From the NCBI GenBank assembly GCA_021298575.1, contig JAJTFM010000014.1, positions 20,801 through 84,800 of the forward strand: a stretch of 64,000 bases of DNA. The letters are read 5' to 3'. Below are positions 1 through 64,000 of the stretch, one piece after another. The position numbers were made by a program, and so were the translations under genes. The notes under the pieces were generated by a model. That model was not told where the DNA came from. It ran no database searches and saw nothing but the letters and a program-made list of their open reading frames with translations. Positions within the stretch are counted from its first letter, which is position 1. Each line of letters starts with the position of its first letter. The stretch comes from Saprospiraceae bacterium. Lineage in GTDB: Bacteria; Bacteroidota; Bacteroidia; Chitinophagales; Saprospiraceae.

Positions 1-146
1 GACAAACTGTTCGCCAGATCACCGATCAGAAAACTGCGGAGAATTTCTCTCTGACAATCCAGCTGGGCGATCTGCCAGCCGGAACTTATCTCGTGCAGGC
101 GCGCATGGGCGCTGTCGCGCACGAGGGCAAGGTGGTGAAAATGTAA
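1..146 (+). CDS. 3' end of a T9SS secreted protein (partial)
   Basis: Only the last 47 codons lie in the window, open from base 3 and ending at TAA 144-146. The peptide ends in LPAGTYLVQARMGAVAHEGKVVKM, which fits the last strands of a type IX secretion C-terminal sorting domain (pattern L..G.Y.v......g..v.K). The protein is therefore probably exported through the outer membrane, but its catalytic part lies outside the window. A strong hairpin terminator follows. Frame and stop are clear; the family assignment rests on a short tail. Confidence 0.6.
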   Translation, partial: QTVRQITDQKTAENFSLTIQLGDLPAGTYLVQARMGAVAHEGKVVKM

Positions 147-164
147 TTACCCGCCAGTCAAACC

Positions 165-202
165 AAAAACGGCCGTCCCGAGTCATTGGGTCGGCCGTTT
201 TT
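165..202. terminator. Bidirectional intrinsic terminator
   Basis: An 11-nt A-rich/GC stem AAAAACGGCCG pairs with CGGCCGTTTTT across a 16-nt loop, giving T-runs on both strands. It lies between the convergent T9SS cargo gene (+) and the SET-domain gene (-), so it can serve both. Confidence 0.8.
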
Positions 203-216
203 AGTGGTAGCAGTAG

Positions 217-603
217 TTATTTTTCAAACCATACTTTTGACTGATTGTCCACATCTCCGTTGTAATTGATGAAGATTTCGAACCCTGCCCGAATATCGCG
301 CACACAATAGAAATCAATCGTCTTGTTTTCGAAATCCATGCCGTATTCAGCGTTTGGGGAGTAGGAGTGGTTGTACAGAGAGCCATACCCGAGACATAGT
401 GCGTACCATTCGCCATCTTCACCCCAGTCAAAGTAGTAGTCGTCCAGAATCGTCTGCCGGACATGGTGCAACTGCGCCTTCGGGAATAGCAGTACGGGGC
501 ATATTTCGATTATTTCGCCAGCTTCTATATCGCGGCCAGCGAATACGCCCGATCCGTGCAAATCGGAAGGTGCGACAAATATAGATGCTTGCTGAAGTGA
601 CAC
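217..603 (-). CDS. SET domain-containing protein
   Basis: This 128-residue protein is essentially one small SET domain, the fold that transfers methyl from S-adenosylmethionine to protein lysines. Visible signatures are HGSGVFA (about 16-22), the YNHSYSPNA catalytic/SAM-binding motif (77-85) and the closing RDIRAGFEIFINYN segment (102-115). No signal peptide is present, so it is likely cytoplasmic. The start is GTG, two bases after the dapA stop, so it is translated as the last gene of accA-dapA-SET. Small stand-alone bacterial SET proteins are known but their substrates are mostly undetermined; a ribosomal or DNA-binding protein is possible. Confidence 0.85.
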   Translation of the reverse strand: MSLQQASIFVAPSDLHGSGVFAGRDIEAGEIIEICPVLLFPKAQLHHVRQTILDDYYFDWGEDGEWYALCLGYGSLYNHSYSPNAEYGMDFENKTIDFYCVRDIRAGFEIFINYNGDVDNQSKVWFEK

Positions 604-605
604 GG

Positions 606-1484
606 TTAGACCAGGAGTTTTTCCAGGGAAGCTGTACCATTATCCGTCATGGGAACAAGCGGCAGCCTCACTTCCCTTGAACAAAGACCGCGTATTTCCA
701 TGGCTGCCTTGACGCCAACCGGATTTCCTTCTACAAATAGTTGTTTGTACAGATCCAGCAATTGGAGATTAAGTTGACGGGCTGCGGGCATGTCCTCGCG
801 CAGTGCGGCACGTACCATATCAGTGAATGGCTGCGGCGAGCAGTTGGCTATGACTGAAATTACGCCATCTCCGCCCGTGGAAATTACCGGTAGCGTCATG
901 AAATCATCACCGCTTAGCACGAGGAAGCCTTCAGGCCGCCCCTTGATTATTTTCATGATCTGGTAAATATCGTCGGAAGCTTCTTTTACCGCGATGAACT
1001 TGTCACTCGCATGTGCCAGTCGCAGGGTCGTCTCTGCCGTCATATTGGAAGACGTTCGGCTGGGTACATTATAAATGATAATTGGCCTTGGAGATGCTTC
1101 GGCCAGTGCCATGTAATGCTGAAAGATACCTTCCTGCCCGGGCTTGTTGTATGCCGGATTGCTGGACAGGATTGCGTCAATACCGTCGAAATTGAAGGAT
1201 TTGAGTTTTTCAACTACCGCGGCGGTATTGTTTCCGCCAAAAACGCCGGCCACGAAGGGTAGCCTGCCCCTGTTTGCTTTGATGGAGAAGTCGAGAATCT
1301 GGCGGTGCTCTTCATCGGTAGTGGTGCTGGATTCGCCGGTAGTGCCAAGACTTACCAGAAATTCTACTCCACCCGCAATGACATATTCAATGACCCGTTC
1401 AAGTGCCTCCCAGTCAACCTGACCGTTTTTGAATGGTGTGACCAGTGCCACGCCGGTGCCGCGCAGAGATGCGTGCAGACTCAT
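606..1484 (-). CDS. dapA: 4-hydroxy-tetrahydrodipicolinate synthase
   Basis: DapA condenses pyruvate with aspartate semialdehyde in the first committed step of the diaminopimelate/lysine branch, supplying peptidoglycan and protein synthesis. At 292 residues it has the normal family length. The GTTGES motif (47-52), the YNVPSRT segment with the proton-relay tyrosine (138-144) and the Schiff-base lysine in AVKEAS (K167) are all present. It starts 11 nt downstream of the accA stop and ends two bases before the SET-domain gene, indicating one leftward transcript. Everything looks intact; no leader or riboswitch was seen. Confidence 0.96.
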   Translation of the reverse strand: MSLHASLRGTGVALVTPFKNGQVDWEALERVIEYVIAGGVEFLVSLGTTGESSTTTDEEHRQILDFSIKANRGRLPFVAGVFGGNNTAAVVEKLKSFNFDGIDAILSSNPAYNKPGQEGIFQHYMALAEASPRPIIIYNVPSRTSSNMTAETTLRLAHASDKFIAVKEASDDIYQIMKIIKGRPEGFLVLSGDDFMTLPVISTGGDGVISVIANCSPQPFTDMVRAALREDMPAARQLNLQLLDLYKQLFVEGNPVGVKAAMEIRGLCSREVRLPLVPMTDNGTASLEKLLV

Positions 1485-1495
1485 GGTTTCGGATT

Positions 1496-2476
1496 TTATT
1501 TGGCAGGTGCAGTTGCCGGCAGACGGCGATAATGACCCATTTTGCCATATTTGTCAATGCGCGCAATAATCCGCTCATCAGGATCCATGGGCGCAATTTT
1601 TGCCAGTTCCCTGATAATGTGCTCTTTCAGTATGGCTGCCATCTGTTCAGGAGCATTGTGGCCTCCTCCGAGCGGTTCTTTCACAATGCCATCAATCAGC
1701 CCGAAGGACAGCATATTGTCTGCGTCGAGTTTCAGCGCCTCTGCCGCCTGCTCCTTGAAATCCCAGGAGTGCCACAGGATGGAGGAGCAGGATTCGGGTG
1801 AAATGACCGAGTACCATGTATATTCCAGCATGAACACCTTGTCGCCCAAACCAATGCCCAGTGCGCCACCAGAAGCGCCTTCACCTATAATATAACATAA
1901 AATGGGTACACGGAGCTGTGCCATTTCAAACAGATTTCGGGCAATCGCCTCTGCCTGTCCACGCTGCTCGGCCTCCAGCCCCGGGAACGCTCCCGGCGTG
2001 TCAATGAGGGTAACTACAGGGAAACCGAAACGTTCAGCCATTTTCATCAGGCGGAGCGCCTTGCGGTATCCTTCCGGATTTGCCATACCGAAATTGCGGT
2101 ACTGACGCATTTTGGTATTTACCCCTTTTTGGTGTCCTATCACCATAACTGTTTGTCCGTCGAGATCGGCAAGCCCTCCCACAATAGCGTGGTCGTCGCC
2201 GGCATAGCGATCGCCATGCAACTCAATGAACTTGCGGCACATGGTGTTCAGATAATACAGCGTGTAGGGGCGTTCGGGGTGGCGCGAAAGTTGCACTTTC
2301 TGCCAGCCGGTAAGGCCGGAATAGATCTCCTTTCGCTTGTTCTCGATTTTGCCTTCCAGTTCGCGAACCATGTCGGACACATCGAGTTCGCCTTTTTCCC
2401 CCACCTCGCGCAACTTCTGCAGTTGCTCGTAAAGAGCTTCCAGGGGCTTTTCAAAATCCATGAAGGTCATTGACAT
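1496..2476 (-). CDS. accA: Acetyl-CoA carboxylase carboxyltransferase subunit alpha
   Basis: AccA is half of the carboxyltransferase that moves carboxyl from carboxybiotin to acetyl-CoA to make malonyl-CoA for fatty acid synthesis. The 326-residue protein has the expected N-terminal helical part ([16 protein letters not shown]) and crotonase-like core with [17 protein letters not shown] (about 159-174) and [15 protein letters not shown] (198-212). It is the first gene of a leftward operon with dapA and the SET gene. A TACCTTTG element 39 nt upstream is the likely promoter. The partner accD is not in the window. An in-frame ATG at codon 3 or 6 could also serve as start. Confidence 0.96.
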
Positions 2477-2514
2477 GGCGGAGCAGGATGTTTTGATTTT
2501 AAATCTTGATGGCG

Positions 2515-2522
2515 CAAAGGTA
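2515..2522 (-). promoter_or_regulatory. Putative -7 promoter element of the accA operon
   Basis: On the minus strand this reads TACCTTTG, a match to the Bacteroidota -7 consensus TAnnTTTG, 39 nt before the accA ATG. No clear TTG -33 element was found at the usual 19-21 nt spacing, so support is partial. Confidence 0.5.
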
Positions 2523-2646
2523 ACTATGATTTAACTCATAGTTATGCCTCTTGTCAATTGATTTGGCCAAAGTGGTGTGAAATACGCCTCATTTAAGCCT
2601 GGAAACGATTTTCGAAAAAAAATCTGAAAAAAAATTTCTGAAATGC

Positions 2647-2678
2647 TTGTCGGTTTAAATCGTGTGATGTTATCTTTG
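2647..2678 (+). promoter_or_regulatory. Promoter of tRNA-Asp
   Basis: TTG (2647-2649), a 21-nt spacer, then TATCTTTG (2671-2678), a full match to the Bacteroidota -33/-7 architecture. The mature tRNA begins 18 nt further on, as expected for a short-leader stable RNA. Confidence 0.8.
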
Positions 2679-2695
2679 CCCCGCTTAAAACGCAA

Positions 2696-2769
2696 GGATT
2701 GGTAGTTCAGTCGGTTAGAATGCCGCCCTGTCACGGCGGAGGTCGCGGGTTCGAGTCCCGTCCAGTCCG
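2696..2769 (+). tRNA. tRNA-Asp (GTC)
   Basis: This is a 74-nt cloverleaf. Acceptor GGATTGG pairs with CCAGTCC and the discriminator is G. The D-arm region is TAGTTCAGTCGGTTAGAA. The anticodon stem CCGCC/GGCGG encloses loop CTGTCAC with anticodon GTC. The T arm is CGGGTTCGAGTCCCG. The CCA end is not encoded, so it must be added post-transcriptionally. A promoter lies directly upstream and a strong terminator directly downstream, making a monocistronic unit. Confidence 0.97.
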
Positions 2770-2771
2770 CA

Positions 2772-2800
2772 AGAAGGCCCTCGATGAGGGCCTTCTGTCA
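2772..2800 (+). terminator. Intrinsic terminator after tRNA-Asp
   Basis: A perfect 11-bp stem AGAAGGCCCTC / GAGGGCCTTCT with a GAT loop begins three bases after the tRNA. The following T-run is short and broken (GTCATTT). Confidence 0.85.
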
Positions 2801-2830
2801 TTTATCCCCAACCCATACCACCTGGTATTT

Positions 2831-3066
2831 CCGGAGTATTCCCGGAATCCTGTTTTCTGCAGTAGTTTCAGGTCTCGGCTCCGCCCGGAGCTTGGTTTTA
2901 TTTAACCGCAGAGTTACGCAGAGTTAACCGCAGAGTATCGCAAAGAATTTTTCTCAGCGTACCTCTGCGTCGTACTCTGCGTAACTCTGCGGTTAAATAA
3001 ACCTGGTTTGTAGCGTACAAAACCATTTACGGCTGAATGCACCAGTGAGAAAGAAGTGTTTTGGAT
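2831..3066. repeat. Direct repeat copy 1 (~239-bp unit) with internal palindrome
   Basis: First of two tandem near-identical copies with an offset of 238-239 bp. It opens with GTATTCCCGGAATCCTG, followed by a GTCTCGGCTCCGCCCGGAGC stretch. It then contains a long imperfect inverted repeat at 2901-2997, whose arms are TTTAACCGCAGAGTTACGCAGAG and CTCTGCGTAACTCTGCGGTTAAA. The arms themselves are built from repeated CGCAGAGT words. It ends in AAGAAGTGTTTTGGA. No gene is visible. CGCAGAGTTACGCAGAG-type palindromes recur in environmental Bacteroidota genomes; their function is not established. Confidence 0.85.
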
Positions 3067-3069
3067 ACC

Positions 3070-3304
3070 CCGGGGTATTCCCGGAATCCTGTTTTCTGCA
3101 GTAGTTTCAGGTCTCGGCTCCGCCCGGAGCTTGGTCTTATTTAACCGCAGAGTTACGCAGAGTTAATCGCAGAGTATCGCAAAGAATCTTTCTCTGTGGC
3201 CTCTGCGTCGTACTCTGCGTAACTCTGCGGTTAAACAAATCTGGTTCGTAGCATACAAAACCATTTGCGTAATAATAAACCGGCAAGAAAAAAGTGTTTT
3301 AGAC
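3070..3304. repeat. Direct repeat copy 2 with internal palindrome
   Basis: Second copy, beginning at the same GTATTCCCGGAATCC word (3075) and following copy 1 with the same order of parts. Its inverted repeat spans about 3140-3235. It differs by scattered substitutions, for example GAGTTAATCGCAG against GAGTTAACCGCAG, and CTCTGTGGCCTC against CTCAGCGTACCTC in the loop. Its right end runs into the region just before the winged-helix remnant, suggesting that insertion or duplication truncated that gene. Confidence 0.85.
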
Positions 3305-3330
3305 GTGACACAATCTTTCAGAAAGAGAGA

Positions 3331-3570
3331 ATGTTTATTGTTACGATTTTCAGACCTGTAAGTGATACAGAGCAGGTTACTCACAAAAGTGGGGAGAAAA
3401 TTCTTGAACTCATCAAGGCCGAGCCTTCTGTCACGATGCTGACTCTGGCTGGTTCGCTCGGAGTATTAGTAAAGGCAATTGAAAAACACATGGCGTCTCT
3501 CAAAAAATCAGGCAGACTGGAGCGAGTCGGGCACGATAAAGGTGGCTACTGGAGAATCAAGGAATATTAG
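3331..3570 (+). pseudogene. 3' remnant of an AlbA_2/RecG-like winged-helix regulator
   Basis: These 79 codons start with MFIVTIFRPV, which resembles the last strand of the ATP-binding-like domain of AlbA_2 (Schlafen-like) transcriptional regulators. A complete winged helix follows: EKILELIKAEPSVTMLTLAG, then a recognition helix, then LKKSGRLERVGHDKGGYWRI. Family members are several hundred residues long, so the N-terminal domain is missing. The upstream boundary coincides with the end of the second 239-bp repeat, so the gene is probably truncated rather than a native small protein. An in-frame ATG at 3265 lies inside the repeat. A functional stand-alone DNA-binding peptide cannot be excluded. 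Confidence 0.6.
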
Positions 3571-3809
3571 GGTGTGTATGAAAAATACTGGCGAGATCGA
3601 AAACAGCAGATTTTGGGTTCTGGGAAAGGTGCTTTTGAGGGTAATATCGGGTTATATTGCCCGGAAAAGACTTTCCGGACAGGTTCCAGAAGATACATTT
3701 TCGGCCCGCCATGTATTTTTCAGACTCACCCTGGTCAGTGGCCGAGATTGAACCCCACATTACCTGGTATGTTTCTTTAAATTTATTCAGCAGGAAATCT
3801 GTAATAATG

Positions 3810-3881
3810 TTGTGCCTCATCCGGCTAACAGCATATGAATCATGGCGAGCGCTTGTAACAGCTGTTCACCAGATGAGGCAC
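3810..3881. repeat. Short inverted repeat in a gene-free spacer
   Basis: GTGCCTCATC (3812-3821) and GATGAGGCAC (3872-3881) are perfect 10-bp inverted arms about 50 nt apart. Smaller inner similarity (GCTAACAGC and GTAACAGCTG) is also present. The surrounding spacer 3571-3902 has no ORF with recognisable protein features. It is not followed by a T-run, so it is not a standard terminator. Confidence 0.5.
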
Positions 3882-3902
3882 GAAGTTGTATATTGTTGAT
3901 TA

Positions 3903-4346
3903 TCAGTTATCCAGACGAAGAAAATCTCCGTTCATGTCAAATTCCAGATCCAGACCATTATTCAGTTCAATCTGCTGATTTTTTCCGTCCAGTTCCCAGT
4001 CGGTGATAACACTGCCGAAGTAATTGTTTGCGACATATTGAAAAATATTTTCAGGTATAACGCTGGTTGGCAGTTGAGATGTACCGTCAATGCTAATGAT
4101 TTCTCTCTTGCGATTAAATTCCAGACTGATACCATCCGACAATATCAGGTCATACGTCCTTTTTACTCCTTCAGTGTCTTTCAGATACTGAAGAACAGAG
4201 TTGTTCGGGAAATGATCCGAGATGTAACTGGATATTTCATCGGGTAGTTCAGAAACGGGAAGTATTACTTCCTTTTCGCAACTTGACAGGGAGAATAATA
4301 GTGATGCGGCAAAAAAAGCAACTTTGGTTGGAATTACATTTTTCAT
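3903..4346 (-). CDS. PepSY-like putative lipoprotein
   Basis: The chosen start is MKNVIPTK, codon 17 of the longer ORF, because it gives a proper export signal ending in the lipobox-like LFSLSSC (cysteine near residue 23). This predicts a 147-residue lipid-anchored periplasmic protein. The mature part has two repeats of the pattern LP..I..YI.. followed by ..Y...LS.G..LEF and ..D......I.L..GLDLEFD...., resembling the PepSY-like (beta-lactamase-inhibitor-like) family common in Bacteroidota. The biochemical role of such proteins is not known. It stands alone on the minus strand. Confidence 0.65.
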   Translation of the reverse strand: MKNVIPTKVAFFAASLLFSLSSCEKEVILPVSELPDEISSYISDHFPNNSVLQYLKDTEGVKRTYDLILSDGISLEFNRKREIISIDGTSQLPTSVIPENIFQYVANNYFGSVITDWELDGKNQQIELNNGLDLEFDMNGDFLRLDN

Positions 4347-4502
4347 TTTAGGAACAGTTTTATGAAAAAACAGGTTTAACAGCCCAAAAAACATTTTGTT
4401 AGCATGAGAAGAGGCTGAAACAGCAACATGCAGATAAAACTTGCTGTTTGCTATATTTAGTCATTCTATCACCGGAAAATTTGAGTGCGAGACTTTTACC
4501 GG

Positions 4503-5501
4503 TTACCGTCTCACGCGCCACAGCGAACCGTTTTTGGTATCCAGTCTATCCAGAAATCCCCGCTCCGTGTATGACTGCAGTATTTTCTCCGCTTCGGTTC
4601 TGGGGGTACCCGAAACCTCGGAGTACTCCCTGGCGGTCAACGATGAATAGTGTGCAAACAGGCCTTCTGAACTCCGGTCGTAGTTGTTTCTCACTGACGC
4701 GGGATGGAGTTTCAGCAGGGCTGCCTCGTAAGTTGCATACGGCTTTGATCCGTAAACCAGTTCCCGGTTGTTCTGCGCATCAAAGAAAAACATCGTTGGG
4801 AAGCCTCTTACCCCCATGGATCTGCCCATTTTGAGGTCTTCCTGAAACAAGTCGCGTGCTTTCCCTTCCATGTCTTTTTTCATCTGCACCGGGTCAAGCC
4901 CCGATGCCACGGCCGCTACTTCCAGATGCTCCCACCGGGTGATATTCTTCTTTTGCAGAAATACCATCTCCCTGATTATTCTCATGAAAAGGAGTGCTTT
5001 CCTGCTGTCCTGTATTTCTGCTGCCTTGAAGGCTATGGATGGCGGATAGGAAGAGTCCAGCGGGTCTTCCAGCCAAACATCTCCGTCAATAGGCATGTCA
5101 TAGTGAACACTCACCTCGTCCCAGTGATGTGCCACATCGGAAGGCTTGCTGATACCGCCGCTGTTGTAGCTCCAGTCGGGTAGCAGGCCGCCCATGCGGT
5201 ACTCAATCTCAAGGTCGTCGCCGTATTCCAGTTTCAGTTTCCGAAGTTGCGGCTCAATTCCCCAGCACGAAGAACAGATCGGATCGGTAAAATAAACGAT
5301 CCTGACCGGCTTTGGAGTGGTATTAACTGCCCGTATGTCGGTGACACTCGAGATGCCTGGTATCTCGCAGATGCCACTCTGCGGGTCGCAAAGTAGCGGA
5401 TTTTTGTTCTCGGTCATGTTTTTTCCTGTTTGTGCCGGCACACTGAATGTAAGCAGTGTAAACAGCATGGTTATCGTCGGGAGAAAATTTGGCATGGTCA
5501 A
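4503..5501 (-). CDS. DsbA-family thioredoxin-fold oxidoreductase
   Basis: This 332-residue protein has a thioredoxin-fold domain starting near residue 66 with active site CSSC (C76-C79) in YFTDPICSSCWGIEP. A helical insertion and a cis-proline region (GVRGFPTMFFFD) follow. The pattern matches the DsbA/FrnE group that also includes SpxH-like proteins. The N-terminus (PNFLPTITMLFTLLTFSVPAQ) can act as a signal peptide, suggesting periplasmic disulfide chemistry. An internal ATG (MTENKN, codon 29) would give a cytoplasmic form. The C-terminus (ARELYSEVSG-like to ERGFLDRL) looks winged-helix-like. No partner gene is adjacent. Confidence 0.8.
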   Translation of the reverse strand: MTMPNFLPTITMLFTLLTFSVPAQTGKNMTENKNPLLCDPQSGICEIPGISSVTDIRAVNTTPKPVRIVYFTDPICSSCWGIEPQLRKLKLEYGDDLEIEYRMGGLLPDWSYNSGGISKPSDVAHHWDEVSVHYDMPIDGDVWLEDPLDSSYPPSIAFKAAEIQDSRKALLFMRIIREMVFLQKKNITRWEHLEVAAVASGLDPVQMKKDMEGKARDLFQEDLKMGRSMGVRGFPTMFFFDAQNNRELVYGSKPYATYEAALLKLHPASVRNNYDRSSEGLFAHYSSLTAREYSEVSGTPRTEAEKILQSYTERGFLDRLDTKNGSLWRVRR

Positions 5502-5809
5502 ATGATTTTCAGGGTTGTACTGGTTTCATCAAGCCAGTTTTGTACCTTTGATTTCATGTAATTTCTGTAATCACCAGTTTAACTGCGTTTCTTGTGATGA
5601 AGTTTGGAAAAACGATAAAAATATTTCTGATAGACGCTCAAAGACTTTGAGTCCGGAACAGAGGGGAAGCCAGTCAAATAATGCTCAACCTGAATTGAAC
5701 TCTGTGGCAAATCGCTGGGGCATACCACGTGCAGTCGAGGAACTGGTCCTTCTGAGAGACAGAAATTTGCTCACTAAACAGCTCACTTCACCGCTTTAAA
5801 CTCGTCTTA
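5502..5809. other. Gene-poor spacer with a promoter-like TACCTTTG
   Basis: The 308-nt spacer between divergent genes carries TACCTTTG at 5543-5550 but no TTG at the normal distance. The 94-codon ORF 5515-5799 inside it has low-complexity composition, no family resemblance and no export signal, so it is not called as a gene. No hairpin or repeat was noticed. Confidence 0.4.
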
Positions 5810-6997
5810 ATGCGTTCTGCCTTGTTTCTCTTCCTGCTTTCTCTCCTCTCGTCACGCACGCACGCGCAGCCGTACGTCCCCGGACAGTCTTACTTCGGAT
5901 CCAATAATTATACGGAGTATGTTGCCGGAAATATGCCAGTCATTCTGTCGGCCCCGCACGGCGGGCTTCTCTCCCCGGCTGCCATTCCCGATCGAAATTG
6001 CAGCGGGTGCTCTACGGTGAATGATTTCAATACGCAGGAACTGGCTCGCGCACTGGCCAATGCCCTGCACGAACAAACCGGATGCTGGCCACACCTGGTT
6101 ATTAACCGTCTCCACCGCCGGAAACTCGATGCCAACCGCGACCTGCCTGAAGCCGCCGACGGAAATCCGGTGGCCGGACAGGCTTGGGCCGATTTCCACA
6201 ATTTCCTCGGCAATGCGAAAAATGATGTTGCATTCCAGTTCGGAAAAGGTTTTTATGTGGATATTCACGGACACGGGCACAGTATTCAGCGCCTCGAACT
6301 GGGCTACCTGCTTTACTCCGACGAGTTGCGCCTGCCCGATGATACACTGAATACGCCCGTTTTTACAGGGTACAGCAGTATCAAACATCTTGTGGAAAGC
6401 AATCCCCAGTCGCTCACGCACGCCGACCTGCTGCGCGGCAGCCAGAGTCTTGGTGAACTGCTGGCCGACCGTGGCTATCCCGCCACCCCGTCGCAGTCTG
6501 ACCCCGCTCCCGATACCGGTGAAGACTATTTCAGCGGTGGCTATAATACCGCCCGATACAGTTCATATAACGGCGGCAGCATTGACGGGGTACAGATAGA
6601 GTGTAACAGAACCGGCATCCGCGATTCCCTCACGCAGGTGGAGCGATTCGCCGATTCGCTCGCCGTAACGCTGCTCGACTACCTCGGTCGCCATTATTTC
6701 GGCGGACTGGAGACGTCGTTTTGTGAAAGTTCAGATGCCACCCAGTCGGGAGTTGCCTGGATGTACGATGTGTCGCCCAACCCGTTCTGCCGGTACTTTC
6801 AGATCAGGCACAACGACGATTCAGCCGACTGGACCGCCGGAGTCTATAACTTTTACGGTGATCTGGTGCAGTTTGTGCCGGTTACTGCCAATATACCCGT
6901 GCAGATAGTTCCTCCCCCGGGTGGCCCTGTCTTCGTGGTGCTGCGTCGCAACGGTGAAATTGCAGCAGTGAAAACAGTGCTGAGCGCCTGCAGATAA
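5810..6997 (+). CDS. Secreted N-formylglutamate amidohydrolase-like protein with T9SS tail
   Basis: The protein is 395 residues. Residues 1-20 form a signal peptide (LFLFLLSLLSSRTHAQ). The catalytic domain carries the metal-ligand motifs of the N-formylglutamate amidohydrolase family: SAPHGG (47-52), NRLHRRKLDANRD (99-111) and DIHGHGH (151-157). The C-terminal ~80 residues (VSPNPFCRYFQI to GPVFVVLRRNGEIAAVK) form a T9SS sorting domain. The predicted product is a cell-surface or secreted zinc amidohydrolase. Family members split formyl or acyl groups from amino acids, but the substrate of this exported version is unknown. It is convergent with nadD, three bases apart, with no obvious terminator between. 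Confidence 0.82.
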   Translation: MRSALFLFLLSLLSSRTHAQPYVPGQSYFGSNNYTEYVAGNMPVILSAPHGGLLSPAAIPDRNCSGCSTVNDFNTQELARALANALHEQTGCWPHLVINRLHRRKLDANRDLPEAADGNPVAGQAWADFHNFLGNAKNDVAFQFGKGFYVDIHGHGHSIQRLELGYLLYSDELRLPDDTLNTPVFTGYSSIKHLVESNPQSLTHADLLRGSQSLGELLADRGYPATPSQSDPAPDTGEDYFSGGYNTARYSSYNGGSIDGVQIECNRTGIRDSLTQVERFADSLAVTLLDYLGRHYFGGLETSFCESSDATQSGVAWMYDVSPNPFCRYFQIRHNDDSADWTAGVYNFYGDLVQFVPVTANIPVQIVPPPGGPVFVVLRRNGEIAAVKTVLSACR

Positions 6998-6999
6998 AT

Positions 7000-7575
7000 T
7001 CAGTCGCGATACATATTCCCGCTTTCCAGGTACTCCCAGACGGGCTCCGGTACCAGATAGCGAACCGACCGGCCTTTCTTCAGGCAATCCCTGATATATG
7101 TTGCAGAAATATCCAGTGGTGGTACGTCGAACATCCGCACGTGCGGGTGCGAGGCCAGTGCCCCGGGTTCGATATTCGGTCTGCGATACACATATATATA
7201 GTATCCTTCCAGAAGCTGGTGATAGTTCTTCCACTGGTCAAGCGTGGCAATATTGTCGCCACCCATAATCAGGACGAACTCGTGTTCAGGATACTTCTCC
7301 TTCAGGTACGAGAGGGTATCAACGGTGTAGGATGGTTTTGGCAGGCTGAACTCAACATCGGATGCCTTCAGGAGCGGATTATCCTCCACGGCCAGTCGTA
7401 CAAGGTGCAGGCGGTCGTGATCGCGTGCGAGCGTCTTTCTGGGTTTCAGCGGATTCTGCGGACTGACAACGAGCCAGACTCTGTCGAGATCGGTTTGTGT
7501 GGCCATGTAGTTGGCAATAACCAGGTGGCCGGTGTGAACGGGATTGAACGAGCCAAAAAACAGTCCTATTTTCAC
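7000..7575 (-). CDS. nadD: Nicotinate-nucleotide adenylyltransferase
   Basis: NadD adenylylates nicotinate mononucleotide to deamido-NAD in NAD biosynthesis. The start chosen is the GTG at 7575, because family homology begins at once with KIGLFFGSFNPVHTGHLVIAN, where the GxFNPxHxGH nucleotidyltransferase motif falls at residues 8-17. The ORF track's longer version adds 28 unrelated residues. The 191-residue length fits the family. The closing motif VRYLVPEPVWEYL, close to the ISxTxxR-type C-terminal region (DISATYIRDCLKKGRSVRYLVP), is intact. Confidence 0.94.
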   Translation of the reverse strand: MKIGLFFGSFNPVHTGHLVIANYMATQTDLDRVWLVVSPQNPLKPRKTLARDHDRLHLVRLAVEDNPLLKASDVEFSLPKPSYTVDTLSYLKEKYPEHEFVLIMGGDNIATLDQWKNYHQLLEGYYIYVYRRPNIEPGALASHPHVRMFDVPPLDISATYIRDCLKKGRSVRYLVPEPVWEYLESGNMYRD

Positions 7576-7737
7576 GGGTATTAATCTTGAACAGGTGTGA
7601 TGAGTATTCTGCAGTATGCAGGCTATTCGCGGGAGGGGGCGCCCGCAAAGGTAACCCAAACGACGTTTTGTTGCCTGAATATACTACTGACCGTAAACAA
7701 AACAGAAAAACCGGCCTCAATCATAACATCCTCGTTC

Positions 7738-7745
7738 TACCTTTG
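7738..7745 (+). promoter_or_regulatory. Putative -7 promoter element of the helicase gene
   Basis: TACCTTTG, a perfect TAnnTTTG match, lies 19 nt before the ATG at 7765. It sits inside the longer ORF-track version, which argues that translation starts at MSFLDELNP and not further upstream. The -33 element is not clear. Confidence 0.55.
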
Positions 7746-7764
7746 CTGTTTAAATACCTGCGCC

Positions 7765-10056
7765 ATGTCATTCCTCGACGAACTGAATCCTGTACAAAGG
7801 CAGGCTGTAACAACTGTCAACGGCCCAGTGCTGGTAATTGCCGGCCCCGGATCGGGTAAAACCCGTGTGCTTACTTACCGTATTGCTCATTTGCTGCAAC
7901 AGGGGGTGCCAGCCCGTCATATACTGGCCCTTACCTTTACCAACAAGAGCGCGCGGGAGATGAAAGAGCGTATTGAAAAAGTGGTGGGTGTATCGGCAAG
8001 ACAGCTGTGGGCTGGTACTTTTCACTCCATTTTTGCCCGGATTCTTCGCATGGAAGCCGACAAAATCGGCTACCCGGCATCCTTCACCATCTATGATACA
8101 GATGACACTCTCAGCGTCATAAGGTCAATCATCAAGGAAATGAATCTCGACCCGGCGGTTTACAATCCGTCCGCCGTCAGATCCAGAATCTCCATTTGCA
8201 AGAGTAATCTCATTTCGCCTCCGTTGTACAGGCAGCATGCCGAGATGCTGCAGCAGGACAGGACAGCCAAAAGGCCATTTATCGTGGAAATTTATGAAAG
8301 ATATGTGGCTCGCTGCTATCGCTCGGGAGCAATGGATTTTGACGACCTCCTCTACCAGCTTTTCAGGTTGTTTCAGCAAAATCCGGACAACGTGGTCGAA
8401 CGCTACCGGGATAAATTCAGGTACCTGCATGTGGACGAATTTCAGGACACCAATCACCTGCAATACGCTATCCTTCGTCAGTTGCTCAAATACGATGGAA
8501 GTCCCCGTAATGTGTTCGTTGTAGGCGATGATGCCCAGAGTATCTATGCATTCCGTGGAGCCACCATTGACAATATACTGGACTTCGAGAAAGACTTCCC
8601 CGATTTGCAGACCTTCAAACTTGAGCAGAACTACCGTAGCACACACCACATAGTTTCTGCCGCCAATGAAGTAATATCGCACAATAAAAGGCAGCTTCAC
8701 AAAACGATATGGACCGAACGGGAAGACCGCGACAAGATCCGGCTCGTCAAGTGCCTGACCGACGATGAGGAGGGGCGCCGTGTAGCCGATATGATACTGG
8801 AACAAAAGCACCGGTATCATATACCTAATAACGAGATCGCCATTCTATACCGCACCAACGCGCAGAGCCGGAAGTTTGAAGAGCACCTGCGCAGGCTGAA
8901 CCTCCTCTACAGGGTGTATGGAGGCATGTCGTTTTACCAGCGGAAAGAAGTAAAGGACTTCGTTGCCTATCTGCGGCTCGCCGTGAATCCGAAAGACGAA
9001 GAAGCCCTTCGACGGGTAATCAACCTGCCCACCAGAGGAATCAGTGATGCAACAGTGGAAAAACTGAGTGCCAAAGCAGGTGCGTCTGAGAGTACCATGT
9101 GGGATGCCATGACCGACTGGAACCTTGAAGTGACCGACCGCGCTAAAAAGTCGCTGACAAATTTCAGAAAAATGGTGGAGGAATGGAGTTCCCGTGCGCA
9201 GACAGAGCCTGCATCAAAGTTGGCAGCCGACATACTGCGCCGGTCGGGTCTGGGTGAAATGCTCAAGGGGGATACCAGTCCGGAAGGTATCGGCCGCCGT
9301 GAAAACGTGGATGCCGTACTCGATGCAATCTCCGAGTTTACCGACAACCAGACCCTGTCACCTGAAGAAGACACCTCTGCTGCCAATTCACTGGCTGCTT
9401 ACCTTCAAACTATTTCCCTGCTCACCGACGCAGATGAAAAAGCTGATGATGGCGAGTATATCACACTTATGAGTGTGCACGCAGCCAAAGGGCTTGAATA
9501 CAGAAGTATATTTGTGACGGGCATGGAGGAGGGACTGTTCCCGTCAACCATGTCATTTGAAGACCCGAACGGACTGGATGAGGAACGCAGATTGTTCTAC
9601 GTGGCGATAACCCGGGCAAAGGAGTATCTGACACTCTGTTATGCGCAAAACAGATATCGCTTCGGCCAGATCAAGGTGAGTGCCCCGTCGCGCTTCCTGG
9701 AAGAAATTGATCAGAGTCACTTCACGGCAGCAGGAGGATTCGGAAGTGCAAGGCTGAGCAATACAGGAATACAGCCGGTTTCTACGGGCGCACGCGTAAC
9801 CGGTAATTTTACTCAAAACAGGCTTCGAACAACTAACGCTACAAAACCTGCTGAAACCCCGGCAAACTTTCAGGCCTCTCCCGAATCTGAAATAAAACCC
9901 GGGCAGACCATACTTCATCTTAAATTTGGAGAAGGAGTAGTGAAAAGCATTGAGGGGCCAAAAGACAACAGAGTGGCCTCGATATGCTTTAAAAACGACT
10001 CAATGCCTGAAAGAAGAATCGTACTTAAGTTTGCAAAACTTCAAATACAGGAGTAA
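7765..10056 (+). CDS. uvrD: UvrD/PcrA-type ATP-dependent DNA helicase
   Basis: This is a superfamily 1A 3'-5' DNA helicase used in excision and mismatch repair and replication restart. The start is set at MSFLDELNPVQRQAV, which carries the Q-motif and lies behind a promoter element; the extra 56 residues in the ORF track are not family-like. The 763-residue protein shows Walker A GPGSGKT (27-33), TFTNKSAREMKERI, the DEFQDTN box (motif II), GDDAQSIYAFRGA (motif III), LEQNYRS (IV), MSVHAAKGLEY (V) and VAITRAKE (VI). The C-terminal LKFGEGVVKSIEG segment is the Tudor-like tail of PcrA-type enzymes. UvrD and PcrA cannot be separated from sequence alone. Confidence 0.95.
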   Translation: MSFLDELNPVQRQAVTTVNGPVLVIAGPGSGKTRVLTYRIAHLLQQGVPARHILALTFTNKSAREMKERIEKVVGVSARQLWAGTFHSIFARILRMEADKIGYPASFTIYDTDDTLSVIRSIIKEMNLDPAVYNPSAVRSRISICKSNLISPPLYRQHAEMLQQDRTAKRPFIVEIYERYVARCYRSGAMDFDDLLYQLFRLFQQNPDNVVERYRDKFRYLHVDEFQDTNHLQYAILRQLLKYDGSPRNVFVVGDDAQSIYAFRGATIDNILDFEKDFPDLQTFKLEQNYRSTHHIVSAANEVISHNKRQLHKTIWTEREDRDKIRLVKCLTDDEEGRRVADMILEQKHRYHIPNNEIAILYRTNAQSRKFEEHLRRLNLLYRVYGGMSFYQRKEVKDFVAYLRLAVNPKDEEALRRVINLPTRGISDATVEKLSAKAGASESTMWDAMTDWNLEVTDRAKKSLTNFRKMVEEWSSRAQTEPASKLAADILRRSGLGEMLKGDTSPEGIGRRENVDAVLDAISEFTDNQTLSPEEDTSAANSLAAYLQTISLLTDADEKADDGEYITLMSVHAAKGLEYRSIFVTGMEEGLFPSTMSFEDPNGLDEERRLFYVAITRAKEYLTLCYAQNRYRFGQIKVSAPSRFLEEIDQSHFTAAGGFGSARLSNTGIQPVSTGARVTGNFTQNRLRTTNATKPAETPANFQASPESEIKPGQTILHLKFGEGVVKSIEGPKDNRVASICFKNDSMPERRIVLKFAKLQIQE

Positions 10057-10083
10057 TAGCGACATAATCCCCCGTTTTAGAGC

Positions 10084-10226
10084 CTGTTCAGGATTCTCTC
10101 GCCGAGTCAAAAACGTCTCATTTTTCACCTTTTTAAGTTACGTAGCTCCGGCTATGCGCCTTCAAAAATGTAAAAACTGACAAAAAATCAGCCTGTTTTT
10201 GCCACCGGAAGAGAATCATGAACAAG
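10084..10226. repeat. ~143-bp imperfect inverted-repeat element
   Basis: The outer arms CTGTTCAGGATTCTCT and AGAGAATCATGAACAAG are inverted with one mismatch over the core. Inner A/T-rich arms (CATTTTTCACCTTTTT and AAAAATGTAAAAA) flank a centre with TTACGTAGCTCCGGCTATGCG. It lies in the 339-nt spacer between the helicase gene and the ribosomal promoter. It has no coding capacity and looks like a small non-autonomous or palindromic intergenic element. It could also contribute to termination of the upstream gene. Confidence 0.55.
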
Positions 10227-10282
10227 TTCTTGGAAGCATACTGACCCGGGGCGCATTATTTTCAACTTTTTTTAAAATTTTC

Positions 10283-10314
10283 TTGGAATTACGAATTTGA
10301 TTGTATTACCTTTG
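10283..10314 (+). promoter_or_regulatory. Main promoter of the ribosomal-protein supercluster
   Basis: TTG (10283-10285), a 21-nt A/T-rich spacer, then TACCTTTG (10307-10314), a full Bacteroidota promoter match. The region upstream is very A/T-rich (TTTTTTTAAAATTTTC), consistent with an UP-like element. The 5' leader before rpsJ is about 75-80 nt. No other promoter of this quality was noticed before rplQ, so most of the 16-kb cluster may depend on it. Confidence 0.82.
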
Positions 10315-10395
10315 CGGGCGCTTTTAAGGGAAGGTATTTCAAAATGAAATTTCGATTCTCTTTTTAAAGAAGCACAATTTTAAATCAACGAGGTA

Positions 10396-10704
10396 ATGAA
10401 TCAAAAAATTCGCATTAAACTTCGGTCTTACGACTACAATCTGGTGGACAAGTCCACAGAGAAAATCGTAAAGACTGTTCGTGCGAGTGGAGCTGTTGTA
10501 ACTGGCCCGATTCCGCTGCCCACTGAGAAAGAAGTGTTTACGGTACTGCGTTCACCGCACGTAAACAAGAAAGCTCGGGAGCAGTTCCAGTTGCGCACCC
10601 ATAAGCGCTTAATTGAAATTTACACGCCGACACAAAGGACGGTGGATGCTCTCTCCAAGTTGGAACTTCCGAGCGGAGTTGACATCCAGGTAAAACTTAC
10701 CTAA
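10396..10704 (+). CDS. rpsJ: 30S ribosomal protein S10
   Basis: At 102 residues this is a standard S10: [20 protein letters not shown] and the conserved GPIPLPT loop with ...[16 protein letters not shown]10 assembles into the 30S head and in other bacteria also binds NusB in antitermination. It is the first gene of the S10 operon. The gene directly upstream is a helicase rather than fusA or tuf, so the str operon is not attached here. No Shine-Dalgarno is visible before the ATG (AACGAGGTAATG is the closest). Confidence 0.97.
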
Positions 10705-10786
10705 GTCGCGTCAATTAATTCAAACCACAAGGCTGATGTTTCCGGTCGTGGTCAAAGTGTCCTTTCAAGGATAACTGCCCCGGTCG

Positions 10787-10818
10787 AAAGCGGTTCCGTT
10801 ACACGGAAATTCCGCTTT
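10787..10818 (+). promoter_or_regulatory. Hairpin in the rpsJ-rplC intercistronic leader
   Basis: AAAGCGG-TTCCG (10787-10798) pairs with CGGAA-att-CCGCTTT (10804-10818), a stem with a small bulge, inside an unusually long 186-nt gap between rpsJ and rplC. A short TTTT follows. It could be an attenuator, an L4-type autoregulatory site or a processing signal; the role is inference only. Confidence 0.4.
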
Positions 10819-10890
10819 TGTCGTGTCCGACCAGTAAGTAACATGAGCAATGTCTTTCAACAAACTGTTCTAACATAAAATTCTGATCCA

Positions 10891-11514
10891 GTGAACGGTC
10901 TGATTGGTAAAAAACTTGGGATGACCAGCGTTTTCGACAGTAACGGCAGAAATGTTGCCTGTACTATTATCGAAGTTGGCCCCTGCGTCGTAACTCAGGT
11001 GCGCACAGAAGACAGAGATGGCTACAGTGCCCTCCAGCTTGCGTACGGCGATCGCAAAGAAAAAAATACTCCAAAACCCCTTATGGGACACTTCAAGGCC
11101 GCAGGTCTTGAGGAGCCTCTGTACAAGGTCAAAGAATTTCGCGACATGAATATCTCCAAGCAATTGGGCGAGGAGGTGACTGTAGCAGAAGTTTTTGCAG
11201 AGGGTGACAAGGTGAGTGTTGTCGGTACTTCAAAAGGTAAAGGTTTCCAGGGCGTTGTGAAGCGCCACGGTTTCGGAGGTATCATGCAGCAGACACACGG
11301 TCAGCACGATCGTTTACGTGCGCCGGGTTCACTTGGTAACTCTTCTTTCGCATCCAAGGTAATGAAAGGAATGCGCATGGCAGGTCAAATGGGTAACGAG
11401 CAGGTAAAGACTCGTCGCTTGAAAGTCCTGAAGGTATTCCCTGATCAGAACCTTATGCTGATCAAAGGCGCAGTGCCCGGCCACAAAGGGGCTTATGTCT
11501 TCATCGAAAAATAA
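10891..11514 (+). CDS. rplC: 50S ribosomal protein L3
   Basis: L3 is an early 50S assembly protein whose extension reaches the peptidyl-transferase centre. The 207 residues start at GTG with [15 protein letters not shown]. The centre holds [31 protein letters not shown], whose basic loop contacts 23S rRNA, and the end is [13 protein letters not shown]. The 186-nt spacer before it contains a hairpin. Its end overlaps the first codons of the track's version of rplD, but the true rplD start is 8 nt after the rplC stop. Confidence 0.97.
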
Positions 11515-11521
11515 ATCGGAC

Positions 11522-12148
11522 ATGAAAGTTTCGGTCTATAATATCAAGGGCGAGGCCACAGGCCGCTCTGTCGAACTCCCCGATGAGGTGTTCGGTATCG
11601 AACCACACGAGCACAGTGTATGGCTTGATGTCAAGCGCTACCTTGCTGCACAGCGTCAGGGAACTCACAAGTCCAAAGAGCGTAGTGAAATGAGTGGTTC
11701 TACCCGCAAGTTGCACAAGCAGAAAGGTACTGGCGGATCTCGTAAGGGTGACATCAATAACCCGCTGTATCGTGGCGGTGGTCGTGTATTCGGCCCTCGT
11801 CCCCGCAGTTACGATATACAGGTCAATGCCAAGGTAAAGCGTCTTGCACGTCGCAGCGCGCTCTCTGCAAAGGCGAAAGCAGGCTCAATTATTGTAGTTG
11901 AAGATTTCGCATTCGACGCTCCGAAGACAAGTGCATTCCTGAATGTACTCCGAGCTTTGAGTGTGGCAGATAAAAAGCCGCTTACGGTAACTGCAGGATA
12001 CGAAAAAATGCTGTATCTGTCTTGCCGCAACCTGGAAAAGGCGAGCATCGCACCAGCAACTGAACTCAACACTTACCAGATTTTGAACGCCGGAGCTGTG
12101 GTAATCACCGAAAGCGCCGTTGAAAAAATCAAAGAAAATTGCGCTTAA
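11522..12148 (+). CDS. rplD: 50S ribosomal protein L4
   Basis: L4 binds 23S rRNA near the exit tunnel and in some bacteria autoregulates the S10 operon. The start was moved from the track to MKVSVYNIKGEATG (208 residues) because the extra nine residues overlap rplC and are not family-like. The conserved tunnel loop KLHKQKGTGGSRKGDINNPLYRGGGRVFGPRPRSY is intact. The end overlaps the first codons of the track's rplW version, but not the chosen rplW start. Confidence 0.96.
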   Translation: MKVSVYNIKGEATGRSVELPDEVFGIEPHEHSVWLDVKRYLAAQRQGTHKSKERSEMSGSTRKLHKQKGTGGSRKGDINNPLYRGGGRVFGPRPRSYDIQVNAKVKRLARRSALSAKAKAGSIIVVEDFAFDAPKTSAFLNVLRALSVADKKPLTVTAGYEKMLYLSCRNLEKASIAPATELNTYQILNAGAVVITESAVEKIKENCA

Positions 12149-12152
12149 AACA

Positions 12153-12455
12153 ATGGCTAAGCAAATTTTGATAAAGCCGATCGTCACCGAAAAATCTACG
12201 AAACTCGCAGACAAGCGAAATACGTACGCTTTCGTGGTTGATAAGGGCGCCAACAAAATCGAGATCCGCAAGGCAGTTGAGCAAATGTTCAACGTCGGTG
12301 TGGAATCTGTGAACACAATAGTTGTGCCAGGCAAGCCCAAGGCACGTACAACTAAAACCGCCATTGTTCGTGGCACGAAGTCTTCTTATAAAAAGGCTTA
12401 CGTAACGCTGACTCAGGGCGAAACCATTGATCTCTTCGGTGGAACTGAAGAATAA
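12153..12455 (+). CDS. rplW: 50S ribosomal protein L23
   Basis: L23 sits at the tunnel exit and docks trigger factor and the signal recognition particle. The start chosen is MAKQILIKPIVTEKSTKL, 4 nt after the rplD stop, giving 100 residues. The track's 11 extra residues lie within rplD. The family signature VTEKST and the C-terminal strand pattern (ESVNTIVVPGKPK, KKAYVTLTQGETIDLF) are present. Confidence 0.95.
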   Translation: MAKQILIKPIVTEKSTKLADKRNTYAFVVDKGANKIEIRKAVEQMFNVGVESVNTIVVPGKPKARTTKTAIVRGTKSSYKKAYVTLTQGETIDLFGGTEE

Positions 12456-12485
12456 TTAAACCGACGCACGCGCAACTGAGTAGAT

Positions 12486-13316
12486 ATGGCAATCAAAAAA
12501 TTCAATCCGATCACGCCGGGCCTTCGTACCCGGGTAGCCGTCCGGAGAGACGAACTTACAAAAGGCGCAGAACCGGAGAAGTCACTGCTGATGACAATCG
12601 GCAGCACCGGCGGCCGTAACGCCCAGGGCCATCGCACAACACGTTACCGTGGAGGTGGTCACAAGCGTCGTTATCGTATCATGGATTTCAAACGCGACAG
12701 GCAGGGTGCTGCCACGGTCCATTCGATCCAGTACGATCCGTATCGTTCGGCATTCATCGCCCTGTTGGAATATGCTGATGGCGAGAAGTCATATATCCTT
12801 GCTCCCAAGGGTCTCAAGCCGGGACAGAAAATCTATTCCGGTACCGGAGTCGCCCCTGAAACAGGCAACTGTATGTTCCTTGCAGAGGTTCCACTCGGTG
12901 CTGTAGTCCACAATGTGGAACTTCGTCCCGGACAGGGTGGCAAGCTCGTGCGCAGTGCAGGTGCATCCGCCACAATGATGGGTCGCGAAGACCGCTATGC
13001 TGTACTGAGAATGCCTTCAGGCGAAACACGCCGTATTCTTCTTACATGTCGTGCCACTATCGGCAGCCTCAGTAATGAAGACCACAGCCTTGAAATCATG
13101 GGTAAGGCTGGTCGTATGCGCTGGAAAGGTTTCAGACCGCGTAACCGTCCGGTAGCCATGAACCCTGTGGATCACCCGATGGGTGGTGGTGAAGGTCGTG
13201 CTTCAGGTGGTCACCCGCGTTCACGCAAGGGTATGCCAGCCAAGGGCTTCAAAACCCGCAGTAAGACCAAGGCATCTAATGCTCTGATCATCAGCCGCAG
13301 GAAATCGTCAAACTAA
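12486..13316 (+). CDS. rplB: 50S ribosomal protein L2
   Basis: L2 supports the peptidyl-transferase centre and subunit joining. At 276 residues it is normal, with the OB and SH3-like domains and the conserved C-terminal ...[38 protein letters not shown], which contains the functionally important histidine in [12 protein letters not shown]. It is preceded by a short spacer without a Shine-Dalgarno sequence. Confidence 0.97.
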
Positions 13317-13370
13317 AACATGAAATAAAACCCTGACCGGTTTTCCGTTCATAAACTAATTCTAAAGCAA

Positions 13371-13637
13371 ATGCCGCGTTCACTTAAAAAAGGCCCGTAC
13401 ATCCACCACTCACTGCTGGAAAAGGTCCTCAAGGCAAAGCAAAGCACCCGCAAGCAAGTGATCAAGACCTGGAGCCGCTCCTCGATGATCATCCCCGATA
13501 TGGTGGGCGAAACGATTGCAGTGCACAACGGTAAAACGTTCGTTCCTGTGTTCGTAACCGAAAACATGGTCGGTCATAAACTTGGCGAGTTTTCACCCAC
13601 GCGTAACTTCCGTGGTCACGCCGGAAACAGAAAGTAA
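13371..13637 (+). CDS. rpsS: 30S ribosomal protein S19
   Basis: This is an 88-residue S19 with the typical [19 protein letters not shown] start, the [46 protein letters not shown] core and a short basic end. S19 binds 16S rRNA in the 30S head with S13. It lies 54 nt after rplB in the same transcript. Confidence 0.97.
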
Positions 13638-13690
13638 AATCAAGGTGATCGGAAATTAAAGTCCCGATCGCAAAAATCTTGGTCAAAATA

Positions 13691-14053
13691 ATGGAAGCAG
13701 TAGCTAAACTGAGAAACGTTCCGATGTCTCCACGCAAGATGCGACTGGTGGTTGACAATATCCGCGGCAAAAATGTGGTTGACGCGCTGGGCATCCTCAA
13801 ATATACCAATAAAGAGGCTGCAATATGGCTCGAGAAACTGTTACTCTCTGCCGTGAATAACTGGGAGCAAAAAGCTGATATGGAAGGCGGTGCTGATGAA
13901 TACGGTCTGTATATCAAAACCGTTTTCGTAGATCCGGGTGGTATAATCTACCGTTTCCTCCCAGCTCCTCAAGGTCGCGCTTACAGGGTGCGCAAGCGCC
14001 GTAATCACGTAACGCTCGTTGTCGCTAACGGCGTCCCGATTGACGGAGAATAA
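13691..14053 (+). CDS. rplV: 50S ribosomal protein L22
   Basis: L22 has a globular domain on the surface and a beta-hairpin lining the exit tunnel. The start used is the ATG at 13691 (MEAVAKLRNVPMSPRKMRLV), giving 120 residues; the track start at 13679 uses TTG and adds four residues. The LRNVPMSPRKMRLVVDNIRGK N-terminus and the tunnel hairpin GRAYRVRKRRNHVTLVV are intact. Confidence 0.95.
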   Translation: MEAVAKLRNVPMSPRKMRLVVDNIRGKNVVDALGILKYTNKEAAIWLEKLLLSAVNNWEQKADMEGGADEYGLYIKTVFVDPGGIIYRFLPAPQGRAYRVRKRRNHVTLVVANGVPIDGE

Positions 14054-14102
14054 CCGCTGAAAACCACTCTTAACTTAACATCAACGCATTCGTACCAATA
14101 TA

Positions 14103-14972
14103 ATGGGACAAAAAGCAAATCCGATCGGCAATCGTCTGGGCATTATTCGTGGTTGGGATTCCAACTGGTATGCTGACAAAGACTACGGGCTCAAAGTGGT
14201 GGAAGACGAAAAGATTCGCAACTACCTTCGCGCTCGTCGTCCGAAAACGGCAACTGCCGATCCGCGCGATCGCAACAAGCCTGTACAACAGGGTATCAGC
14301 CGGGTAGCTATCGAGCGCACAATGCGCCGTGTAACGGTAACTATTCACACCAGTCGTCCTGGTATTATCATCGGAAAAGGTGGTAAAGAGGTTGATTTGA
14401 TCAAGGAAGAGCTCAAAGTTCTGACTGGCAAGGAAGTTCAGATCAATATATTCGAAATTCGCAAGCCTGAGTTGGATGCCAATATTGTTGGCGAACAAAT
14501 CGCCAAGCAGATTGAGGCTCGTATCAATTACCGCCGTGCTATCAAGGGAGCAATTCAGGGTACAATGCGTGCCGGCGGAGAGGGAATCAAAGTGCGTATT
14601 AGCGGTCGTTTGGCCGGTGCCGAGATTGCCCGTACAGAGGAATACAAGGAGGGCCGTACGCCATTACATACGTTCCGTGCCGATATAGATTACGCTTTAG
14701 TAGAAGCTCAGACTGTTTATGGCAAAATTGGCATAAAAGTGTGGCTCTTCAAGGGTGAAGTACTCTCCAAGCGCGAATTGACTCCGTTTGCTGCCGCTGA
14801 AGGCGCTGCAGGAGATCGTCGCGAAGGTGGAGAACGCGGCGGAGAGCGTCGTGATCGTCGCGATGGCGGCGGTGGTCGTGATCGCCGTGATGGTGGTGGA
14901 CGCGGCGGAAACAATCGCGGTGGAAACAATCGCGGTGGAGGAGGTGGACGCGGAGGGAATAACCGCGGATAA
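14103..14972 (+). CDS. rpsC: 30S ribosomal protein S3 with RGG-rich C-terminal extension
   Basis: S3 lines the mRNA entry site of the 30S subunit. The first ~235 residues are a normal S3: [18 protein letters not shown], the KH domain motif [17 protein letters not shown], and the C-terminal [30 protein letters not shown]. It then carries about 50 extra residues almost entirely of Arg, Gly, Asp and Asn, ending [23 protein letters not shown]. Total length is 289, against roughly 210-240 usual. The tail resembles an RGG-type RNA-binding disordered region. The DNA encoding it is repetitive (GGCGGAAACAATCGCGG words), so its length may vary between strains. Confidence 0.95.
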
Positions 14973-15044
14973 GCCAAAAATGTCCGGATTTTTGATCCGG
15001 CTGAATAAACAAAAACTGAAATCCTGGTCTAAAATCATCAAACG

Positions 15045-15464
15045 ATGTTACAGCCCAATCGTCAGAAATATCGCAAACAGCATAAAGGCCGCAATCGTGG
15101 TCTGGCTTTCAAAGGAAGTTCAATTTCCTTTGGCTCTTTCGCACTCAAATCGCTGGAGTTCAGCCGACTGACAAGCCGTCAACTGGAAGCGGCGCGTATT
15201 GCCCTCACTCGTAATATGAAGCGTGAAGGTAAAGTCTGGATCCGCGTGTTCCCGGATAAACCAATCACATCCAAGCCTGCAGAGGTGCGTATGGGTAAAG
15301 GTAAGGGTGCCGTTGATCACTACGTTTGCGAAGTACAACCCGGACGCGTCATTTTTGAGGTGGAGGGTGTAACCCAGGAACTCGCTTATGAGTCGCTTCG
15401 TCTGGCAGCACAGAAACTACCGGTGGTTTGTAAGGCAGTAACCCGCCACGATTACGAAGACTAA
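15045..15464 (+). CDS. rplP: 50S ribosomal protein L16
   Basis: A 139-residue L16 beginning [24 protein letters not shown] and containing [44 protein letters not shown]. That segment includes the arginine in KGKG-adjacent RMGKGKG region near tRNA sites. L16 organises the A-site side of the 50S subunit. It starts 72 nt after rpsC in the same operon. Confidence 0.97.
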
Positions 15465-15494
15465 ACATCTACATCACAGAAATCCTGGTAAAAA

Positions 15495-15752
15495 ATGGCA
15501 AAGCAAAAATTTGCAACGGCAGAACTTAGCGACGAGCAACTTGCTCAGGAACTGAAAAGTCGTGAAGCAGAATATTCACAGTCAAAATTCGACCACGCAG
15601 CCAAAGGTATAGCCAATCCTATGGAACTCCGTGAAATGCGCCGCAACATCGCCCGCATTCACTCGGAGGTGCGCCGTCGCGAAATCAGCGCCATGAGCGC
15701 TGAGGAACTGGCAATGCGCACCAAAATTCGTGCACGTCGCCGCCAAAAGTAA
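15495..15752 (+). CDS. rpmC: 50S ribosomal protein L29
   Basis: At 85 residues this is longer than the usual ~65. The first ~20 residues (MAKQKFATAELSDEQLAQEL) replace the short MKa.elr start. The coiled-coil core SREAEYSQSKFDHAAKGIANPMELREMRRNIARIHSEVRRRE is typical. L29 sits at the exit tunnel beside L23 and contributes to SRP and trigger-factor docking. The C-terminal ~20 residues are basic. Confidence 0.92.
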   Translation: MAKQKFATAELSDEQLAQELKSREAEYSQSKFDHAAKGIANPMELREMRRNIARIHSEVRRREISAMSAEELAMRTKIRARRRQK

Positions 15753-15789
15753 CCAGCATCGTTAGCAAGCAAAAATGACATCTTCTTAG

Positions 15790-16053
15790 ATGGAAGCACA
15801 AGTAAGGAAACTTCGCAAACAAAAGACCGGCGTGGTTGTGTCCAATAAAATGGATAAAACAATCGCCGTCAAGGTGGAACGCCGCCTTATGCACCCGCTG
15901 TATGGCAAGTTCGTATTGCGCTCGAAGAAGTTCTTCGCGCATGACGAAGAAAATACTTGCAATACCGGCGACGTGGTTCGCATCATGGAAACTCGCCCCC
16001 TGAGCAAGAAGAAACGCTGGCGTCTGGTGGAAATCGTCGAAAGAGCGAAGTAA
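15790..16053 (+). CDS. rpsQ: 30S ribosomal protein S17
   Basis: An 87-residue OB-fold protein with the S17 hallmarks: [76 protein letters not shown]. It binds 16S rRNA early in 30S assembly. Its place between rpmC and rplN is the canonical order. Confidence 0.97.
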
Positions 16054-16116
16054 TTGTTCAGGTGGAAAACCAGGTTAGTTCCTGGCCGACCATCAACCAG
16101 TAAAAAATAAACAATC

Positions 16117-16482
16117 ATGATTCAGCAAGAGTCTCGTTTGAATGTTGCCGATAACTCCGGAGCGAAGGAAGTGCTTTGTATCCGCGTACTCGGACACTCC
16201 GGCCAGCGCTATGCCAGTATCGGCGATACCATCGTTGTAACGGTGAAAGACGCTTCTCCGGGCGGTATCAAAAAGGGCACGGTATCCAAAGCGGTTATCG
16301 TTCGCACGAAAAAAGAAATCCGCCGTAAGGATGGTTCCTATATTCGCTTCGATGATAACGCAGTAGTACTGCTCAACGCGGCAGAAGAACCAAGGGGAAG
16401 CCGTATCTTCGGTCCGGTTGCCCGTGAACTCCGCGATAAGGACTACATGCGTATCGTATCGCTGGCGCCTGAGGTGCTCTAA
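16117..16482 (+). CDS. rplN: 50S ribosomal protein L14
   Basis: A 121-residue L14 with the N-terminus [26 protein letters not shown] and end [23 protein letters not shown]. It forms part of intersubunit bridges and is the contact of silencing factor RsfS in other bacteria. It is complete and in canonical position. Confidence 0.97.
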
Positions 16483-16548
16483 ATAAAGTCAACAACAATT
16501 TGAACTTCCGACAACAGTCTGTTCTTCAAATTATTACAACCAATAAAA

Positions 16549-16896
16549 ATGGCTACGAAAAATACATCGAAGCGTTTCGCTCCCAAGCTCCAAATCCGAA
16601 AGGGTGACCGGGTGATGGTGATCGCCGGCGACGACAAAGGCAAGGTTGGTGAGGTAATCGAGGTGATTCCAAGCCGTAACCGGGCTGTTGTAGAGGGCGT
16701 AAACATCGTCAAGAAGCACCTGAAAGCCACTCAGTATGAGGCAGGTGGTATCACGGATATGCCCGCTTCCATTCATATCTCAAATCTCTCGCTCGTTGAT
16801 CCGAAGTCGGGAGAGGCAACGCGTATCGGAGTCCGTATCGAAAGTGACGGTTCGAAAGTACGCTATTCAAAAAAATCAGGCAACGTCATTAAATAA
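16549..16896 (+). CDS. rplX: 50S ribosomal protein L24
   Basis: A 115-residue L24 with the KOW motif in [35 protein letters not shown], an assembly initiator at the base of the exit tunnel. Its stop TAA shares the final A with the rplE start (TAATG), so the two genes are translationally coupled. This is the only such overlap in this cluster. Confidence 0.96.
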
Positions 16897-17444
16897 TGAA
16901 ATACGTACCTCGTCTCAAGACAAAATACCAGAAGGAAGTCGTTCCTGCATTAATGCAGCAGTTCAGCTATTCCACTGTGATGCAGGTGCCACGCTTGCAG
17001 AAGATTTGTATCAACCAGGGTATTGGTGATGCTACCGGTGATAAAAAGCTGATAGATAACGCCGCTCAGGAGTTGAGCATCATTACCGGACAAAAGGCCG
17101 TTTCAACCAAGGCTCGCAAGTCGGTATCTAACTTCAAGCTCCGTGAAGGAATGCCTATAGGCGTACGTGTAACGCTTCGCGGCGAGCGCATGTACGAGTT
17201 TCTCGACCGTCTGATCTCAATATCTCTCCCCCGTGTCCGCGACTTTCGCGGTATCAACGACAAGTCTTTCGACGGTCGTGGTAACTACAGCATGGGAATC
17301 ACCGAGCAAATCATCTTTCCGGAGATTGACATTGACAAGGTGAACAAGATCATGGGTATGGATATCTCGTTTGTAACCTCGGCTAACACCGACGCAGAGG
17401 CTTTCGCCCTGCTAAAGGAAATGGGCCTGCCCTTCAAGAAATAA
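16896..17444 (+). CDS. rplE: 50S ribosomal protein L5
   Basis: A 182-residue L5, which holds 5S rRNA in the central protuberance. Conserved segments are [21 protein letters not shown], the [34 protein letters not shown] core, [21 protein letters not shown] and the end MGLPFKK. Its ATG overlaps the rplX stop by one base. Confidence 0.97.
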
Positions 17445-17476
17445 CAAAGCCGTTCATTCTCAAGGAATAAAGAAAC

Positions 17477-17746
17477 ATGGCAAAAAGATCAATCATCGCC
17501 CGCGAACACAAGCGCCAACGTATGGTGGCTAAATATGCCGACCTTCGCAAAAAGCTGAAAGAGGCTGGCGATTACGATGCGCTGGACAAGCTCCCTCGCA
17601 ATTCGAACCCAATTCGCCTGCACAATCGCTGCCTGCTCACCGGACGTCCGAAGGGATACATGCGCAAATTCGGAATTTGCCGTGTCAAGTTCCGCGAAAT
17701 GGCCCTGTTCGGCAAAATACCCGGAGTAACTAAAGCTTCCTGGTAA
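17477..17746 (+). CDS. rpsN: 30S ribosomal protein S14
   Basis: An 89-residue S14 with core [46 protein letters not shown]. Only isolated cysteines are present, without the CxxC-x12-CxxC pattern, so this is the zinc-independent, longer type. It binds in the 30S head near S3 and S10. Confidence 0.96.
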
Positions 17747-17779
17747 AAACTCAGTTGTCCACTATCAACTTTTGATACA

Positions 17780-18190
17780 ATGCACGTCACCGACCCGATA
17801 GCAGATTATCTGACCCGTATTCGCAATGCGCAAATGGCGGGCCATCGCATCGTAGAGATTCCGGCCTCTCGTCTGAAGATGGCTATTACGGAAATCCTGT
17901 ACGACCAGGGTTATGTCCTCAAATACACTGTTGAGGAGAAAAATGACAGTAACAAGCAAGGCCTGATCAAGATCGCGCTGAAATATGACCCTGTGTCGAA
18001 GCGCCCCGTGATTAAGGAAATTGTTCGCGTTAGCCGCCCGGGTCTCCGTAAATTCGCAGGCTCAGGCGATATTCCCCGCATCATCAACGGTTTGGGTATC
18101 ATGATCGTCTCTACCTCCAAAGGGGTAATGACTGACAAGAAGGCCCGTGAGTTGAATGTAGGAGGCGAATTGCTTTGCTACGTTTACTAA
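17780..18190 (+). CDS. rpsH: 30S ribosomal protein S8
   Basis: A 136-residue S8 starting MHVTDPIADYLTRIRNAQMAGH and ending GLGIMIVSTSKGVMTDKKARELNVGGELLCYVY. S8 binds 16S helix 21 and, in E. coli, represses the spc operon by binding mRNA near rplE. No matching hairpin was searched for quantitatively here. Confidence 0.97.
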   Translation: MHVTDPIADYLTRIRNAQMAGHRIVEIPASRLKMAITEILYDQGYVLKYTVEEKNDSNKQGLIKIALKYDPVSKRPVIKEIVRVSRPGLRKFAGSGDIPRIINGLGIMIVSTSKGVMTDKKARELNVGGELLCYVY

Positions 18191-18285
18191 TTCCCTGCAA
18201 ACTGTCCGGCCTGAGCCGGTAGAAACCTGAATCACAGCATAAATTTCCTGACGCTGAAAGGCGGAGGGGCAAAAAATAAACGGAT

Positions 18286-18846
18286 ATGTCACGCATTGGT
18301 AAACTACCAATTACGCTCCCTGCAAAAGTGGAAGTTTCGGTGTCCTCTGATAACACCGTTACGGTGAAAGGACCGAAGGGTACACTGTCCCAAAAGGTTG
18401 ACCCCGATATAGCGGTCAAAGTTGATGGTGAAACGCTCCTGGTTGAGCGTCCTACCGAACAGAAACGCCATCGCGCCATGCATGGTCTGTACCGCGCACT
18501 CATCAATAATATGGTGGTGGGTGTAAGTCAGGGCTACACACGGGAGATGGAGGTTATTGGTGTTGGTTATCGTGTGGAGAGTAATGGTAACCTGCTTACT
18601 CTCACTATCGGTTACTCTCACCCGGTGATTTTTTATATTCCTTCTGAGTTAAAGCTCACAACGGCTATGGAAAAGGGCTCTGCGCCACTGATTCGCCTTG
18701 AGGGTATCGACAAAGAACTGATCGGTCAGGTATGCGCAAAGATTCGCTCCTTCCGTAAGCCCGAGCCTTATAAAGGGAAGGGTATTATGTTCAAGGGAGA
18801 GGTTATCCGTCGCAAGGCTGGTAAAACTGCCGGATCGAAGAAATAA
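18286..18846 (+). CDS. rplF: 50S ribosomal protein L6
   Basis: A 186-residue L6 with two homologous domains: MSRIGKLPITLPAKVEVSVSSDNTVTVKGPKGTLSQ and the C-terminal GIDKELIGQVCAKIRSFRKPEPYKGKGIMFKGEVIRRKAGKTAGSKK, which carries the family signature. It lies near the GTPase-associated centre. Confidence 0.97.
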   Translation: MSRIGKLPITLPAKVEVSVSSDNTVTVKGPKGTLSQKVDPDIAVKVDGETLLVERPTEQKRHRAMHGLYRALINNMVVGVSQGYTREMEVIGVGYRVESNGNLLTLTIGYSHPVIFYIPSELKLTTAMEKGSAPLIRLEGIDKELIGQVCAKIRSFRKPEPYKGKGIMFKGEVIRRKAGKTAGSKK

Positions 18847-18958
18847 TTTGTCTTCTTCTGTGCGTATTTGCCTCCAGAAGGTTCGCGCCCGGATTCTGAT
18901 AAAAATTAAACTTACGCTGCACCGGTCGGTCATCGGAGTAGTAAAAAAACAATAAAGC

Positions 18959-19300
18959 ATGAAACGCACAAAGAATCAAAGCCGCGAGCGCCTTCACATG
19001 CGGATCCGTAAGAAAGTAAACGGAACGGCTGAGCGCCCACGCCTGAGTGTTTTTCGCTCCAACGAGTCTATCTACTGCCAGTTGATAGATGATTTAAAAG
19101 GTCATACTATTGCTTCAGCTTCCTCAAAGGGCACAACGGGTACCAAGAGTGAGCGAGCAGCAGCAGTAGGTAAAATGATTGCAGAAAAGGCCAAGGAAAA
19201 CGGTATAGAAACTGTGGTTTTTGACCGCGGAGGGTATCGCTACCATGGTCGTGTACAATCTCTGGCTGAGGGTGCCCGCGAAGGTGGACTCAAATTCTAA
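18959..19300 (+). CDS. rplR: 50S ribosomal protein L18
   Basis: A 113-residue L18 binding 5S rRNA together with L5. Features are the basic N-terminus ([45 protein letters not shown]) and the closing [28 protein letters not shown]. The gap to rplF is 112 nt. Confidence 0.96.
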
Positions 19301-19348
19301 ACAATCAATCGCTTACACGCGAACCAATAAAAACAACAGCTAAGCAAC

Positions 19349-19876
19349 ATGGCAAGGCAAGAAAGAGAAAAAGACGCCGCTCGCTCATCTGAGGAATCAG
19401 GTCTCAAAGAGAAACTGGTGGCACTCAATCGCGTAGCAAAAGTAACCAAAGGTGGTCGTACCTTCAGTTTCGCCGCAGTTGTGGTGGTCGGAGATGGTCA
19501 GGGCACTATAGGTCATGGCCTTGGCAAGGCACGTGAGGTTTCCGAGGCAATAGCCAAAGCAGTAAAGGATGCCGAGAAGAACACCATCAAGGTTCCTATT
19601 CTCAAAGGCACTATTCCACACGAAGCTTTTGGCAAATCGGATGCCGGCCGTGTAATAATTAAGCCGGCCGCTCACGGTACTGGTGTAATCGCAGGTGGTG
19701 CGATGCGTGCTGTGCTGGAGGCTGTAGGTGTACACGATGTACTGGCCAAGTCTCAGGGTTCCGCCAATCCGCATAACGTGGTAAAGGCAACTATTGCCGC
19801 TCTTGCCAACCTGCGCAGTCCTTCCGAGATTGCCCGTCAGCGAGGTATAACCATGGATAAACTATTTAACGGTTAA
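19349..19876 (+). CDS. rpsE: 30S ribosomal protein S5
   Basis: A 175-residue S5 with the dsRBD-like N-terminal domain ([43 protein letters not shown]) and the C-terminal domain with [30 protein letters not shown]5 lines the mRNA entry channel and affects decoding accuracy. The N-terminal ~20 residues are charged and variable. Confidence 0.97.
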
Positions 19877-19921
19877 TATTGCCGTTTGAATTGACATTTT
19901 GAACGCTGAAATCACTCAGAA

Positions 19922-20101
19922 ATGGCTAAGATAAGGATCAAACTGGTGAAAAGCCCTATTGACAAGCACAAACGCCAGAAGCTCACGCTCACGGCACTGG
20001 GTTTTCGTAAGGTAAACCAAGTTGTGGAACATGAAGCAACTCCTCAAATTCATGGGATGCTACGTGTGGTACAACACCTCGTTCAGGTTGAAAACGCCTG
20101 A
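19922..20101 (+). CDS. rpmD: 50S ribosomal protein L30
   Basis: A 59-residue gene below the ORF-track length cut. The translation MAKIRIKLVKSPIDKHKRQK, then TLTALGFRKVNQVVEHEATP and QIHGMLRVVQHLVQVENA, is a typical L30. It sits between rpsE and rplO as in the standard spc order, starting 45 nt after the rpsE stop and ending at TGA 20099-20101. Confidence 0.96.
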   Translation: MAKIRIKLVKSPIDKHKRQKLTLTALGFRKVNQVVEHEATPQIHGMLRVVQHLVQVENA

Positions 20102-20161
20102 TAATTGAATCTGACATTTGTTAAGCGGACTTTTCCGGATACAAGTAAAAACTAACAAACA

Positions 20162-20608
20162 ATGGATCTTTCCAATCTTCGTCCTGCAGAAGGCTCAGTA
20201 AAAGCTCGCAAGAGAATCGGTCGTGGTACCGGTTCTGGTCGTGGAGGCACTTCTACGCGTGGCCACAAAGGCGACAAGGCCCGAAGCGGTTCCAAGGAGA
20301 AGCGTCACTTTGAAGGGGGCCAAACTCCTATGCAGCGCCGTCTGCCGAAGCGCGGCTTCAAAAATATCAACCGCGAAGTTTATTCCCCGCTTAATCTCGG
20401 TCAGTTGGAGCTCCTGTCGCAGAAACTTGGATCAGCCTCTTTTGATGTTGAATCCCTGGTGGCTGCAGGTGTCTCGAAAGCTAGTGAAAAGATTAAGTTG
20501 CTGGGTAACGGAAAACTCACCGCGAAAATCAATATTAAGGTACATGCCGCTTCTGCTGCCGCAAAAGCAGCCGTCGAAGCAGCTGGCGGCAGTGTTGAAA
20601 TCGTCTAA
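20162..20608 (+). CDS. rplO: 50S ribosomal protein L15
   Basis: A 148-residue L15 with the glycine/arginine-rich N-terminus MDLSNLRPAEGSVKARKRIGRGTGSGRGGTSTRGHKGDKARSGS that threads through 23S rRNA, and a globular C-terminal domain ending AAKAAVEAAGGSVEIV. It is a late assembly protein. It is followed by secY after 15 nt. Confidence 0.96.
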   Translation: MDLSNLRPAEGSVKARKRIGRGTGSGRGGTSTRGHKGDKARSGSKEKRHFEGGQTPMQRRLPKRGFKNINREVYSPLNLGQLELLSQKLGSASFDVESLVAAGVSKASEKIKLLGNGKLTAKINIKVHAASAAAKAAVEAAGGSVEIV

Positions 20609-20623
20609 ACCACACTCTCGGTA

Positions 20624-21988
20624 ATGAAACTTTTTACCGTTCTCAAGAATATCTGGAGCATCAAGGAACTGCGCGATCGCATCGTTTTCACGCTTGCATT
20701 GCTGCTTGTTTATCGTGTGGGTACTTTTGTGGTACTCCCCGGTGTCGTACCTGCTGCTCTCGACAAGGCTGCCCAAAATCGTGGCGCTAATGACCTGCTA
20801 GGTCTTATCAACGTGTTCACTGGTGGTGCCTTCGACAATGCCGCTATCTTCGCACTTGGTGTTATGCCGTATATCACGGCTTCCATCATTGTACAGTTGC
20901 TCGGCTTCGCACTGCCCTACTTCCAGCGCCTTCAATCCAAAGACGGCGAAAGTGGTCGCAAACGACTGAATCAGATTACACGTGTACTGACGGTAGCAAT
21001 CACACTCGTTCAGGGCGGCGGATATCTCCAGCTCGTTCGCAGTATCCCCGGTGCAGTTTCCCTTGAAGTTCCTGAGGGGCTCTTCTGGTTCTCCAATATC
21101 ATTATTCTTTCCGCAGGTACCATATTCTGTATGTGGCTGGGTGAAAGAATCACTGACAAGGGAATTGGTAACGGTACTTCCCTGATTATTCAGGCCGGTA
21201 TCATCGCACGTTTGCCACAGGCTTTCGTATTCGAATTCCAGAAGTTGTTCTCTGATAACAAACTGCTACTGTTCTTCCTTGAGCTGGCACTGTTCTTCGT
21301 AGTCGTGATGGCAACTATTCTGGTCATTCAGGGTGTACGCCGTATTCCTATTCAGTTTGCAAAGCGGATGGTAGGTCGTACAGGTGGCGCAATGCCAGCT
21401 GCAAGCGCCCGCGATTATCTGCCCCTCAAAGTGAATTCTGCCGGTGTAATGCCAATCATCTTCGCTCAGGCGCTGATGTTCCTGCCCGCCACTGCTATAC
21501 AGTATATGTCAGGCGACAGTGTGAATACAGGTCGTATTAATATGCTGAATGATATTTACTCTCTCGGATATAACTTGCTGTTCTTCACACTGATAGTTGT
21601 CTTCACGTATGTTTATACTGCGCTGATGATCAACCCGACCAGCTATGCCGATTATCTGAAGAGAAACAATGCTTTCATTCCGGGTGTAAAGCCGGGAGAA
21701 GCCACTTCCGATTATATTGATAATATCATGACCCGTATTACACTGCCAGGAGCAGTCTTTCTCGGACTCATCGGTATATTGCCTTCAATAGCAGCTACTT
21801 TTGGTATTAACCAGCAGTTTGCACTGTTCTTCGGCGGAACTACCCTCCTTATTATGGTGGGTGTAGCCCTGGACACACTGCAGGTGATTGAGAGTTATTT
21901 GCTCACGCAGAAATACGACGGTCTGATTAAATCAGGCAGGATTCAGGGTCGCACTTCATCCGGTCTGCAGGTTGGTCAGCCTCAATAA
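20624..21988 (+). CDS. secY: Protein translocase subunit SecY
   Basis: SecY is the channel of the Sec translocon in the inner membrane. The 454-residue protein has ten predicted hydrophobic segments, starting with RIVFTLALLLVYRVGTFVVLPGV. The conserved LGVMPYITASIIVQLL, ERITDKGIGNGTSLII and YADYLKRNNAFIPGVKPGEAT regions are present. The C-terminus (SGRIQGRTSSGLQVGQPQ) is short. It is co-transcribed with ribosomal genes, as is usual. Confidence 0.97.
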   Translation: MKLFTVLKNIWSIKELRDRIVFTLALLLVYRVGTFVVLPGVVPAALDKAAQNRGANDLLGLINVFTGGAFDNAAIFALGVMPYITASIIVQLLGFALPYFQRLQSKDGESGRKRLNQITRVLTVAITLVQGGGYLQLVRSIPGAVSLEVPEGLFWFSNIIILSAGTIFCMWLGERITDKGIGNGTSLIIQAGIIARLPQAFVFEFQKLFSDNKLLLFFLELALFFVVVMATILVIQGVRRIPIQFAKRMVGRTGGAMPAASARDYLPLKVNSAGVMPIIFAQALMFLPATAIQYMSGDSVNTGRINMLNDIYSLGYNLLFFTLIVVFTYVYTALMINPTSYADYLKRNNAFIPGVKPGEATSDYIDNIMTRITLPGAVFLGLIGILPSIAATFGINQQFALFFGGTTLLIMVGVALDTLQVIESYLLTQKYDGLIKSGRIQGRTSSGLQVGQPQ

Positions 21989-22043
21989 TTGAATATTCTC
22001 TGAGGTGCTTTTCCGGCGCCAAATGTGAAATAAATAACAGGAT

Positions 22044-22883
22044 ATGGGATTGTTTTCAGCTCAGGACGGACGACGGATCTTTTACAAGACCGCTGCTGAA
22101 ATTGAACTGATGCGAAACGCAAATATCCTTGTTTCAAAAACACTGGCTCATGTAGCCAGTATGCTTAAACCCGGTGTAACCGGACAGATCATTGACAAGG
22201 CTGCAGAGGAGTTCATTCGCGACCATGGCGGTCGACCGGCATTTAAAGGGTATCACGGATTCCCGTCAACACTGTGTGTGTCTTACAATGATATCGTAGT
22301 GCACGGGATACCAGGCAAGCGGGAGTTTGCAGATACAGATGTTGTTTCGGTTGACTGCGGGGTCGAACTCGAAGGTTATTACGGGGATGCGGCATACACA
22401 TTCGCTTTTTCGAAAGTAACCGGGGATGTTCTCGATTTGCTTCAAACTACTTACAGGTCCCTTTATCTGGGTATCGAAAAGGCAGTTCATGGCAATCGAA
22501 TCGGGGATATATCTTTCGCGATTCAGGACTATTGTGAACGACAGCACAAATACAGTGTGGTCAGAGATTTGGTAGGACATGGAATCGGCAAATCACTTCA
22601 TGAAGAACCGGAAGTGCCTAATTACGGCAGAAGGGGAAAAGGCTTCCTGATGATGGAAGGACTGGTGATTGCTATTGAGCCAATGATTAACATGGGAACG
22701 AAAGATGTTTATCAGGATCGCGACGGGTGGACGATCTTCACAAGAGATCATAAACCCAGTGCACACTATGAACACTCTGTCGCAGTAAAGAAGGGTCGGG
22801 CCGACATTCTGTCGGATCATTCTTTTTTGCTGAATGAAATAAAAAATAATCCTGAATTGCAAGAAATTTTGCCTAAAAATTAG
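22044..22883 (+). CDS. map: Methionine aminopeptidase
   Basis: Map removes the N-terminal methionine from nascent proteins using a dinuclear metal site. The 279-residue type I enzyme has its metal ligands in the expected segments: [19 protein letters not shown] (two Asp), [19 protein letters not shown] (His) and [11 protein letters not shown] (Glu), with a closing EHSVAV (Glu). About 15 extra N-terminal residues ([15 protein letters not shown]) precede the usual start. Its spacing from secY and its position before infA are normal for the phylum. Confidence 0.96.
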
Positions 22884-22918
22884 ACCTTTGCAGCCCGAAA
22901 TTTAAAAGGGCCCTTTTT

Positions 22919-23079
22919 ATGGCGAAAGAAGACTTGATCAAACAGGATGGCGTGGTTGCCGAAGCACTTTCAAATGCAAATTTCAAAGTGCAGCTGGAAA
23001 ACGGCCACATCATACTGTGTCTGTAGAAATGTCACCCTACGATTTGACCCGTGGGCGCATCATCTACCGATACAAGTAA
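22919..23079 (+). pseudogene. infA: Translation initiation factor IF-1 gene with internal deletion and frameshift
   Basis: The reading frame starts as a perfect IF-1 ([34 protein letters not shown]) but meets TAG at 23024-23026 after 35 codons. The family's C-terminal part, [18 protein letters not shown], resumes at once in another frame and ends at TAA 23077-23079. The middle segment (HISGKMRxNxIRILxGDxVx, about 20 residues) is absent: only 2 nt remain where about 60 are expected, an implied loss of about 58 nt. IF-1 is normally 72 residues and essential. Either the cell has another infA copy, or this is a sequencing or assembly error. The start follows a GACCTTTG element, one mismatch from the promoter consensus. 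Confidence 0.85.
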
Positions 23080-23113
23080 GTTTAAAACGACAATTTGAAA
23101 AACGACTGAGGAT

Positions 23114-23230
23114 ATGAAAGTCAGACCGTCCATCAAGAAGCGTTCTGCGGACTGCAAGATCGTTCGCCGCAAAGGCAAACTGTACGTCATCAACAAAAAG
23201 AACCCGAAGTTCAAACAGCGGCAGGGGTAA
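23114..23230 (+). CDS. rpmJ: 50S ribosomal protein L36
   Basis: A 38-residue gene too short for the ORF track: [20 protein letters not shown] then [18 protein letters not shown]. The usual zinc ligands of L36 (CxxC, C, H) are only partly kept: a single Cys remains in ADCKIV. This is therefore the zinc-independent form. Its location after infA is canonical. Confidence 0.95.
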
Positions 23231-23289
23231 TTCCCTGTGGCAGTCGGCTTCGATGTCAACATTTTTGAATACACAAATCAACACAATAT

Positions 23290-23667
23290 ATGGCACGTAT
23301 TGCTGGAGTTGATCTTCCCCGTCAGAAAAGAGGGGTTATTGGCCTGACCTACATTTACGGTATAGGCTCTTCAACTGCGTCCGCTATTCTGGAAAAAGCC
23401 GGAATTGACGAGAACACCAAGGTTGAAAACTGGAATGATGAGAATATCAAGGCGATATCCCGCATCATTGCTGACGACTACAAGACCGAAGGTCAGCTGC
23501 GTTCTGAGGTTCAGTTGAACATCAAGCGTCTGATGGATGTTGGTTGTTATCGCGGTCTGCGCCACCGTAAGGGTCTTCCCCTGCGTGGTCAGCGTACCCG
23601 TACGAATGCCCGCACACGCAAGGGCAAGCGTAAGACAGTTGCCAACAAGAAAAAAGTGACTAAGTAA
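23290..23667 (+). CDS. rpsM: 30S ribosomal protein S13
   Basis: A 125-residue S13 with [26 protein letters not shown], the helix-two-turn-helix core and the basic end [36 protein letters not shown] that reaches P-site tRNA. It is the first gene of the alpha-operon part of the cluster. Confidence 0.97.
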
Positions 23668-23676
23668 TAATGGGTA

Positions 23677-23695
23677 ACTGCCGCAAGGCGGCAGT
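23677..23695 (+). promoter_or_regulatory. Intercistronic hairpin between rpsM and rpsK
   Basis: A perfect 8-bp stem ACTGCCGC / GCGGCAGT with a three-base loop, nine bases after the rpsM stop, followed by CATCTTTTC. The T-run is weak and the gene order continues, so partial termination, mRNA stabilisation or processing is likelier than full termination. Confidence 0.5.
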
Positions 23696-23755
23696 CATCT
23701 TTTCATAAAAAGCCAAGGGCCGGCTGAAATTGTCGGCTCACAATGCAACAAAAAA

Positions 23756-24148
23756 ATGGCAAAAGGAGCATCCAAAAAGGTTGTCAAGCGCAAAGTGAAA
23801 GTATCGCCGGAGGGTCTTGTTTTCATCCAGGCTTCTTTCAATAACCTCATCATCTCTATCACAAACAAGCAGGGAGAAGTGATTTCCTGGGCTTCTGCAG
23901 GTAAAGCTGGTTTTCGCGGTTCCAAAAAGAACACGCCTTATGCTGCACAGGTTGCTGCCAACGATGCGGCTAAAACCGCTTATGATGCGGGTCTGCGCTC
24001 TGTCGAGGTGTTTGTCAAAGGCCCCGGTTCCGGTCGTGAAGCTGCTATCCGCGCGGTAGATCAGTCTGGCATCAAGGTGCTTCTGATCAAAGACGTTACA
24101 CCGATGCCTCACAACGGATGCCGTCCGCCAAAGCGCCGTCGCGTTTAA
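23756..24148 (+). CDS. rpsK: 30S ribosomal protein S11
   Basis: A 130-residue S11 with [49 protein letters not shown] and the closing [18 protein letters not shown]. It forms the 30S platform by the E site. The conserved asparagine in PHNGCRPPK, a site of isoaspartate formation in E. coli, is present. Confidence 0.97.
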
Positions 24149-24192
24149 TGCCATCTTCTTCATTCAAGCTTTAAAATAGCACATTCAACATA

Positions 24193-24807
24193 ATGGCTCG
24201 TTATACTGGTCCAACTACCAAAAAAGCCCGTACATTCGGCGAACCAATCTTTGGTTTCGATAAAGCTTTTGAGCGCAGGAAGTATCCTCCCGGACAACAC
24301 GGACTGTCTCGTAAGAAGAAGCAGGCTTCGAACTATGCTCAGCAGTTGTCTGAAAAGCAGAAAGCCAAGTACACTTATGGAGTACTGGAGCGTCAGTTCC
24401 GTAAAACTTTCCAAAGTGCAACCCGCCGTCATGGTGTAACAGGTGAGGTTCTCCTTCAGTTGCTGGAGGCGCGTCTCGATAATACTGTTTACCGTATGGG
24501 TATTGCCAATACACGCAGAGGAGCTCGCCAGCTCGTTGGTCACCGTCATGTAACGGTGAACGGACAAGTTGTAAACATTCCTTCTTACACCCTCAAGCCG
24601 GGTGACGTTGTAGCTGTGCGCGGCCGTTCCAAAGCACTGGAAATTATCACGTCCAATGTCGGAGCCAAGACAAGTAATGTACGTCAGTTTGGCTGGATTG
24701 AGTGGAACCCTGATCAAATGAAAGGTGTTTTTCTTGCATACCCGCAGCGCGACCAGATTCCTGAAAAAATCAACGAGCAGCTCATTGTTGAGTTGTACTC
24801 TAAGTAA
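24193..24807 (+). CDS. rpsD: 30S ribosomal protein S4
   Basis: A 204-residue S4 with the N-terminal region [21 protein letters not shown] and S4 RNA-binding domain [40 protein letters not shown]4 initiates 30S assembly. It has no zinc-binding cysteines at the N-terminus. In E. coli it represses the alpha operon. Confidence 0.97.
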
Positions 24808-24952
24808 GAGGTGCTGAAGCGAATATGGTTGGCGTTCATTCTGAATGTCAACCGTTTTCGCGTAATATGCCAAACCCTTCCCCGGGTTTCTTCGTGCCCT
24901 GCCTGAAAACAAATTTGTTCTTTACCACCCAATCACTCTCGGAGCGTTCAAT

Positions 24953-25951
24953 ATGAGCATTCTCAATTTCCAAAAGCCTGACAAAATTCTGTTGCAAAAA
25001 GCAACCGATTTCGAGGGCACTTTCGAGTTCAAGCCACTGGAACCGGGTTTCGGCCAAACGGTGGGCAACTCGCTTCGCCGCGTTCTCCTCTCCTCTCTCG
25101 AAGGTTATGCCATCAGCGCTGTACGCATCGGCGGTGTTGACCATGAGTTTGCGACGATCCGCGGCGTAGTCGAAGACGTGGTGGATATCGTTCTCAATCT
25201 CAAGCAGGTTCGTATCAAACCTGTTATTCAGGATGAAAAAGGCGCAGCAGAAAAAATTTACCTGACTGTCAGCGGTCGTGAAGAATTCCGTGCCGGCCAG
25301 ATTGAAGAGTTCACCAATGTGTTCAAAGTAATGAACCCGGAACTGTTAATCTGTCGTATGGAGCCTTCTGTAACTCTTGAAATGGAGTTCACGGTCACAA
25401 AAGGACGTGGTTATCAGCCAGCCGATGATGGTGCCCCTAAGGAAGTTGCTATCGGTGTTATTCCGATTGATGCAATTTACACGCCTATCAAGAATGTTTC
25501 CTACAAGGTAGATAATACACGTGTAGGTCAGCGTACCGATTACGAGCGTTTGGTTGTTGATATCAAAACCGATGGTACTATTCATCCGGAAGATGCCATC
25601 CGCGAAGCAAGCCGTATTCTGATTCAGCATCTGATGCTGATTACAGACGAGAACATTACATTCGATACGCCCACTAACCGCGAAGAAAATGTGGTTGATG
25701 AGCATATCCTCCACATGCGTAAACTCCTCAAGACTTCTCTGGAAGATCTTGATCTCAGTGTTCGCGCATACAACTGCCTCAAGGCAGCCAAAATCAATAC
25801 GTTGGCTGAGTTGGTTCGTTACGATACCCATGAACTGCTCAAATTCCGTAACTTCGGCAAGAAATCTCTCGTTGAGATCGAAGAACTCCTTCAGGAGAAG
25901 AATCTTACCTTCGGAATGGATCTTGCCAAGTACAAGCTTGAAGAAGAATAA
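24953..25951 (+). CDS. rpoA: DNA-directed RNA polymerase subunit alpha
   Basis: A 332-residue alpha subunit. The N-terminal dimerisation domain includes FKPLEPGFGQTVGNSLRRVLLSSLEGYAISAVRIGGVDHEF; the C-terminal domain (about 250-320) includes LDLSVRAYNCLKAAKINTLAELVRYDTHELLKFRNFGKKSLVEIEELL. It nucleates polymerase assembly and binds upstream DNA and activators. A 145-nt gap precedes it. Nothing unusual was seen. Confidence 0.97.
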   Translation: MSILNFQKPDKILLQKATDFEGTFEFKPLEPGFGQTVGNSLRRVLLSSLEGYAISAVRIGGVDHEFATIRGVVEDVVDIVLNLKQVRIKPVIQDEKGAAEKIYLTVSGREEFRAGQIEEFTNVFKVMNPELLICRMEPSVTLEMEFTVTKGRGYQPADDGAPKEVAIGVIPIDAIYTPIKNVSYKVDNTRVGQRTDYERLVVDIKTDGTIHPEDAIREASRILIQHLMLITDENITFDTPTNREENVVDEHILHMRKLLKTSLEDLDLSVRAYNCLKAAKINTLAELVRYDTHELLKFRNFGKKSLVEIEELLQEKNLTFGMDLAKYKLEEE

Positions 25952-26033
25952 TTCATTTTTTCACCAAGTGTGGTAACTGTCGAGCGCCTTTGGCTGCCCC
26001 GGTGCTACCACCTGCAATACAGGTCTTTCATAC

Positions 26034-26600
26034 ATGAGACACGGAGATAAGATCAACAATCTCGGGCGTACGGCCTCCCACCGCCGCGCTCTTTTGGCCA
26101 ACCTGGCTATCGCACTCATCGAACACAAGCGTATAGTAACTACGCTGGCAAAAGCAAAGGCTCTTCGCCTTTATATCGAGCCACTGGTAACAAAGGCAAA
26201 GGAAAATACTACGCACCAGCGTCGTATGGTCTTCTCTTATCTTACCAATAAAGAGGCCGTTACTGAACTTTTCGGCCCTATTGCCGAGAAAGTCGGTGAT
26301 CGTCCGGGTGGATATGTACGTGTAATCAAAATGGGCTTCCGCCGCGGTGACGGTGCAGAAACTGCCATGATTGAGTTCGTTGATTTCAACGAAACATACC
26401 AGCCTAACGCAGGCAAGGAAAAACGCGCCAAGCGCACCCGCCGTGGTGGTCGTAAATCTTCGGCTGCTGTGGCAGAAGAAACACCAGCAACTGCTCCGGT
26501 AGTGGATGAGGTGGCAGATAACTCGGCAGAGGTGGCTGCTGCAGAAGAAGCAGCTACAGAAGCACCTGCTACTGAAGAAAACAAGGAAGAACAGGCTTAA
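26034..26600 (+). CDS. rplQ: 50S ribosomal protein L17 with acidic C-terminal tail
   Basis: Residues 1-120 are a normal L17 ([45 protein letters not shown] ... [29 protein letters not shown]). About 60 further residues are first basic ([17 protein letters not shown]), then Ala/Glu-rich ([29 protein letters not shown]). Similar tails are common in Bacteroidota L17. It is the last gene of the supercluster, followed by a strong terminator. Confidence 0.96.
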
Positions 26601-26631
26601 TCAAGATCCTTCTTCACTGTATATTATACCG

Positions 26632-26672
26632 TTCCGGGCCTCTGTCTCTTGCAGTGGCCCGGAATTTTTTTT
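26632..26672 (+). terminator. Intrinsic terminator of the ribosomal cluster
   Basis: Stem TTCCGGGCC (26632-26640) with GGCCCGGAA (26656-26664), followed by a T8 run. It lies 31 nt after the rplQ stop. Confidence 0.9.
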
Positions 26673-26679
26673 CGCGGCA

Positions 26680-28068
26680 ATGAAAAATATCTTTCTCTTA
26701 GCATTATTCCTGCTTACTGCAGGTGCCACTGCACAGGTTATCACGCCTGAAATTCCGAATGATCTCAGGTTGCCGGTTGTTTTTCCTGATGGGAATAACG
26801 GACATTGTGTGTTTCTCTACAGTAGCAGGAGAGCATCTGGTTCTTTCTTGTGCCAGATTGCTCAACTGGATGCTCAGGGACAGGTATCAAAGCAATATCC
26901 GGTTCAGGAACTGCCCGTCGTTGGTGGCGACAAATCGTTTGAGCGGCTCTGTTCTGCGTCCGATGAAAATGGATACCACGTTTACTTTCGGGGAGAATCA
27001 GTCAATATCTACGAAGTTTCGACTGACAGGAGGACCCTGAAAAGTACGCTTCGGCTATTACATGCCATTCCGGAAGAGGAGGAGATTATCGGAGGGATAG
27101 AAATGGCTGACAAAGCACTGATTCTTTCCCGGGAGAGAATCAGTAAAAAAGAATGCAGGTTGAATGTTTACACCCGGGGAGAACAAGGTCTGGATCGCAA
27201 AATATTTAGCGGATTGCCGGAGTATTTCGCCGGGAGGAAGTACGAGCCGCTACTGGTAAGGAAGGATGCGGATTTGTGGCCTGACAAGGCAATCAATCCC
27301 GACAAGATCTTTGCTGATCAAGGGAAAATCTATATCGTACGCGATAAAACACCCAGTGTTTTTTCCAGCGACAAACCGGTATTCAAATATACAGAAATTG
27401 ATCTCTCCTCTGACAAAGTCAGCTACAAGGAGGTGCCATACCCGACACTCGGCGAGTACACTCAGTACAGTGGCGGTGGCTATATCTACGAGAATAAATT
27501 GTTCCAGATTTATTTTGATCAGTCAAGGTTTGGCCTCAGTGTGAGCAGTCTTTCAGATGGATCCACCCTGTTCGACAAGTCAATTGCTGGTGAAGATACC
27601 CTTACGTTATTAAGAAGCAAGGTGAATTTTCCCGGGTTTCTGACGAACAGGAAGATAAAAACTGCAGAAAAACTGATTCGCAGAATGGGGCCCCTTTATC
27701 CTTTTGTCTATGTCAAAAAGAGTCAGGATGATCTTTTGATTGGCCTGGGTGGATTCACTACCGAGTCTTACGGCGGCGGAGGTCCTGTGATGGGTGCCGG
27801 CCCTGGAGGTATCACACCGTCGTTCAATACGATGGCGTATAGCTATGAAGTGAGTACCTCCTTTTACACTATCATGCAGGAAGATGCACAGTCGCTTTCT
27901 GACCGGCGGCTCGACGAGACGATTTTTACAAAAATCAATGATTCCAATCTGCCTGACAAAGGTTCCTTTATCCGGATGAACGGAGTTTCCACTTATGTTT
28001 ATCTAAAAAAACCTGTGCTGGAATCGGAGTCAAAGTCTGTTGTGTTTATCAGGTTTCCGGGGTATTGA
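26680..28068 (+). CDS. Secreted protein of unknown function
   Basis: Not recognised. The start is placed at MKNIFLLALFLLTAGATAQ because that is a clear signal peptide (cleavage after ATAQ); the 58 residues before it in the track come from the rplQ end and its terminator. The mature ~443 residues show repeated blocks such as YVYFRGESVNIYEV, GKIYIVRDKTPSVFSSDKPVF and GGYIYENKLFQIYFD. These alternate short beta strands, suggesting a beta-propeller-like fold. There is a glycine-rich stretch (YGGGGPVMGAGPGG) near residue 365. No T9SS tail or lipobox is present, so a periplasmic location is likely. It starts 8 nt after the terminator stem and has no clear partner. Confidence 0.7.
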   Translation: MKNIFLLALFLLTAGATAQVITPEIPNDLRLPVVFPDGNNGHCVFLYSSRRASGSFLCQIAQLDAQGQVSKQYPVQELPVVGGDKSFERLCSASDENGYHVYFRGESVNIYEVSTDRRTLKSTLRLLHAIPEEEEIIGGIEMADKALILSRERISKKECRLNVYTRGEQGLDRKIFSGLPEYFAGRKYEPLLVRKDADLWPDKAINPDKIFADQGKIYIVRDKTPSVFSSDKPVFKYTEIDLSSDKVSYKEVPYPTLGEYTQYSGGGYIYENKLFQIYFDQSRFGLSVSSLSDGSTLFDKSIAGEDTLTLLRSKVNFPGFLTNRKIKTAEKLIRRMGPLYPFVYVKKSQDDLLIGLGGFTTESYGGGGPVMGAGPGGITPSFNTMAYSYEVSTSFYTIMQEDAQSLSDRRLDETIFTKINDSNLPDKGSFIRMNGVSTYVYLKKPVLESESKSVVFIRFPGY

Positions 28069-28074
28069 GATATT

Positions 28075-29826
28075 TTACAGCTTCACGAGTGGCAAGACAA
28101 TCAGACCACTATCATTGAAATGTTTTAGTCTGAGCAGGTAGAAGCCTGAAATTACGCTGTTATTAAGCATCAGCAGTTCTCCTTCTCTGGAGGCACCTCT
28201 TTGCACGACCCTCCCGTCTGTACCAACAATCTCGTACATGGTGTCACCGGCGGGTAGTCCGCTGACCTGAATTTGGCTGATTGCGGGATTCGGGTAAATC
28301 CGTACGGATGTTTCCGGTTCAACGGTAGAAGAAATATTGACTATCTCCAGGGCCCCGGCATTTGTGGCCGGAATATTTCTGGGCAAGCCGAGCAGATCTT
28401 CCGCTATATCCGATGACGCGGGTACGCTGAATACAAATGCCGGGTTATCCAGACCTGGCAGAAATGATACAGTATCGGGTATAACTGCCCAATCCGGTAA
28501 CTGGGGTTGCGACTGGTCGGTGGTTTGATTGAAACCGGGGCCGGGCGGCAGGTTCCACAGGTTGCAGGATGCCAGCAAACCGGGCTGCGGGTTGAGCGGT
28601 GCTGTGAGTAACCTGCCGTTATTCAGGCTGTCCGGATGAGCGCTCAGAATATTTCCATGGATACGCAGACCGGAAAAGACAACATTGGGTGCCGGATTGC
28701 CAAACAGGGTTTCATAAGAGAAGCCGATAGCGGCCTTTTGTCCGCGCTGCCCTATAATTGTATTGTGCCGGATATCTATACCTGAAAAGATTCCCCGCTG
28801 GAGAAAACTGTAAATACCCTGCCAGATACTGATACCTGTTGTAGTATTCAGTATAATATTATTGTGGATGGCCACATCCTTTATAAAATGGTCGGTGATC
28901 AGACTTGTGAACGCCTCGATACCGAGCAGGATACCGGGAACCTTCCGGTAATCATTGTGAATATGATTGCCTTCTATTCGAATACCAGCACCTTTGTCTA
29001 TGTATATATTGGCGTAGTTGTCGTGCAGTGTATTGGCGCGTATGATTATCTGTTCACCGAGGTCCACGTCAATACCCTCACCGCTGTTGTCGTATATATG
29101 GCAGTTTTCGGCCAGTCCGTACCGGACATTGTGAAACTTGACAGCGGAACCCCACTGTGACTGTGGCTGGTTAAAATTAACGGACTCGTAAACCGTGCAT
29201 TGCCTGACCATGTATCGTTCGCCTGGCGTATGCAGAGAGAAGGGATCGGAGTTTTTAACGGGGCTTATACCGAGCAGGATACCATGACCGGCGGTTTGAC
29301 GCACAGTCACATTTTCAACAAGAACATCATGCGGATTAGAAACATTTCCGTTGGCATCGTATCCAAACCGCACACCATTGCCCGGGCTGTACAGTATAGT
29401 CAGGTTAGCTACCCTGATATGACTTCCAAGCAGGTGAACCATACCCTGTCCGGGAGAAATCGGTGAGTTGAGTCCGTCGAGCATCACAGTATCCTTTCCT
29501 CTCACAGAGACGTTCAGTTGGCGGCCGGGCAGTTGAAATCGTCCCCATGGCTGTATGATTGGTGTAGTATAGTATCCAGGATAAAGAACAACCTCGGTGT
29601 AAAGCGCTCCCTGTTGTCCGTCGGACCAGGCGGCAAGCCGGTTCAGCGCGCCGGTGAAGGTAGCCACCGGATTGAGGCTGTCGCCGGTGGCGGAATCAGA
29701 ACCGGCGGGCGACATATAAACTACCTGCTGAACTGGAAACAGGACAGGCAAGGGGACAGTTTCAGGCGCTTGCGCGCGCACAGGTAGGTAGAAAAGCGTT
29801 AAAAGCAGTACAGACAAAATTTTCAC
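28075..29826 (-). CDS. Parallel beta-helix T9SS-secreted protein
   Basis: 583 residues. A signal peptide (KILSVLLLTLFYLPVRAQ) is followed by a right-handed parallel beta-helix. It shows many rungs of the type N.I..N....I.I..G....I.GNHIHN and begins with the DUF1565-like YMSPAGSDSATGDSLNPVATFTGAL. The last ~80 residues (VRIYPNPAISQIQVSGLPAGDTMYEIVGTDGRVVQRG ... GFYLLRL) are a T9SS sorting domain. The fold is shared by polysaccharide lyases and surface adhesins; catalytic residues cannot be assigned by eye. It converges on the secreted-protein gene to its left, with 6 nt between the stops. Confidence 0.85.
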   Translation of the reverse strand: MKILSVLLLTLFYLPVRAQAPETVPLPVLFPVQQVVYMSPAGSDSATGDSLNPVATFTGALNRLAAWSDGQQGALYTEVVLYPGYYTTPIIQPWGRFQLPGRQLNVSVRGKDTVMLDGLNSPISPGQGMVHLLGSHIRVANLTILYSPGNGVRFGYDANGNVSNPHDVLVENVTVRQTAGHGILLGISPVKNSDPFSLHTPGERYMVRQCTVYESVNFNQPQSQWGSAVKFHNVRYGLAENCHIYDNSGEGIDVDLGEQIIIRANTLHDNYANIYIDKGAGIRIEGNHIHNDYRKVPGILLGIEAFTSLITDHFIKDVAIHNNIILNTTTGISIWQGIYSFLQRGIFSGIDIRHNTIIGQRGQKAAIGFSYETLFGNPAPNVVFSGLRIHGNILSAHPDSLNNGRLLTAPLNPQPGLLASCNLWNLPPGPGFNQTTDQSQPQLPDWAVIPDTVSFLPGLDNPAFVFSVPASSDIAEDLLGLPRNIPATNAGALEIVNISSTVEPETSVRIYPNPAISQIQVSGLPAGDTMYEIVGTDGRVVQRGASREGELLMLNNSVISGFYLLRLKHFNDSGLIVLPLVKL

Positions 29827-29977
29827 AAGGCAGATTTTAATAGTAAACGAATCTTGTGTGCTGTTTAGTCTGATATGTCTGCTGATGCCATTTGTATTCC
29901 GATTGTTTGTACAAATTGAAAAAATTTTCTGTGCAAATTCAAAATATACTATATTTATACTTTAAATTTGTAAAAAG

Positions 29978-30180
29978 ATGCCATATTTTCCGAGAGTAAT
30001 AGAGGGGTAATACAGTCTTTGATTTCAAAATATCCCGTATTGGCTGTCACCGGGCCGCGTCAGTCGGGTAAAACTACTCTACAAAAGAACATGCTGCCGG
30101 GTTATCGTTATGTATCACTGGAGAATACAGATAACCGTTATTTTGCAGAAAGAGATCCAAACGGTTTTTTAGTCGGATAG
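29978..30180 (+). pseudogene. Decayed 5' fragment of an AAA_14/DUF4143-type ATPase gene
   Basis: The ATG at 29978 opens MPYFPRVIEG then stops. Shifting frame by one at the GGGG run gives VIQSLISKYPVLAVTGPRQSGKTTLQKNM... to YRYVSLENTDNRYFAERDPNGFLVG and then TAG at 30178. This is the start of an AAA_14 family ATPase with a perfect Walker A (GPRQSGKTT). Full genes encode about 380 residues, so only about a sixth remains, with one frameshift. An A/T-rich TAAATTTG element lies just upstream (29963-29970). The right end abuts the stop of the biotin carrier gene. Confidence 0.8.
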
Positions 30181-30181
30181 A

Positions 30182-30673
30182 TTATTCCATTTCAACAAGA
30201 AGGAGCCCTTTATCTACAGCGTCTCCTTTTTTGACTTTTACGGACCTGACCTTTCCATCACCGGATGCTTTGATGACGTTTTCCATTTTCATGGCCTCCA
30301 GTATAAGGAGAGCATCGCCTTTTGACACTTCCTGACCTGCCTCCACGAGTATGTTGAGAACCAGCCCCGGCATAGGTGCCTTGATCTGGTTAGCCTTCTG
30401 ATGACTGCCGACCTTCAATCCGAGCTGGCTTACAAGTCGGTCGTATTTGTCTGCTATATTGACAGTGTATTCGTTTCCGTCAATTTTGACTACAAAGAGG
30501 TGGCTGGCGTCGTCGGCGCTGATTATTTCAGCTCTGAAGGCCCGGTCATTCATAAAAACGTGGAGTATGCCATCAGATTCTGCGACTACATCCAGGTTGA
30601 GGGCATTTTCGGGAGAGATATTGAATTCGTGTTGACCGTTAACTGTGGTGTGGAAAGGTTCTTCGTGTTTCAT
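30182..30673 (-). CDS. Biotin carboxyl carrier protein (acyl-CoA carboxylase type)
   Basis: This 163-residue protein ends in a biotinyl domain with the EAMKMEN motif; the biotinylated lysine is K129 and APMPG lies near residue 100. The N-terminal half (FRAEIISADDASHLFVVKIDGNEYTVNI) matches the linker before the biotinyl domain of propionyl-/acetyl-CoA carboxylases. It would carry carboxyl between a biotin carboxylase and a carboxyltransferase, neither of which is adjacent. The stop lies just after a decayed ATPase fragment. The gene is followed upstream by the phosphatase gene, with stop and start separated by 10 nt, so they may be co-transcribed. Confidence 0.9.
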   Translation of the reverse strand: MKHEEPFHTTVNGQHEFNISPENALNLDVVAESDGILHVFMNDRAFRAEIISADDASHLFVVKIDGNEYTVNIADKYDRLVSQLGLKVGSHQKANQIKAPMPGLVLNILVEAGQEVSKGDALLILEAMKMENVIKASGDGKVRSVKVKKGDAVDKGLLLVEME

Positions 30674-30683
30674 AACAATCTGG

Positions 30684-31928
30684 TCAGAACAATTTGCAGG
30701 TTAGCAGGGTAATATCGTCGGGCCATGGTTCGCGTCCGCGGAACAGTTCCACGTGTTGAATCAGTCTGGAATTAAGCGTTTCGGGGTCGTCGTTTTCATG
30801 TTCCTTGAGGAAGGCTGCCAGTCTTTCTTCGCCGAATTCGTCGCCGTGAGAATTTCTTGCTTCCGTTAGTCCGTCGGTGAAAGTAAAAATCAGAGCCGGG
30901 GCAGAAATTTTCACTTCACCTATTTCCAGGAAAGGCAGTTTCGGGAGCCAGCCCAGCGAGGTGGCGCCGTTTCTGAGCGTTGTTATGACCCCGTTCATAA
31001 TCATAAAGGGGGGTATGTGTCCGGCGTTGACGTAGTGCAGTGTCCGGGCGGCAGTATCGTATCGGGCCACGAAGAAAGTGATAAATTTATCGCCCTGTGT
31101 TACGCGGAACACGGCTTCATTCATTTCCCTGACGAGTTCTTCGAGGGCTGGTCGTCGTGACACGAGAGCTCTGAAGTTAGCCTGAAAGTTGGCCATGAGG
31201 AGTGCTGCCGAAACACCCTTGCCTGTGATATCGGCTATACAGAATGCAATCTGGCCATCGGGGAATTCGACTACGTCATAATAATCGCCTCCAACGGCGA
31301 AGTGCGGGCGGTAGATACCTGAAAGCTGGTACCCTTTGCTGGATGGCATTCGTCCCGGCACAAGTGCGCGCTGAATTTCTGCGGCCAGTTCGACCTCGCG
31401 GTTAACGATTTGTTGTTGCACCTGACTTTTAAACAGGCGTTTATTTTCGATGGCAACGGCTATAATATTGGTGATAGTGGTTACGAACTGTACCTTGCTA
31501 TACACATCGTCTTCATCGCGGAAGCCGCCGAGGAAGGCGTAGGCAATGGCGGTATTTTTGTGCATAATAGGGATAACCAGATCGAATTCGCGGAATAGCG
31601 GGTGGCTATCATCGCTGAGGCCCTGTGTTGAGCGGAACCTTGACAGGTCGGAACTTATATCGGGCTGGAAGAGCGTCTCGTCCACGCCTGAGGAAATTTT
31701 ACATTCCCAGATCTGATTTTCGCGGAAGAAGAGTGCCATTTTTCGGATGGCCATTTCAAATCGCAGGAATGCGCCATACATTTTGAAGAGATCTTCTGCG
31801 GGCACATTTTCGTTGATAGCCTGAGTGATAGTAAGGAGGCTGTTGATCTGAAGTTGCTTCAGACCAATTTCGCGTTCCAGCCTGTCAATTCTGGAAAGAG
31901 TGCTTCTAATTTCCTGTAATTCGGGCAT
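30684..31928 (-). CDS. SpoIIE/RsbU-type PP2C serine phosphatase
   Basis: The C-terminal ~230 residues are a PP2C-like phosphatase with GGDYYDVVEF, CIADITGKGVSAALLMANF, NAGHIPPFM and LIFTFTDGLTEARN, whose aspartates bind metal. The middle resembles a GAF sensor (FLRFEMAIRKMALFFREN... AIAYAFLGGF) and the start is a coiled coil. Such enzymes act in partner-switching signalling by dephosphorylating anti-anti-sigma-like proteins. The start chosen is MPELQEIRS at 31928, because TACCTTCG, near the promoter consensus, lies just upstream inside the longer reading. An alternative ATG at 31976 (MKGLLKFI) is possible. No sensor or anti-sigma partner is adjacent. Confidence 0.88.
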   Translation of the reverse strand: MPELQEIRSTLSRIDRLEREIGLKQLQINSLLTITQAINENVPAEDLFKMYGAFLRFEMAIRKMALFFRENQIWECKISSGVDETLFQPDISSDLSRFRSTQGLSDDSHPLFREFDLVIPIMHKNTAIAYAFLGGFRDEDDVYSKVQFVTTITNIIAVAIENKRLFKSQVQQQIVNREVELAAEIQRALVPGRMPSSKGYQLSGIYRPHFAVGGDYYDVVEFPDGQIAFCIADITGKGVSAALLMANFQANFRALVSRRPALEELVREMNEAVFRVTQGDKFITFFVARYDTAARTLHYVNAGHIPPFMIMNGVITTLRNGATSLGWLPKLPFLEIGEVKISAPALIFTFTDGLTEARNSHGDEFGEERLAAFLKEHENDDPETLNSRLIQHVELFRGREPWPDDITLLTCKLF

Positions 31929-32068
31929 GTTCGGGCCGAAGGTACGAAGTAAGATAAATTTAAGTAATCCTTTCATCAAAACTTCTGAAATTTGCGTCGA
32001 AATCTGACAACAGCAAAGCTGGCCGCGGGTCGGTTTTGTCAAATTACTACTGAATTTGATCTGATAAC

Positions 32069-32629
32069 ATGGAAGAAGTCAACAAGGCCATGGCCGACGC
32101 CAGGGCCCACATGGAAAAAGCGCTCGATCACCTGAGCCACGAACTGGTGAAACTTCGCACCGGGAAGGCATCTGTATCACTGATTACAGATGTGATGGTG
32201 GAGTATTATGGTTCACCCACACCGCTTGCGCAGGTAGCCAACCTTCAGGTAGCTGATGCCCGTACCATTGTAATTCAGCCCTGGGAGCGCAATCTGCTTG
32301 GTACCATTGAGCGTGCACTGATTAATGCCAATCTGGGAATCACGCCATCCAACGATGGGGAGATAATCCGGTTGTCGGTACCACCACTCACCGAGGAGCG
32401 TCGCAAGGAGCTGGTGAAAAAGGCCAAGCATGCCGGAGAAGAGAGCAAGGTAGGTATCAGAAACGCTCGCCACAAGGCACTCGATCATATTAAGAAGGCT
32501 GTCAAGGACGGCTTTCCGGAGGATGCCGGCAAGCGGAAGGAGGCTGAACTGCAGGATCTGGTGAACAAGTTTGTTGAACAGACGGACCAGGTTGTTGCGG
32601 GCAAGGAAAAAGAAATCATGACCATTTAA
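32069..32629 (+). CDS. frr: Ribosome recycling factor
   Basis: RRF, with EF-G, splits the post-termination ribosome. The protein is 186 residues with the family's conserved stretches: ALDHLSHELVKLRTGKASVSLITDVMVEYYGSPTPLAQVANLQVADARTIVIQPWE, then NLGITPSNDGEIIRLSVPPLTEERRKELVKKAKHAGEESKVGIRNARH. It is divergent from the phosphatase gene and 9 nt before the DUF5606 gene. Confidence 0.97.
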   Translation: MEEVNKAMADARAHMEKALDHLSHELVKLRTGKASVSLITDVMVEYYGSPTPLAQVANLQVADARTIVIQPWERNLLGTIERALINANLGITPSNDGEIIRLSVPPLTEERRKELVKKAKHAGEESKVGIRNARHKALDHIKKAVKDGFPEDAGKRKEAELQDLVNKFVEQTDQVVAGKEKEIMTI

Positions 32630-32638
32630 CCATTACCT

Positions 32639-33154
32639 ATGAATCTCGACAAGTTTCTCGTCATCTCCGGTATGCCGGGGGTGCACAAACTCGTTGCCAC
32701 GCGAGGCGACGGAGTTATCATCGAAGACCGCAATGAGGGTCGTACCCGTTTTGTGTCATCAAGACAGGGGCAGATCACACCTTTGGCCACGGTAGCCATT
32801 TACACTTACACCAATGAGGGAGAGGGTACTGTGCCGCTTGTTGATGTTTTTGAAAAAATGTTTGATCAACACGAATCAATACCGCCGGTTGGTGCAAATG
32901 CTTCCTCTAGTGAATTGCGTGATTACTTCAGTGCCATTTTGCCTGATCATGATCGCGACCGGGTACACATCAACGACATCAAGAAGTGTATCAAGTGGTA
33001 TGGCTTCATGTATGAAAAGGGTATTCTCGCTGCTGCGAAGGCCGAGGCTGCTGCTTCAGAAACGGCTGAAGTTGCCAAAGCGGAGGAGGTATCCGAACAA
33101 CCTGTACCGGAAGAAAAACCGAAGGCGAAAAAATCGGCCAAGGCCAAGTCATAA
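32639..33154 (+). CDS. DUF5606 domain-containing protein
   Basis: The 171-residue protein matches the DUF5606 pattern: MNLDKFLVISGMPGVHKLVATRGDGVIIEDRNEGRTRFVSSRQGQITPLATVAIYT. A second helical region follows (LRDYFSAILPDHDRDRVHINDIKKCIKWYGFMYEKGIL). The last ~40 residues are a charged Ala/Glu then Lys tail. The family is restricted mainly to Bacteroidota and has no known function. Tight linkage to frr (9 nt) and to the glycosyltransferase (2 nt) points to an operon and perhaps a translation-related role, which is inference. Confidence 0.85.
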   Translation: MNLDKFLVISGMPGVHKLVATRGDGVIIEDRNEGRTRFVSSRQGQITPLATVAIYTYTNEGEGTVPLVDVFEKMFDQHESIPPVGANASSSELRDYFSAILPDHDRDRVHINDIKKCIKWYGFMYEKGILAAAKAEAAASETAEVAKAEEVSEQPVPEEKPKAKKSAKAKS

Positions 33155-33156
33155 TT

Positions 33157-33918
33157 ATGTACAAGGGGAAAAAAGTGGTCGTGGTGCTGCCGGCCTACAA
33201 CGCAGCCAAAACGCTGGAGCAGACATACAGGGAAATTCCTTTTGATTTGGTGGACGAGGTAATTCTGTGCGACGATCACAGCCGCGACAACACTGCCGAA
33301 CTGGCACGTTCACTTGGCATTGGACATGTTATTGTTCACGAGAAGAATAAGGGGTACGGCGGAAACCAGAAGTCACTGTACAACAAGTCGCTTGAAATCG
33401 GTGCCGACATTGTTATTATGCTGCACCCCGATTATCAGTATACTCCGAAGTTGATTCCGAGTATGGTAAACATCATCGGTGAGGATTTGTATCCGGTAGT
33501 ACTGGGTTCGCGTATCCTCGGCATGGGGGCACTGAGAGGAGGCATGCCCATGTATAAATATGTTGCCAACCGCTTTCTCACCTTCACGCAGAATCTTCTG
33601 ATAAGGTACAAGCTCTCGGAGTATCACACTGGTTACAGGGCTTTCAGCCGTGAGGTATTGCAGGGAATCAACTACAATCAGAACTCTGATGATTTTGTAT
33701 TTGACAATGAGATGCTGTCGCAGATAGTTTACGCCGGTTTCGATATCGGTGAGGTCACTTGTCCGACGAAATACTTTGAAGAAGCCTCCAGTATTAATTT
33801 CAGGAGGAGCATGAAGTACGGACTGGGGGTGCTGCGGGTATCGTTTTGTCATTTTCTGCAGCGTACAGGAGTTGCCCGGTTTGCCATGTATGCGCAGGTA
33901 AATCCGTTGTGCCAGTAA
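33157..33918 (+). CDS. Family 2 glycosyltransferase (dolichyl-phosphate-mannose-synthase-like)
   Basis: A 253-residue GT-A fold enzyme: KVVVVLPAYNAAKTLEQTYREIP at the start, the nucleotide-binding EVILCDDHSRDNT, and the DxD-like MLHPDYQYTP. It has no C-terminal membrane segments, unlike many DPM-type enzymes. It probably transfers a sugar from a nucleotide donor to a lipid carrier or surface glycan. It begins two bases after the DUF5606 stop, so it is co-translated with it. No other polysaccharide genes are adjacent. Confidence 0.88.
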   Translation: MYKGKKVVVVLPAYNAAKTLEQTYREIPFDLVDEVILCDDHSRDNTAELARSLGIGHVIVHEKNKGYGGNQKSLYNKSLEIGADIVIMLHPDYQYTPKLIPSMVNIIGEDLYPVVLGSRILGMGALRGGMPMYKYVANRFLTFTQNLLIRYKLSEYHTGYRAFSREVLQGINYNQNSDDFVFDNEMLSQIVYAGFDIGEVTCPTKYFEEASSINFRRSMKYGLGVLRVSFCHFLQRTGVARFAMYAQVNPLCQ

Positions 33919-33958
33919 TTTTTTGAAGCCAAAAGGGTAAAACTTGCTGTTATTGGCA

Positions 33959-33966
33959 TAACTTTG
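33959..33966 (+). promoter_or_regulatory. Putative -7 promoter element for the THX gene
   Basis: TAACTTTG, a TAnnTTTG match, lies 37 nt before the THX start. No -33 TTG at the standard spacing, so this is tentative. Confidence 0.45.
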
Positions 33967-34003
33967 TCCTCTATTTTTTCACCATTAATACTTTCTGATA
34001 CCA

Positions 34004-34120
34004 ATGGGTAAAGGAGATTTCAGGTCCAAACGCGGTAAAATCCGCCGCGGATCACACGGCAACAGCCGTCCGAAGCTCAAAAAAGTGAGCACGATACTGA
34101 AAAAACTGGCAGGTAAATAA
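34004..34120 (+). CDS. 30S ribosomal protein THX
   Basis: A 38-residue gene below the ORF-track cut: MGKGDFRSKRGKIRRGSHGN then SRPKLKKVSTILKKLAGK. The MGKGDxxxKRGKIxxGSxGxxRP pattern is diagnostic of bTHX (also called Thx), a small basic protein in a cavity at the top of the 30S head. It has its own putative promoter and a hairpin terminator, so it appears monocistronic. Confidence 0.93.
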   Translation: MGKGDFRSKRGKIRRGSHGNSRPKLKKVSTILKKLAGK

Positions 34121-34133
34121 TGCCATTTTTTAC

Positions 34134-34175
34134 AAAAAGTCTTTCCGCGGGCATATTGCACGGGAAAGGCTTTTT
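34134..34175 (+). terminator. Intrinsic terminator after the THX gene
   Basis: AAAAAGTCTTTCC pairs with GGAAAGGCTTTTT (one G-T type mismatch), with a T5 run, 14 nt after the THX stop. Confidence 0.8.
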
Positions 34176-34256
34176 ACTTTTACGGACTGTATGGCCGGGA
34201 GTGTCCTTTACGCCATACAGTATCAATTCACTGATTTTCACCAAACCAACAGCAAC

Positions 34257-34676
34257 ATGAAGTACGGAATAACAATTCTGCTGTGTCTGGCTGTATCGCT
34301 CGCTGCGGGCGCACAGACAGTAACCGGCGTCTGGAAAACCATTGATGATGAAACCGGAGAGCCCAAAAGCCATCTTGAACTTTTTGAGGGTGATGGAAAA
34401 TTGTATGGTAAAGTAGTCAAACTGCTTAAATCGGCACCCGACAAACGCTGCGAGAAGTGTCCGGGCGAACGCTACAATCAGCCTATTCTGGGTATGATTG
34501 TTGTAGTAAACATGCAGAAGACTGAAGGCTATTATCAGGGAGGTGATATCCTCGATCCTGAAAAAGGCAAGTGGTACGGATGTAAAATGTGGCTGAAAGA
34601 GGGAGATCCGAATATTTTGGTAGTAAGAGGCTCAATCGGGCCCTTCTACAGGACCCAGTATTGGTACCGCCAGTAA
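34257..34676 (+). CDS. DUF2147 family secreted protein
   Basis: The start used is MKYGITILLCLAVSLAAGAQ, a clear signal peptide; the 22 residues before it in the track are unsupported. The mature part shows the DUF2147 pattern: VTGVWKTIDDETGEPKSHLELFEGDGKLYGKVVKLLKS, then CEKCPGER, GMIVVVNMQKTEGYYQGGDILDPEKGKWYGCKMWL and RGSIGPFYRTQYWYR. The protein is 139 residues, probably periplasmic. Family function is unknown; the fold is lipocalin-like in related structures. Two cysteines in CEKC could form a disulfide. Confidence 0.85.
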   Translation: MKYGITILLCLAVSLAAGAQTVTGVWKTIDDETGEPKSHLELFEGDGKLYGKVVKLLKSAPDKRCEKCPGERYNQPILGMIVVVNMQKTEGYYQGGDILDPEKGKWYGCKMWLKEGDPNILVVRGSIGPFYRTQYWYRQ

Positions 34677-34703
34677 TATTTCATATTTTTTTACAAAATC
34701 ATT

Positions 34704-34733
34704 TTGCAGAATTAAAAATGACGTGTAATTTTG
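34704..34733 (+). promoter_or_regulatory. Promoter of tRNA-Gln
   Basis: TTG (34704-34706), 19-nt spacer, TAATTTTG (34726-34733), then 20 nt to the mature tRNA. It follows the same architecture as the tRNA-Asp promoter. Confidence 0.75.
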
Positions 34734-34753
34734 CACCCGCTTTTGAAAGCGAT

Positions 34754-34824
34754 TGGGCCATGGTGTAATGGTAACACAGCAGATTTTGGTTCTGTTATTC
34801 AGGGTTCGAGTCCTTGTGGCCCAA
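34754..34824 (+). tRNA. tRNA-Gln (TTG)
   Basis: A 71-nt cloverleaf. Acceptor TGGGCCA pairs with TGGCCCA and the discriminator is A. The D arm contains TGGTGTAATGGTAACA. The anticodon stem GCAGA/TCTGT encloses loop TTTTGGT with anticodon TTG. The T arm is AGGGTTCGAGTCCTT. CCA is not encoded. It is bounded by its own promoter and a strong terminator. Confidence 0.95.
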
Positions 34825-34830
34825 CATAGA

Positions 34831-34861
34831 AGCCGCTTCTTCCCGGAGAAGCGGCTTTTTT
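34831..34861 (+). terminator. Intrinsic terminator after tRNA-Gln
   Basis: A perfect 10-bp stem AGCCGCTTCT / AGAAGCGGCT with a short loop and T6 run, 6 nt after the tRNA. Confidence 0.9.
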
Positions 34862-35071
34862 CATGGTAGAATTCGGCCTGGTCATTTCAGGTATTTTGCC
34901 CAATAAAAAGTCCCGGATAAAATTTTACACTGTTGAAAAAAATATCATCCGTATTCAAAAAATACCGTTTTCGCCAGCCTTTTTTGAACGTTGTTTTTTA
35001 TAAATATATGCTTTTCAATTAAATATGAAATTAGTGTTAATCTATAAAGCGTGTTAGTAACCATAATTCGA

Positions 35072-35129
35072 TGTTGATAACTATGGTAGTTTTGGGGGTT
35101 ATCCACATTGAATTGTTTAGTTATCCACA
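35072..35129. promoter_or_regulatory. DnaA-box cluster upstream of dnaB
   Basis: Two perfect DnaA boxes TTATCCACA occur at 35099-35107 and 35121-35129, 22 nt apart. TGTTGATAA (35072-35080, the inverted TTATCAACA) lies beside them, and TTATCCACG at 35278-35286 lies inside dnaB. The 34.87-35.19 kb spacer is strongly A/T-rich and otherwise empty. It may be a DnaA-responsive control region for dnaB or part of a replication origin. Transcription of the ribosomal cluster towards it argues against an origin. Confidence 0.6.
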
Positions 35130-35155
35130 TTATTAACAATACCAATTGTTTTAAA

Positions 35156-35188
35156 AAAGTGTTTTTTCAATTTTGACGGTTAAATTTG
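35156..35188 (+). promoter_or_regulatory. Putative promoter of dnaB, near-leaderless
   Basis: TTG (35156-35158), 22-nt spacer, TAAATTTG (35181-35188). The ATG begins only eight bases later, so a transcript from here would be almost leaderless. The DnaA boxes lie just upstream of the -33 element. Confidence 0.5.
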
Positions 35189-35195
35189 CTGCACT

Positions 35196-36716
35196 ATGGC
35201 AGAATCAGATAACAAATCGAATTATCAGTCGTCGGCCGACCGTAACAGGCGCCGCAATCCGCAGAATGGAGAGGGGTTATCCACGTATGTTTTCGGCAAG
35301 GTTCAGCCTCAGGCTGTTCAGTTGGAAGAAGCTGTACTGGGCGCCCTGATGCTTGACCGCGACGCACTTCCGATGGTCATGGACATCCTTCGTCCGGAGA
35401 GTTTTTACACGGAAGGGCACCAGCTTATTTACCGTGCTGTCATCCGCCTCTTTGAGCGCTCCAATCCGGTTGATTTGCTCACTGTAACGGAGGAGTTGAA
35501 AAAGAGTGGTGATCTTGAAAAGGCCGGAGGTGGTTATTATCTGGTAGAGTTGACGCATCGTGTGGCATCTGCTGCCAATATTGAGTATCACGCAAGGATA
35601 ATAGCCCAGAAGCATATACAGCGCGAACTGATCCGGGTGAGTACGAATGTAATTCGCGATGCTTACGAGGATACAACGGATGTCTTCAACCTGCTCGACG
35701 ATGCGGAGAAGGGTCTGTTTGCCATCACGCAGAACAATTTGAGCCGCAGTTATGAATCCATGGGGTCTCTAAGTTCCAAAGTGTTGAAACAGATAGAGGA
35801 GCTTACCCAAAAGGGCGATGGCCTTACCGGTGTGCCGACGGGTTTCACCGATCTGGACAGGCTCACGTCCGGCTGGCAGCCTTCCGATCTGATTATCGTT
35901 GCGGCTCGTCCGGGCATGGGTAAAACCTCTATGGTACTGGCTGTGGCACTGAATGCAGCGCGTGATTTTGGCAAGGGGGTAGCCCTCTTTTCACTTGAGA
36001 TGGCCAGTACGCAGCTTGTTCAGCGACTTATCTCCATGGAGGCTGAGATTGCAGGCAGTAAAATGCGAAACGGAAAACTGGAAGATTACGAATGGCAGCA
36101 ACTACAAACTACGGTAGAGCGTCTCAGCAATGTTCCTATTTTTATTGACGACACTCCCGCAATCAATATTTTTGAACTGAGGGCCAAGTGCCGCCGTATG
36201 AAACAGCAGCACGACATACAAATGGTGATTATTGATTACCTGCAGTTAATGACCGGCTCCACGGAAGGGAAAGGCGGTAACCGCGAACAGGAAATTGCCG
36301 GTATATCGAGGGCCCTGAAAAGCCTTGCCAAAGAGTTGAATATACCCGTTATAGCGCTTTCACAGTTGAGCCGTGCCGTGGAAGTACGGGGAGGAAGCAA
36401 GCGCCCCCAGTTGAGTGACCTTCGTGAATCGGGCAGTATAGAGCAGGATGCAGATATCGTCGCATTTATTTATCGCCCCGAGTACTATCAGATACTGGAA
36501 GACGAGAGCGGCCAAAGCCTGAAGGGAATAGCGGAGTTTATCGTGGCGAAGCACCGCCACGGTGCACTGGATACTGTGCGCATGCGCTTTCAGGATACCT
36601 TCGCCAAGTTTGTCAACCTCGACGATTTTGCCGGAAATGATCCGTTGGCAGGTCCGTTTCAGCCAACAGTCGTTAGCCGTCCATCGAAAATGAATGACGA
36701 GGACATACCGTTCTGA
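35196..36716 (+). CDS. dnaB: Replicative DNA helicase DnaB
   Basis: DnaB is the ring helicase that unwinds DNA ahead of the replisome. At 506 residues it has an N-terminal helical domain (QPQAVQLEEAVLGALMLDRDALPMVMDIL), a linker helix, and a RecA-like domain with Walker A ARPGMGKTS (about 238-246), VIIDYLQLM (Walker B) and the SDLRESGSIEQDADIVAFIYR segment. No intein interrupts it. The first ~25 residues are polar and variable. The upstream DnaA boxes suggest control by the initiator protein. Confidence 0.97.
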   Translation: MAESDNKSNYQSSADRNRRRNPQNGEGLSTYVFGKVQPQAVQLEEAVLGALMLDRDALPMVMDILRPESFYTEGHQLIYRAVIRLFERSNPVDLLTVTEELKKSGDLEKAGGGYYLVELTHRVASAANIEYHARIIAQKHIQRELIRVSTNVIRDAYEDTTDVFNLLDDAEKGLFAITQNNLSRSYESMGSLSSKVLKQIEELTQKGDGLTGVPTGFTDLDRLTSGWQPSDLIIVAARPGMGKTSMVLAVALNAARDFGKGVALFSLEMASTQLVQRLISMEAEIAGSKMRNGKLEDYEWQQLQTTVERLSNVPIFIDDTPAINIFELRAKCRRMKQQHDIQMVIIDYLQLMTGSTEGKGGNREQEIAGISRALKSLAKELNIPVIALSQLSRAVEVRGGSKRPQLSDLRESGSIEQDADIVAFIYRPEYYQILEDESGQSLKGIAEFIVAKHRHGALDTVRMRFQDTFAKFVNLDDFAGNDPLAGPFQPTVVSRPSKMNDEDIPF

Positions 36717-36772
36717 CAAAATGAATTTTCGGGCGGATAACACGAGGCTGTCCGCCCGAAAACAAAAGAGAA

Positions 36773-36988
36773 TTAATTGTCGATGCTCTTCTTGTCAGTT
36801 TCGCGCATACCCTGACGGATTTCGTCTTCCACTGCGTTTTTGGCACTGTTGAACTCGCGTATGCCCTTTCCGATGCCACGCATCAGTTCAGGTATCTTTT
36901 TGCCGCCGAAAAGCAGTACTACTACCAGAAAAATAAGCAGAAACTCGGTGGCGCCCAACTGGCTGAGGAACAAAAGAGTGTTGGTCAT
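36773..36988 (-). CDS. tatA: Sec-independent protein translocase protein TatA
   Basis: The start is set at MTNTLLFLSQLGATEFLLIFLVVVLLFGGKKIPELMRGIGKGIREF, a classic TatA: one N-terminal membrane helix, the FGGKKIPELMRGIGK hinge and an amphipathic helix. The product is 71 residues. The 58 residues before it in the track are non-homologous upstream sequence. TatA forms the twin-arginine translocation pore for folded proteins. tatC is not adjacent. A TACCTTTG (37057-37064, minus strand) about 70 nt upstream may be its promoter. It is convergent with dnaB. Confidence 0.93.
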   Translation of the reverse strand: MTNTLLFLSQLGATEFLLIFLVVVLLFGGKKIPELMRGIGKGIREFNSAKNAVEDEIRQGMRETDKKSIDN

Positions 36989-37117
36989 GATCTGTAAATT
37001 GAAAATTAGAAACGTGGCATTGCTGCCAACTGCCGGAGAAACAGCCCCGGTACAGCAAAGGTACGTCGGAACAGTGGTAGTTGGCCTTGTTATTTGGAAA
37101 TCATTGTGACTATGTGG

Positions 37118-37148
37118 TTGCTTTACTGCCCAAAAGTGTTTAACTTTG
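37118..37148 (+). promoter_or_regulatory. Promoter of recQ
   Basis: TTG (37118-37120), a 20-nt spacer, TAACTTTG (37141-37148), 37 nt before the recQ start. Full match to the phylum promoter form. Confidence 0.75.
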
Positions 37149-37185
37149 AAAACAAATTTCATCAGTCACCACAAAAATCATCAGA

Positions 37186-39333
37186 ATGACGCTCCAGAAT
37201 GCTACTCAGGCTCTTAAAAAGTTCTTTGGTTACGACCAGTTCAGGCCGTTGCAGGCCGATATTATTCAGGCTGTTTACGAACGCCGGGATGTGCTGGTAC
37301 TGATGCCCACCGGCGGAGGCAAAAGTATATGTTATCAGATTCCTGCGGTTACCCTCGAAGGAACAGCCGTTGTCATCAGTCCGCTCATAGCTTTAATGAA
37401 AGATCAGGTAGAGGGGTTGAGTGCCAACGGTATTCCCGCTGCCTATATTAACAGTTCCATGGACGCAGCCCAGATCCGTAGGGTGGAGGATGCGGCTATT
37501 GACGGACATATCAAGGTGTTATATGTCAGTCCCGAAAAAATGGTCTCTCAGGGTTTTCAACCGCTGCTCAAACGGCTTAAAATCACTTTGTTCGCCGTTG
37601 ATGAAGCGCACTGTATTTCTGCGTGGGGGCATGATTTCAGACCCGAATATACCCAGCTGAAATTTCTCAAGGAACAGTACCCGGGCGTACCCATGATCGC
37701 TCTCACGGCAACTGCCGACAAACTGACCCGAAAGGATATAGTCAGCCAGCTCGAACTCAATGATCCTGCTACATTTATAGCGTCTTTCGACCGGCCCAAT
37801 ATCAGTCTGACGGTAGCTTCCGGACAAAAGCGGTTCGAGCAGATTGTGGCTTTCCTGAAAGAACGGCCCCGTCAATCGGGTATTATTTACTGCCTGTCGA
37901 GAAAAAATTGTGAAATACTTGCCGAAAAACTCAACCAAAAGGGATTCCGTGCGGCGTACTATCATGCAGATATGCCGGCCGCCAAAAGGAGTCAGACGCA
38001 GGAGGATTTTATCAACGACCGTGTGCCGATTGTGTGTGCAACCATCGCCTTCGGTATGGGTATTGACAAAAGTAACGTCCGGTTTGTTATCCATTACAAT
38101 CTCCCCAGGAATATGGAGGGGTATTATCAGGAAATAGGTCGGGCAGGCAGGGACGGTTTGCCTGCTGACGCCGTGCTGTTTTTCAGTTATGCTGATGTAA
38201 TGTCTTACCGTGACATGTTCGAACAGGGCGACAGTCCGCAAGAGCAGAAGGATCTGAAAATTGCCAAACTGGAGCGTATGTTTCAGTTTGCCGAGGCACT
38301 GATTTGCCGGCGGAAGACGGTACTTAATTATTTCGGGGAGCCCTACGATCAGAATTGTGGCAACTGCGACGTATGCAAGAACCCGCCAAGGCAGTTCGAC
38401 GGTACCATGGCTGCCCAAAAGGCACTTTCAGCCGTACTGAGGACGGGTGAGAAGGTGGGTATGAACCTGCTGGTGGATATCCTCCGCGGCAGCAGCAAGC
38501 GGGATATCTTTGATAATAATTATCATCAGATCAAGACTTACGGGGCCGGCAAGGAGTACAGTTTCAACGACTGGCTGTATTTTTTGCTGCAGATGATGCA
38601 CCTTGGGCTCATTGAGGTGGCTTACGACGAGCGCCACAGGCTTCGTGTAACCGATGAAGGCAAAAAGGTGCTTTTTGAAGGCAAAAAGGTGCCGCTCGCT
38701 ATGCCAATTCCCAAGGAACAGCAGCAGGAAAGAGCACCTCGCTCGGTGGAAAAGTCCAGGGCCCAGGTGCTTCGGGAAGAGTTGTTCGAGCGCCTTGTTC
38801 AGTTGCGACGTGCAGTTGCACAACGACAGGGAGTGCCGCCATACCTTATTTTCAGCGACGCTACCCTGCAGATTATGGCTGAAAAACATCCTGTTACCGA
38901 CAATGCCATGAAGGAAATTTCAGGGGTTGGCGAACGAAAGCTCCAATTATACGGAGATGTATTTATCGGGGAAATAAGAAAATTTGTAGCCGAAAAGAAG
39001 GGAGAAGGGTATCAGGTACGCGGCGGAACCCAGATTGTCACCTGGGAAATGTTCCGCGACGGAAACAGTGTGGAGGATATAGCACAGACGCGCGGGCTTG
39101 CGGTTACAACCATTCACTCGCACTTGTCCAGTATGTACGAGCACGGCGAAACACTGGATATCACCCGGTGGCTTGAACCCGAAGAGCGCGATATCATTCA
39201 GGGCGCACTTCACCTTTTTGAGGAGCCGTATCAGTTAAGGCCTATTCTCGATCATTTCGATGGTCGCTATTCTTTCGACAAAATTCGCTGGGCTATAGCA
39301 GATGCTCGCAGACGCACACGGGAGCAGGAGTGA
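37186..39333 (+). CDS. recQ: ATP-dependent DNA helicase RecQ
   Basis: RecQ is a 3'-5' helicase of recombination and fork repair. The 715-residue protein has Walker A PTGGGKS (41-47), DEAH (139-142) with ISAWGHDFRPEY, and helicase C motifs ATIAFGMGIDKSNVRFVIHYNLPRNMEGYYQEIGRAGRDG. The zinc-binding cysteines are CRRKTVLNYFGEPYDQNCGNCDVC, followed by the RQC winged helix. An HRDC domain follows (LREELFERLVQLRRAVAQRQGVPPYLIFSDATLQIMAEKHP), and then ~100 residues of an extra helix-turn-helix-like C-terminus (GNSVEDIAQTRGLAVTTIHSHLSSMYEHGE). Confidence 0.96.
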   Translation: MTLQNATQALKKFFGYDQFRPLQADIIQAVYERRDVLVLMPTGGGKSICYQIPAVTLEGTAVVISPLIALMKDQVEGLSANGIPAAYINSSMDAAQIRRVEDAAIDGHIKVLYVSPEKMVSQGFQPLLKRLKITLFAVDEAHCISAWGHDFRPEYTQLKFLKEQYPGVPMIALTATADKLTRKDIVSQLELNDPATFIASFDRPNISLTVASGQKRFEQIVAFLKERPRQSGIIYCLSRKNCEILAEKLNQKGFRAAYYHADMPAAKRSQTQEDFINDRVPIVCATIAFGMGIDKSNVRFVIHYNLPRNMEGYYQEIGRAGRDGLPADAVLFFSYADVMSYRDMFEQGDSPQEQKDLKIAKLERMFQFAEALICRRKTVLNYFGEPYDQNCGNCDVCKNPPRQFDGTMAAQKALSAVLRTGEKVGMNLLVDILRGSSKRDIFDNNYHQIKTYGAGKEYSFNDWLYFLLQMMHLGLIEVAYDERHRLRVTDEGKKVLFEGKKVPLAMPIPKEQQQERAPRSVEKSRAQVLREELFERLVQLRRAVAQRQGVPPYLIFSDATLQIMAEKHPVTDNAMKEISGVGERKLQLYGDVFIGEIRKFVAEKKGEGYQVRGGTQIVTWEMFRDGNSVEDIAQTRGLAVTTIHSHLSSMYEHGETLDITRWLEPEERDIIQGALHLFEEPYQLRPILDHFDGRYSFDKIRWAIADARRRTREQE

Positions 39334-39632
39334 TATGGCCTCTCATACAAACCGGAACTGCTCCGGTCGAACAAGCCGCTGTCGGATTTGTGCCGGAAAA
39401 ATTCGTCTGGAATGAATGTCGGAGAGCAGTAACATAATGGTCATATTTCGGAAAATATGTGAAAAAGACGGGCAAAACAAGGGAACAAAGTGGTAACCAA
39501 CGGCAGTTTGGCGTCCGTTTATCTGGAAATCCTCTAAATCTGTCGGTTTTTGAGAACATTTATTCTGTATTTGGGTTCATTTTAGCGTGAAATCTGACTA
39601 CATTTGCGCGTTTTTTGACAAAAATTAATGTA
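39334..39632 (+). other. Spacer before the aconitase gene
   Basis: The 299-nt gap has no gene-like ORF and no clear hairpin. TACATTTG at 39599-39606, 26 nt before the aconitase start, fits the -7 element. A TTTG at 39570-39573 sits about 25 nt upstream, somewhat further than usual for the -33 element. Confidence 0.45.
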
Positions 39633-41906
39633 ATGGCCTCTACGATATTCGATCTGAAGATGCTGAAGGAGCACTACGCTACCTTCTCCGCCCGCGTTGA
39701 CGCGGCCAAAGCCAAGTTGAACCGCCCGCTGACGCTTTCTGAAAAAATTCTCTTTGCACACTTGCACAGCGATAATCCGCTGACCGACTACAAGCGCGGA
39801 AGCGACTATGTATTCTTTCAGGTTGACCGGGTTGCCATGCAGGACGCCACGGCACAGATGGCCCTGCTGCAGTTCATGACCTGCGGTCGCAGGAAAGTAG
39901 CCGTACCTTCCACTGTTCACTGTGATCACCTGATCACTGCCGAAAACGGAGCATCGAAAGATATGGTTGTGGCGCTGGACAAAAACAAGGAGGTTTTTGA
40001 TTTCCTCAGTACAGTATCCCAAAAGTACGGAATCGGTTTCTGGAAACCGGGTGCAGGTATCATTCACCAGATTGTCCTTGAAAATTACGCGTTTCCCGGA
40101 GGCATGATGATCGGAACCGACTCGCACACGGTGAATGCCGGCGGTCTGGGTATGCTCGCTATTGGTGTGGGTGGTGCTGACGCGGTTGACGCGATGAGCG
40201 GTATGGCCTGGGAGCTGCAGATGCCCAAACTGATTGGAGTCAAACTGACTGGCAAGCTGCGCGGATGGGCTTCACCTAAAGATGTCATTCTGAAAGTGGC
40301 GGGTATTCTCACTGTCAAGGGAGGTACTGGTGCCATCGTGGAATACTTCGGTCCGGGTGCCCAAAGTATGAGTGCAACCGGAAAGGGTACCATCTGTAAC
40401 ATGGGTGCAGAAATTGGCGCAACCACTTCCACATTTGGTTACGACAAGAGCATGGCTCGCTACCTGAAAGCGACCGGACGCAGCAAGATTGCCAACCTGT
40501 GCAATAAAGTTGCTCCTTATCTGACAGGCGATCAGGAGTGCTATGAAAATCCTGAAAAATACTTCGATCAGGTAATCGAGATTGATCTGAGCAAACTGGA
40601 ACCACACATCAATGGTCCGTTTACGCCAGATCTCGCATGGCCACTTTCCAAATTTGCTGCAGCCGTCAAGAAAAACAAGTACCCGGCCAAACTGGAAGTG
40701 GGACTCATCGGTTCCTGTACCAACTCCAGCTATGAAGATCTGACCCGTGCCGCTTCGCTGGCACGTCAGGCGGCAGAAAAGGGTATTGATGTGAAAGCCG
40801 AGTTCACTATCACACCGGGCTCCGAGCTCATCCGTTACACGGCTGAGCGCGACGGACTGCTGAAAGATTTTGAAAAAATTGGTGGCGTTGTAATGGCTAA
40901 TGCCTGTGGCCCCTGTATTGGCCAGTGGGCTCGCCACATGGATGATATGAAGCGCTCAAACTCCATCATGACGTCTTTCAACAGGAACTTCACTTCACGC
41001 AACGATGGCAACCCGAATACACACGCTTTCGTGGCTTCGCCCGAAATTGTGACTGCTTTTGCCATTGCAGGTGATCTGACGTTCAATCCGAAGAAAGGAA
41101 CACTGCTGAACAGCAAGGGTGAAGCCGTTAAACTGGATCCTCCGAAAGGTATTGAACTGCCCAAGGCCGGATTTGCCGTGGAAGATGCCGGTTATGTAGC
41201 GCCTGCCAAGGGTGCTATCAAGGTGGCTGTTGCCAGAGACAGTCAGCGTCTGCAGCTGCTGAAGCCGTTCAAACCAATCAGCAGTGACGAACTACAGGAT
41301 ATGCGCGTGCTGATCAAGGCAAAAGGCAAGTGTACTACCGACCACATTTCCATGGCCGGTCCATGGCTTAAGTTCCGTGGTCACCTCGAAAATATCTCCA
41401 ATAACTGTTACATCGGAGCTGAAAACTTCTTCAACGGAGAGCGCAACAAGGTGTACAACGTGGACAAGGGTGATTACATGGAAGTTCCTGCAAGCGCCCG
41501 TCATTATCAGAAAAAAGGAATCGGAACTATTATTTTCGGTGAAGAAAATCTGGGAGAAGGCTCATCCCGCGAACATGCTGCCATGGAACCGCGCTATCTC
41601 GGCGTCAAGGCTGTAGTGGTCAAATCGTTTGCCCGTATTCACCAGACCAACCTGAAGAAGCAGGGTATGCTGGCGCTTACTTTTGCCAATCCGACTGATT
41701 ACGACAAGGTTCGTCAGGACGACAAGGTGACACTGCTCGGTTTTGAGTCATTTGCTCCTGGCAAACCGTTGCAAATTCGTCTCGATCACACCGATGGCTC
41801 CTCCGAAACTTTTGCCGTGAATCACTCTTACAACGATCAGCAGATTGAATGGGTGAAGGCAGGTAGTGCACTGAACAAGATCCGCGCCGATTTCGGTGCA
41901 AAGTAA
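39633..41906 (+). CDS. acnA: Aconitate hydratase
   Basis: Aconitase converts citrate to isocitrate through cis-aconitate with a 4Fe-4S cluster. The start is [23 protein letters not shown], six codons inside the track ORF. The 757-residue protein shows [24 protein letters not shown], the cluster cysteines in [11 protein letters not shown] and ACGPCIGQW, and the C-terminal swivel domain with [23 protein letters not shown]. It resembles the mitochondrial-type aconitases. It has its own terminator; no other TCA-cycle gene is adjacent. Confidence 0.95.
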
Positions 41907-41927
41907 ATACTGAACTTTATCAGCAGC

Positions 41928-41968
41928 AGGAGCGCCCAGGAAGGAACACTTTCCAGGCGCTCCTTTTT
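41928..41968 (+). terminator. Intrinsic terminator after acnA
   Basis: AGGAGCGCC pairs with GGCGCTCCT around a 19-nt loop, then T5. It begins 22 nt after the acnA stop. Confidence 0.85.
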
Positions 41969-41986
41969 GCTATATGGAAGTCAAGC

Positions 41987-42871
41987 ATGAAAGTTGCCGG
42001 TTTCTCCTTTGTAAGAAATGCCCTGCGCTATGAATACCCCGTGGTAGAGGCAATCACATCCGTCTTGCCGCTATGCGACTATTTTGTAGTAGCTGTTGGT
42101 AACTCCGACGACGAAACACTTGAGCTCATCCGGAGTGTCGGGAGCCCGAAAATACATATTATAGAGACGGTATGGGACGATTCCCTGCGCGAGGGCGGGC
42201 GCGTACTCGCGCAGGAAACCGACAAGGCATTCTCGGCTATTCCGGCGGAGTACGACTGGTGTTTTTACATACAGGGAGACGAGTGTGTGCATGAGGCCGA
42301 GCTGCCGGTTATCCGCTCGTCAATGGAACAGTATCTGAGCGATACCGAAACGGAAGGTTTTCTCTTCAATTACCGGCATTTTTATGGTTCCTACGATTAT
42401 GTGGGTACCAGCCGGATGTGGTACAGGAGGGAGGTACGCATCATACGCAACAACCGGCAGATTTTTTCATACAAGGATGCACAGGGGTTCAGAGTTCGCA
42501 CGGAATCCGGCAACAGGAAACTCAATGTCCGCCTGATTGATGCGCATATTCATCATTATGGCTGGGTACGGGATCCCCGGGCGCAGCAACAGAAGCAGTT
42601 CGGATTTCACCGCCTGTACATGACTGACGAGGGGGTGGCCAAACAGGTTGGAACGTCGGAGACATTTGTTTATGACGGTTCGGAGCCATTACAGTTGTTC
42701 GCGGGTACCCACCCTGCTGTAATGCAGCCAAGGATACAGGCCCGGAACTGGCATTTTGAGACCGACCCCATCCGTGTCAGGTGGTCGCTGAAGGAGCGAA
42801 TTTCCCGGTTTGCAGAGCGTATGACCGGCTGGCGCCCCGGCGAATACAAAAATTACCGGCTGATCCGGTGA
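41987..42871 (+). CDS. Glycosyltransferase (family 2-like)
   Basis: A 294-residue protein with a compact GT-A N-terminus (KVAGFSFVRNALRYEYPVVEAITSVLPLCDYFVVAVGNSDDETLELI) and an acidic FYIQGDECVHEAELP motif in place of a classical DxD. Conserved aromatic and histidine residues lie in the middle (NYRHFYGSYDYVGTSRMWYRREVRII and HHYGWVRDP). It probably acts on a sugar donor for surface glycan or glycoprotein modification, but donor and acceptor are unknown. The gene stands alone between the acnA terminator and the recG promoter. Confidence 0.75.
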   Translation: MKVAGFSFVRNALRYEYPVVEAITSVLPLCDYFVVAVGNSDDETLELIRSVGSPKIHIIETVWDDSLREGGRVLAQETDKAFSAIPAEYDWCFYIQGDECVHEAELPVIRSSMEQYLSDTETEGFLFNYRHFYGSYDYVGTSRMWYRREVRIIRNNRQIFSYKDAQGFRVRTESGNRKLNVRLIDAHIHHYGWVRDPRAQQQKQFGFHRLYMTDEGVAKQVGTSETFVYDGSEPLQLFAGTHPAVMQPRIQARNWHFETDPIRVRWSLKERISRFAERMTGWRPGEYKNYRLIR

Positions 42872-42889
42872 GATCAGCAGTACGAGGTG

Positions 42890-42920
42890 TTGACAAATCA
42901 ACCCGTTTCCATTAACTTTG
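42890..42920 (+). promoter_or_regulatory. Promoter of recG
   Basis: TTG (42890-42892), a 20-nt spacer, TAACTTTG (42913-42920), 30 nt before the GTG start of recG. Confidence 0.78.
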
Positions 42921-42950
42921 TAGGTAGTCAACCACCAAACGCCATATATC

Positions 42951-45059
42951 GTGCCTGCACTCGACTCAAACATTGAATACCTGAAGGGAGTTGGTCCGCA
43001 ACGTGCCGATGCACTGCGCACCGAGCTCGGTATTTTCACCGTACGCGATCTGCTGTTTCATCTGCCGTTTCGCTATGTTGACCGTACGCGATTCCACAGT
43101 ATCCGCGATTTGCACACGGAGGGGGAAACTGTGCAGATAAGAGGTATTCTGCGCCGTCTGGAGACGCTGGGTGACGGACGGGCACGCAGGCTCGTGGGCA
43201 GCCTGCGCGATGATACGGGGCTAATCGAACTGGTTTGGTTCCAGGGGATTCAGTGGCTGGAAAAGTCATTGCATGTAGGCAAGGACTATATTGTTTTCGG
43301 GCGAATAAATGAATTCAACGGTCGTCTGAATATCACACATCCGGAAATGGAGGAGTCGAGCCCGGAGGTACTCGGGGCCAAACCTCGCACACTGGAGCCG
43401 GTTTATCCAAGTACGGAAAAACTAACCAGAAAGGGGCTGGATGCAAAAGGGATTCGCAAGCTGACCCGCGGCCTGCTTGACAGCCTGACGCCAGCTGATT
43501 TACCCGAGACACTTCCGGATATAGTGATGGATAAATTCCGGCTTGTTCCTCGTTGGACGGCCGTTTCAAAAATTCATTTCCCTGAAAATCAGGGTGATCT
43601 GGATACCGCCACTCGCCGTCTGAAGTTTGAGGAGCTGTTCTATTTGCAGTTAAGACTGCTGCAATTGAGAACGAGGCGAAAAGAGGCTTTGAGAGGCTTT
43701 GTTTTTGGCAAGATAGGAGATTTTTTCAATAATTTTTACCACCACAAACTACCTTTCGATCTCACCGGAGCCCAGAAAAGAGTTCTGAAGGAAATCCGTA
43801 ATGATCTGGCTGCAGGCAAGCAGATGAATCGCCTGGTACAGGGCGATGTGGGGTCGGGAAAAACAGTAGTTGCCCTGATGACCATGCTGATGGCTGCCGA
43901 TAACGGCTTCCAGTCCTGTATGATGGCCCCGACCGAAATACTCGCGCAGCAGCACTACGAAAATATCAAATTGCTGGCCGATGATCTTGGGCTCAGTACA
44001 GGATACCTCTCGGGAAGTGTGAAGGGAAAAAAGCGGGAGGCTATTCTGAAGCAACTTGTATCCGGTGATATGCACATTGTGATCGGAACCCATGCCCTGA
44101 TAGAGCCGTGGGTACAGTTTCAGAATCTGGGTCTGAGCATTATTGATGAGCAGCACCGATTTGGTGTTGAGCAGCGCGCAAAACTCTGGCAGAAAAATCC
44201 GGCCGGACCACCGCATGTGCTGGTGATGACAGCCACGCCCATTCCGCGCACGCTGGCGATGACCCTGTATGGCGATCTTGATATCTCGGTAATTGACGAG
44301 CTTCCGCCTGGTAGAAAACCCATCAGCACCATACACAGGACGGAGCATCACCGGCTGCAGGTGCAGGGTTTCATGCGTGATGAAATAGCCAAAGGCAGAC
44401 AGGTTTATGTGGTTTACCCGATGATCGAGGAGACAGAAACCCTTGATCTGCAGAATTTGATGGCGGGATATGAGGCCCTGAGTCGCGATTTTCCGGCGCC
44501 ACAGTTTCAGATATCTGTCGTGCACGGCAAAATGAAGCCAGCAGACAAAGATTTTGAGATGCAGCGTTTTGTGCGGGGCGAAACACAGATAATGGTAGCT
44601 ACAACCGTCATCGAGGTGGGAGTGAACGTACCGAATGCCTCGGTGATGGTCATAGAGAACGCGGAGCGCTTCGGATTATCGCAATTACACCAGCTGCGCG
44701 GGCGCGTGGGCAGGGGTGCAGAACAGAGTTTCTGCCTGTTACTGACGAGTTTCAAGATGAGTTCGGAGAGTAAAGAGCGTATCCAGACTATGGTACGTAC
44801 CAATGACGGTTTTGAAATAGCTGAAGTGGACCTGAAACTGCGCGGGCCTGGCAATATGGAGGGCACCCAGCAAAGTGGCATGCTCCGTTTCATGATTGCC
44901 AATTTGGCGCAGGACGGTCTGATACTCGCAGCTGCCAGGGATACGGCCGTGGAGATACTCGAACAAGATCCCGATTTAAGTACACCTGAAAACCAGCGCC
45001 TGAAAATGCACCTTGCTTCGGAGGGGAAAGAGGCAAAGGTCTGGAGCCGAATTTCCTGA
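42951..45059 (+). CDS. recG: ATP-dependent DNA helicase RecG
   Basis: RecG remodels stalled forks and branched DNA. The GTG start is supported by the promoter 30 nt upstream. The 702-residue protein has the wedge/OB domain (SNIEYLKGVGPQRADALRTELGIFTVRDLLFHLPFRYVDRTRF), Walker A QGDVGSGKT (about 297-305) and IIDEQHRFGVEQR (DExH). MTATPIPRTLAMTLYGDLDISVIDELPPGRKPI and the C-terminal VIENAERFGLSQLHQLRGRVGRG follow. The TRG-like tail (LKLRGPGNMEGTQQSG) is intact. Confidence 0.97.
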   Translation: MPALDSNIEYLKGVGPQRADALRTELGIFTVRDLLFHLPFRYVDRTRFHSIRDLHTEGETVQIRGILRRLETLGDGRARRLVGSLRDDTGLIELVWFQGIQWLEKSLHVGKDYIVFGRINEFNGRLNITHPEMEESSPEVLGAKPRTLEPVYPSTEKLTRKGLDAKGIRKLTRGLLDSLTPADLPETLPDIVMDKFRLVPRWTAVSKIHFPENQGDLDTATRRLKFEELFYLQLRLLQLRTRRKEALRGFVFGKIGDFFNNFYHHKLPFDLTGAQKRVLKEIRNDLAAGKQMNRLVQGDVGSGKTVVALMTMLMAADNGFQSCMMAPTEILAQQHYENIKLLADDLGLSTGYLSGSVKGKKREAILKQLVSGDMHIVIGTHALIEPWVQFQNLGLSIIDEQHRFGVEQRAKLWQKNPAGPPHVLVMTATPIPRTLAMTLYGDLDISVIDELPPGRKPISTIHRTEHHRLQVQGFMRDEIAKGRQVYVVYPMIEETETLDLQNLMAGYEALSRDFPAPQFQISVVHGKMKPADKDFEMQRFVRGETQIMVATTVIEVGVNVPNASVMVIENAERFGLSQLHQLRGRVGRGAEQSFCLLLTSFKMSSESKERIQTMVRTNDGFEIAEVDLKLRGPGNMEGTQQSGMLRFMIANLAQDGLILAAARDTAVEILEQDPDLSTPENQRLKMHLASEGKEAKVWSRIS

Positions 45060-45071
45060 ACAAGCTCTGAG

Positions 45072-46004
45072 TCAGAAACCAAGGTTCCGGAGAGCTTCCT
45101 GCTGGGTAGCGAGAAATGCGCGGTGTTGTTCGGTGTCCGGATTGAATGGACGGTGGTGCAGGGCGGCGTTGATTTTTTCGAGAGCGTTATTGGTCTGTCT
45201 GGTACTTTCACTGAAATAGGTATTGGAAAAATATTCCCAGATATACGCCACCGCTACATCAGACGGATGAATCATATCTGCAGCATAGAAGCGGTAATCT
45301 CGCAGATCATCCAGCAGTATTTCATAGGCAGGGAAATAGTGTGCTTCCGGGATTTGCCGGCATACAGCTTCGCAGGCCAGTGATAGCACCGCCTTGCTTC
45401 GCTGGTTCTCAATCATCCCTTTGCGCAGGTGCCGAACCGGACTGACAGTCAGTATAAAGCGCATATCAGGGCTCTTTTCGAGCAGTTTGCTCAGGCAGCC
45501 GGTCAGTGTTTCAGTGACAAAATCAACCGACAGGCGGCGCGCCCCGAAGAAACTGTCGGGCATTTTGTGGTTGTTGGCCACAATTTTCCCGGTTTCGTTG
45601 AGATAGAATACGTCGGAGGTGCCGAGGGTAATCAGTACATGCGTTGCTTCATGCAGGAAAAGAGCAGATTCACGGTACTTCTCGTTCATTCCGGAGAGTG
45701 TTTCATCCGGATCTGGTTTGGCGAACTGACTGTGATGATCCCAGCTTCTCCACACACCCTGATTTTTAAAAATACTATCACTGGTATAAACGACGTTACC
45801 TTCGAGTAATTGAGCAAGTGAGCCTGCAATCGAATGAGGGTTATATACCACCCCGAACGGGTTGACAAGCGTTTTAAATCGCAGATCGTTTAAACGGGTG
45901 CCAATATGTTCGGTAAAGCATGAGCCAGACAGTAAAATCCTGTCTTTGTGACTTATTTGGAACGGGGACGCCACGCCTGGAAAAATGGTGCGAAAGGAGT
46001 TCAT
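45072..46004 (-). CDS. GSCFA domain-containing protein
   Basis: A 310-residue protein of the GSCFA family, an SGNH/GDSL-hydrolase-like group: MNSFRTIFPGVASPFQISHKDRILLSGSCFTEHIGTRLND carries the namesake GSCFTEHIG (about 27-35). VITLGTSDVFYLNETGKIVANNHK and ADMIHPSDVAVAYIWEYFSN near the end fit the later blocks with catalytic Asp/His. No signal peptide was seen. Family members may be esterases or acyltransferases, but no substrate is established. It is divergent from the 445-residue YbjN-like gene and convergent with recG. Confidence 0.88.
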   Translation of the reverse strand: MNSFRTIFPGVASPFQISHKDRILLSGSCFTEHIGTRLNDLRFKTLVNPFGVVYNPHSIAGSLAQLLEGNVVYTSDSIFKNQGVWRSWDHHSQFAKPDPDETLSGMNEKYRESALFLHEATHVLITLGTSDVFYLNETGKIVANNHKMPDSFFGARRLSVDFVTETLTGCLSKLLEKSPDMRFILTVSPVRHLRKGMIENQRSKAVLSLACEAVCRQIPEAHYFPAYEILLDDLRDYRFYAADMIHPSDVAVAYIWEYFSNTYFSESTRQTNNALEKINAALHHRPFNPDTEQHRAFLATQQEALRNLGF

Positions 46005-46058
46005 GAAATAGAATTTTATTTCGGTGCAAACTTGCTACTTTTGAGCCTTATTTTCTCT

Positions 46059-47396
46059 ATGAGCCTATTGAAAGATATTTTCGGCTGGATACATCCCGAA
46101 ACCGAACATAAGCCCGATATTGCTTTTGGTCGCTATACCGATATGTACAAGCCTGCGGGCAGATCCGTACATTTCGATCGTTCACTCGGGCACTTCGACA
46201 AGGGGGAGTTACTTGACTCCTACCGAAGTTTCTTTACGTACCTGACAGATGAACGCTCTCCGAACCATATTCATGTTCGGGATGAGGGTGATATAATCCA
46301 TTTTGAATTTTTTCAGGGGTCATGTCTGATCAGGGGCCATGCAGACCGTAACGGAGTACGGGCCGGGAGCAGGGTTGCACGCGCGGGCGATCTTAATGTC
46401 GGTTTTCTGCGGCAGTTGATGGAGGCCAATCACAGGCTCAGTTTCAGTCGTTTTGCGCTTGATAACGAAAATAACCTGTGTATAGTGTTTCAGACGGAAT
46501 CGCTGGATGCCTCGCCCCTGAAGTTGCTTCATGCCTTGCGGGAACTTGCCATCAATGCGGATAAAAAAGATGATTTGCTGCTGGATGAGTTCAAGTCGCT
46601 GGAGCCGGCACCCGATCAGTTTCGTATTGATATACCGCAGCAGGAGAAAGATATTAAATACGAATACTTCCGACAGGAAACAGAAGCGGCGTTATCTCTG
46701 CTGGAGGCCGGAAAGCCTGATTCCAATCAGTACCCGGGTTTATTCGCCTACTACCTGCTGAGTGTGGCCTACAAACTCGACTATCTGATACTTCCGGAAG
46801 GATTTATACTTGATGTACTTGAAAAGATTCACAGCGCATACTTCACCAAAAACCAGTCACCGCCGCAGGTCAGGCTGCAACAGGTGGTAAAAGAGTTCCG
46901 GCGTATGCTGAATCGCTCGAAGGAAGAGGTGCAGGCCGAGATGTATCGAACCAGAAGTACTTTTGGTGTCAGTCCTCCATTGCCTCACGGAAGTGTGATT
47001 GCACTGATTGAGAAAGAACTCCCCAATATGGATTGGCCGCTTGCCAACGGTCACGAAAAACTTGCTGAGGCCCTGCCGATGTATATCGTCAGTTACCTGC
47101 TTTTCCATCACGCGCCGCCTCCGCCCGACCGCGAATTACTCCATCTTTACTACAGGGTGGCCGAAAATGACTATTTTACCAGACTGGGGTTCAGCCGTTC
47201 GTTCCGCGACGGTTCGGGGCGCCCCGACAAGCGTGCCATTCGCGCCGAAATAAACCGGGTTCAGAACACATACAGCGGCGAATATCCAAAACTGAGGATC
47301 AACACGGACAAACTGGACTACTCTTCCGTTGCCATGTTTGGAAAGACATTTCTTCAGGCTGTCAGGGAAATTGACTTAAGCCGGCCTGATCGTTAA
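46059..47396 (+). CDS. Uncharacterised protein with YbjN/CesT-like N-terminal domain
   Basis: Not recognised as a named family. The start is MSLLKDIFGWIHPETEHKPDIAFGRYTDMYKP, preceded 15 nt by TACTTTTG; the track's extra 37 residues overlap the divergent GSCFA gene. Residues ~35-170 (FTYLTDERSPNHIHVRDEGDIIHFEF ... NNLCIVFQTESLDASPLKLLHALRELAINADKKDDLLLDEF) alternate strands and helices as in YbjN/type-III-chaperone-like domains. The ~260 C-terminal residues are mostly helical, with no membrane segment or signal peptide. It starts a two-gene operon, with the trypsin-like protease 12 nt downstream. It could be a substrate, regulator or adaptor of that protease; this is inference. Confidence 0.7.
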   Translation: MSLLKDIFGWIHPETEHKPDIAFGRYTDMYKPAGRSVHFDRSLGHFDKGELLDSYRSFFTYLTDERSPNHIHVRDEGDIIHFEFFQGSCLIRGHADRNGVRAGSRVARAGDLNVGFLRQLMEANHRLSFSRFALDNENNLCIVFQTESLDASPLKLLHALRELAINADKKDDLLLDEFKSLEPAPDQFRIDIPQQEKDIKYEYFRQETEAALSLLEAGKPDSNQYPGLFAYYLLSVAYKLDYLILPEGFILDVLEKIHSAYFTKNQSPPQVRLQQVVKEFRRMLNRSKEEVQAEMYRTRSTFGVSPPLPHGSVIALIEKELPNMDWPLANGHEKLAEALPMYIVSYLLFHHAPPPPDRELLHLYYRVAENDYFTRLGFSRSFRDGSGRPDKRAIRAEINRVQNTYSGEYPKLRINTDKLDYSSVAMFGKTFLQAVREIDLSRPDR

Positions 47397-47408
47397 TAAT
47401 ACTCCCTT

Positions 47409-48497
47409 ATGAGTGAATATCTCGACTTGTACAGACAAGTAATCGTCAAAATTGCCACGCCGTACAGTACTGGCACCGGGTTTTGTCTGAGCGACAGAAA
47501 CGTGATTGTCACCAACTATCATGTGGTGGAGGGTAACCTGTCCGTTATTGTGGAGGGTGCCGGCTTTGACAGGCAGCTGGTGAATGTATTGTATATTGAT
47601 GCCAGATATGATCTTGCCTTCCTGAGTGCTCCGTCAAGCAGCGGGACGCTCCCTGTGGTGAATCTCGGGGTGAATAAGACATTAAAGGTACTGGACAGGG
47701 TGACAGCGATTGGGCATCCGTTTGGCCTGAAATTTTCTGCCAAGAGTGGTGTGATTTCGAATACATCGGAGAGTATGAATGGAGTGCCTTACCTGCATAT
47801 TGATGCTGCGCTCAATCCGGGTAACAGTGGTGGGCCGCTGGTTGACACCGATGGGGATATAGTGGGTATCAACACCTTTGTAATGAGGGAAGGTGACAAC
47901 ACCGGTTTTTCACTTCCTGTCAGATTTTTGGCAGACACACTCGCTGCCTTTGAAAATGTCGGAGCAGTGATGTCTGCACGTTGTGCTGGTTGTATGTCGG
48001 TGGTCACTGAAGCGGCTATAGAGAATGAGCGGCTGTGCAACAGGTGCGGCCACAAGGTTCAGTTACCACATCAGGTGGATGAATATATTCCGTCAGGGCC
48101 AGCCAGAACCATAGAGCGTATGATCAGCAGTATGGGCCACGATACGGGACTGTGTCGCTCGGGTCACAATTCGTGGGAAATAAAGGAGGGTAGTGCAACA
48201 ATACACGTGATTTATCACGATAAATCGGGTCAGATTTATGCAGAAGCTGTACTGTGCGAGTTGCCGGGAGAGAATATCAAACCCTTGTATGAGTACCTGT
48301 TGAGGGAGAATTATAATAACAGCGGACTGACGCTGAGCCTTCACGACAGAGATATAGTACTTTCTTTTCTGATATTCGAGCAGTATCTGAATGAAGAGAC
48401 CGGCAAGCAAATGCTCTCCGATTTATCGCAGAAAGCGGATTACTACGACAATGTTCTGGTAGAGCAGTTTGGTGCCCACTGGAAAGACAAGTCCTGA
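47409..48497 (+). CDS. Cytoplasmic trypsin-like protease with zinc ribbon and YbjN-like C-terminal domain
   Basis: Residues ~1-185 are a serine protease of the trypsin/HtrA fold with a complete triad: H38 in TNYHVVEG, D68 in DARYDLAFL and S140 in NPGNSGGP. A zinc ribbon CAGC...CNRC follows (C192, C195, C210, C213). Residues ~225-360 form an alpha/beta domain (TIERMISSMGHDTGLCRSGHNSWEIKEGSATIHVIYH ... YEYLLRENYNNSGLTLSLHDRDIVLSFL) resembling YbjN/CesT-type chaperone folds. No PDZ domain or signal peptide is present, unlike DegP/DegS, so it is likely cytoplasmic. It is coupled to the upstream YbjN-like gene. The target is unknown; processing or quality control of a partner is plausible. Confidence 0.82.
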   Translation: MSEYLDLYRQVIVKIATPYSTGTGFCLSDRNVIVTNYHVVEGNLSVIVEGAGFDRQLVNVLYIDARYDLAFLSAPSSSGTLPVVNLGVNKTLKVLDRVTAIGHPFGLKFSAKSGVISNTSESMNGVPYLHIDAALNPGNSGGPLVDTDGDIVGINTFVMREGDNTGFSLPVRFLADTLAAFENVGAVMSARCAGCMSVVTEAAIENERLCNRCGHKVQLPHQVDEYIPSGPARTIERMISSMGHDTGLCRSGHNSWEIKEGSATIHVIYHDKSGQIYAEAVLCELPGENIKPLYEYLLRENYNNSGLTLSLHDRDIVLSFLIFEQYLNEETGKQMLSDLSQKADYYDNVLVEQFGAHWKDKS

Positions 48498-48507
48498 TAG
48501 TCCCGGG

Positions 48508-50394
48508 CTATTCGCCGGATATGGCTGCATCTATGACAATTTCCTGTTCTTCGGCCACATCCAGTTCCACCCTAAGGTTTTCGATGATAAAATCCTGGCG
48601 TTCGGGTGTGTTTTTGCCCATATAATAGTCCAGCACGTGGTCCAGCTTGGTATCTTCGGGCAGGATGACTGGATCGAGGCGTATATCTTCGCCGATGAAG
48701 GCACCGAATTCGCCGGGTGAAATTTCGCCGAGGCCCTTGAATCGTGTTATTTCAGGTTTTCCGCGCAGTTTTTTGATCGCCCCCTGTTTTTCGGATTCCG
48801 AGTAACAGTAAAATGTCTGTTGTTTGTCGCGTACGCGGAAGAGAGGCGTCTGCAGGATATACAGGTGTCCGTTGCGCACCAGATCGGGGAAGAACTGCAG
48901 GAAGAATGTCAGCATGAGCAGCCTTATGTGCATGCCATCCACGTCGGCATCTGTAGCTATGACAACGCGGTTATAGCGAAGGTCGTCGAGCGAGTCTTCG
49001 ATATTGAGTGCGTGTTGCAGCAGATTGAATTCTTCGTTCTGATAGACGATTTTCTTGGTAAGTCCGTAGCAGTTGAGGGGTTTTCCGCGCAGAGAGAATA
49101 CGGCCTGTGTGTCTGTATTCCGGGCTTTTGTGATAGAACCGCTTGCCGAGTCGCCCTCCGTGATAAACAGGGTGGTTCCGAGTTTCAGTTCATCGGTTCC
49201 TTTTTCATTGAGGTGGTACCGGCAGTCGCGGAGCTTTTTGTTGTGGACAGCCGCGGCTTTGGCTCGCTGGTTGGCGGTTTTTTTGATATCTGCCAGATCC
49301 TTGCGTTCACGTTCGCTTTGCTGGATACGTGCCTGCATTGCCTTGGCCACCTCCGGATTTTTGTGGAGGAAATCGTCCAGTGCCTTGGTCAGGAAGTCTG
49401 ACATAAATGTACGGACAGCCTGACCTTCAGGCGACATCCGTTCGGATCCCAGGCGCGTTTTGGTCTGACTTTCGAACACGGGTTCTTCTACGCGGACGCT
49501 GACTGCAGCTATGATACTTTCGCGGATATCCTTGGCGTCGTATTCTTTTTTGAAGTGAGTTCGCACGACTTTGACCAGTGCTTCGCGGAAGGCATTGAGG
49601 TGAGTTCCGCCTTGTGTAGTATTTTGACCGTTTACGAAGGAGTAGTATTGCTCGCCGTAGTGGTTTCCATGAGTAATTGCGATTTCCACATCTTCGCCGC
49701 GCAGGTGAATAATGGGGTATCGGATTACTTCAGTACCGGTTTTCTTTTCCAGCAGGTCGAGCAGGCCATTTTTGGATACGAAAGTTTTGCCGTTAAAGTG
49801 AATTTTCAGTCCGGCATTGAGGTAGGCATAGTTCCAGAGTTGCTGTTCCACATATTCGGGTACCCAGCGGTAATTTCTGAATAGTCCGTTGTCGGGCTTG
49901 AAAGAGACCAGCGTGCCGTTTTCCTCTTTGGTGGGTTCGAGTTTGCCTTCTTTTTTCAGGTTGCCAAAATTGAATTCGGCTGTTTTGCATTGTCCGTCGC
50001 GGAATGCGGTAACCTTGAAATATTCAGACAGTGCATTTACCGCTTTGGTACCTACCCCGTTGAGGCCTACTGATTTTTTAAAAGCCTTGCTGTCGTATTT
50101 GGCGCCGGTGTTGATTTTGGATACGACATCCACTACTTTTCCGAGCGGGATACCGCGGCCAAAGTCGCGAACGCTGACACCGTTTTCATTGAGAACAATT
50201 TCAACAGTCTTGCCATAGCCCATGGCAAATTCATCGATACAGTTATCGAGTACCTCCTTCAGCAGTACATATATTCCGTCATCGGGGGATGCTCCATCGC
50301 CCAGTTTCCCTATGTACATGCCTGGGCGCAGGCGAATATGCTCGCGCCAGTCAAGGGTTTTTACCTCATCTTCCGTATATTTGATTTCTGTCAT
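48508..50394 (-). CDS. parE: DNA topoisomerase IV subunit B
   Basis: A 628-residue type IIA topoisomerase ATPase subunit. The GHKL ATPase region holds [33 protein letters not shown] and [14 protein letters not shown]. The transducer follows. The Toprim region has [11 protein letters not shown] and [14 protein letters not shown], and the C-terminal segment is [13 protein letters not shown]. The [42 protein letters not shown] start and lack of a GyrB-type insertion fit ParE of Bacteroidota. parC is not adjacent. A TAAATTTG promoter lies upstream on the minus strand. Confidence 0.92.
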
Positions 50395-50460
50395 TCAAGC
50401 GTTTTTTTAGAGAGCATATTCAGGAATGAAAAATTCCGGCATGATCCTGAGTCAGAGGCG

Positions 50461-50493
50461 CAAATTTAAAACAATTATTTTATTTTAAAACAA
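50461..50493 (-). promoter_or_regulatory. Promoter of parE
   Basis: On the minus strand TTG (50493-50491), a 22-nt A/T-rich spacer, then TAAATTTG (50468-50461), 66 nt before the parE start. The spacer holds the repeated word AATTGTTTTAAA. Confidence 0.6.
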
Positions 50494-50499
50494 TTGTTT

Positions 50500-51000
50500 T
50501 TATACGAGATTGACAGCCATTTTTCCTTTTTCATGAATTTGCACGTCAATGTTGTCGAGCATGGTAGTAGCCAGAGACATGCCTACATAATCGGCCTTGA
50601 TGGGGAATGATTTGTGCGTGCGGTCAACCAGTACGGCTACTTCCACTTTTGCCGGAATGACGCTGAGCAGGGGTTGCACAGCGTAAAAGACGGTTCGGCC
50701 CGTATTGGCCACGTCATCAACGATGATGACGGGTTTCTCGCGCAGTGCTTCGGCTGGCAGCTCGATACAGGGGTCGTATTCTACCGGGTTCGCCGGATTG
50801 AGCCGGATTCTCGTCAGCGTGATATCCGTGCTGGCTGGTGCAATAGTTTTCAGTTCATTCACAATCAGCTGGGCAAACTCGTATCCATTGTTGTTGAGTC
50901 CGGCAAGAATAATAGCCGGAGCGCCGAAATTTCGTTCAAGAATTTCGATGGCAATTCGCCTGATTTTCTGGCGTATTTGTCGGTCGTCGAGTATCTGCAT
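50500..51000 (-). CDS. Phosphoribosyltransferase family protein (PyrR-like)
   Basis: A 166-residue type I PRTase with the PRPP-binding VIIVDDVANTGRT (91-103), the AIILAGLNNNGYEFAQLI substrate loop and the flexible-loop region. Length and layout resemble PyrR, the bifunctional UMP-sensing attenuator and uracil PRTase, but the RNA-binding basic patch cannot be judged by eye, and no pyr genes adjoin. It may simply be a purine or pyrimidine salvage enzyme. A TACTTTTG element (51023-51030, minus) precedes it by 22 nt. parE follows after 105 nt with its own promoter. Confidence 0.82.
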   Translation of the reverse strand: MQILDDRQIRQKIRRIAIEILERNFGAPAIILAGLNNNGYEFAQLIVNELKTIAPASTDITLTRIRLNPANPVEYDPCIELPAEALREKPVIIVDDVANTGRTVFYAVQPLLSVIPAKVEVAVLVDRTHKSFPIKADYVGMSLATTMLDNIDVQIHEKGKMAVNLV

Positions 51001-51195
51001 AACGCAATTGGGCTTGTGACCTGCAAAAGTAATAGCAACAGCCGATTTTTGCGGGTAAAAATGCCAGTGAAGGCGGTTTCTACCTTCAAATGTAGCTGAA
51101 CGTGCTATAAACAGTCAATCTAATGGATTTCTAATATCATTTAGCCTGAAAATACAGACTTTCGCATCGCCCGGGAAGCCCTATCCTCTGAGCTC

Positions 51196-54100
51196 ATGAA
51201 AATTTCTGTTCTCCGGATGATTGCCTCCGGCATTCTCCTTCTCTCCTGCCTGCAGTCAGGCCAATCTCAGCAATCCATTGCCCGTCAGTGGAATGAAATA
51301 CTGATTCAGAGTATCCGGGAGGACTTTGCCCGCCCGCCTGTGCACGCACGCAATCTGTTTCATCTTTCCGTACTCATGTACGATATGTGGGCCGTTTACG
51401 ACACTACCGGGCAGTCGGAGACCTATTTCCTCGGGAAAACAGTGGGCAATTACACGTGCCCCTTCAACGGAATTCCCATTCCCGCAGATATTGAGGCTGC
51501 GCGGAGAGAAGCCATCAGTTATGCTGCATACCGGCTGCTGGCCCAGCGTTTTCAGAATTCCCCGAGGGCGTTTACCACCATCACCCGGCTTTTTGATTTC
51601 ATGGCGCAGCTCGGTTATCCGATTAATTTTAACAGTACCGACTATTCCACCGGCAATCCTGCAGCGCTGGGAAACTACATAGCCCTCCGCATGGCCGAGT
51701 ACAGCAATCAGGATGGTTCCAATGAACAGAACAACTACGTGCCAACTGACTATGTTCCTGTGAATACTCCGGTGAATGTGCTGCAACCGGGCAACAGTAC
51801 CATGACCAATCCGAATCGCTGGCAGCCGCTGGATCTGCCCGGCGCTATTGACCAGAACGGCAATCCGGTTGTCGCTATTCAGCGGTTTCAGAGTCCGGAA
51901 TGGGGTAGGGTTACGCCCTTCGCGCTGTCGGCATCCGACAAGGATACGCTGGTGCGGAATAATATTCCCTGGTATGTATATCACAATCCGGGCCCGCCGC
52001 CGCAGCTGAACACGAATCAGCAGGATGCGCAGTCGGAGGTGTTCAAATGGAACTACGCGCTGGTTTCTGCCTGGAGTGCACATCTGGATCCGGATGACGG
52101 GGTGACGTGGGATATTTCACCGGCGTCTGTAGGAAATAATACGTCACCTTATCCGGTGACCCTGGATGAGTATAAACAGTTTTACAATTTCGAGGGAGGC
52201 GGAGCGGCCGGAAATGGTCGGCCGGTTAATCCCAAAACGGGCTTGCCCTACGAACCCCAGCTGGTACCGCGTGGCGATTATACCCGGGTTTTGGCACAGT
52301 TCTGGGCCGACGGGCCAACCTCCGAAACTCCTCCCGGACACTGGTTTTCCATTCTGAACAAAGTCATGGATCACCCTGATTTCGTCAGGAAATTTAATGG
52401 CAAGGGTCAGATACTCAATCGGCTGGAGTATGATGTGAAGGCCTATTTTACGCTGGGCGGGGCAATGCATGATGCGGCTATTACCGCCTGGGGAATCAAA
52501 GGCTATTACGATGCAAGTCGTCCGGTGACCAACCTGCGCTACATGGCCCGTCTGGGTCAATCCTCTAATCCTGCGCTACCCCGATATCATCCGGGCGGAC
52601 TGCCACTGATACCCGGTTACATCGAGCTGGTGCAGGCTGGAGATACGCTGGCAGGGGTGAATGGTGTCAACGTGAACAAGATCAAGTTATACACCTGGGA
52701 GGGTTTCGGTCCGATCGCCAATCCGGCTACCGATTATGCCGGCGCCGGCTGGATACTGGCCGAAAACTGGATGCCTCATCAGCGAAAAACGTTCGTGACG
52801 CCGCCTTTTGCCGGCTATATATCGGGGCACTCCACGTATTCGAGAGCTGCTGCCGAAGCACTTACCCTGCTCACCGGTGATGAGTATTTTCCGGGCGGAA
52901 TGGGTGAATTTCATATTGCGGCCAACAGCGGATTTCTGTTTTTTGAGAAAGGGCCCAGCGTGGATGTTACCCTGCAGTGGGCCACCTATCGCGACGCATC
53001 CGACCAGACCAGCCTCTCGAGGATATGGGGTGGCATTCACCCGCCTTTCGATGATATCCCTGGTCGTATAGTGGGTGCCGAATGTGGTGTTGATGCCTAT
53101 CATTTGGCCAAAGAAATATTCTATAACGACGAAGACGGCGACGGGTACCTCGCATTTGAAGACTGCAATGACAATAACCCGGCCATAAACCCCGGTGCCG
53201 GAGAGTTGTGCAACGGGATTGATGATGACTGTGACGGAATGGTGGATGACAGTCTGACGGTGTTTACTTACTATGCTGACTCCGATGGCGACGGTTTTGG
53301 TAATGCTGATTTGAGCGTGAGTACGTGTGCGGATACGATTCCGGTCGGATATGTTGTTGCCGGTACTGATTGTTCGGACAGCAATCCTGTGGTTTACCCC
53401 GGTGCTGCAGAACTGTGCGATGGTCTGGACAACGATTGTAACGGCCAGATTGACGATGGCATCGTTTATTACACATATTATTATGATGCGGACGGCGACG
53501 GTTTCGGCAATGCCGATTCAAGTGTGAGTACGTGTGCGGATACGATTCCGGCCGGATACGTTTTGTCTGGCACGGATTGTTCGGACAGCAATCCTGTGAT
53601 TTACCCCGGTGCTGCGGAGCTGTGTGACGGTCTGGATAACGATTGTAACGGCCAGATTGACGATGGCATCCTTTATTACACATATTATTATGATGCGGAC
53701 GGCGACGGTTTCGGGAATGCCGATGCGAGCGTGAGTACTTGCGCGGATACCATTCCTGCGGGGTATGTTGTTGCTGGTACTGATTGTTCAGACAGCAATC
53801 CTGCAGTTTACCCCGGTGCTGCAGAGTTGTGTGATGGTCTGGACAACGACTGTAATGGTCAAATTGACGACGGTATCATTTATTACACCTATTACTATGA
53901 TGGAGACGGAGACGGTTTCGGCAATGCCGATTCAAGTGTGAGTACGTGCGCGGATACAATCCCTGCGGGGTATGTTGTTGCCGGCACCGATTGCTCTGAC
54001 AGCAATCCGGCTGTATATCCGGGTGCCACCGAGTTGTGCGATGGTCTGGATAACGACTGTAACGGTCAGATTGACGATGGCATCATCTACTACACATATT

Positions 54101-55179
54101 ACTCTGATGCTGACGGCGACGGTTTCGGGAATGCTGATGCGAGCGTGAGTACGTGTGCGGATACGATTCCCGTGGGATATGTTGTTGCCGGTACTGATTG
54201 TTCAGACAGCAATCCGGCTGTATATCCGGGTGCCACCGAGTTGTGTGATGGTCTTGACAACGACTGTAACGGCCAGATTGACGATGGCATCATCTACTAC
54301 ACATATTACTCTGATGCTGACGGCGACGGTTTTGGTAATGCCGACGCGAGCGTGAGCACGTGCGCGGATACAATCCCCGCGGGCTATGTTGTTGCCGGTA
54401 CCGATTGTACGGACAATGACCCGGCGATTTTCCCCGGTGCTGTTGAGCGGTGCGATGGTCTGGACAACGACTGTAACGGCCTGACTGATGACGGTATCAC
54501 CCTGACCTACTATTTCCGGGATACGGATGGCGACGGCTTTGGCAATACGGACAACTCCCTCCTGCTTTGTGTGCCAATAGATACCATTCCGGCTGGGTAC
54601 GTCGGTATATCGGGCGACTGTAACGATGCAAACCCGCTGGTTTATCCCGGTGCTCCCGAGGTATGCGATGACCTCGACAACGATTGTGACGGCCTGCCCG
54701 ATGACAGCCTTCCGTTTTACACCTATTATGCGGATGCCGATGGCGATGGATACGGGGATCCCGTTCAGGGTCTCGAGACCTGTCTGTCCGATGTGCCGCC
54801 GTCATTCGCTGCCAATAATCTGGACTGCGACGACAGTAACGCGGCGGTGAACCCGGCACAGATGGAACTGGCCGGCGATGGCCTTGATAACGACTGTGAC
54901 GGAGAAACCGACAATATTTCATCCACCACCGAGGCAGGCTGGTCGGTCCGGGCATACCCCAATCCGGTGTATGACTGGCTGACAGTGGAGTCGCAGTTGA
55001 GCGGAGCCGTGCAATATGAAATCACGGATGCGCAGGGCAGGCAGCTGCGTACGGGCGGGGCTGAATTCAGTGGTGGATTGCTTCGGATTTCCTTTGCCCC
55101 GGAGATGCCTGGAGTTTACCTCCTCCGGTTGAGGGAGCAGGGGGGACAGGCGCTTGTGGTCAGGGTGGTCAAAATGTAA
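51196..55179 (+). CDS. T9SS-secreted vanadium-haloperoxidase/PAP2-like protein with MopE repeats
   Basis: 1327 residues. A signal peptide (MKISVLRMIASGILLLSCLQSGQS) precedes a ~600-residue PAP2/vanadium haloperoxidase-like domain. All three signature blocks are present: KGYYDASRP (K435, Kx6RP), SGH (543-545, in YISGHSTYS) and RIWGGIH (R609-H615, Rx5H). Residues ~650-1240 hold nine repeats of the MopE-type metal-binding motif (DCxDxNPxxxPGAxELCDGLDNDCNGxxDD). The end (~1250-1327; VRAYPNPVYDWLTVES ... GVYLLRLREQGG) is a T9SS tail. Such enzymes act on halides or phosphoesters; which one is not decided here. It stands alone, with no obvious operon partner. Confidence 0.88.
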   Translation: MKISVLRMIASGILLLSCLQSGQSQQSIARQWNEILIQSIREDFARPPVHARNLFHLSVLMYDMWAVYDTTGQSETYFLGKTVGNYTCPFNGIPIPADIEAARREAISYAAYRLLAQRFQNSPRAFTTITRLFDFMAQLGYPINFNSTDYSTGNPAALGNYIALRMAEYSNQDGSNEQNNYVPTDYVPVNTPVNVLQPGNSTMTNPNRWQPLDLPGAIDQNGNPVVAIQRFQSPEWGRVTPFALSASDKDTLVRNNIPWYVYHNPGPPPQLNTNQQDAQSEVFKWNYALVSAWSAHLDPDDGVTWDISPASVGNNTSPYPVTLDEYKQFYNFEGGGAAGNGRPVNPKTGLPYEPQLVPRGDYTRVLAQFWADGPTSETPPGHWFSILNKVMDHPDFVRKFNGKGQILNRLEYDVKAYFTLGGAMHDAAITAWGIKGYYDASRPVTNLRYMARLGQSSNPALPRYHPGGLPLIPGYIELVQAGDTLAGVNGVNVNKIKLYTWEGFGPIANPATDYAGAGWILAENWMPHQRKTFVTPPFAGYISGHSTYSRAAAEALTLLTGDEYFPGGMGEFHIAANSGFLFFEKGPSVDVTLQWATYRDASDQTSLSRIWGGIHPPFDDIPGRIVGAECGVDAYHLAKEIFYNDEDGDGYLAFEDCNDNNPAINPGAGELCNGIDDDCDGMVDDSLTVFTYYADSDGDGFGNADLSVSTCADTIPVGYVVAGTDCSDSNPVVYPGAAELCDGLDNDCNGQIDDGIVYYTYYYDADGDGFGNADSSVSTCADTIPAGYVLSGTDCSDSNPVIYPGAAELCDGLDNDCNGQIDDGILYYTYYYDADGDGFGNADASVSTCADTIPAGYVVAGTDCSDSNPAVYPGAAELCDGLDNDCNGQIDDGIIYYTYYYDGDGDGFGNADSSVSTCADTIPAGYVVAGTDCSDSNPAVYPGATELCDGLDNDCNGQIDDGIIYYTYYSDADGDGFGNADASVSTCADTIPVGYVVAGTDCSDSNPAVYPGATELCDGLDNDCNGQIDDGIIYYTYYSDADGDGFGNADASVSTCADTIPAGYVVAGTDCTDNDPAIFPGAVERCDGLDNDCNGLTDDGITLTYYFRDTDGDGFGNTDNSLLLCVPIDTIPAGYVGISGDCNDANPLVYPGAPEVCDDLDNDCDGLPDDSLPFYTYYADADGDGYGDPVQGLETCLSDVPPSFAANNLDCDDSNAAVNPAQMELAGDGLDNDCDGETDNISSTTEAGWSVRAYPNPVYDWLTVESQLSGAVQYEITDAQGRQLRTGGAEFSGGLLRISFAPEMPGVYLLRLREQGGQALVVRVVKM
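53260..54500 (+). repeat. 207-nt in-frame tandem repeats encoding MopE motifs
   Basis: Period 207 nt (69 residues) measured between TATTACACATATTATTATG words at 53467 and 53674. Units 2-6 are nearly identical in protein (YYTYYYDADGDGFGNADSSV then STCADTIPAGY) and very similar at the DNA level, while units 1 and 7-9 have diverged. That pattern indicates recent in-frame duplication or homogenisation of the middle units. The copy number could change by recombination, and short reads could miscount it. Confidence 0.85.
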
Positions 55180-55328
55180 TTTCTCCGGGAAAACCGAAAA
55201 GTATCCATACTTCGGTGATTTGTGTATTCATTAAACGGTGGATACGGCACACCTTTGCAGCGGCTTTCAGTCGGGTACTGTGAGTGCTTGGCAAAAGCGT
55301 CTGTTCACCGTTTAATAAATACATCAAA

Positions 55329-56147
55329 ATGAAGAAGATAATTCTGATAACCGGCGCGAGTTCCGGTATGGGTAAAGAAACTGCCAAAGTACTGAGCAGA
55401 GACGGGCATACGGTTTACGCCGCAGCACGCAGAATGGATCAGATGAAAGACCTGCAGGAAATGGGTATCACACCACTGCAAATGGATATTACCAGTGAAT
55501 CCGATGTACAGAAAGTGGTGGATACTATTATCACCAGAGAGGGTAAAATTGATGTTCTGTGGAATAATGCAGGGTACGGACTGTACGGAGCTGTAGAGGA
55601 TGTCCCCATGGATGAAGCCAGAAGGCAGTTTGAAGTTAATATCTTTGGTTTGGCGCTGCTCACCCAGAAAGTAATACCCTATATGCGTAAAGCACAATCC
55701 GGAACAATCATCAACACCTCTTCCATGGGAGGCAAGATGTATATGCCAATGGGAGCCTGGTATCATGCGTCAAAGCATGCACTGGAGGGCTGGAGCGACA
55801 GCCTTCGTCTGGATCTGGCCCCTTTCAACATACACGTGGTAGTGCTGGAGCCCGGTATTATTCAGACGGAGTGGGGTGCTGTCATGCTCGACAATATGCT
55901 GAAATTTTCAGGGAAAGGGGTATATGGTGCCATGGCGCACAAGATTACTGCAGCCCTGAAAAAGATGAATGATAACGGACAATACTCCAAACCGGATGTG
56001 ATAGCCAGTGCCGTCAGGAAAATAATTGCCGCGCCCCGGCCCAAAACACGCTACCGCGTGGGAGAAATGGCTAAACCAATGGTATGGATGCGTGTTTTTC
56101 TGGGTGATCGCGCCTTCGACAAAATTATCATGAGCCAGATAAAGTAA
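55329..56147 (+). CDS. Short-chain dehydrogenase/reductase
   Basis: A 272-residue classical SDR. The start is MKKIILITGASSGMGKETAKVL; the track adds 15 upstream residues. The Rossmann motif TGASSGMG (8-15), NNAG (79-82), the catalytic serine in NTSSMGG (about 131) and YHASK (Y145, K149) are intact. It oxidises or reduces an alcohol/carbonyl with NAD(P); the substrate is not known. The AraC-type regulator gene starts 4 nt downstream, so the two form an operon, with the regulator probably controlling the reductase. Confidence 0.88.
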   Translation: MKKIILITGASSGMGKETAKVLSRDGHTVYAAARRMDQMKDLQEMGITPLQMDITSESDVQKVVDTIITREGKIDVLWNNAGYGLYGAVEDVPMDEARRQFEVNIFGLALLTQKVIPYMRKAQSGTIINTSSMGGKMYMPMGAWYHASKHALEGWSDSLRLDLAPFNIHVVVLEPGIIQTEWGAVMLDNMLKFSGKGVYGAMAHKITAALKKMNDNGQYSKPDVIASAVRKIIAAPRPKTRYRVGEMAKPMVWMRVFLGDRAFDKIIMSQIK

Positions 56148-56151
56148 AGCC

Positions 56152-57054
56152 ATGGTTGTTCTGAAAAACATCTCGGATCTGAGTGCCCTCTTTCAGCAGG
56201 AAAAGCCTCATCACCCGCTGATTACGGTAATTGATTTTACTGTAACCGACGAAAAACAACTGGCCGGTTCCAGTATCAGCGCGGGATTCTACTCCGTGAT
56301 GTTCAAGAACTACTGCTCCAACCGACTGAAGTACGGCAGGGAATATTACGATTTTCAGGAGGGAAGTCTTCTGTGTGTTGCTCCTGGCCAGGTCATCACA
56401 CTGGATAACGAATTCGATCATCAGGTAAAAAAAGAGGGTTGGGGTGTTTTTTTTCACCCGGATTTGCTGCGGGGATCTTCCCTGCAGCAAATCAACCGCC
56501 AATACCGCTTTTTCTCATATGCCACCAATGAAGCTCTTCACTTGTCGGACAAAGAAAAAAGTAATTTGCGCGACTGTGTGGCCCGACTGCGCAGTGAAAT
56601 AGCGGAGAATACCGATAACCACAGCCAGACGCTCATTGTATCCAACCTGGAATTGCTACTGAATTATTGCCGACGCTACTATGACAGGCAGTTTATTACC
56701 AGAAAAAGTGCAAACAAAGGAATCCTGGTTCAGTTTGAAAATGAATTGGAAGCCTGGTTCGGATCGGGCGAAAAGCCCGGAGTTGGCCTCCCCAGCGTGA
56801 AATCACTGGCGGAAAAACTGCACGTTTCGCCGAATTACCTCAGTGATCTGTTGAAAAAAGAAACAGGAATGAATACGCAGGATCATATACACTCATACCT
56901 GATTGAAGAAGCCAAGAATTTGCTTGTCGGTACCGATTTGTCGGTCAGGGCAATGGCCTACACACTGGGATTTGAGTATCCGCAATATTTCTCCCGGCTG
57001 TTCAAGTCCAAAACCGGAATGACTCCCAGCGAATTCAGGGGCCACAGACAGTAG
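56152..57054 (+). CDS. AraC family transcriptional regulator
   Basis: The C-terminal ~100 residues are a two-HTH AraC/XylS DNA-binding domain: LPSVKSLAEKLHVSPNYLSDLLKKETGMNTQDHIHSYLIEEAKNLLVGTDLSVRAMAYTLGFEYPQYFSRLFKSKTGMTPSEFR. The N-terminal ~190 residues form a cupin-like sensing region (SSISAGFYSVMFKNYCSNRLKYGREYYDFQEGSLLCVAPGQVITL). The layout fits regulators sensing small molecules or metabolites. It lies 4 nt after the SDR gene, and the TonB receptor starts ~85 nt further on, so it may regulate both. Confidence 0.92.
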   Translation: MVVLKNISDLSALFQQEKPHHPLITVIDFTVTDEKQLAGSSISAGFYSVMFKNYCSNRLKYGREYYDFQEGSLLCVAPGQVITLDNEFDHQVKKEGWGVFFHPDLLRGSSLQQINRQYRFFSYATNEALHLSDKEKSNLRDCVARLRSEIAENTDNHSQTLIVSNLELLLNYCRRYYDRQFITRKSANKGILVQFENELEAWFGSGEKPGVGLPSVKSLAEKLHVSPNYLSDLLKKETGMNTQDHIHSYLIEEAKNLLVGTDLSVRAMAYTLGFEYPQYFSRLFKSKTGMTPSEFRGHRQ

Positions 57055-57139
57055 CTGCTTTTCTCGCCGGTTTTGGCAAAACGTGCAACTCCAGGCCCGT
57101 CACAAGAACTCCGACGATCGCATCGTGTTAAGTGATGTG

Positions 57140-59416
57140 ATGTTGTCAGAAATTAAAAATACGTTCAGGTACTTCTGGTGCTATTTCATCCTGTTCATCC
57201 CGGTATGTACCATTGCCCAGGTTCACCATCCGGTAAAAATCTCTGTGCTCGATTCTGTGAGTCGCGAACCGGTGGTAGCAGCCGTCGTAACTGTTGCCGG
57301 GCATGGGGGCGGGTTCACCGATACACTCGGCAATTTTCTGGTTTTAAACCGGAAAGCTGATGCCCGGCTCAAAATTCAGATCAGCCGTATTGGCTATAAA
57401 CCCTGGTCGGGTGAACTTGTTGATTCAATTTTCGATCGAATTATCCTGCTGGTACCGTCGGAAACTGCCCTCAATACGGTAGTAATATCGGCGGCAGTCA
57501 AAGACGTTTCAAAGGATCTCTCTCCCATACCAGTCGAGGTCTATACTGCCGGATTTTTTCAGAAAAATGCAACGCCGGGCCTTTTCGATGCCCTCACACT
57601 TGTGAACGGGGTTCGACCACAGACGAACTGTAATGTGTGCGGTACAGGAGATATACAAATCAACGGCATGCCGGGCGCCTATACCATGATAACTATTGAC
57701 GGTATGCCTATTGTCAGTGGACTTTCCACGGTTTACGGTCTCAGCGGCATTCCAAACGGACTGATTGACAGGGTGGAAATTACCAAAGGGCCTGCAGGTG
57801 CTTTTTACGGTTCAGAGGCGGTGGGTGGTGTTATCAATGTAATCACCAAAAATGCGCTCACAGCCCCGCGGTTTTTCCTCGACGCCTTCGCTTCTTCTGT
57901 CGGTGAAACAAATGTTGACGCAGCTGCCGGAACGAGAACAGGAAACGCCACTTCGCTCCTTGGCATCAATTATTTCCGCTACTGGAATCCACTCGACATC
58001 AACGGAGACAATTTCACCGATGTAACGCTGCAGAATCGCGTTTCTGTCTTCAACAAATGGGCTTTCCGGCGGAAAAATAACTACGCGGCCTCTCTGGCTG
58101 CCCGCTATGTGTACGAAAACCGATGGGGTGGTGAAATGCAGTGGGAGCCACGCTGGCGTGGTACCGACAGTATCTACGGCGAAAGTATAAGTACCAACAG
58201 GATGGAAATGCTGGGGCATTTTCAATTGCCCGTGAGTGCCCGAAAAGTACTCCTTGATGCCTCCTGGAATCTGCATGATCAGTCGTCTGTTTACGGAAAT
58301 ATTCCTTACCTCGGCCGGCAACAGGTTGCCTTCGCTCAGGCTACCACCGACCTGCCCATTGGTGAAAAACACGAGGCAATACTGGGTGCCGCACTCCGTT
58401 ATACGCTGTACGATGATAACTCTCCGGCTACAGCATCTCCTGACGGAATGTCAAATATGCCCTCAAAAATCTGGCTGCCGGGTGTTTTTATTCAGGATCA
58501 GATTTCGCTCAATGGAAAAAATCGCCTGCTACTCGGGCTCCGCTACGACTACAACTCGGCTCACGGCAATATTCTCACCCCCCGGATAAGCTGGAAATGG
58601 GTGAAAGATGTTCAGCATAGCCTGCGAGTTACCACCGGCTCGGGATATCGTGTCGCCAATATTTTCACCGAGGATCACGCCTCGCTTACCGGAGCCCGGA
58701 CGGTGGTGATTGCCCAAAGTTTGCGCCCCGAACGCTCCTGGAACGGAAACATCAACTACACCAGAAAATTTTTTCCCGCGCACGCCAGCGTCATCAGTCT
58801 CGACGCCTCGCTGTTTTATACCTATTTCACTAATCAGATTATCCCCGATTATGACACGGATCCGGATCTGATTATTTACGATAATCTCGACGGACATGCC
58901 GTTTCTTCCGGTGGGTCACTGAATATGGATTTCAGCTTCCTCCACGGCTTCAGGATAGTGGCCGGCGTAACGGCACTAAACGTATTTCGGATGGAACAGG
59001 GACTTCGTCTGCCACAACTGTATGCACCGCCCTTTTCGGGCACCTGGGCAGTAACACTTCCCGTTTCGAGGCTGAAACTCACGATTGATTACACTGGTAA
59101 CGTGAATAGTCCGATGAGACTGCCCGTGTTCCCCGGAGATTACCGGCCCGAATATTCGCCCTGGTTTTCCATACACAATATTCAGTTCACCAGAGAACTG
59201 AAAGAGGGGCTCAAACTGTACGCTGCTATCAAAAACATGGCAGGGTTTTATCCGCGCGAGGATGTGATTATGCGTTCATTTGATCCTTTTGACAAGCAGG
59301 TGGATGTGGACAATCCCAACGGATTTACCTTTGATCCAACCTATAATTATGCACCCATGCAGCGGCAGCGCTTGCTGGTTGGCCTCCGCTGGACACTGAA
59401 TAACAACGTCAGGTAG
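57140..59416 (+). CDS. TonB-dependent outer-membrane receptor
   Basis: 758 residues from MLSEIKNTFRYFWCYFILFIPVCTIAQ, a signal peptide; the track's extra 19 codons are from upstream. A CarboxypepD_reg-like domain follows (HHPVKISVLDSVSREPVVAAVVTVAGHGGGFTDTLGNFLVL). The plug (LVNGVRPQTNCNVCGTGDIQINGMPGAYTMITIDGMPIVSGLSTVYGLSGIPNGLIDRVEITKGPAGAFYGSEAVGGVINVITK) precedes the beta-barrel, which ends on LLVGLRWTLNNNV. It imports a siderophore, vitamin or oligosaccharide across the outer membrane. The ligand is unknown and no SusD partner follows. The two cysteines in NCNVCG are notable. Confidence 0.9.
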   Translation: MLSEIKNTFRYFWCYFILFIPVCTIAQVHHPVKISVLDSVSREPVVAAVVTVAGHGGGFTDTLGNFLVLNRKADARLKIQISRIGYKPWSGELVDSIFDRIILLVPSETALNTVVISAAVKDVSKDLSPIPVEVYTAGFFQKNATPGLFDALTLVNGVRPQTNCNVCGTGDIQINGMPGAYTMITIDGMPIVSGLSTVYGLSGIPNGLIDRVEITKGPAGAFYGSEAVGGVINVITKNALTAPRFFLDAFASSVGETNVDAAAGTRTGNATSLLGINYFRYWNPLDINGDNFTDVTLQNRVSVFNKWAFRRKNNYAASLAARYVYENRWGGEMQWEPRWRGTDSIYGESISTNRMEMLGHFQLPVSARKVLLDASWNLHDQSSVYGNIPYLGRQQVAFAQATTDLPIGEKHEAILGAALRYTLYDDNSPATASPDGMSNMPSKIWLPGVFIQDQISLNGKNRLLLGLRYDYNSAHGNILTPRISWKWVKDVQHSLRVTTGSGYRVANIFTEDHASLTGARTVVIAQSLRPERSWNGNINYTRKFFPAHASVISLDASLFYTYFTNQIIPDYDTDPDLIIYDNLDGHAVSSGGSLNMDFSFLHGFRIVAGVTALNVFRMEQGLRLPQLYAPPFSGTWAVTLPVSRLKLTIDYTGNVNSPMRLPVFPGDYRPEYSPWFSIHNIQFTRELKEGLKLYAAIKNMAGFYPREDVIMRSFDPFDKQVDVDNPNGFTFDPTYNYAPMQRQRLLVGLRWTLNNNVR

Positions 59417-59442
59417 TATTGCGACACATAAAGGCAGCTTTC

Positions 59443-60861
59443 CTATTCCCTGACAAACACACACGTCTTGTTCCCGATACGCAGCCAGTAAACCCCTGGG
59501 TTTATTCCTGCCGTACTGATACTTCCCTGCAGTGTCAGGCCGCCCTGTATGTAGCGACCACCGATGTCGTGGATACTGTAAACGGACTGATCTGATCCAC
59601 TGATGTACAGTATTTCCCGGCATGGATTCGGGAAAACCGTTGCCATCTTGCCATCGGGCTCTTGAGCTGATGAAACCTGAAGGAATTCGAAGGCGCCCGC
59701 GTCGGGCGGTCCCGACAGGGGGCGTGGTATGTTCGTTGCCGTATCGGCGTATTCCCACACCGGATCGAGGGAATAACCGTGAACCGTTTTGTTCAGCTTT
59801 ACGCCGCGGTTCACAGCGGAAGAACCCGCTGTCAGGTGGTAATTGAAAGCCGCCGCATCCTCAAATCCGATGGCGTTTATATTGTTGTTAATCAAGTTGC
59901 CGGAAGAGTCGATGTGTGCTGGTGTACCCTGTATCAGCCCCGAGGTTTTGGCTCCAGCCAGGATGTTGTTCTTTAGAAAGAGTGTATCGGTCCCGGCACC
60001 CGTCTGTATGAAATTACCGGTTGATTTTTTGTTGACAAAGGTATTGTGTGCAATCCACACATGGTGCGGAGCCGGATTGGAGAGGCCCTCCATACCGTAC
60101 CCGAACAGGTTGCTGTTGGCCGAATTGGGCCCCTGTTCAATCACATTTCCCACAAGTACGGCCGTGCCGCCATTGGGCAGGTCTATGGTTCTGCTGTCCT
60201 CGGTTGTCTGGTTGCCAATGTAGTTGTATAAAATGATATTGTTTCTCGCCCGGCTCTTGAGTTCGTGCCCTTCCGCGATGGCATTTACACTGTAATTGTA
60301 CCTGAAAACAAATGTATCTATCCGGCCGATGTAGATATTATGCTGGTAGCCTGGATTACTGTTGCTGCCGTTGTTGGCAAACTCGTTGTACTCCATGGTC
60401 ACCTTGCAATCGGTGTAGGCTCCGCCCAGTATGCCCATTTCATTGCCATTGAAAAAACAGTGCCTCACGGTCAGGTCGCAGCCCTCCTGTCTGATGCCTG
60501 CCCCGTTGTGGTCCGGAACCGAGGCATTGGCAAATTCAATATTTTCCACCACGCAATCAGAGCCGCTGATAACGAATATGGCTTTCCCGTTGGCATTCCC
60601 GGCCAGTGAAGTGCCGGCTTCCAGGCGTGGTTTGCCCCCTGTGCCGCGAAGCAGCAGCCGGTTTCGGATGAAATATACCTGCGGATGATTGGAATAAAGT
60701 GCAGCATCAATACTGACCGTATCGCCATCGGCAACCAGGCTGCTCACCTGCGCGGGCGTGTTATACGTGCGCGCAGGACCGACGTGCCATTCTTTTGCGG
60801 AGAGAAAAAAGGGTGTTATTGCTGTCCAAAGCAGCAGAAAAGGGTGTAAGGAGTTTTTCAT
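59443..60861 (-). CDS. Parallel beta-helix T9SS-secreted protein
   Basis: 472 residues. The signal peptide is MKNSLHPFLLLWTAITPFFLSA. The mature protein begins KEWHVGPARTYNTPAQVSSLVADGDTVSIDA, and its centre has right-handed beta-helix rungs typical of polysaccharide lyases and surface proteins (HCFFNGNEMGILGGAY, NIILYNYIGN). A T9SS tail closes it (ATVFPNPCREILYISGSDQSVYSIHDIGGRYIQGG). It resembles the 28-29.8 kb beta-helix protein in architecture but not sequence. It is convergent with the TonB receptor. No catalytic motif was assigned; a degradative or structural role is possible. Confidence 0.85.
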   Translation of the reverse strand: MKNSLHPFLLLWTAITPFFLSAKEWHVGPARTYNTPAQVSSLVADGDTVSIDAALYSNHPQVYFIRNRLLLRGTGGKPRLEAGTSLAGNANGKAIFVISGSDCVVENIEFANASVPDHNGAGIRQEGCDLTVRHCFFNGNEMGILGGAYTDCKVTMEYNEFANNGSNSNPGYQHNIYIGRIDTFVFRYNYSVNAIAEGHELKSRARNNIILYNYIGNQTTEDSRTIDLPNGGTAVLVGNVIEQGPNSANSNLFGYGMEGLSNPAPHHVWIAHNTFVNKKSTGNFIQTGAGTDTLFLKNNILAGAKTSGLIQGTPAHIDSSGNLINNNINAIGFEDAAAFNYHLTAGSSAVNRGVKLNKTVHGYSLDPVWEYADTATNIPRPLSGPPDAGAFEFLQVSSAQEPDGKMATVFPNPCREILYISGSDQSVYSIHDIGGRYIQGGLTLQGSISTAGINPGVYWLRIGNKTCVFVRE

Positions 60862-60877
60862 GACGAGTGTCCGGATT

Positions 60878-61339
60878 TTACTGGATAGCTGATTTTATTC
60901 GCCTCAGATAATTGAGCTGTCCCTGATGCCTGTGTGTGTGACAGCAGAGCTGAACCAGAAAAAAGCCGATCGTCCGCCCCTGATGATGCGGTGGTGGTGC
61001 CGGCATGGGCTCGTTCAGCCGCGCCGGATCGAGCCCGTCCAGGGCAGCCCCAATTGCATTTGCAGTATCCGATATTTCTTCCAGTAACAGCTCTTTCGGC
61101 ATATCGCGGAGATTGAACTCCCTGTCGCGGTCGCGCTGGTAACCGTCACTCCCCAGTAATGCCCCGATGAAATGGCGCAGGTTGCCGCAGATATGCAGGG
61201 CGAGTGTTCCCACCGGATTGATGACCCCCGGTAGAGCCTCCCACAGGTGTTCATCGGGCGTGTCGGATACTTCACCGGCCAAGGCATTCAGGTCGCGTAC
61301 CAGAATATGTTTTACATCAGAAATCAGCGTATTTTCCAT
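60878..61339 (-). CDS. DinB-like protein
   Basis: A 153-residue helical protein of the DinB/YfiT fold. The start is MENTLISDVKHILVRDLNALAGEV; the 21 residues before it in the track come from the sulfotransferase end. Metal-binding histidines fit the family pattern: H49 in TLALHICGNLRHFIG, and H134/H138 in CCHTHRHQGQLNYL. DinB-like proteins include thiol-dependent S-transferases with bacillithiol or mycothiol; the activity here is unknown. It starts two bases after the sulfotransferase stop, forming a leftward pair. Confidence 0.82.
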   Translation of the reverse strand: MENTLISDVKHILVRDLNALAGEVSDTPDEHLWEALPGVINPVGTLALHICGNLRHFIGALLGSDGYQRDRDREFNLRDMPKELLLEEISDTANAIGAALDGLDPARLNEPMPAPPPHHQGRTIGFFLVQLCCHTHRHQGQLNYLRRIKSAIQ

Positions 61340-61341
61340 TT

Positions 61342-62337
61342 TCAGTCGTTTTCGAGCGTTTGTACGCCGTTGAGGGGTGGAGTAACCAGGTCGTCGCCCC
61401 ACAGGCGGCGGGTTTTGGAGTCTATGGCGGCGACAGCTTTTTCAGACAGATGCGCCTCCCAGTCGCGTGTTTTTCCGGAGCGGAAGAAGGTGTCCGGGTT
61501 GAAATGAAAACTGCCCGGGTTTTCCTTGATACCCTGCTTCATGGTTTCAAAGCCGGTGCTCTGTACAATGGCCTCAAACTGTTCACGGGTGATTGGTACA
61601 TCGGGTACCAGAAAGCGGGCAATACGCTGTGCTACTTCCATTTTTCGTTCTACCAGGTCCTCATAACGCAGGAAAAGCAGGCTTTCGCGCGGTATTTGTT
61701 TCCCTGCGCTTTCAATCCAGTTGAGAGCATGGAGATGGTAGTCGCCGAAGTACAGGTCGCCGCCCACGAATATATCCACGAATTCATCCATCGTCATGTT
61801 GGCTGATACATCGAGCAGCGGGTGCGACCGGTAAAAAAAGTATTGCGAGACGGCGGCTCCCCGCGGGTCTCGCAGGCAGACGATAAATTTTGACTTTGGA
61901 TGAATATGTTTTGCGGGCATATCGTCCACAAAACAGTGCGCGTACCAGGGTCGCGGATAACCGGCGGTTTTCTCCAGAAAGCTGCGGAAGTATTCGATTC
62001 CATGCTGTGAGGCAGTCACCTCGGGCCATGGTACTGTTCCGTGCCCAATATCGCCACAGCCCATATTGTACCATTCCGGATAGCTGATGGCTGTCCGGAG
62101 AATTTCCACCACATATTTTTTGGTGAGGTGTGTACCCACTTTCTGGTGTGTACTGATGAAAACATCGTGTTCATCCGTTTCCCAGGTGTCGCACAAAGTC
62201 CGGATGGCATTCAGGTCCATGAATGGCGGATACACCTTCCCACGCCAGCGCGTGTGCAGGAAGCCAAGCTGATTGAGGGGTTGACAGGGTTCGAAGACGG
62301 TGAGTTTTTTCTTTGGTTCGTGTTGCTGACTCATCAA
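61342..62337 (-). CDS. Sulfotransferase domain-containing protein
   Basis: 331 residues matching cytosolic-type sulfotransferases that move sulfate from PAPS. The 5'-phosphosulfate loop is FISTHQKVGTHLTKK (about 60-74), the 3'-phosphate region is FIVCLRDPRGAAVSQYFFYRSH, and the family C-terminal RSGKTRDWEAHLS motif with the dimerisation-type signature is present near the end. The acceptor is not predictable; aryl, steroid-like or small metabolite alcohols are typical of the family. It lies upstream of the DinB gene on the same strand. The stop of the broken methyltransferase gene falls just before its start. Confidence 0.87.
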   Translation of the reverse strand: MMSQQHEPKKKLTVFEPCQPLNQLGFLHTRWRGKVYPPFMDLNAIRTLCDTWETDEHDVFISTHQKVGTHLTKKYVVEILRTAISYPEWYNMGCGDIGHGTVPWPEVTASQHGIEYFRSFLEKTAGYPRPWYAHCFVDDMPAKHIHPKSKFIVCLRDPRGAAVSQYFFYRSHPLLDVSANMTMDEFVDIFVGGDLYFGDYHLHALNWIESAGKQIPRESLLFLRYEDLVERKMEVAQRIARFLVPDVPITREQFEAIVQSTGFETMKQGIKENPGSFHFNPDTFFRSGKTRDWEAHLSEKAVAAIDSKTRRLWGDDLVTPPLNGVQTLEND

Positions 62338-62340
62338 AAA

Positions 62341-62806
62341 TCATAGCCGGGCCACCAGCAGGCCACATTCAGTGGGAAGTACATAGTGATTAATCCCTTC
62401 AGCAGCCTTTCTGGGCATCGAAGAAAATCAGATCGTAGTGTCCGCTCAGGGTTCCGATTACATCGAGCGCATCGCCTGTGTGTACACTGACTGGTGCCTT
62501 GCAGTCGTTCATACGTTGCTGTGTGCTTTCTGCAACACCCGGATCGAACTCTATGGTGTCAATAATGCAGGTTTTATGGTTGGCGAGTCCGCTCGCGAGA
62601 TACAATGTTGAGAGGCCATGTCCGGCACCTATCTCGAGCACTCTGGCCGGATTGGCAGAGATAGTGAGAACACGCAGCAGATCGCCGGTGTCAGCTCTGA
62701 CCGGGTTTCGCCATCCATACCTGCCGGTGGCGTCGGTGTAGCTTTCTCCCTGTTTGTTATAGGTTTCCAGTTCGCGAATGGCGGATTCAATCAGCTCAGT
62801 AGTCAT
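62341..62806 (-). pseudogene. O-methyltransferase-like gene with internal deletion and frameshift
   Basis: Codons 1-135 encode the start of a class I SAM methyltransferase: RYGWRNPVRADTGDLLRVLTISANPARVLEIGAGHGLSTLYLASGL, then DLIFFDAQKGC and a stop (track ORF 62399-62806). Just beyond, in another frame, AAEGINHYVLPTECGLLVARL and a stop (62341) match a methyltransferase C-terminus. About 55-60 residues of the second half of the Rossmann fold (normally after FFDAxK, including the LxxGGxxxxDN block) are missing. The pattern is the same as in infA: internal loss plus a frameshift. It is either a decayed gene or an assembly error. Confidence 0.7.
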
Positions 62807-62875
62807 CGTGTAAAAATCTGTGGAGGCGAATGTACGCCAGACAGGACAGACATTGTGAGAAAATGATGAAAATCA

Positions 62876-63784
62876 TCAAATAATTCCGTGGCCGGCGGAA
62901 TTGGGCAAATCCGGTATCTGGTCGGCAATTTTCTCTCTTTCACTGATGATTTCCACGAGCCTGCGGATGGTTTTACGTCTTATTACACGCTCCAGTTCCT
63001 TGTTGGGCTCTTTGAGGATATACTGAAACTTCATGGAAACACTGTCCTTGCCAACTTCTGCCACCCTTAGGTAATAACTGTCGGACTGAATCAGATCCTG
63101 GAAGGGCGAGAGCACATCTATCAGACTTTGCTCCAGCTCTTCCACCGTTTTCAGGTGGCGAAGGTCAATTTCGAAGTCAATACTTGTGCGTTTGATTTCC
63201 CTTTTGGTATAGTTTATTACCTCGGAAGTGAGCAGAGTGTTGTTGGGTATGTAAATCATATCGTCGTCATCATTCAGCAGATGAATATTTTGCAGCGTGA
63301 TGTCAATAATTTTTCCGCGATGCTTCCCCACGCTCACGTTATCACCTATGCTGATCTGTCCGGAGAAAGTAATTACCATCCCGTTAATCATGTTGGAAAT
63401 GTAATCCTTGGTAAGCAATGCCAGCCCGGCGAATACGATGGAGAGGGAAGTAAACAGTTGCCGCGCATCTATCTGAAACAAGGAAAGTACGCCGACTACC
63501 ACACCCATCACCAGCAGAATGGAGTAAATATGCCCCATTCCCACGATAAAATTGTCTTCCCCGCGTACCCGGTGGCGCCTGCGATAGATACCCACCACCA
63601 CAAACTGTACAAAATCGAGGAAAATCAGGAAAATGATGACGTTGGCCAGTGAATCCTTGTAGTAGTTGAAGGCATTCCGGTACTTTGAACCGGAGTAAAC
63701 CCATGAAATATCCCACTCATCCAGGCGAACAAGCAGCACAGACACGAACACGACCAGTTTCAGAAAAAGTACAACGTATTTCAT
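62876..63784 (-). CDS. Mechanosensitive ion channel (MscS family)
   Basis: 302 residues. The start is MKYVVLFLKLVVFVSVLLVRL, seven codons inside the track. Hydrophobic segments near 1-25, 50-75 and 90-115 are followed by the pore-lining TM3 region SLSIVFAGLALLTKDYISNMINGMVITFSGQISIGDNVSVG and the beta domain (KIIDITLQNIHLLNDDDDMIYIPNNTLLTSEVINYT), both typical of MscS. It releases solutes on osmotic downshock. It stands apart from the neighbours on its own minus-strand unit. Confidence 0.92.
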   Translation of the reverse strand: MKYVVLFLKLVVFVSVLLVRLDEWDISWVYSGSKYRNAFNYYKDSLANVIIFLIFLDFVQFVVVGIYRRRHRVRGEDNFIVGMGHIYSILLVMGVVVGVLSLFQIDARQLFTSLSIVFAGLALLTKDYISNMINGMVITFSGQISIGDNVSVGKHRGKIIDITLQNIHLLNDDDDMIYIPNNTLLTSEVINYTKREIKRTSIDFEIDLRHLKTVEELEQSLIDVLSPFQDLIQSDSYYLRVAEVGKDSVSMKFQYILKEPNKELERVIRRKTIRRLVEIISEREKIADQIPDLPNSAGHGII

Positions 63785-63868
63785 ACAGGAAAAGTCAGTC
63801 AGCAATTAACGCGTTTTCACCCGAAAAGATTTTATCAGGGTGCAATATGCACAATTTCGGGGGCGTTA

Positions 63869-63901
63869 TTTGTTTCTTTCAGTCAGGTTGACCTATCTTC
63901 G
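63869..63901 (+). promoter_or_regulatory. Promoter of an unidentified ORF at the right edge
   Basis: TTTG (63869-63872), a 21-nt spacer, TATCTTCG (63894-63901), one base off TAnnTTTG. The ATG at 63919 follows 17 nt later. Confidence 0.6.
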
Positions 63902-63918
63902 CATCCCTTCCCGTTCTC

Positions 63919-64000
63919 ATGGCGCGACTTGTTCGTCTGCGCACCCCCTTTTGTATATACTCCTTCATCCCTGTGCCCGCCTGCCGGCAGCATAGCTCCT
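63919..64000 (+). CDS. 5' end of an unidentified ORF (partial)
   Basis: ATG at 63919 opens MARLVRLRTPFCIYSFIPVPACRQHSS and runs off the window without a stop. The promoter upstream supports transcription here, but 27 codons are too few to identify a family, and the frame could be fortuitous. Confidence 0.35.
   Translation, partial: MARLVRLRTPFCIYSFIPVPACRQHSS

Follow-up and report, generated by a model that had tools for sequence, protein, structure and literature searches.

Within the window, by which we mean the whole 64,000-nucleotide stretch of Saprospiraceae DNA analysed here, two neighbouring genes encode a trypsin-like protease of the HtrA type (P2) and a partner protein (P1), and each product carries a domain of the YbjN/CesT superfamily, referred to below as a TY-chaperone (TY) domain. 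Several lines of sequence evidence suggest that the two may constitute one functional unit, in which a cytoplasmic HtrA-type protease works with an adaptor or regulator, a reading to which we give slightly less than even weight. Taken with the comparisons to known systems, the evidence points to a previously undescribed protease-and-partner unit.

P1 (46059..47396, + strand) is a 445-residue protein with a TY-chaperone (YbjN/CesT-like) N-domain followed by an uncharacterised C-terminal half, and P2 (47409..48497, + strand) comprises 362 residues arranged as an HtrA-type trypsin-like protease domain, a zinc ribbon and a TY-chaperone tail. Between the stop codon of P1 and the ATG of P2 lie 12 nt, and both genes are on the + strand; the coordinates agree with those given in an earlier note on this DNA. 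Because the upstream neighbour (45072-46004), which we take to be a GSCFA-like gene, is divergent to P1, and the downstream neighbour (48508-50394), presumably a topoisomerase-IV-B-like gene (ParE, by eye), is convergent to P2, the pair reads as a two-gene unit. The sequence TAnnTTTG is a promoter box of Bacteroidota, and a match to it, TACTTTTG (46036..46043, + strand), is found 23 nt before the P1 start codon. Of the 31 P1 homologues checked, 13 have such a box in the 120 nt before the gene, compared with 0 of the 30 P2 homologues checked, in keeping with a single promoter before P1. Elsewhere in the window (51196-55179) we observe a secreted-looking protein of 1327 residues with about eight near-identical repeats, CDGLDNDCNGQIDDG...YYDADGDGFGNAD, of a metal-binding-motif type, which ends in a C-terminal sorting-like domain.

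The protease domain of P2 (about residues 10-175; 47436..47933, + strand) matches Pfam Trypsin_2 at E 1.1e-28 and also matches Do/HtrA models, and the nearest solved structures are of the HtrA/Deg type (HhoA, DegP-like and HtrA1). The complete triad proposed earlier, H38, D68 and S140, is correctly numbered and invariant in 31 homologues, as it is in a 28-member alignment, and the domain contains the oxyanion motif NPGNSGGP. P2 thus shares its protease domain, triad and GNSGGP motif with the HtrA/Deg enzymes (MEROPS S1C; DegP, DegS, HhoA), but it departs from them in having no PDZ domain by a Pfam scan at E<=10, no evident signal peptide and a short N-terminus that lacks the usual HtrA extension; it carries instead the zinc ribbon and TY tail, and it has P1 as a partner. 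The ribbon (47979..48050, + strand; C192-x2-C195 ... C210-x2-C213-G) is defined by four cysteines, C192, C195, C210 and C213, that are invariant in 31 homologues and again in the 28-member alignment, and Pfam zinc-ribbon models match members of the P2 family. Both the missing PDZ domain and the four-cysteine ribbon had been noted before, and both observations stand. The P2 N-terminus (MSEYLDLYRQVIVKIATP) runs directly into the protease domain and by eye does not resemble a signal peptide; nor is a hydrophobic N-terminal signal visible by eye in P2 or its homologues. Given this N-terminus and the four-cysteine ribbon, P2 appears to be cytoplasmic.

The feature that links the two proteins is the TY domain, which occupies about residues 44-188 of P1 (46188..46622, + strand) and about residues 228-360 of P2 (48090..48488, + strand). 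Taken alone, each protein gives matches in Pfam that fall under the gathering score (TY-Chap1 at E 0.0012 for P1; CesT at E 0.037 and TY-Chap1 at E 0.085 for P2), so that the earlier proposal of YbjN/CesT-like domains on both is sub-threshold for single sequences and becomes firm with family profiles. In searches of the PDB, the YbjN protein 2plg is the sole credible match to both the P1-domain profile (E 1.3e-4) and the P2-tail profile (E 3e-5). TY-Chap1 is found in 23 of 32 P1 family domains at E<=0.1 (best 2.9e-7), and YbjN in 6 of 33 P2 tails (best 6e-5), with TY-Chap1 and CesT matches also present among the members. Direct alignment of the P1 N-domain with the P2 tail by hhalign gives a probability of 97.5% (P 6.9e-12) and is co-linear across about 110 residues, while controls with reversed alignments, the P2 protease domain, the P1 C-terminal half and 13 neighbour families reach at most 1.4%. 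Each family also retrieves the other at E<=1 among 872 ORFs: the P1-domain HMM recovers 43 of 43 sequences labelled P2 (42 of them proteases, the other the standalone YbjN protein L117), and the P2-tail HMM recovers 41 of 41 P1 sequences. In an independent genome (G237), P1 is matched directly by the P2-tail HMM at 6.8e-7. Sequence marks common to both domains include a G-S/T turn and A-D-x-x-D near the C-terminal helix. These profile comparisons argue firmly that the P1 N-domain and the P2 tail are homologous to each other and to the YbjN/CesT superfamily. A lack of such similarity had been named as a finding that would count against the pair, and the searches found similarity; the earlier description of a similar fold was right that the domains are related, although the relationship is one of sequence homology. 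AlphaFold models, built with two sequences per alignment, have mean pLDDT of 33 for P2 and 42 for P1 and are unusable; secondary structure compatible with an alpha-beta3-alpha-beta2-alpha fold appears in models whose pLDDT is mostly below 50, and a fold search from the low-confidence P1 model places 2plg at rank 21 with E 0.68, which is noise level.

The distribution of the two genes indicates that they are retained together. Among 61 relatives, P1 is present in 39 genomes and a tail-bearing P2 in 38 of those 39, the only mismatch being an assembly that is 84% complete (G017). Of 36 congeners, 34 have the pair, and the well-covered G011 and G013 have neither gene. When 396 Bacteroidota genomes are sampled evenly, the 14 with P1 are also the 14 with the tailed protease, and the three extra matches to the P2 tail are short standalone proteins. 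A single-protein scan of genome contigs yielded one close relative only. Occurrence was sampled in Bacteroidota genomes and, beyond them, in plasmids and phages or viral contigs. The plasmid collection contains no P1 and a lone P2 in Bernardetia only, where a tailed P2 with no adjoining P1 lies on a megaplasmid (L120:7446-8525; NZ_CP147018.1). P1 and P2 sit side by side on one strand in 39 of 52 complete pairs, and in the other 13 they lie apart with both genes kept; the synteny search that the earlier note proposed for other Bacteroidota thus finds the linkage conserved. No third gene recurs beside P1 and P2, the divergent GSCFA-like gene being a synteny neighbour within the genus. That P2 is merely a PDZ-less HtrA paralogue adjoining an unrelated gene would fit a protease domain that is clearly HtrA-like, but co-occurrence, the conserved tail, the homology of the partner and the persistence of both genes after separation make this the least probable explanation, to which we attach very little credence.

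The pairs fall into two subfamilies, class A, which includes the window, and class B (G054, G058, G143, G166 and G241). Every sampled pair belongs wholly to one class, and G058 holds one adjacent pair of each. In a mirror-tree comparison with ParE as species marker, excess correlation between the P1 and P2 trees stems solely from the class A/B split, and within class A the ParE-controlled partial correlation is 0.09. Because ParE accounts for the tree similarity within class A, we claim co-inheritance and not residue-level coevolution; pair-specific coevolution beyond the subfamily split was considered, and the mirror-tree gives no evidence for it. Shared vertical descent, which explains most of the similarity between the P1 and P2 trees, weighs against a single functional unit, as do the 13 genomes in which P1 and P2 are not in one operon. 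The same observations bear on a rather improbable alternative in which the proteins share a pathway and a class of client without mutual binding, each TY domain homodimerising and binding the client. YbjN-family proteins are homodimers (PMC3575483, PMC5398634), and each of the two TY domains could form homodimers; the 13 separated pairs and the lack of pair-specific coevolution within the main subfamily would also be expected. This alternative is less easily reconciled with homologous domains on both proteins, with their frequent adjacency, and with the matched subfamilies in G058 and the class B genomes.

Patchy occurrence across the phylum, together with PADLOC matches to the P2 protease domain, raises the further prospect that P1-P2 serves in conflict or antiphage defence, as other pairings of a trypsin-like protease and a partner gene do. 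Predicted conflict systems do include TY-Chap domains and trypsin-like proteases (PMC9503650, PMC7159879), and the Trypsin-Trypco pairs of VMAP systems (PMC7159879) resemble P1-P2 in joining a trypsin-like peptidase to a neighbour from a small family. However, P1-P2 has no recurrent neighbour families, P1 has no PADLOC match and no Pfam match to Trypco1 or Trypco2, and the presence of the pair in 34 of 36 congeners also weighs against such a system. Viral contigs scanned for the P1 and P2 families contain no relative of either, and the P2 ribbon-tail segment has no match in phage records. A role in conflict is therefore very unlikely. The sole paper found that treats TY-Chap together with YbjN does not contain the word protease or trypsin in its open-access text (PMC9503650).

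P1 is less readily related to known proteins beyond its TY domain. Its C-terminal half (residues 190-445; 46626..47393, + strand), about 256 residues long, matches no Pfam or PDB entry and is predicted to be mostly helical. The earlier account of a helical half of about 260 residues holds as to the missing Pfam and PDB relatives, while its helicity is seen only in the low-confidence AlphaFold model. A second TY domain in this half was ruled out, since hhalign gives 0.5-0.6%. At the other end, the N-terminal peptide (residues 1-31; 46059..46151, + strand) consists of an amphipathic MSLLKDIFGW followed by the motif FGRYTDMYK. Amphipathic starts resembling MSFFxRLFG (window 46059-46091) are frequent among class A P1 N-termini, and three of five class B P1 proteins have the peptide GFFSxLF at the C-terminus (the ends in L034, L115 and L116), against a background for amphipathic terminal peptides of 8/663 at the N-terminus and 0/663 at the C-terminus. 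The FGRYTDMYK motif (window 46128-46151) precedes the TY domain in class A P1, with D28 and K31 in 29 of 32; it is retained in L110-L112, which are P1 proteins that lack the amphipathic start, and is missing from class B. The amphipathic peptides resemble terminal helices that bind membranes, for example the one in MinD. Among standalone proteins in the dataset, the best relatives of the TY domain are TY-Chap1/CesT-type proteins in two other Bacteroidota (L118:8649-9143 and L119:8630-9121), each adjoining a PspA/IM30-like gene, confirmed for L118 as PF04012. Their layout fits the chaperone-PspA adjacency described for CesT/Tir-type chaperones (PMC11237479). The terminal peptides and these PspA-adjoining relatives together give a hint of the membrane surface, and the suggestion that the P1 terminal peptide targets the membrane is to be read with P1 members being mutually related and several having no peptide.

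In the main rival to an adaptor or regulator role, P1 is a proprotein substrate that P2 binds through the TY tail and cleaves, freeing an active C-terminal half. By analogy this has a precedent in the nuclease-protease pairs of Hachiman and AVAST, where an upstream nuclease proenzyme is activated by a trypsin-like protease, and the gene order is the same (PMC12799240). Those pairs, however, combine an MBL-fold nuclease partner with a protease fused to defence enzymes, and P1-P2 has neither feature. P1 has no match to an MBL/lactamase fold in Pfam or PDB and shows no sequence relationship with the nuclease proenzyme or with any enzyme in these databases, and there is no obvious invariant linker between its halves. 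In addition, almost every member of the genus keeps P1 and P2, a pattern more housekeeping-like than expected of an activated effector. For these reasons we regard the substrate role as unlikely.

Returning to P1 as an adaptor or regulator, a plausible scheme can be proposed for how such a unit might work. The PDZ modules of HtrA enzymes serve peptide recognition and self-regulation, and in P2 the zinc ribbon and TY domain would take their place. The YbjN-superfamily proteins DR1245 and AmyR are dimers, and in type III secretion chaperones the YbjN-type fold wraps client segments (PMC3575483, PMC5398634). Homologous domains on the P2 tail and on its partner, considered alongside these dimeric relatives, suggest TY-TY docking, with the domains of P1 and P2 pairing as a heterodimer in the way that YbjN-superfamily domains dimerise. 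By this analogy, and given the co-retention of the genes, P1 plausibly docks on P2 via the TY domains, as the earlier note suggested. P1 might then deliver clients, presumably unfolded or linear stretches, to P2 or else keep P2 inactive, with its C-terminal half sensing or recruiting the client. More speculatively, the amphipathic peptide found at one end of many P1 proteins may tether the P1-P2 complex to the inner membrane surface. The most inclusive form of the proposal is a new, ATP-independent class of cytoplasmic proteolysis in Bacteroidota, in which a PDZ-less HtrA-type protease is gated by YbjN/CesT-type heterodimerisation with a dedicated client-recruiting partner, possibly at the inner membrane surface; we advance it tentatively and consider it doubtful in this full form.

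The composition of P1-P2 is not described in Pfam, NCBIfam, PADLOC or the open-access papers searched, and no known family covering both proteins was found in these libraries, as the earlier note, which recognised no described system, had supposed. The YbjN/AmyR/DR1245/TY-Chap1 superfamily (PF10722, PF22551; PDB 2PLG), to which the domains on P1 and P2 are homologous, consists mostly of small standalone proteins, whereas the domain is fused to a protease in P2 and to a new C-terminal half in P1. The dyads of CesT/Tir-like chaperones with PspA involve a chaperone-type domain related to that of P1 and P2, but no PspA lies near P1-P2, and the words protease, peptidase and trypsin are all absent from the text that describes the dyads (PMC11237479).

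An important consequence of this arrangement concerns the YbjN superfamily itself, whose members are widespread and stress-linked and are without a clear biochemical role. The fusion of a TY domain to a protease, and its repetition on the partner, offers a testable role in client delivery or protease control. Quality control in the bacterial cytoplasm is mostly credited to ATP-dependent proteases. If the proposed reading is true, P2 would be a cytoplasmic HtrA-type protease without a PDZ domain, and the YbjN superfamily would be tied to controlled proteolysis.
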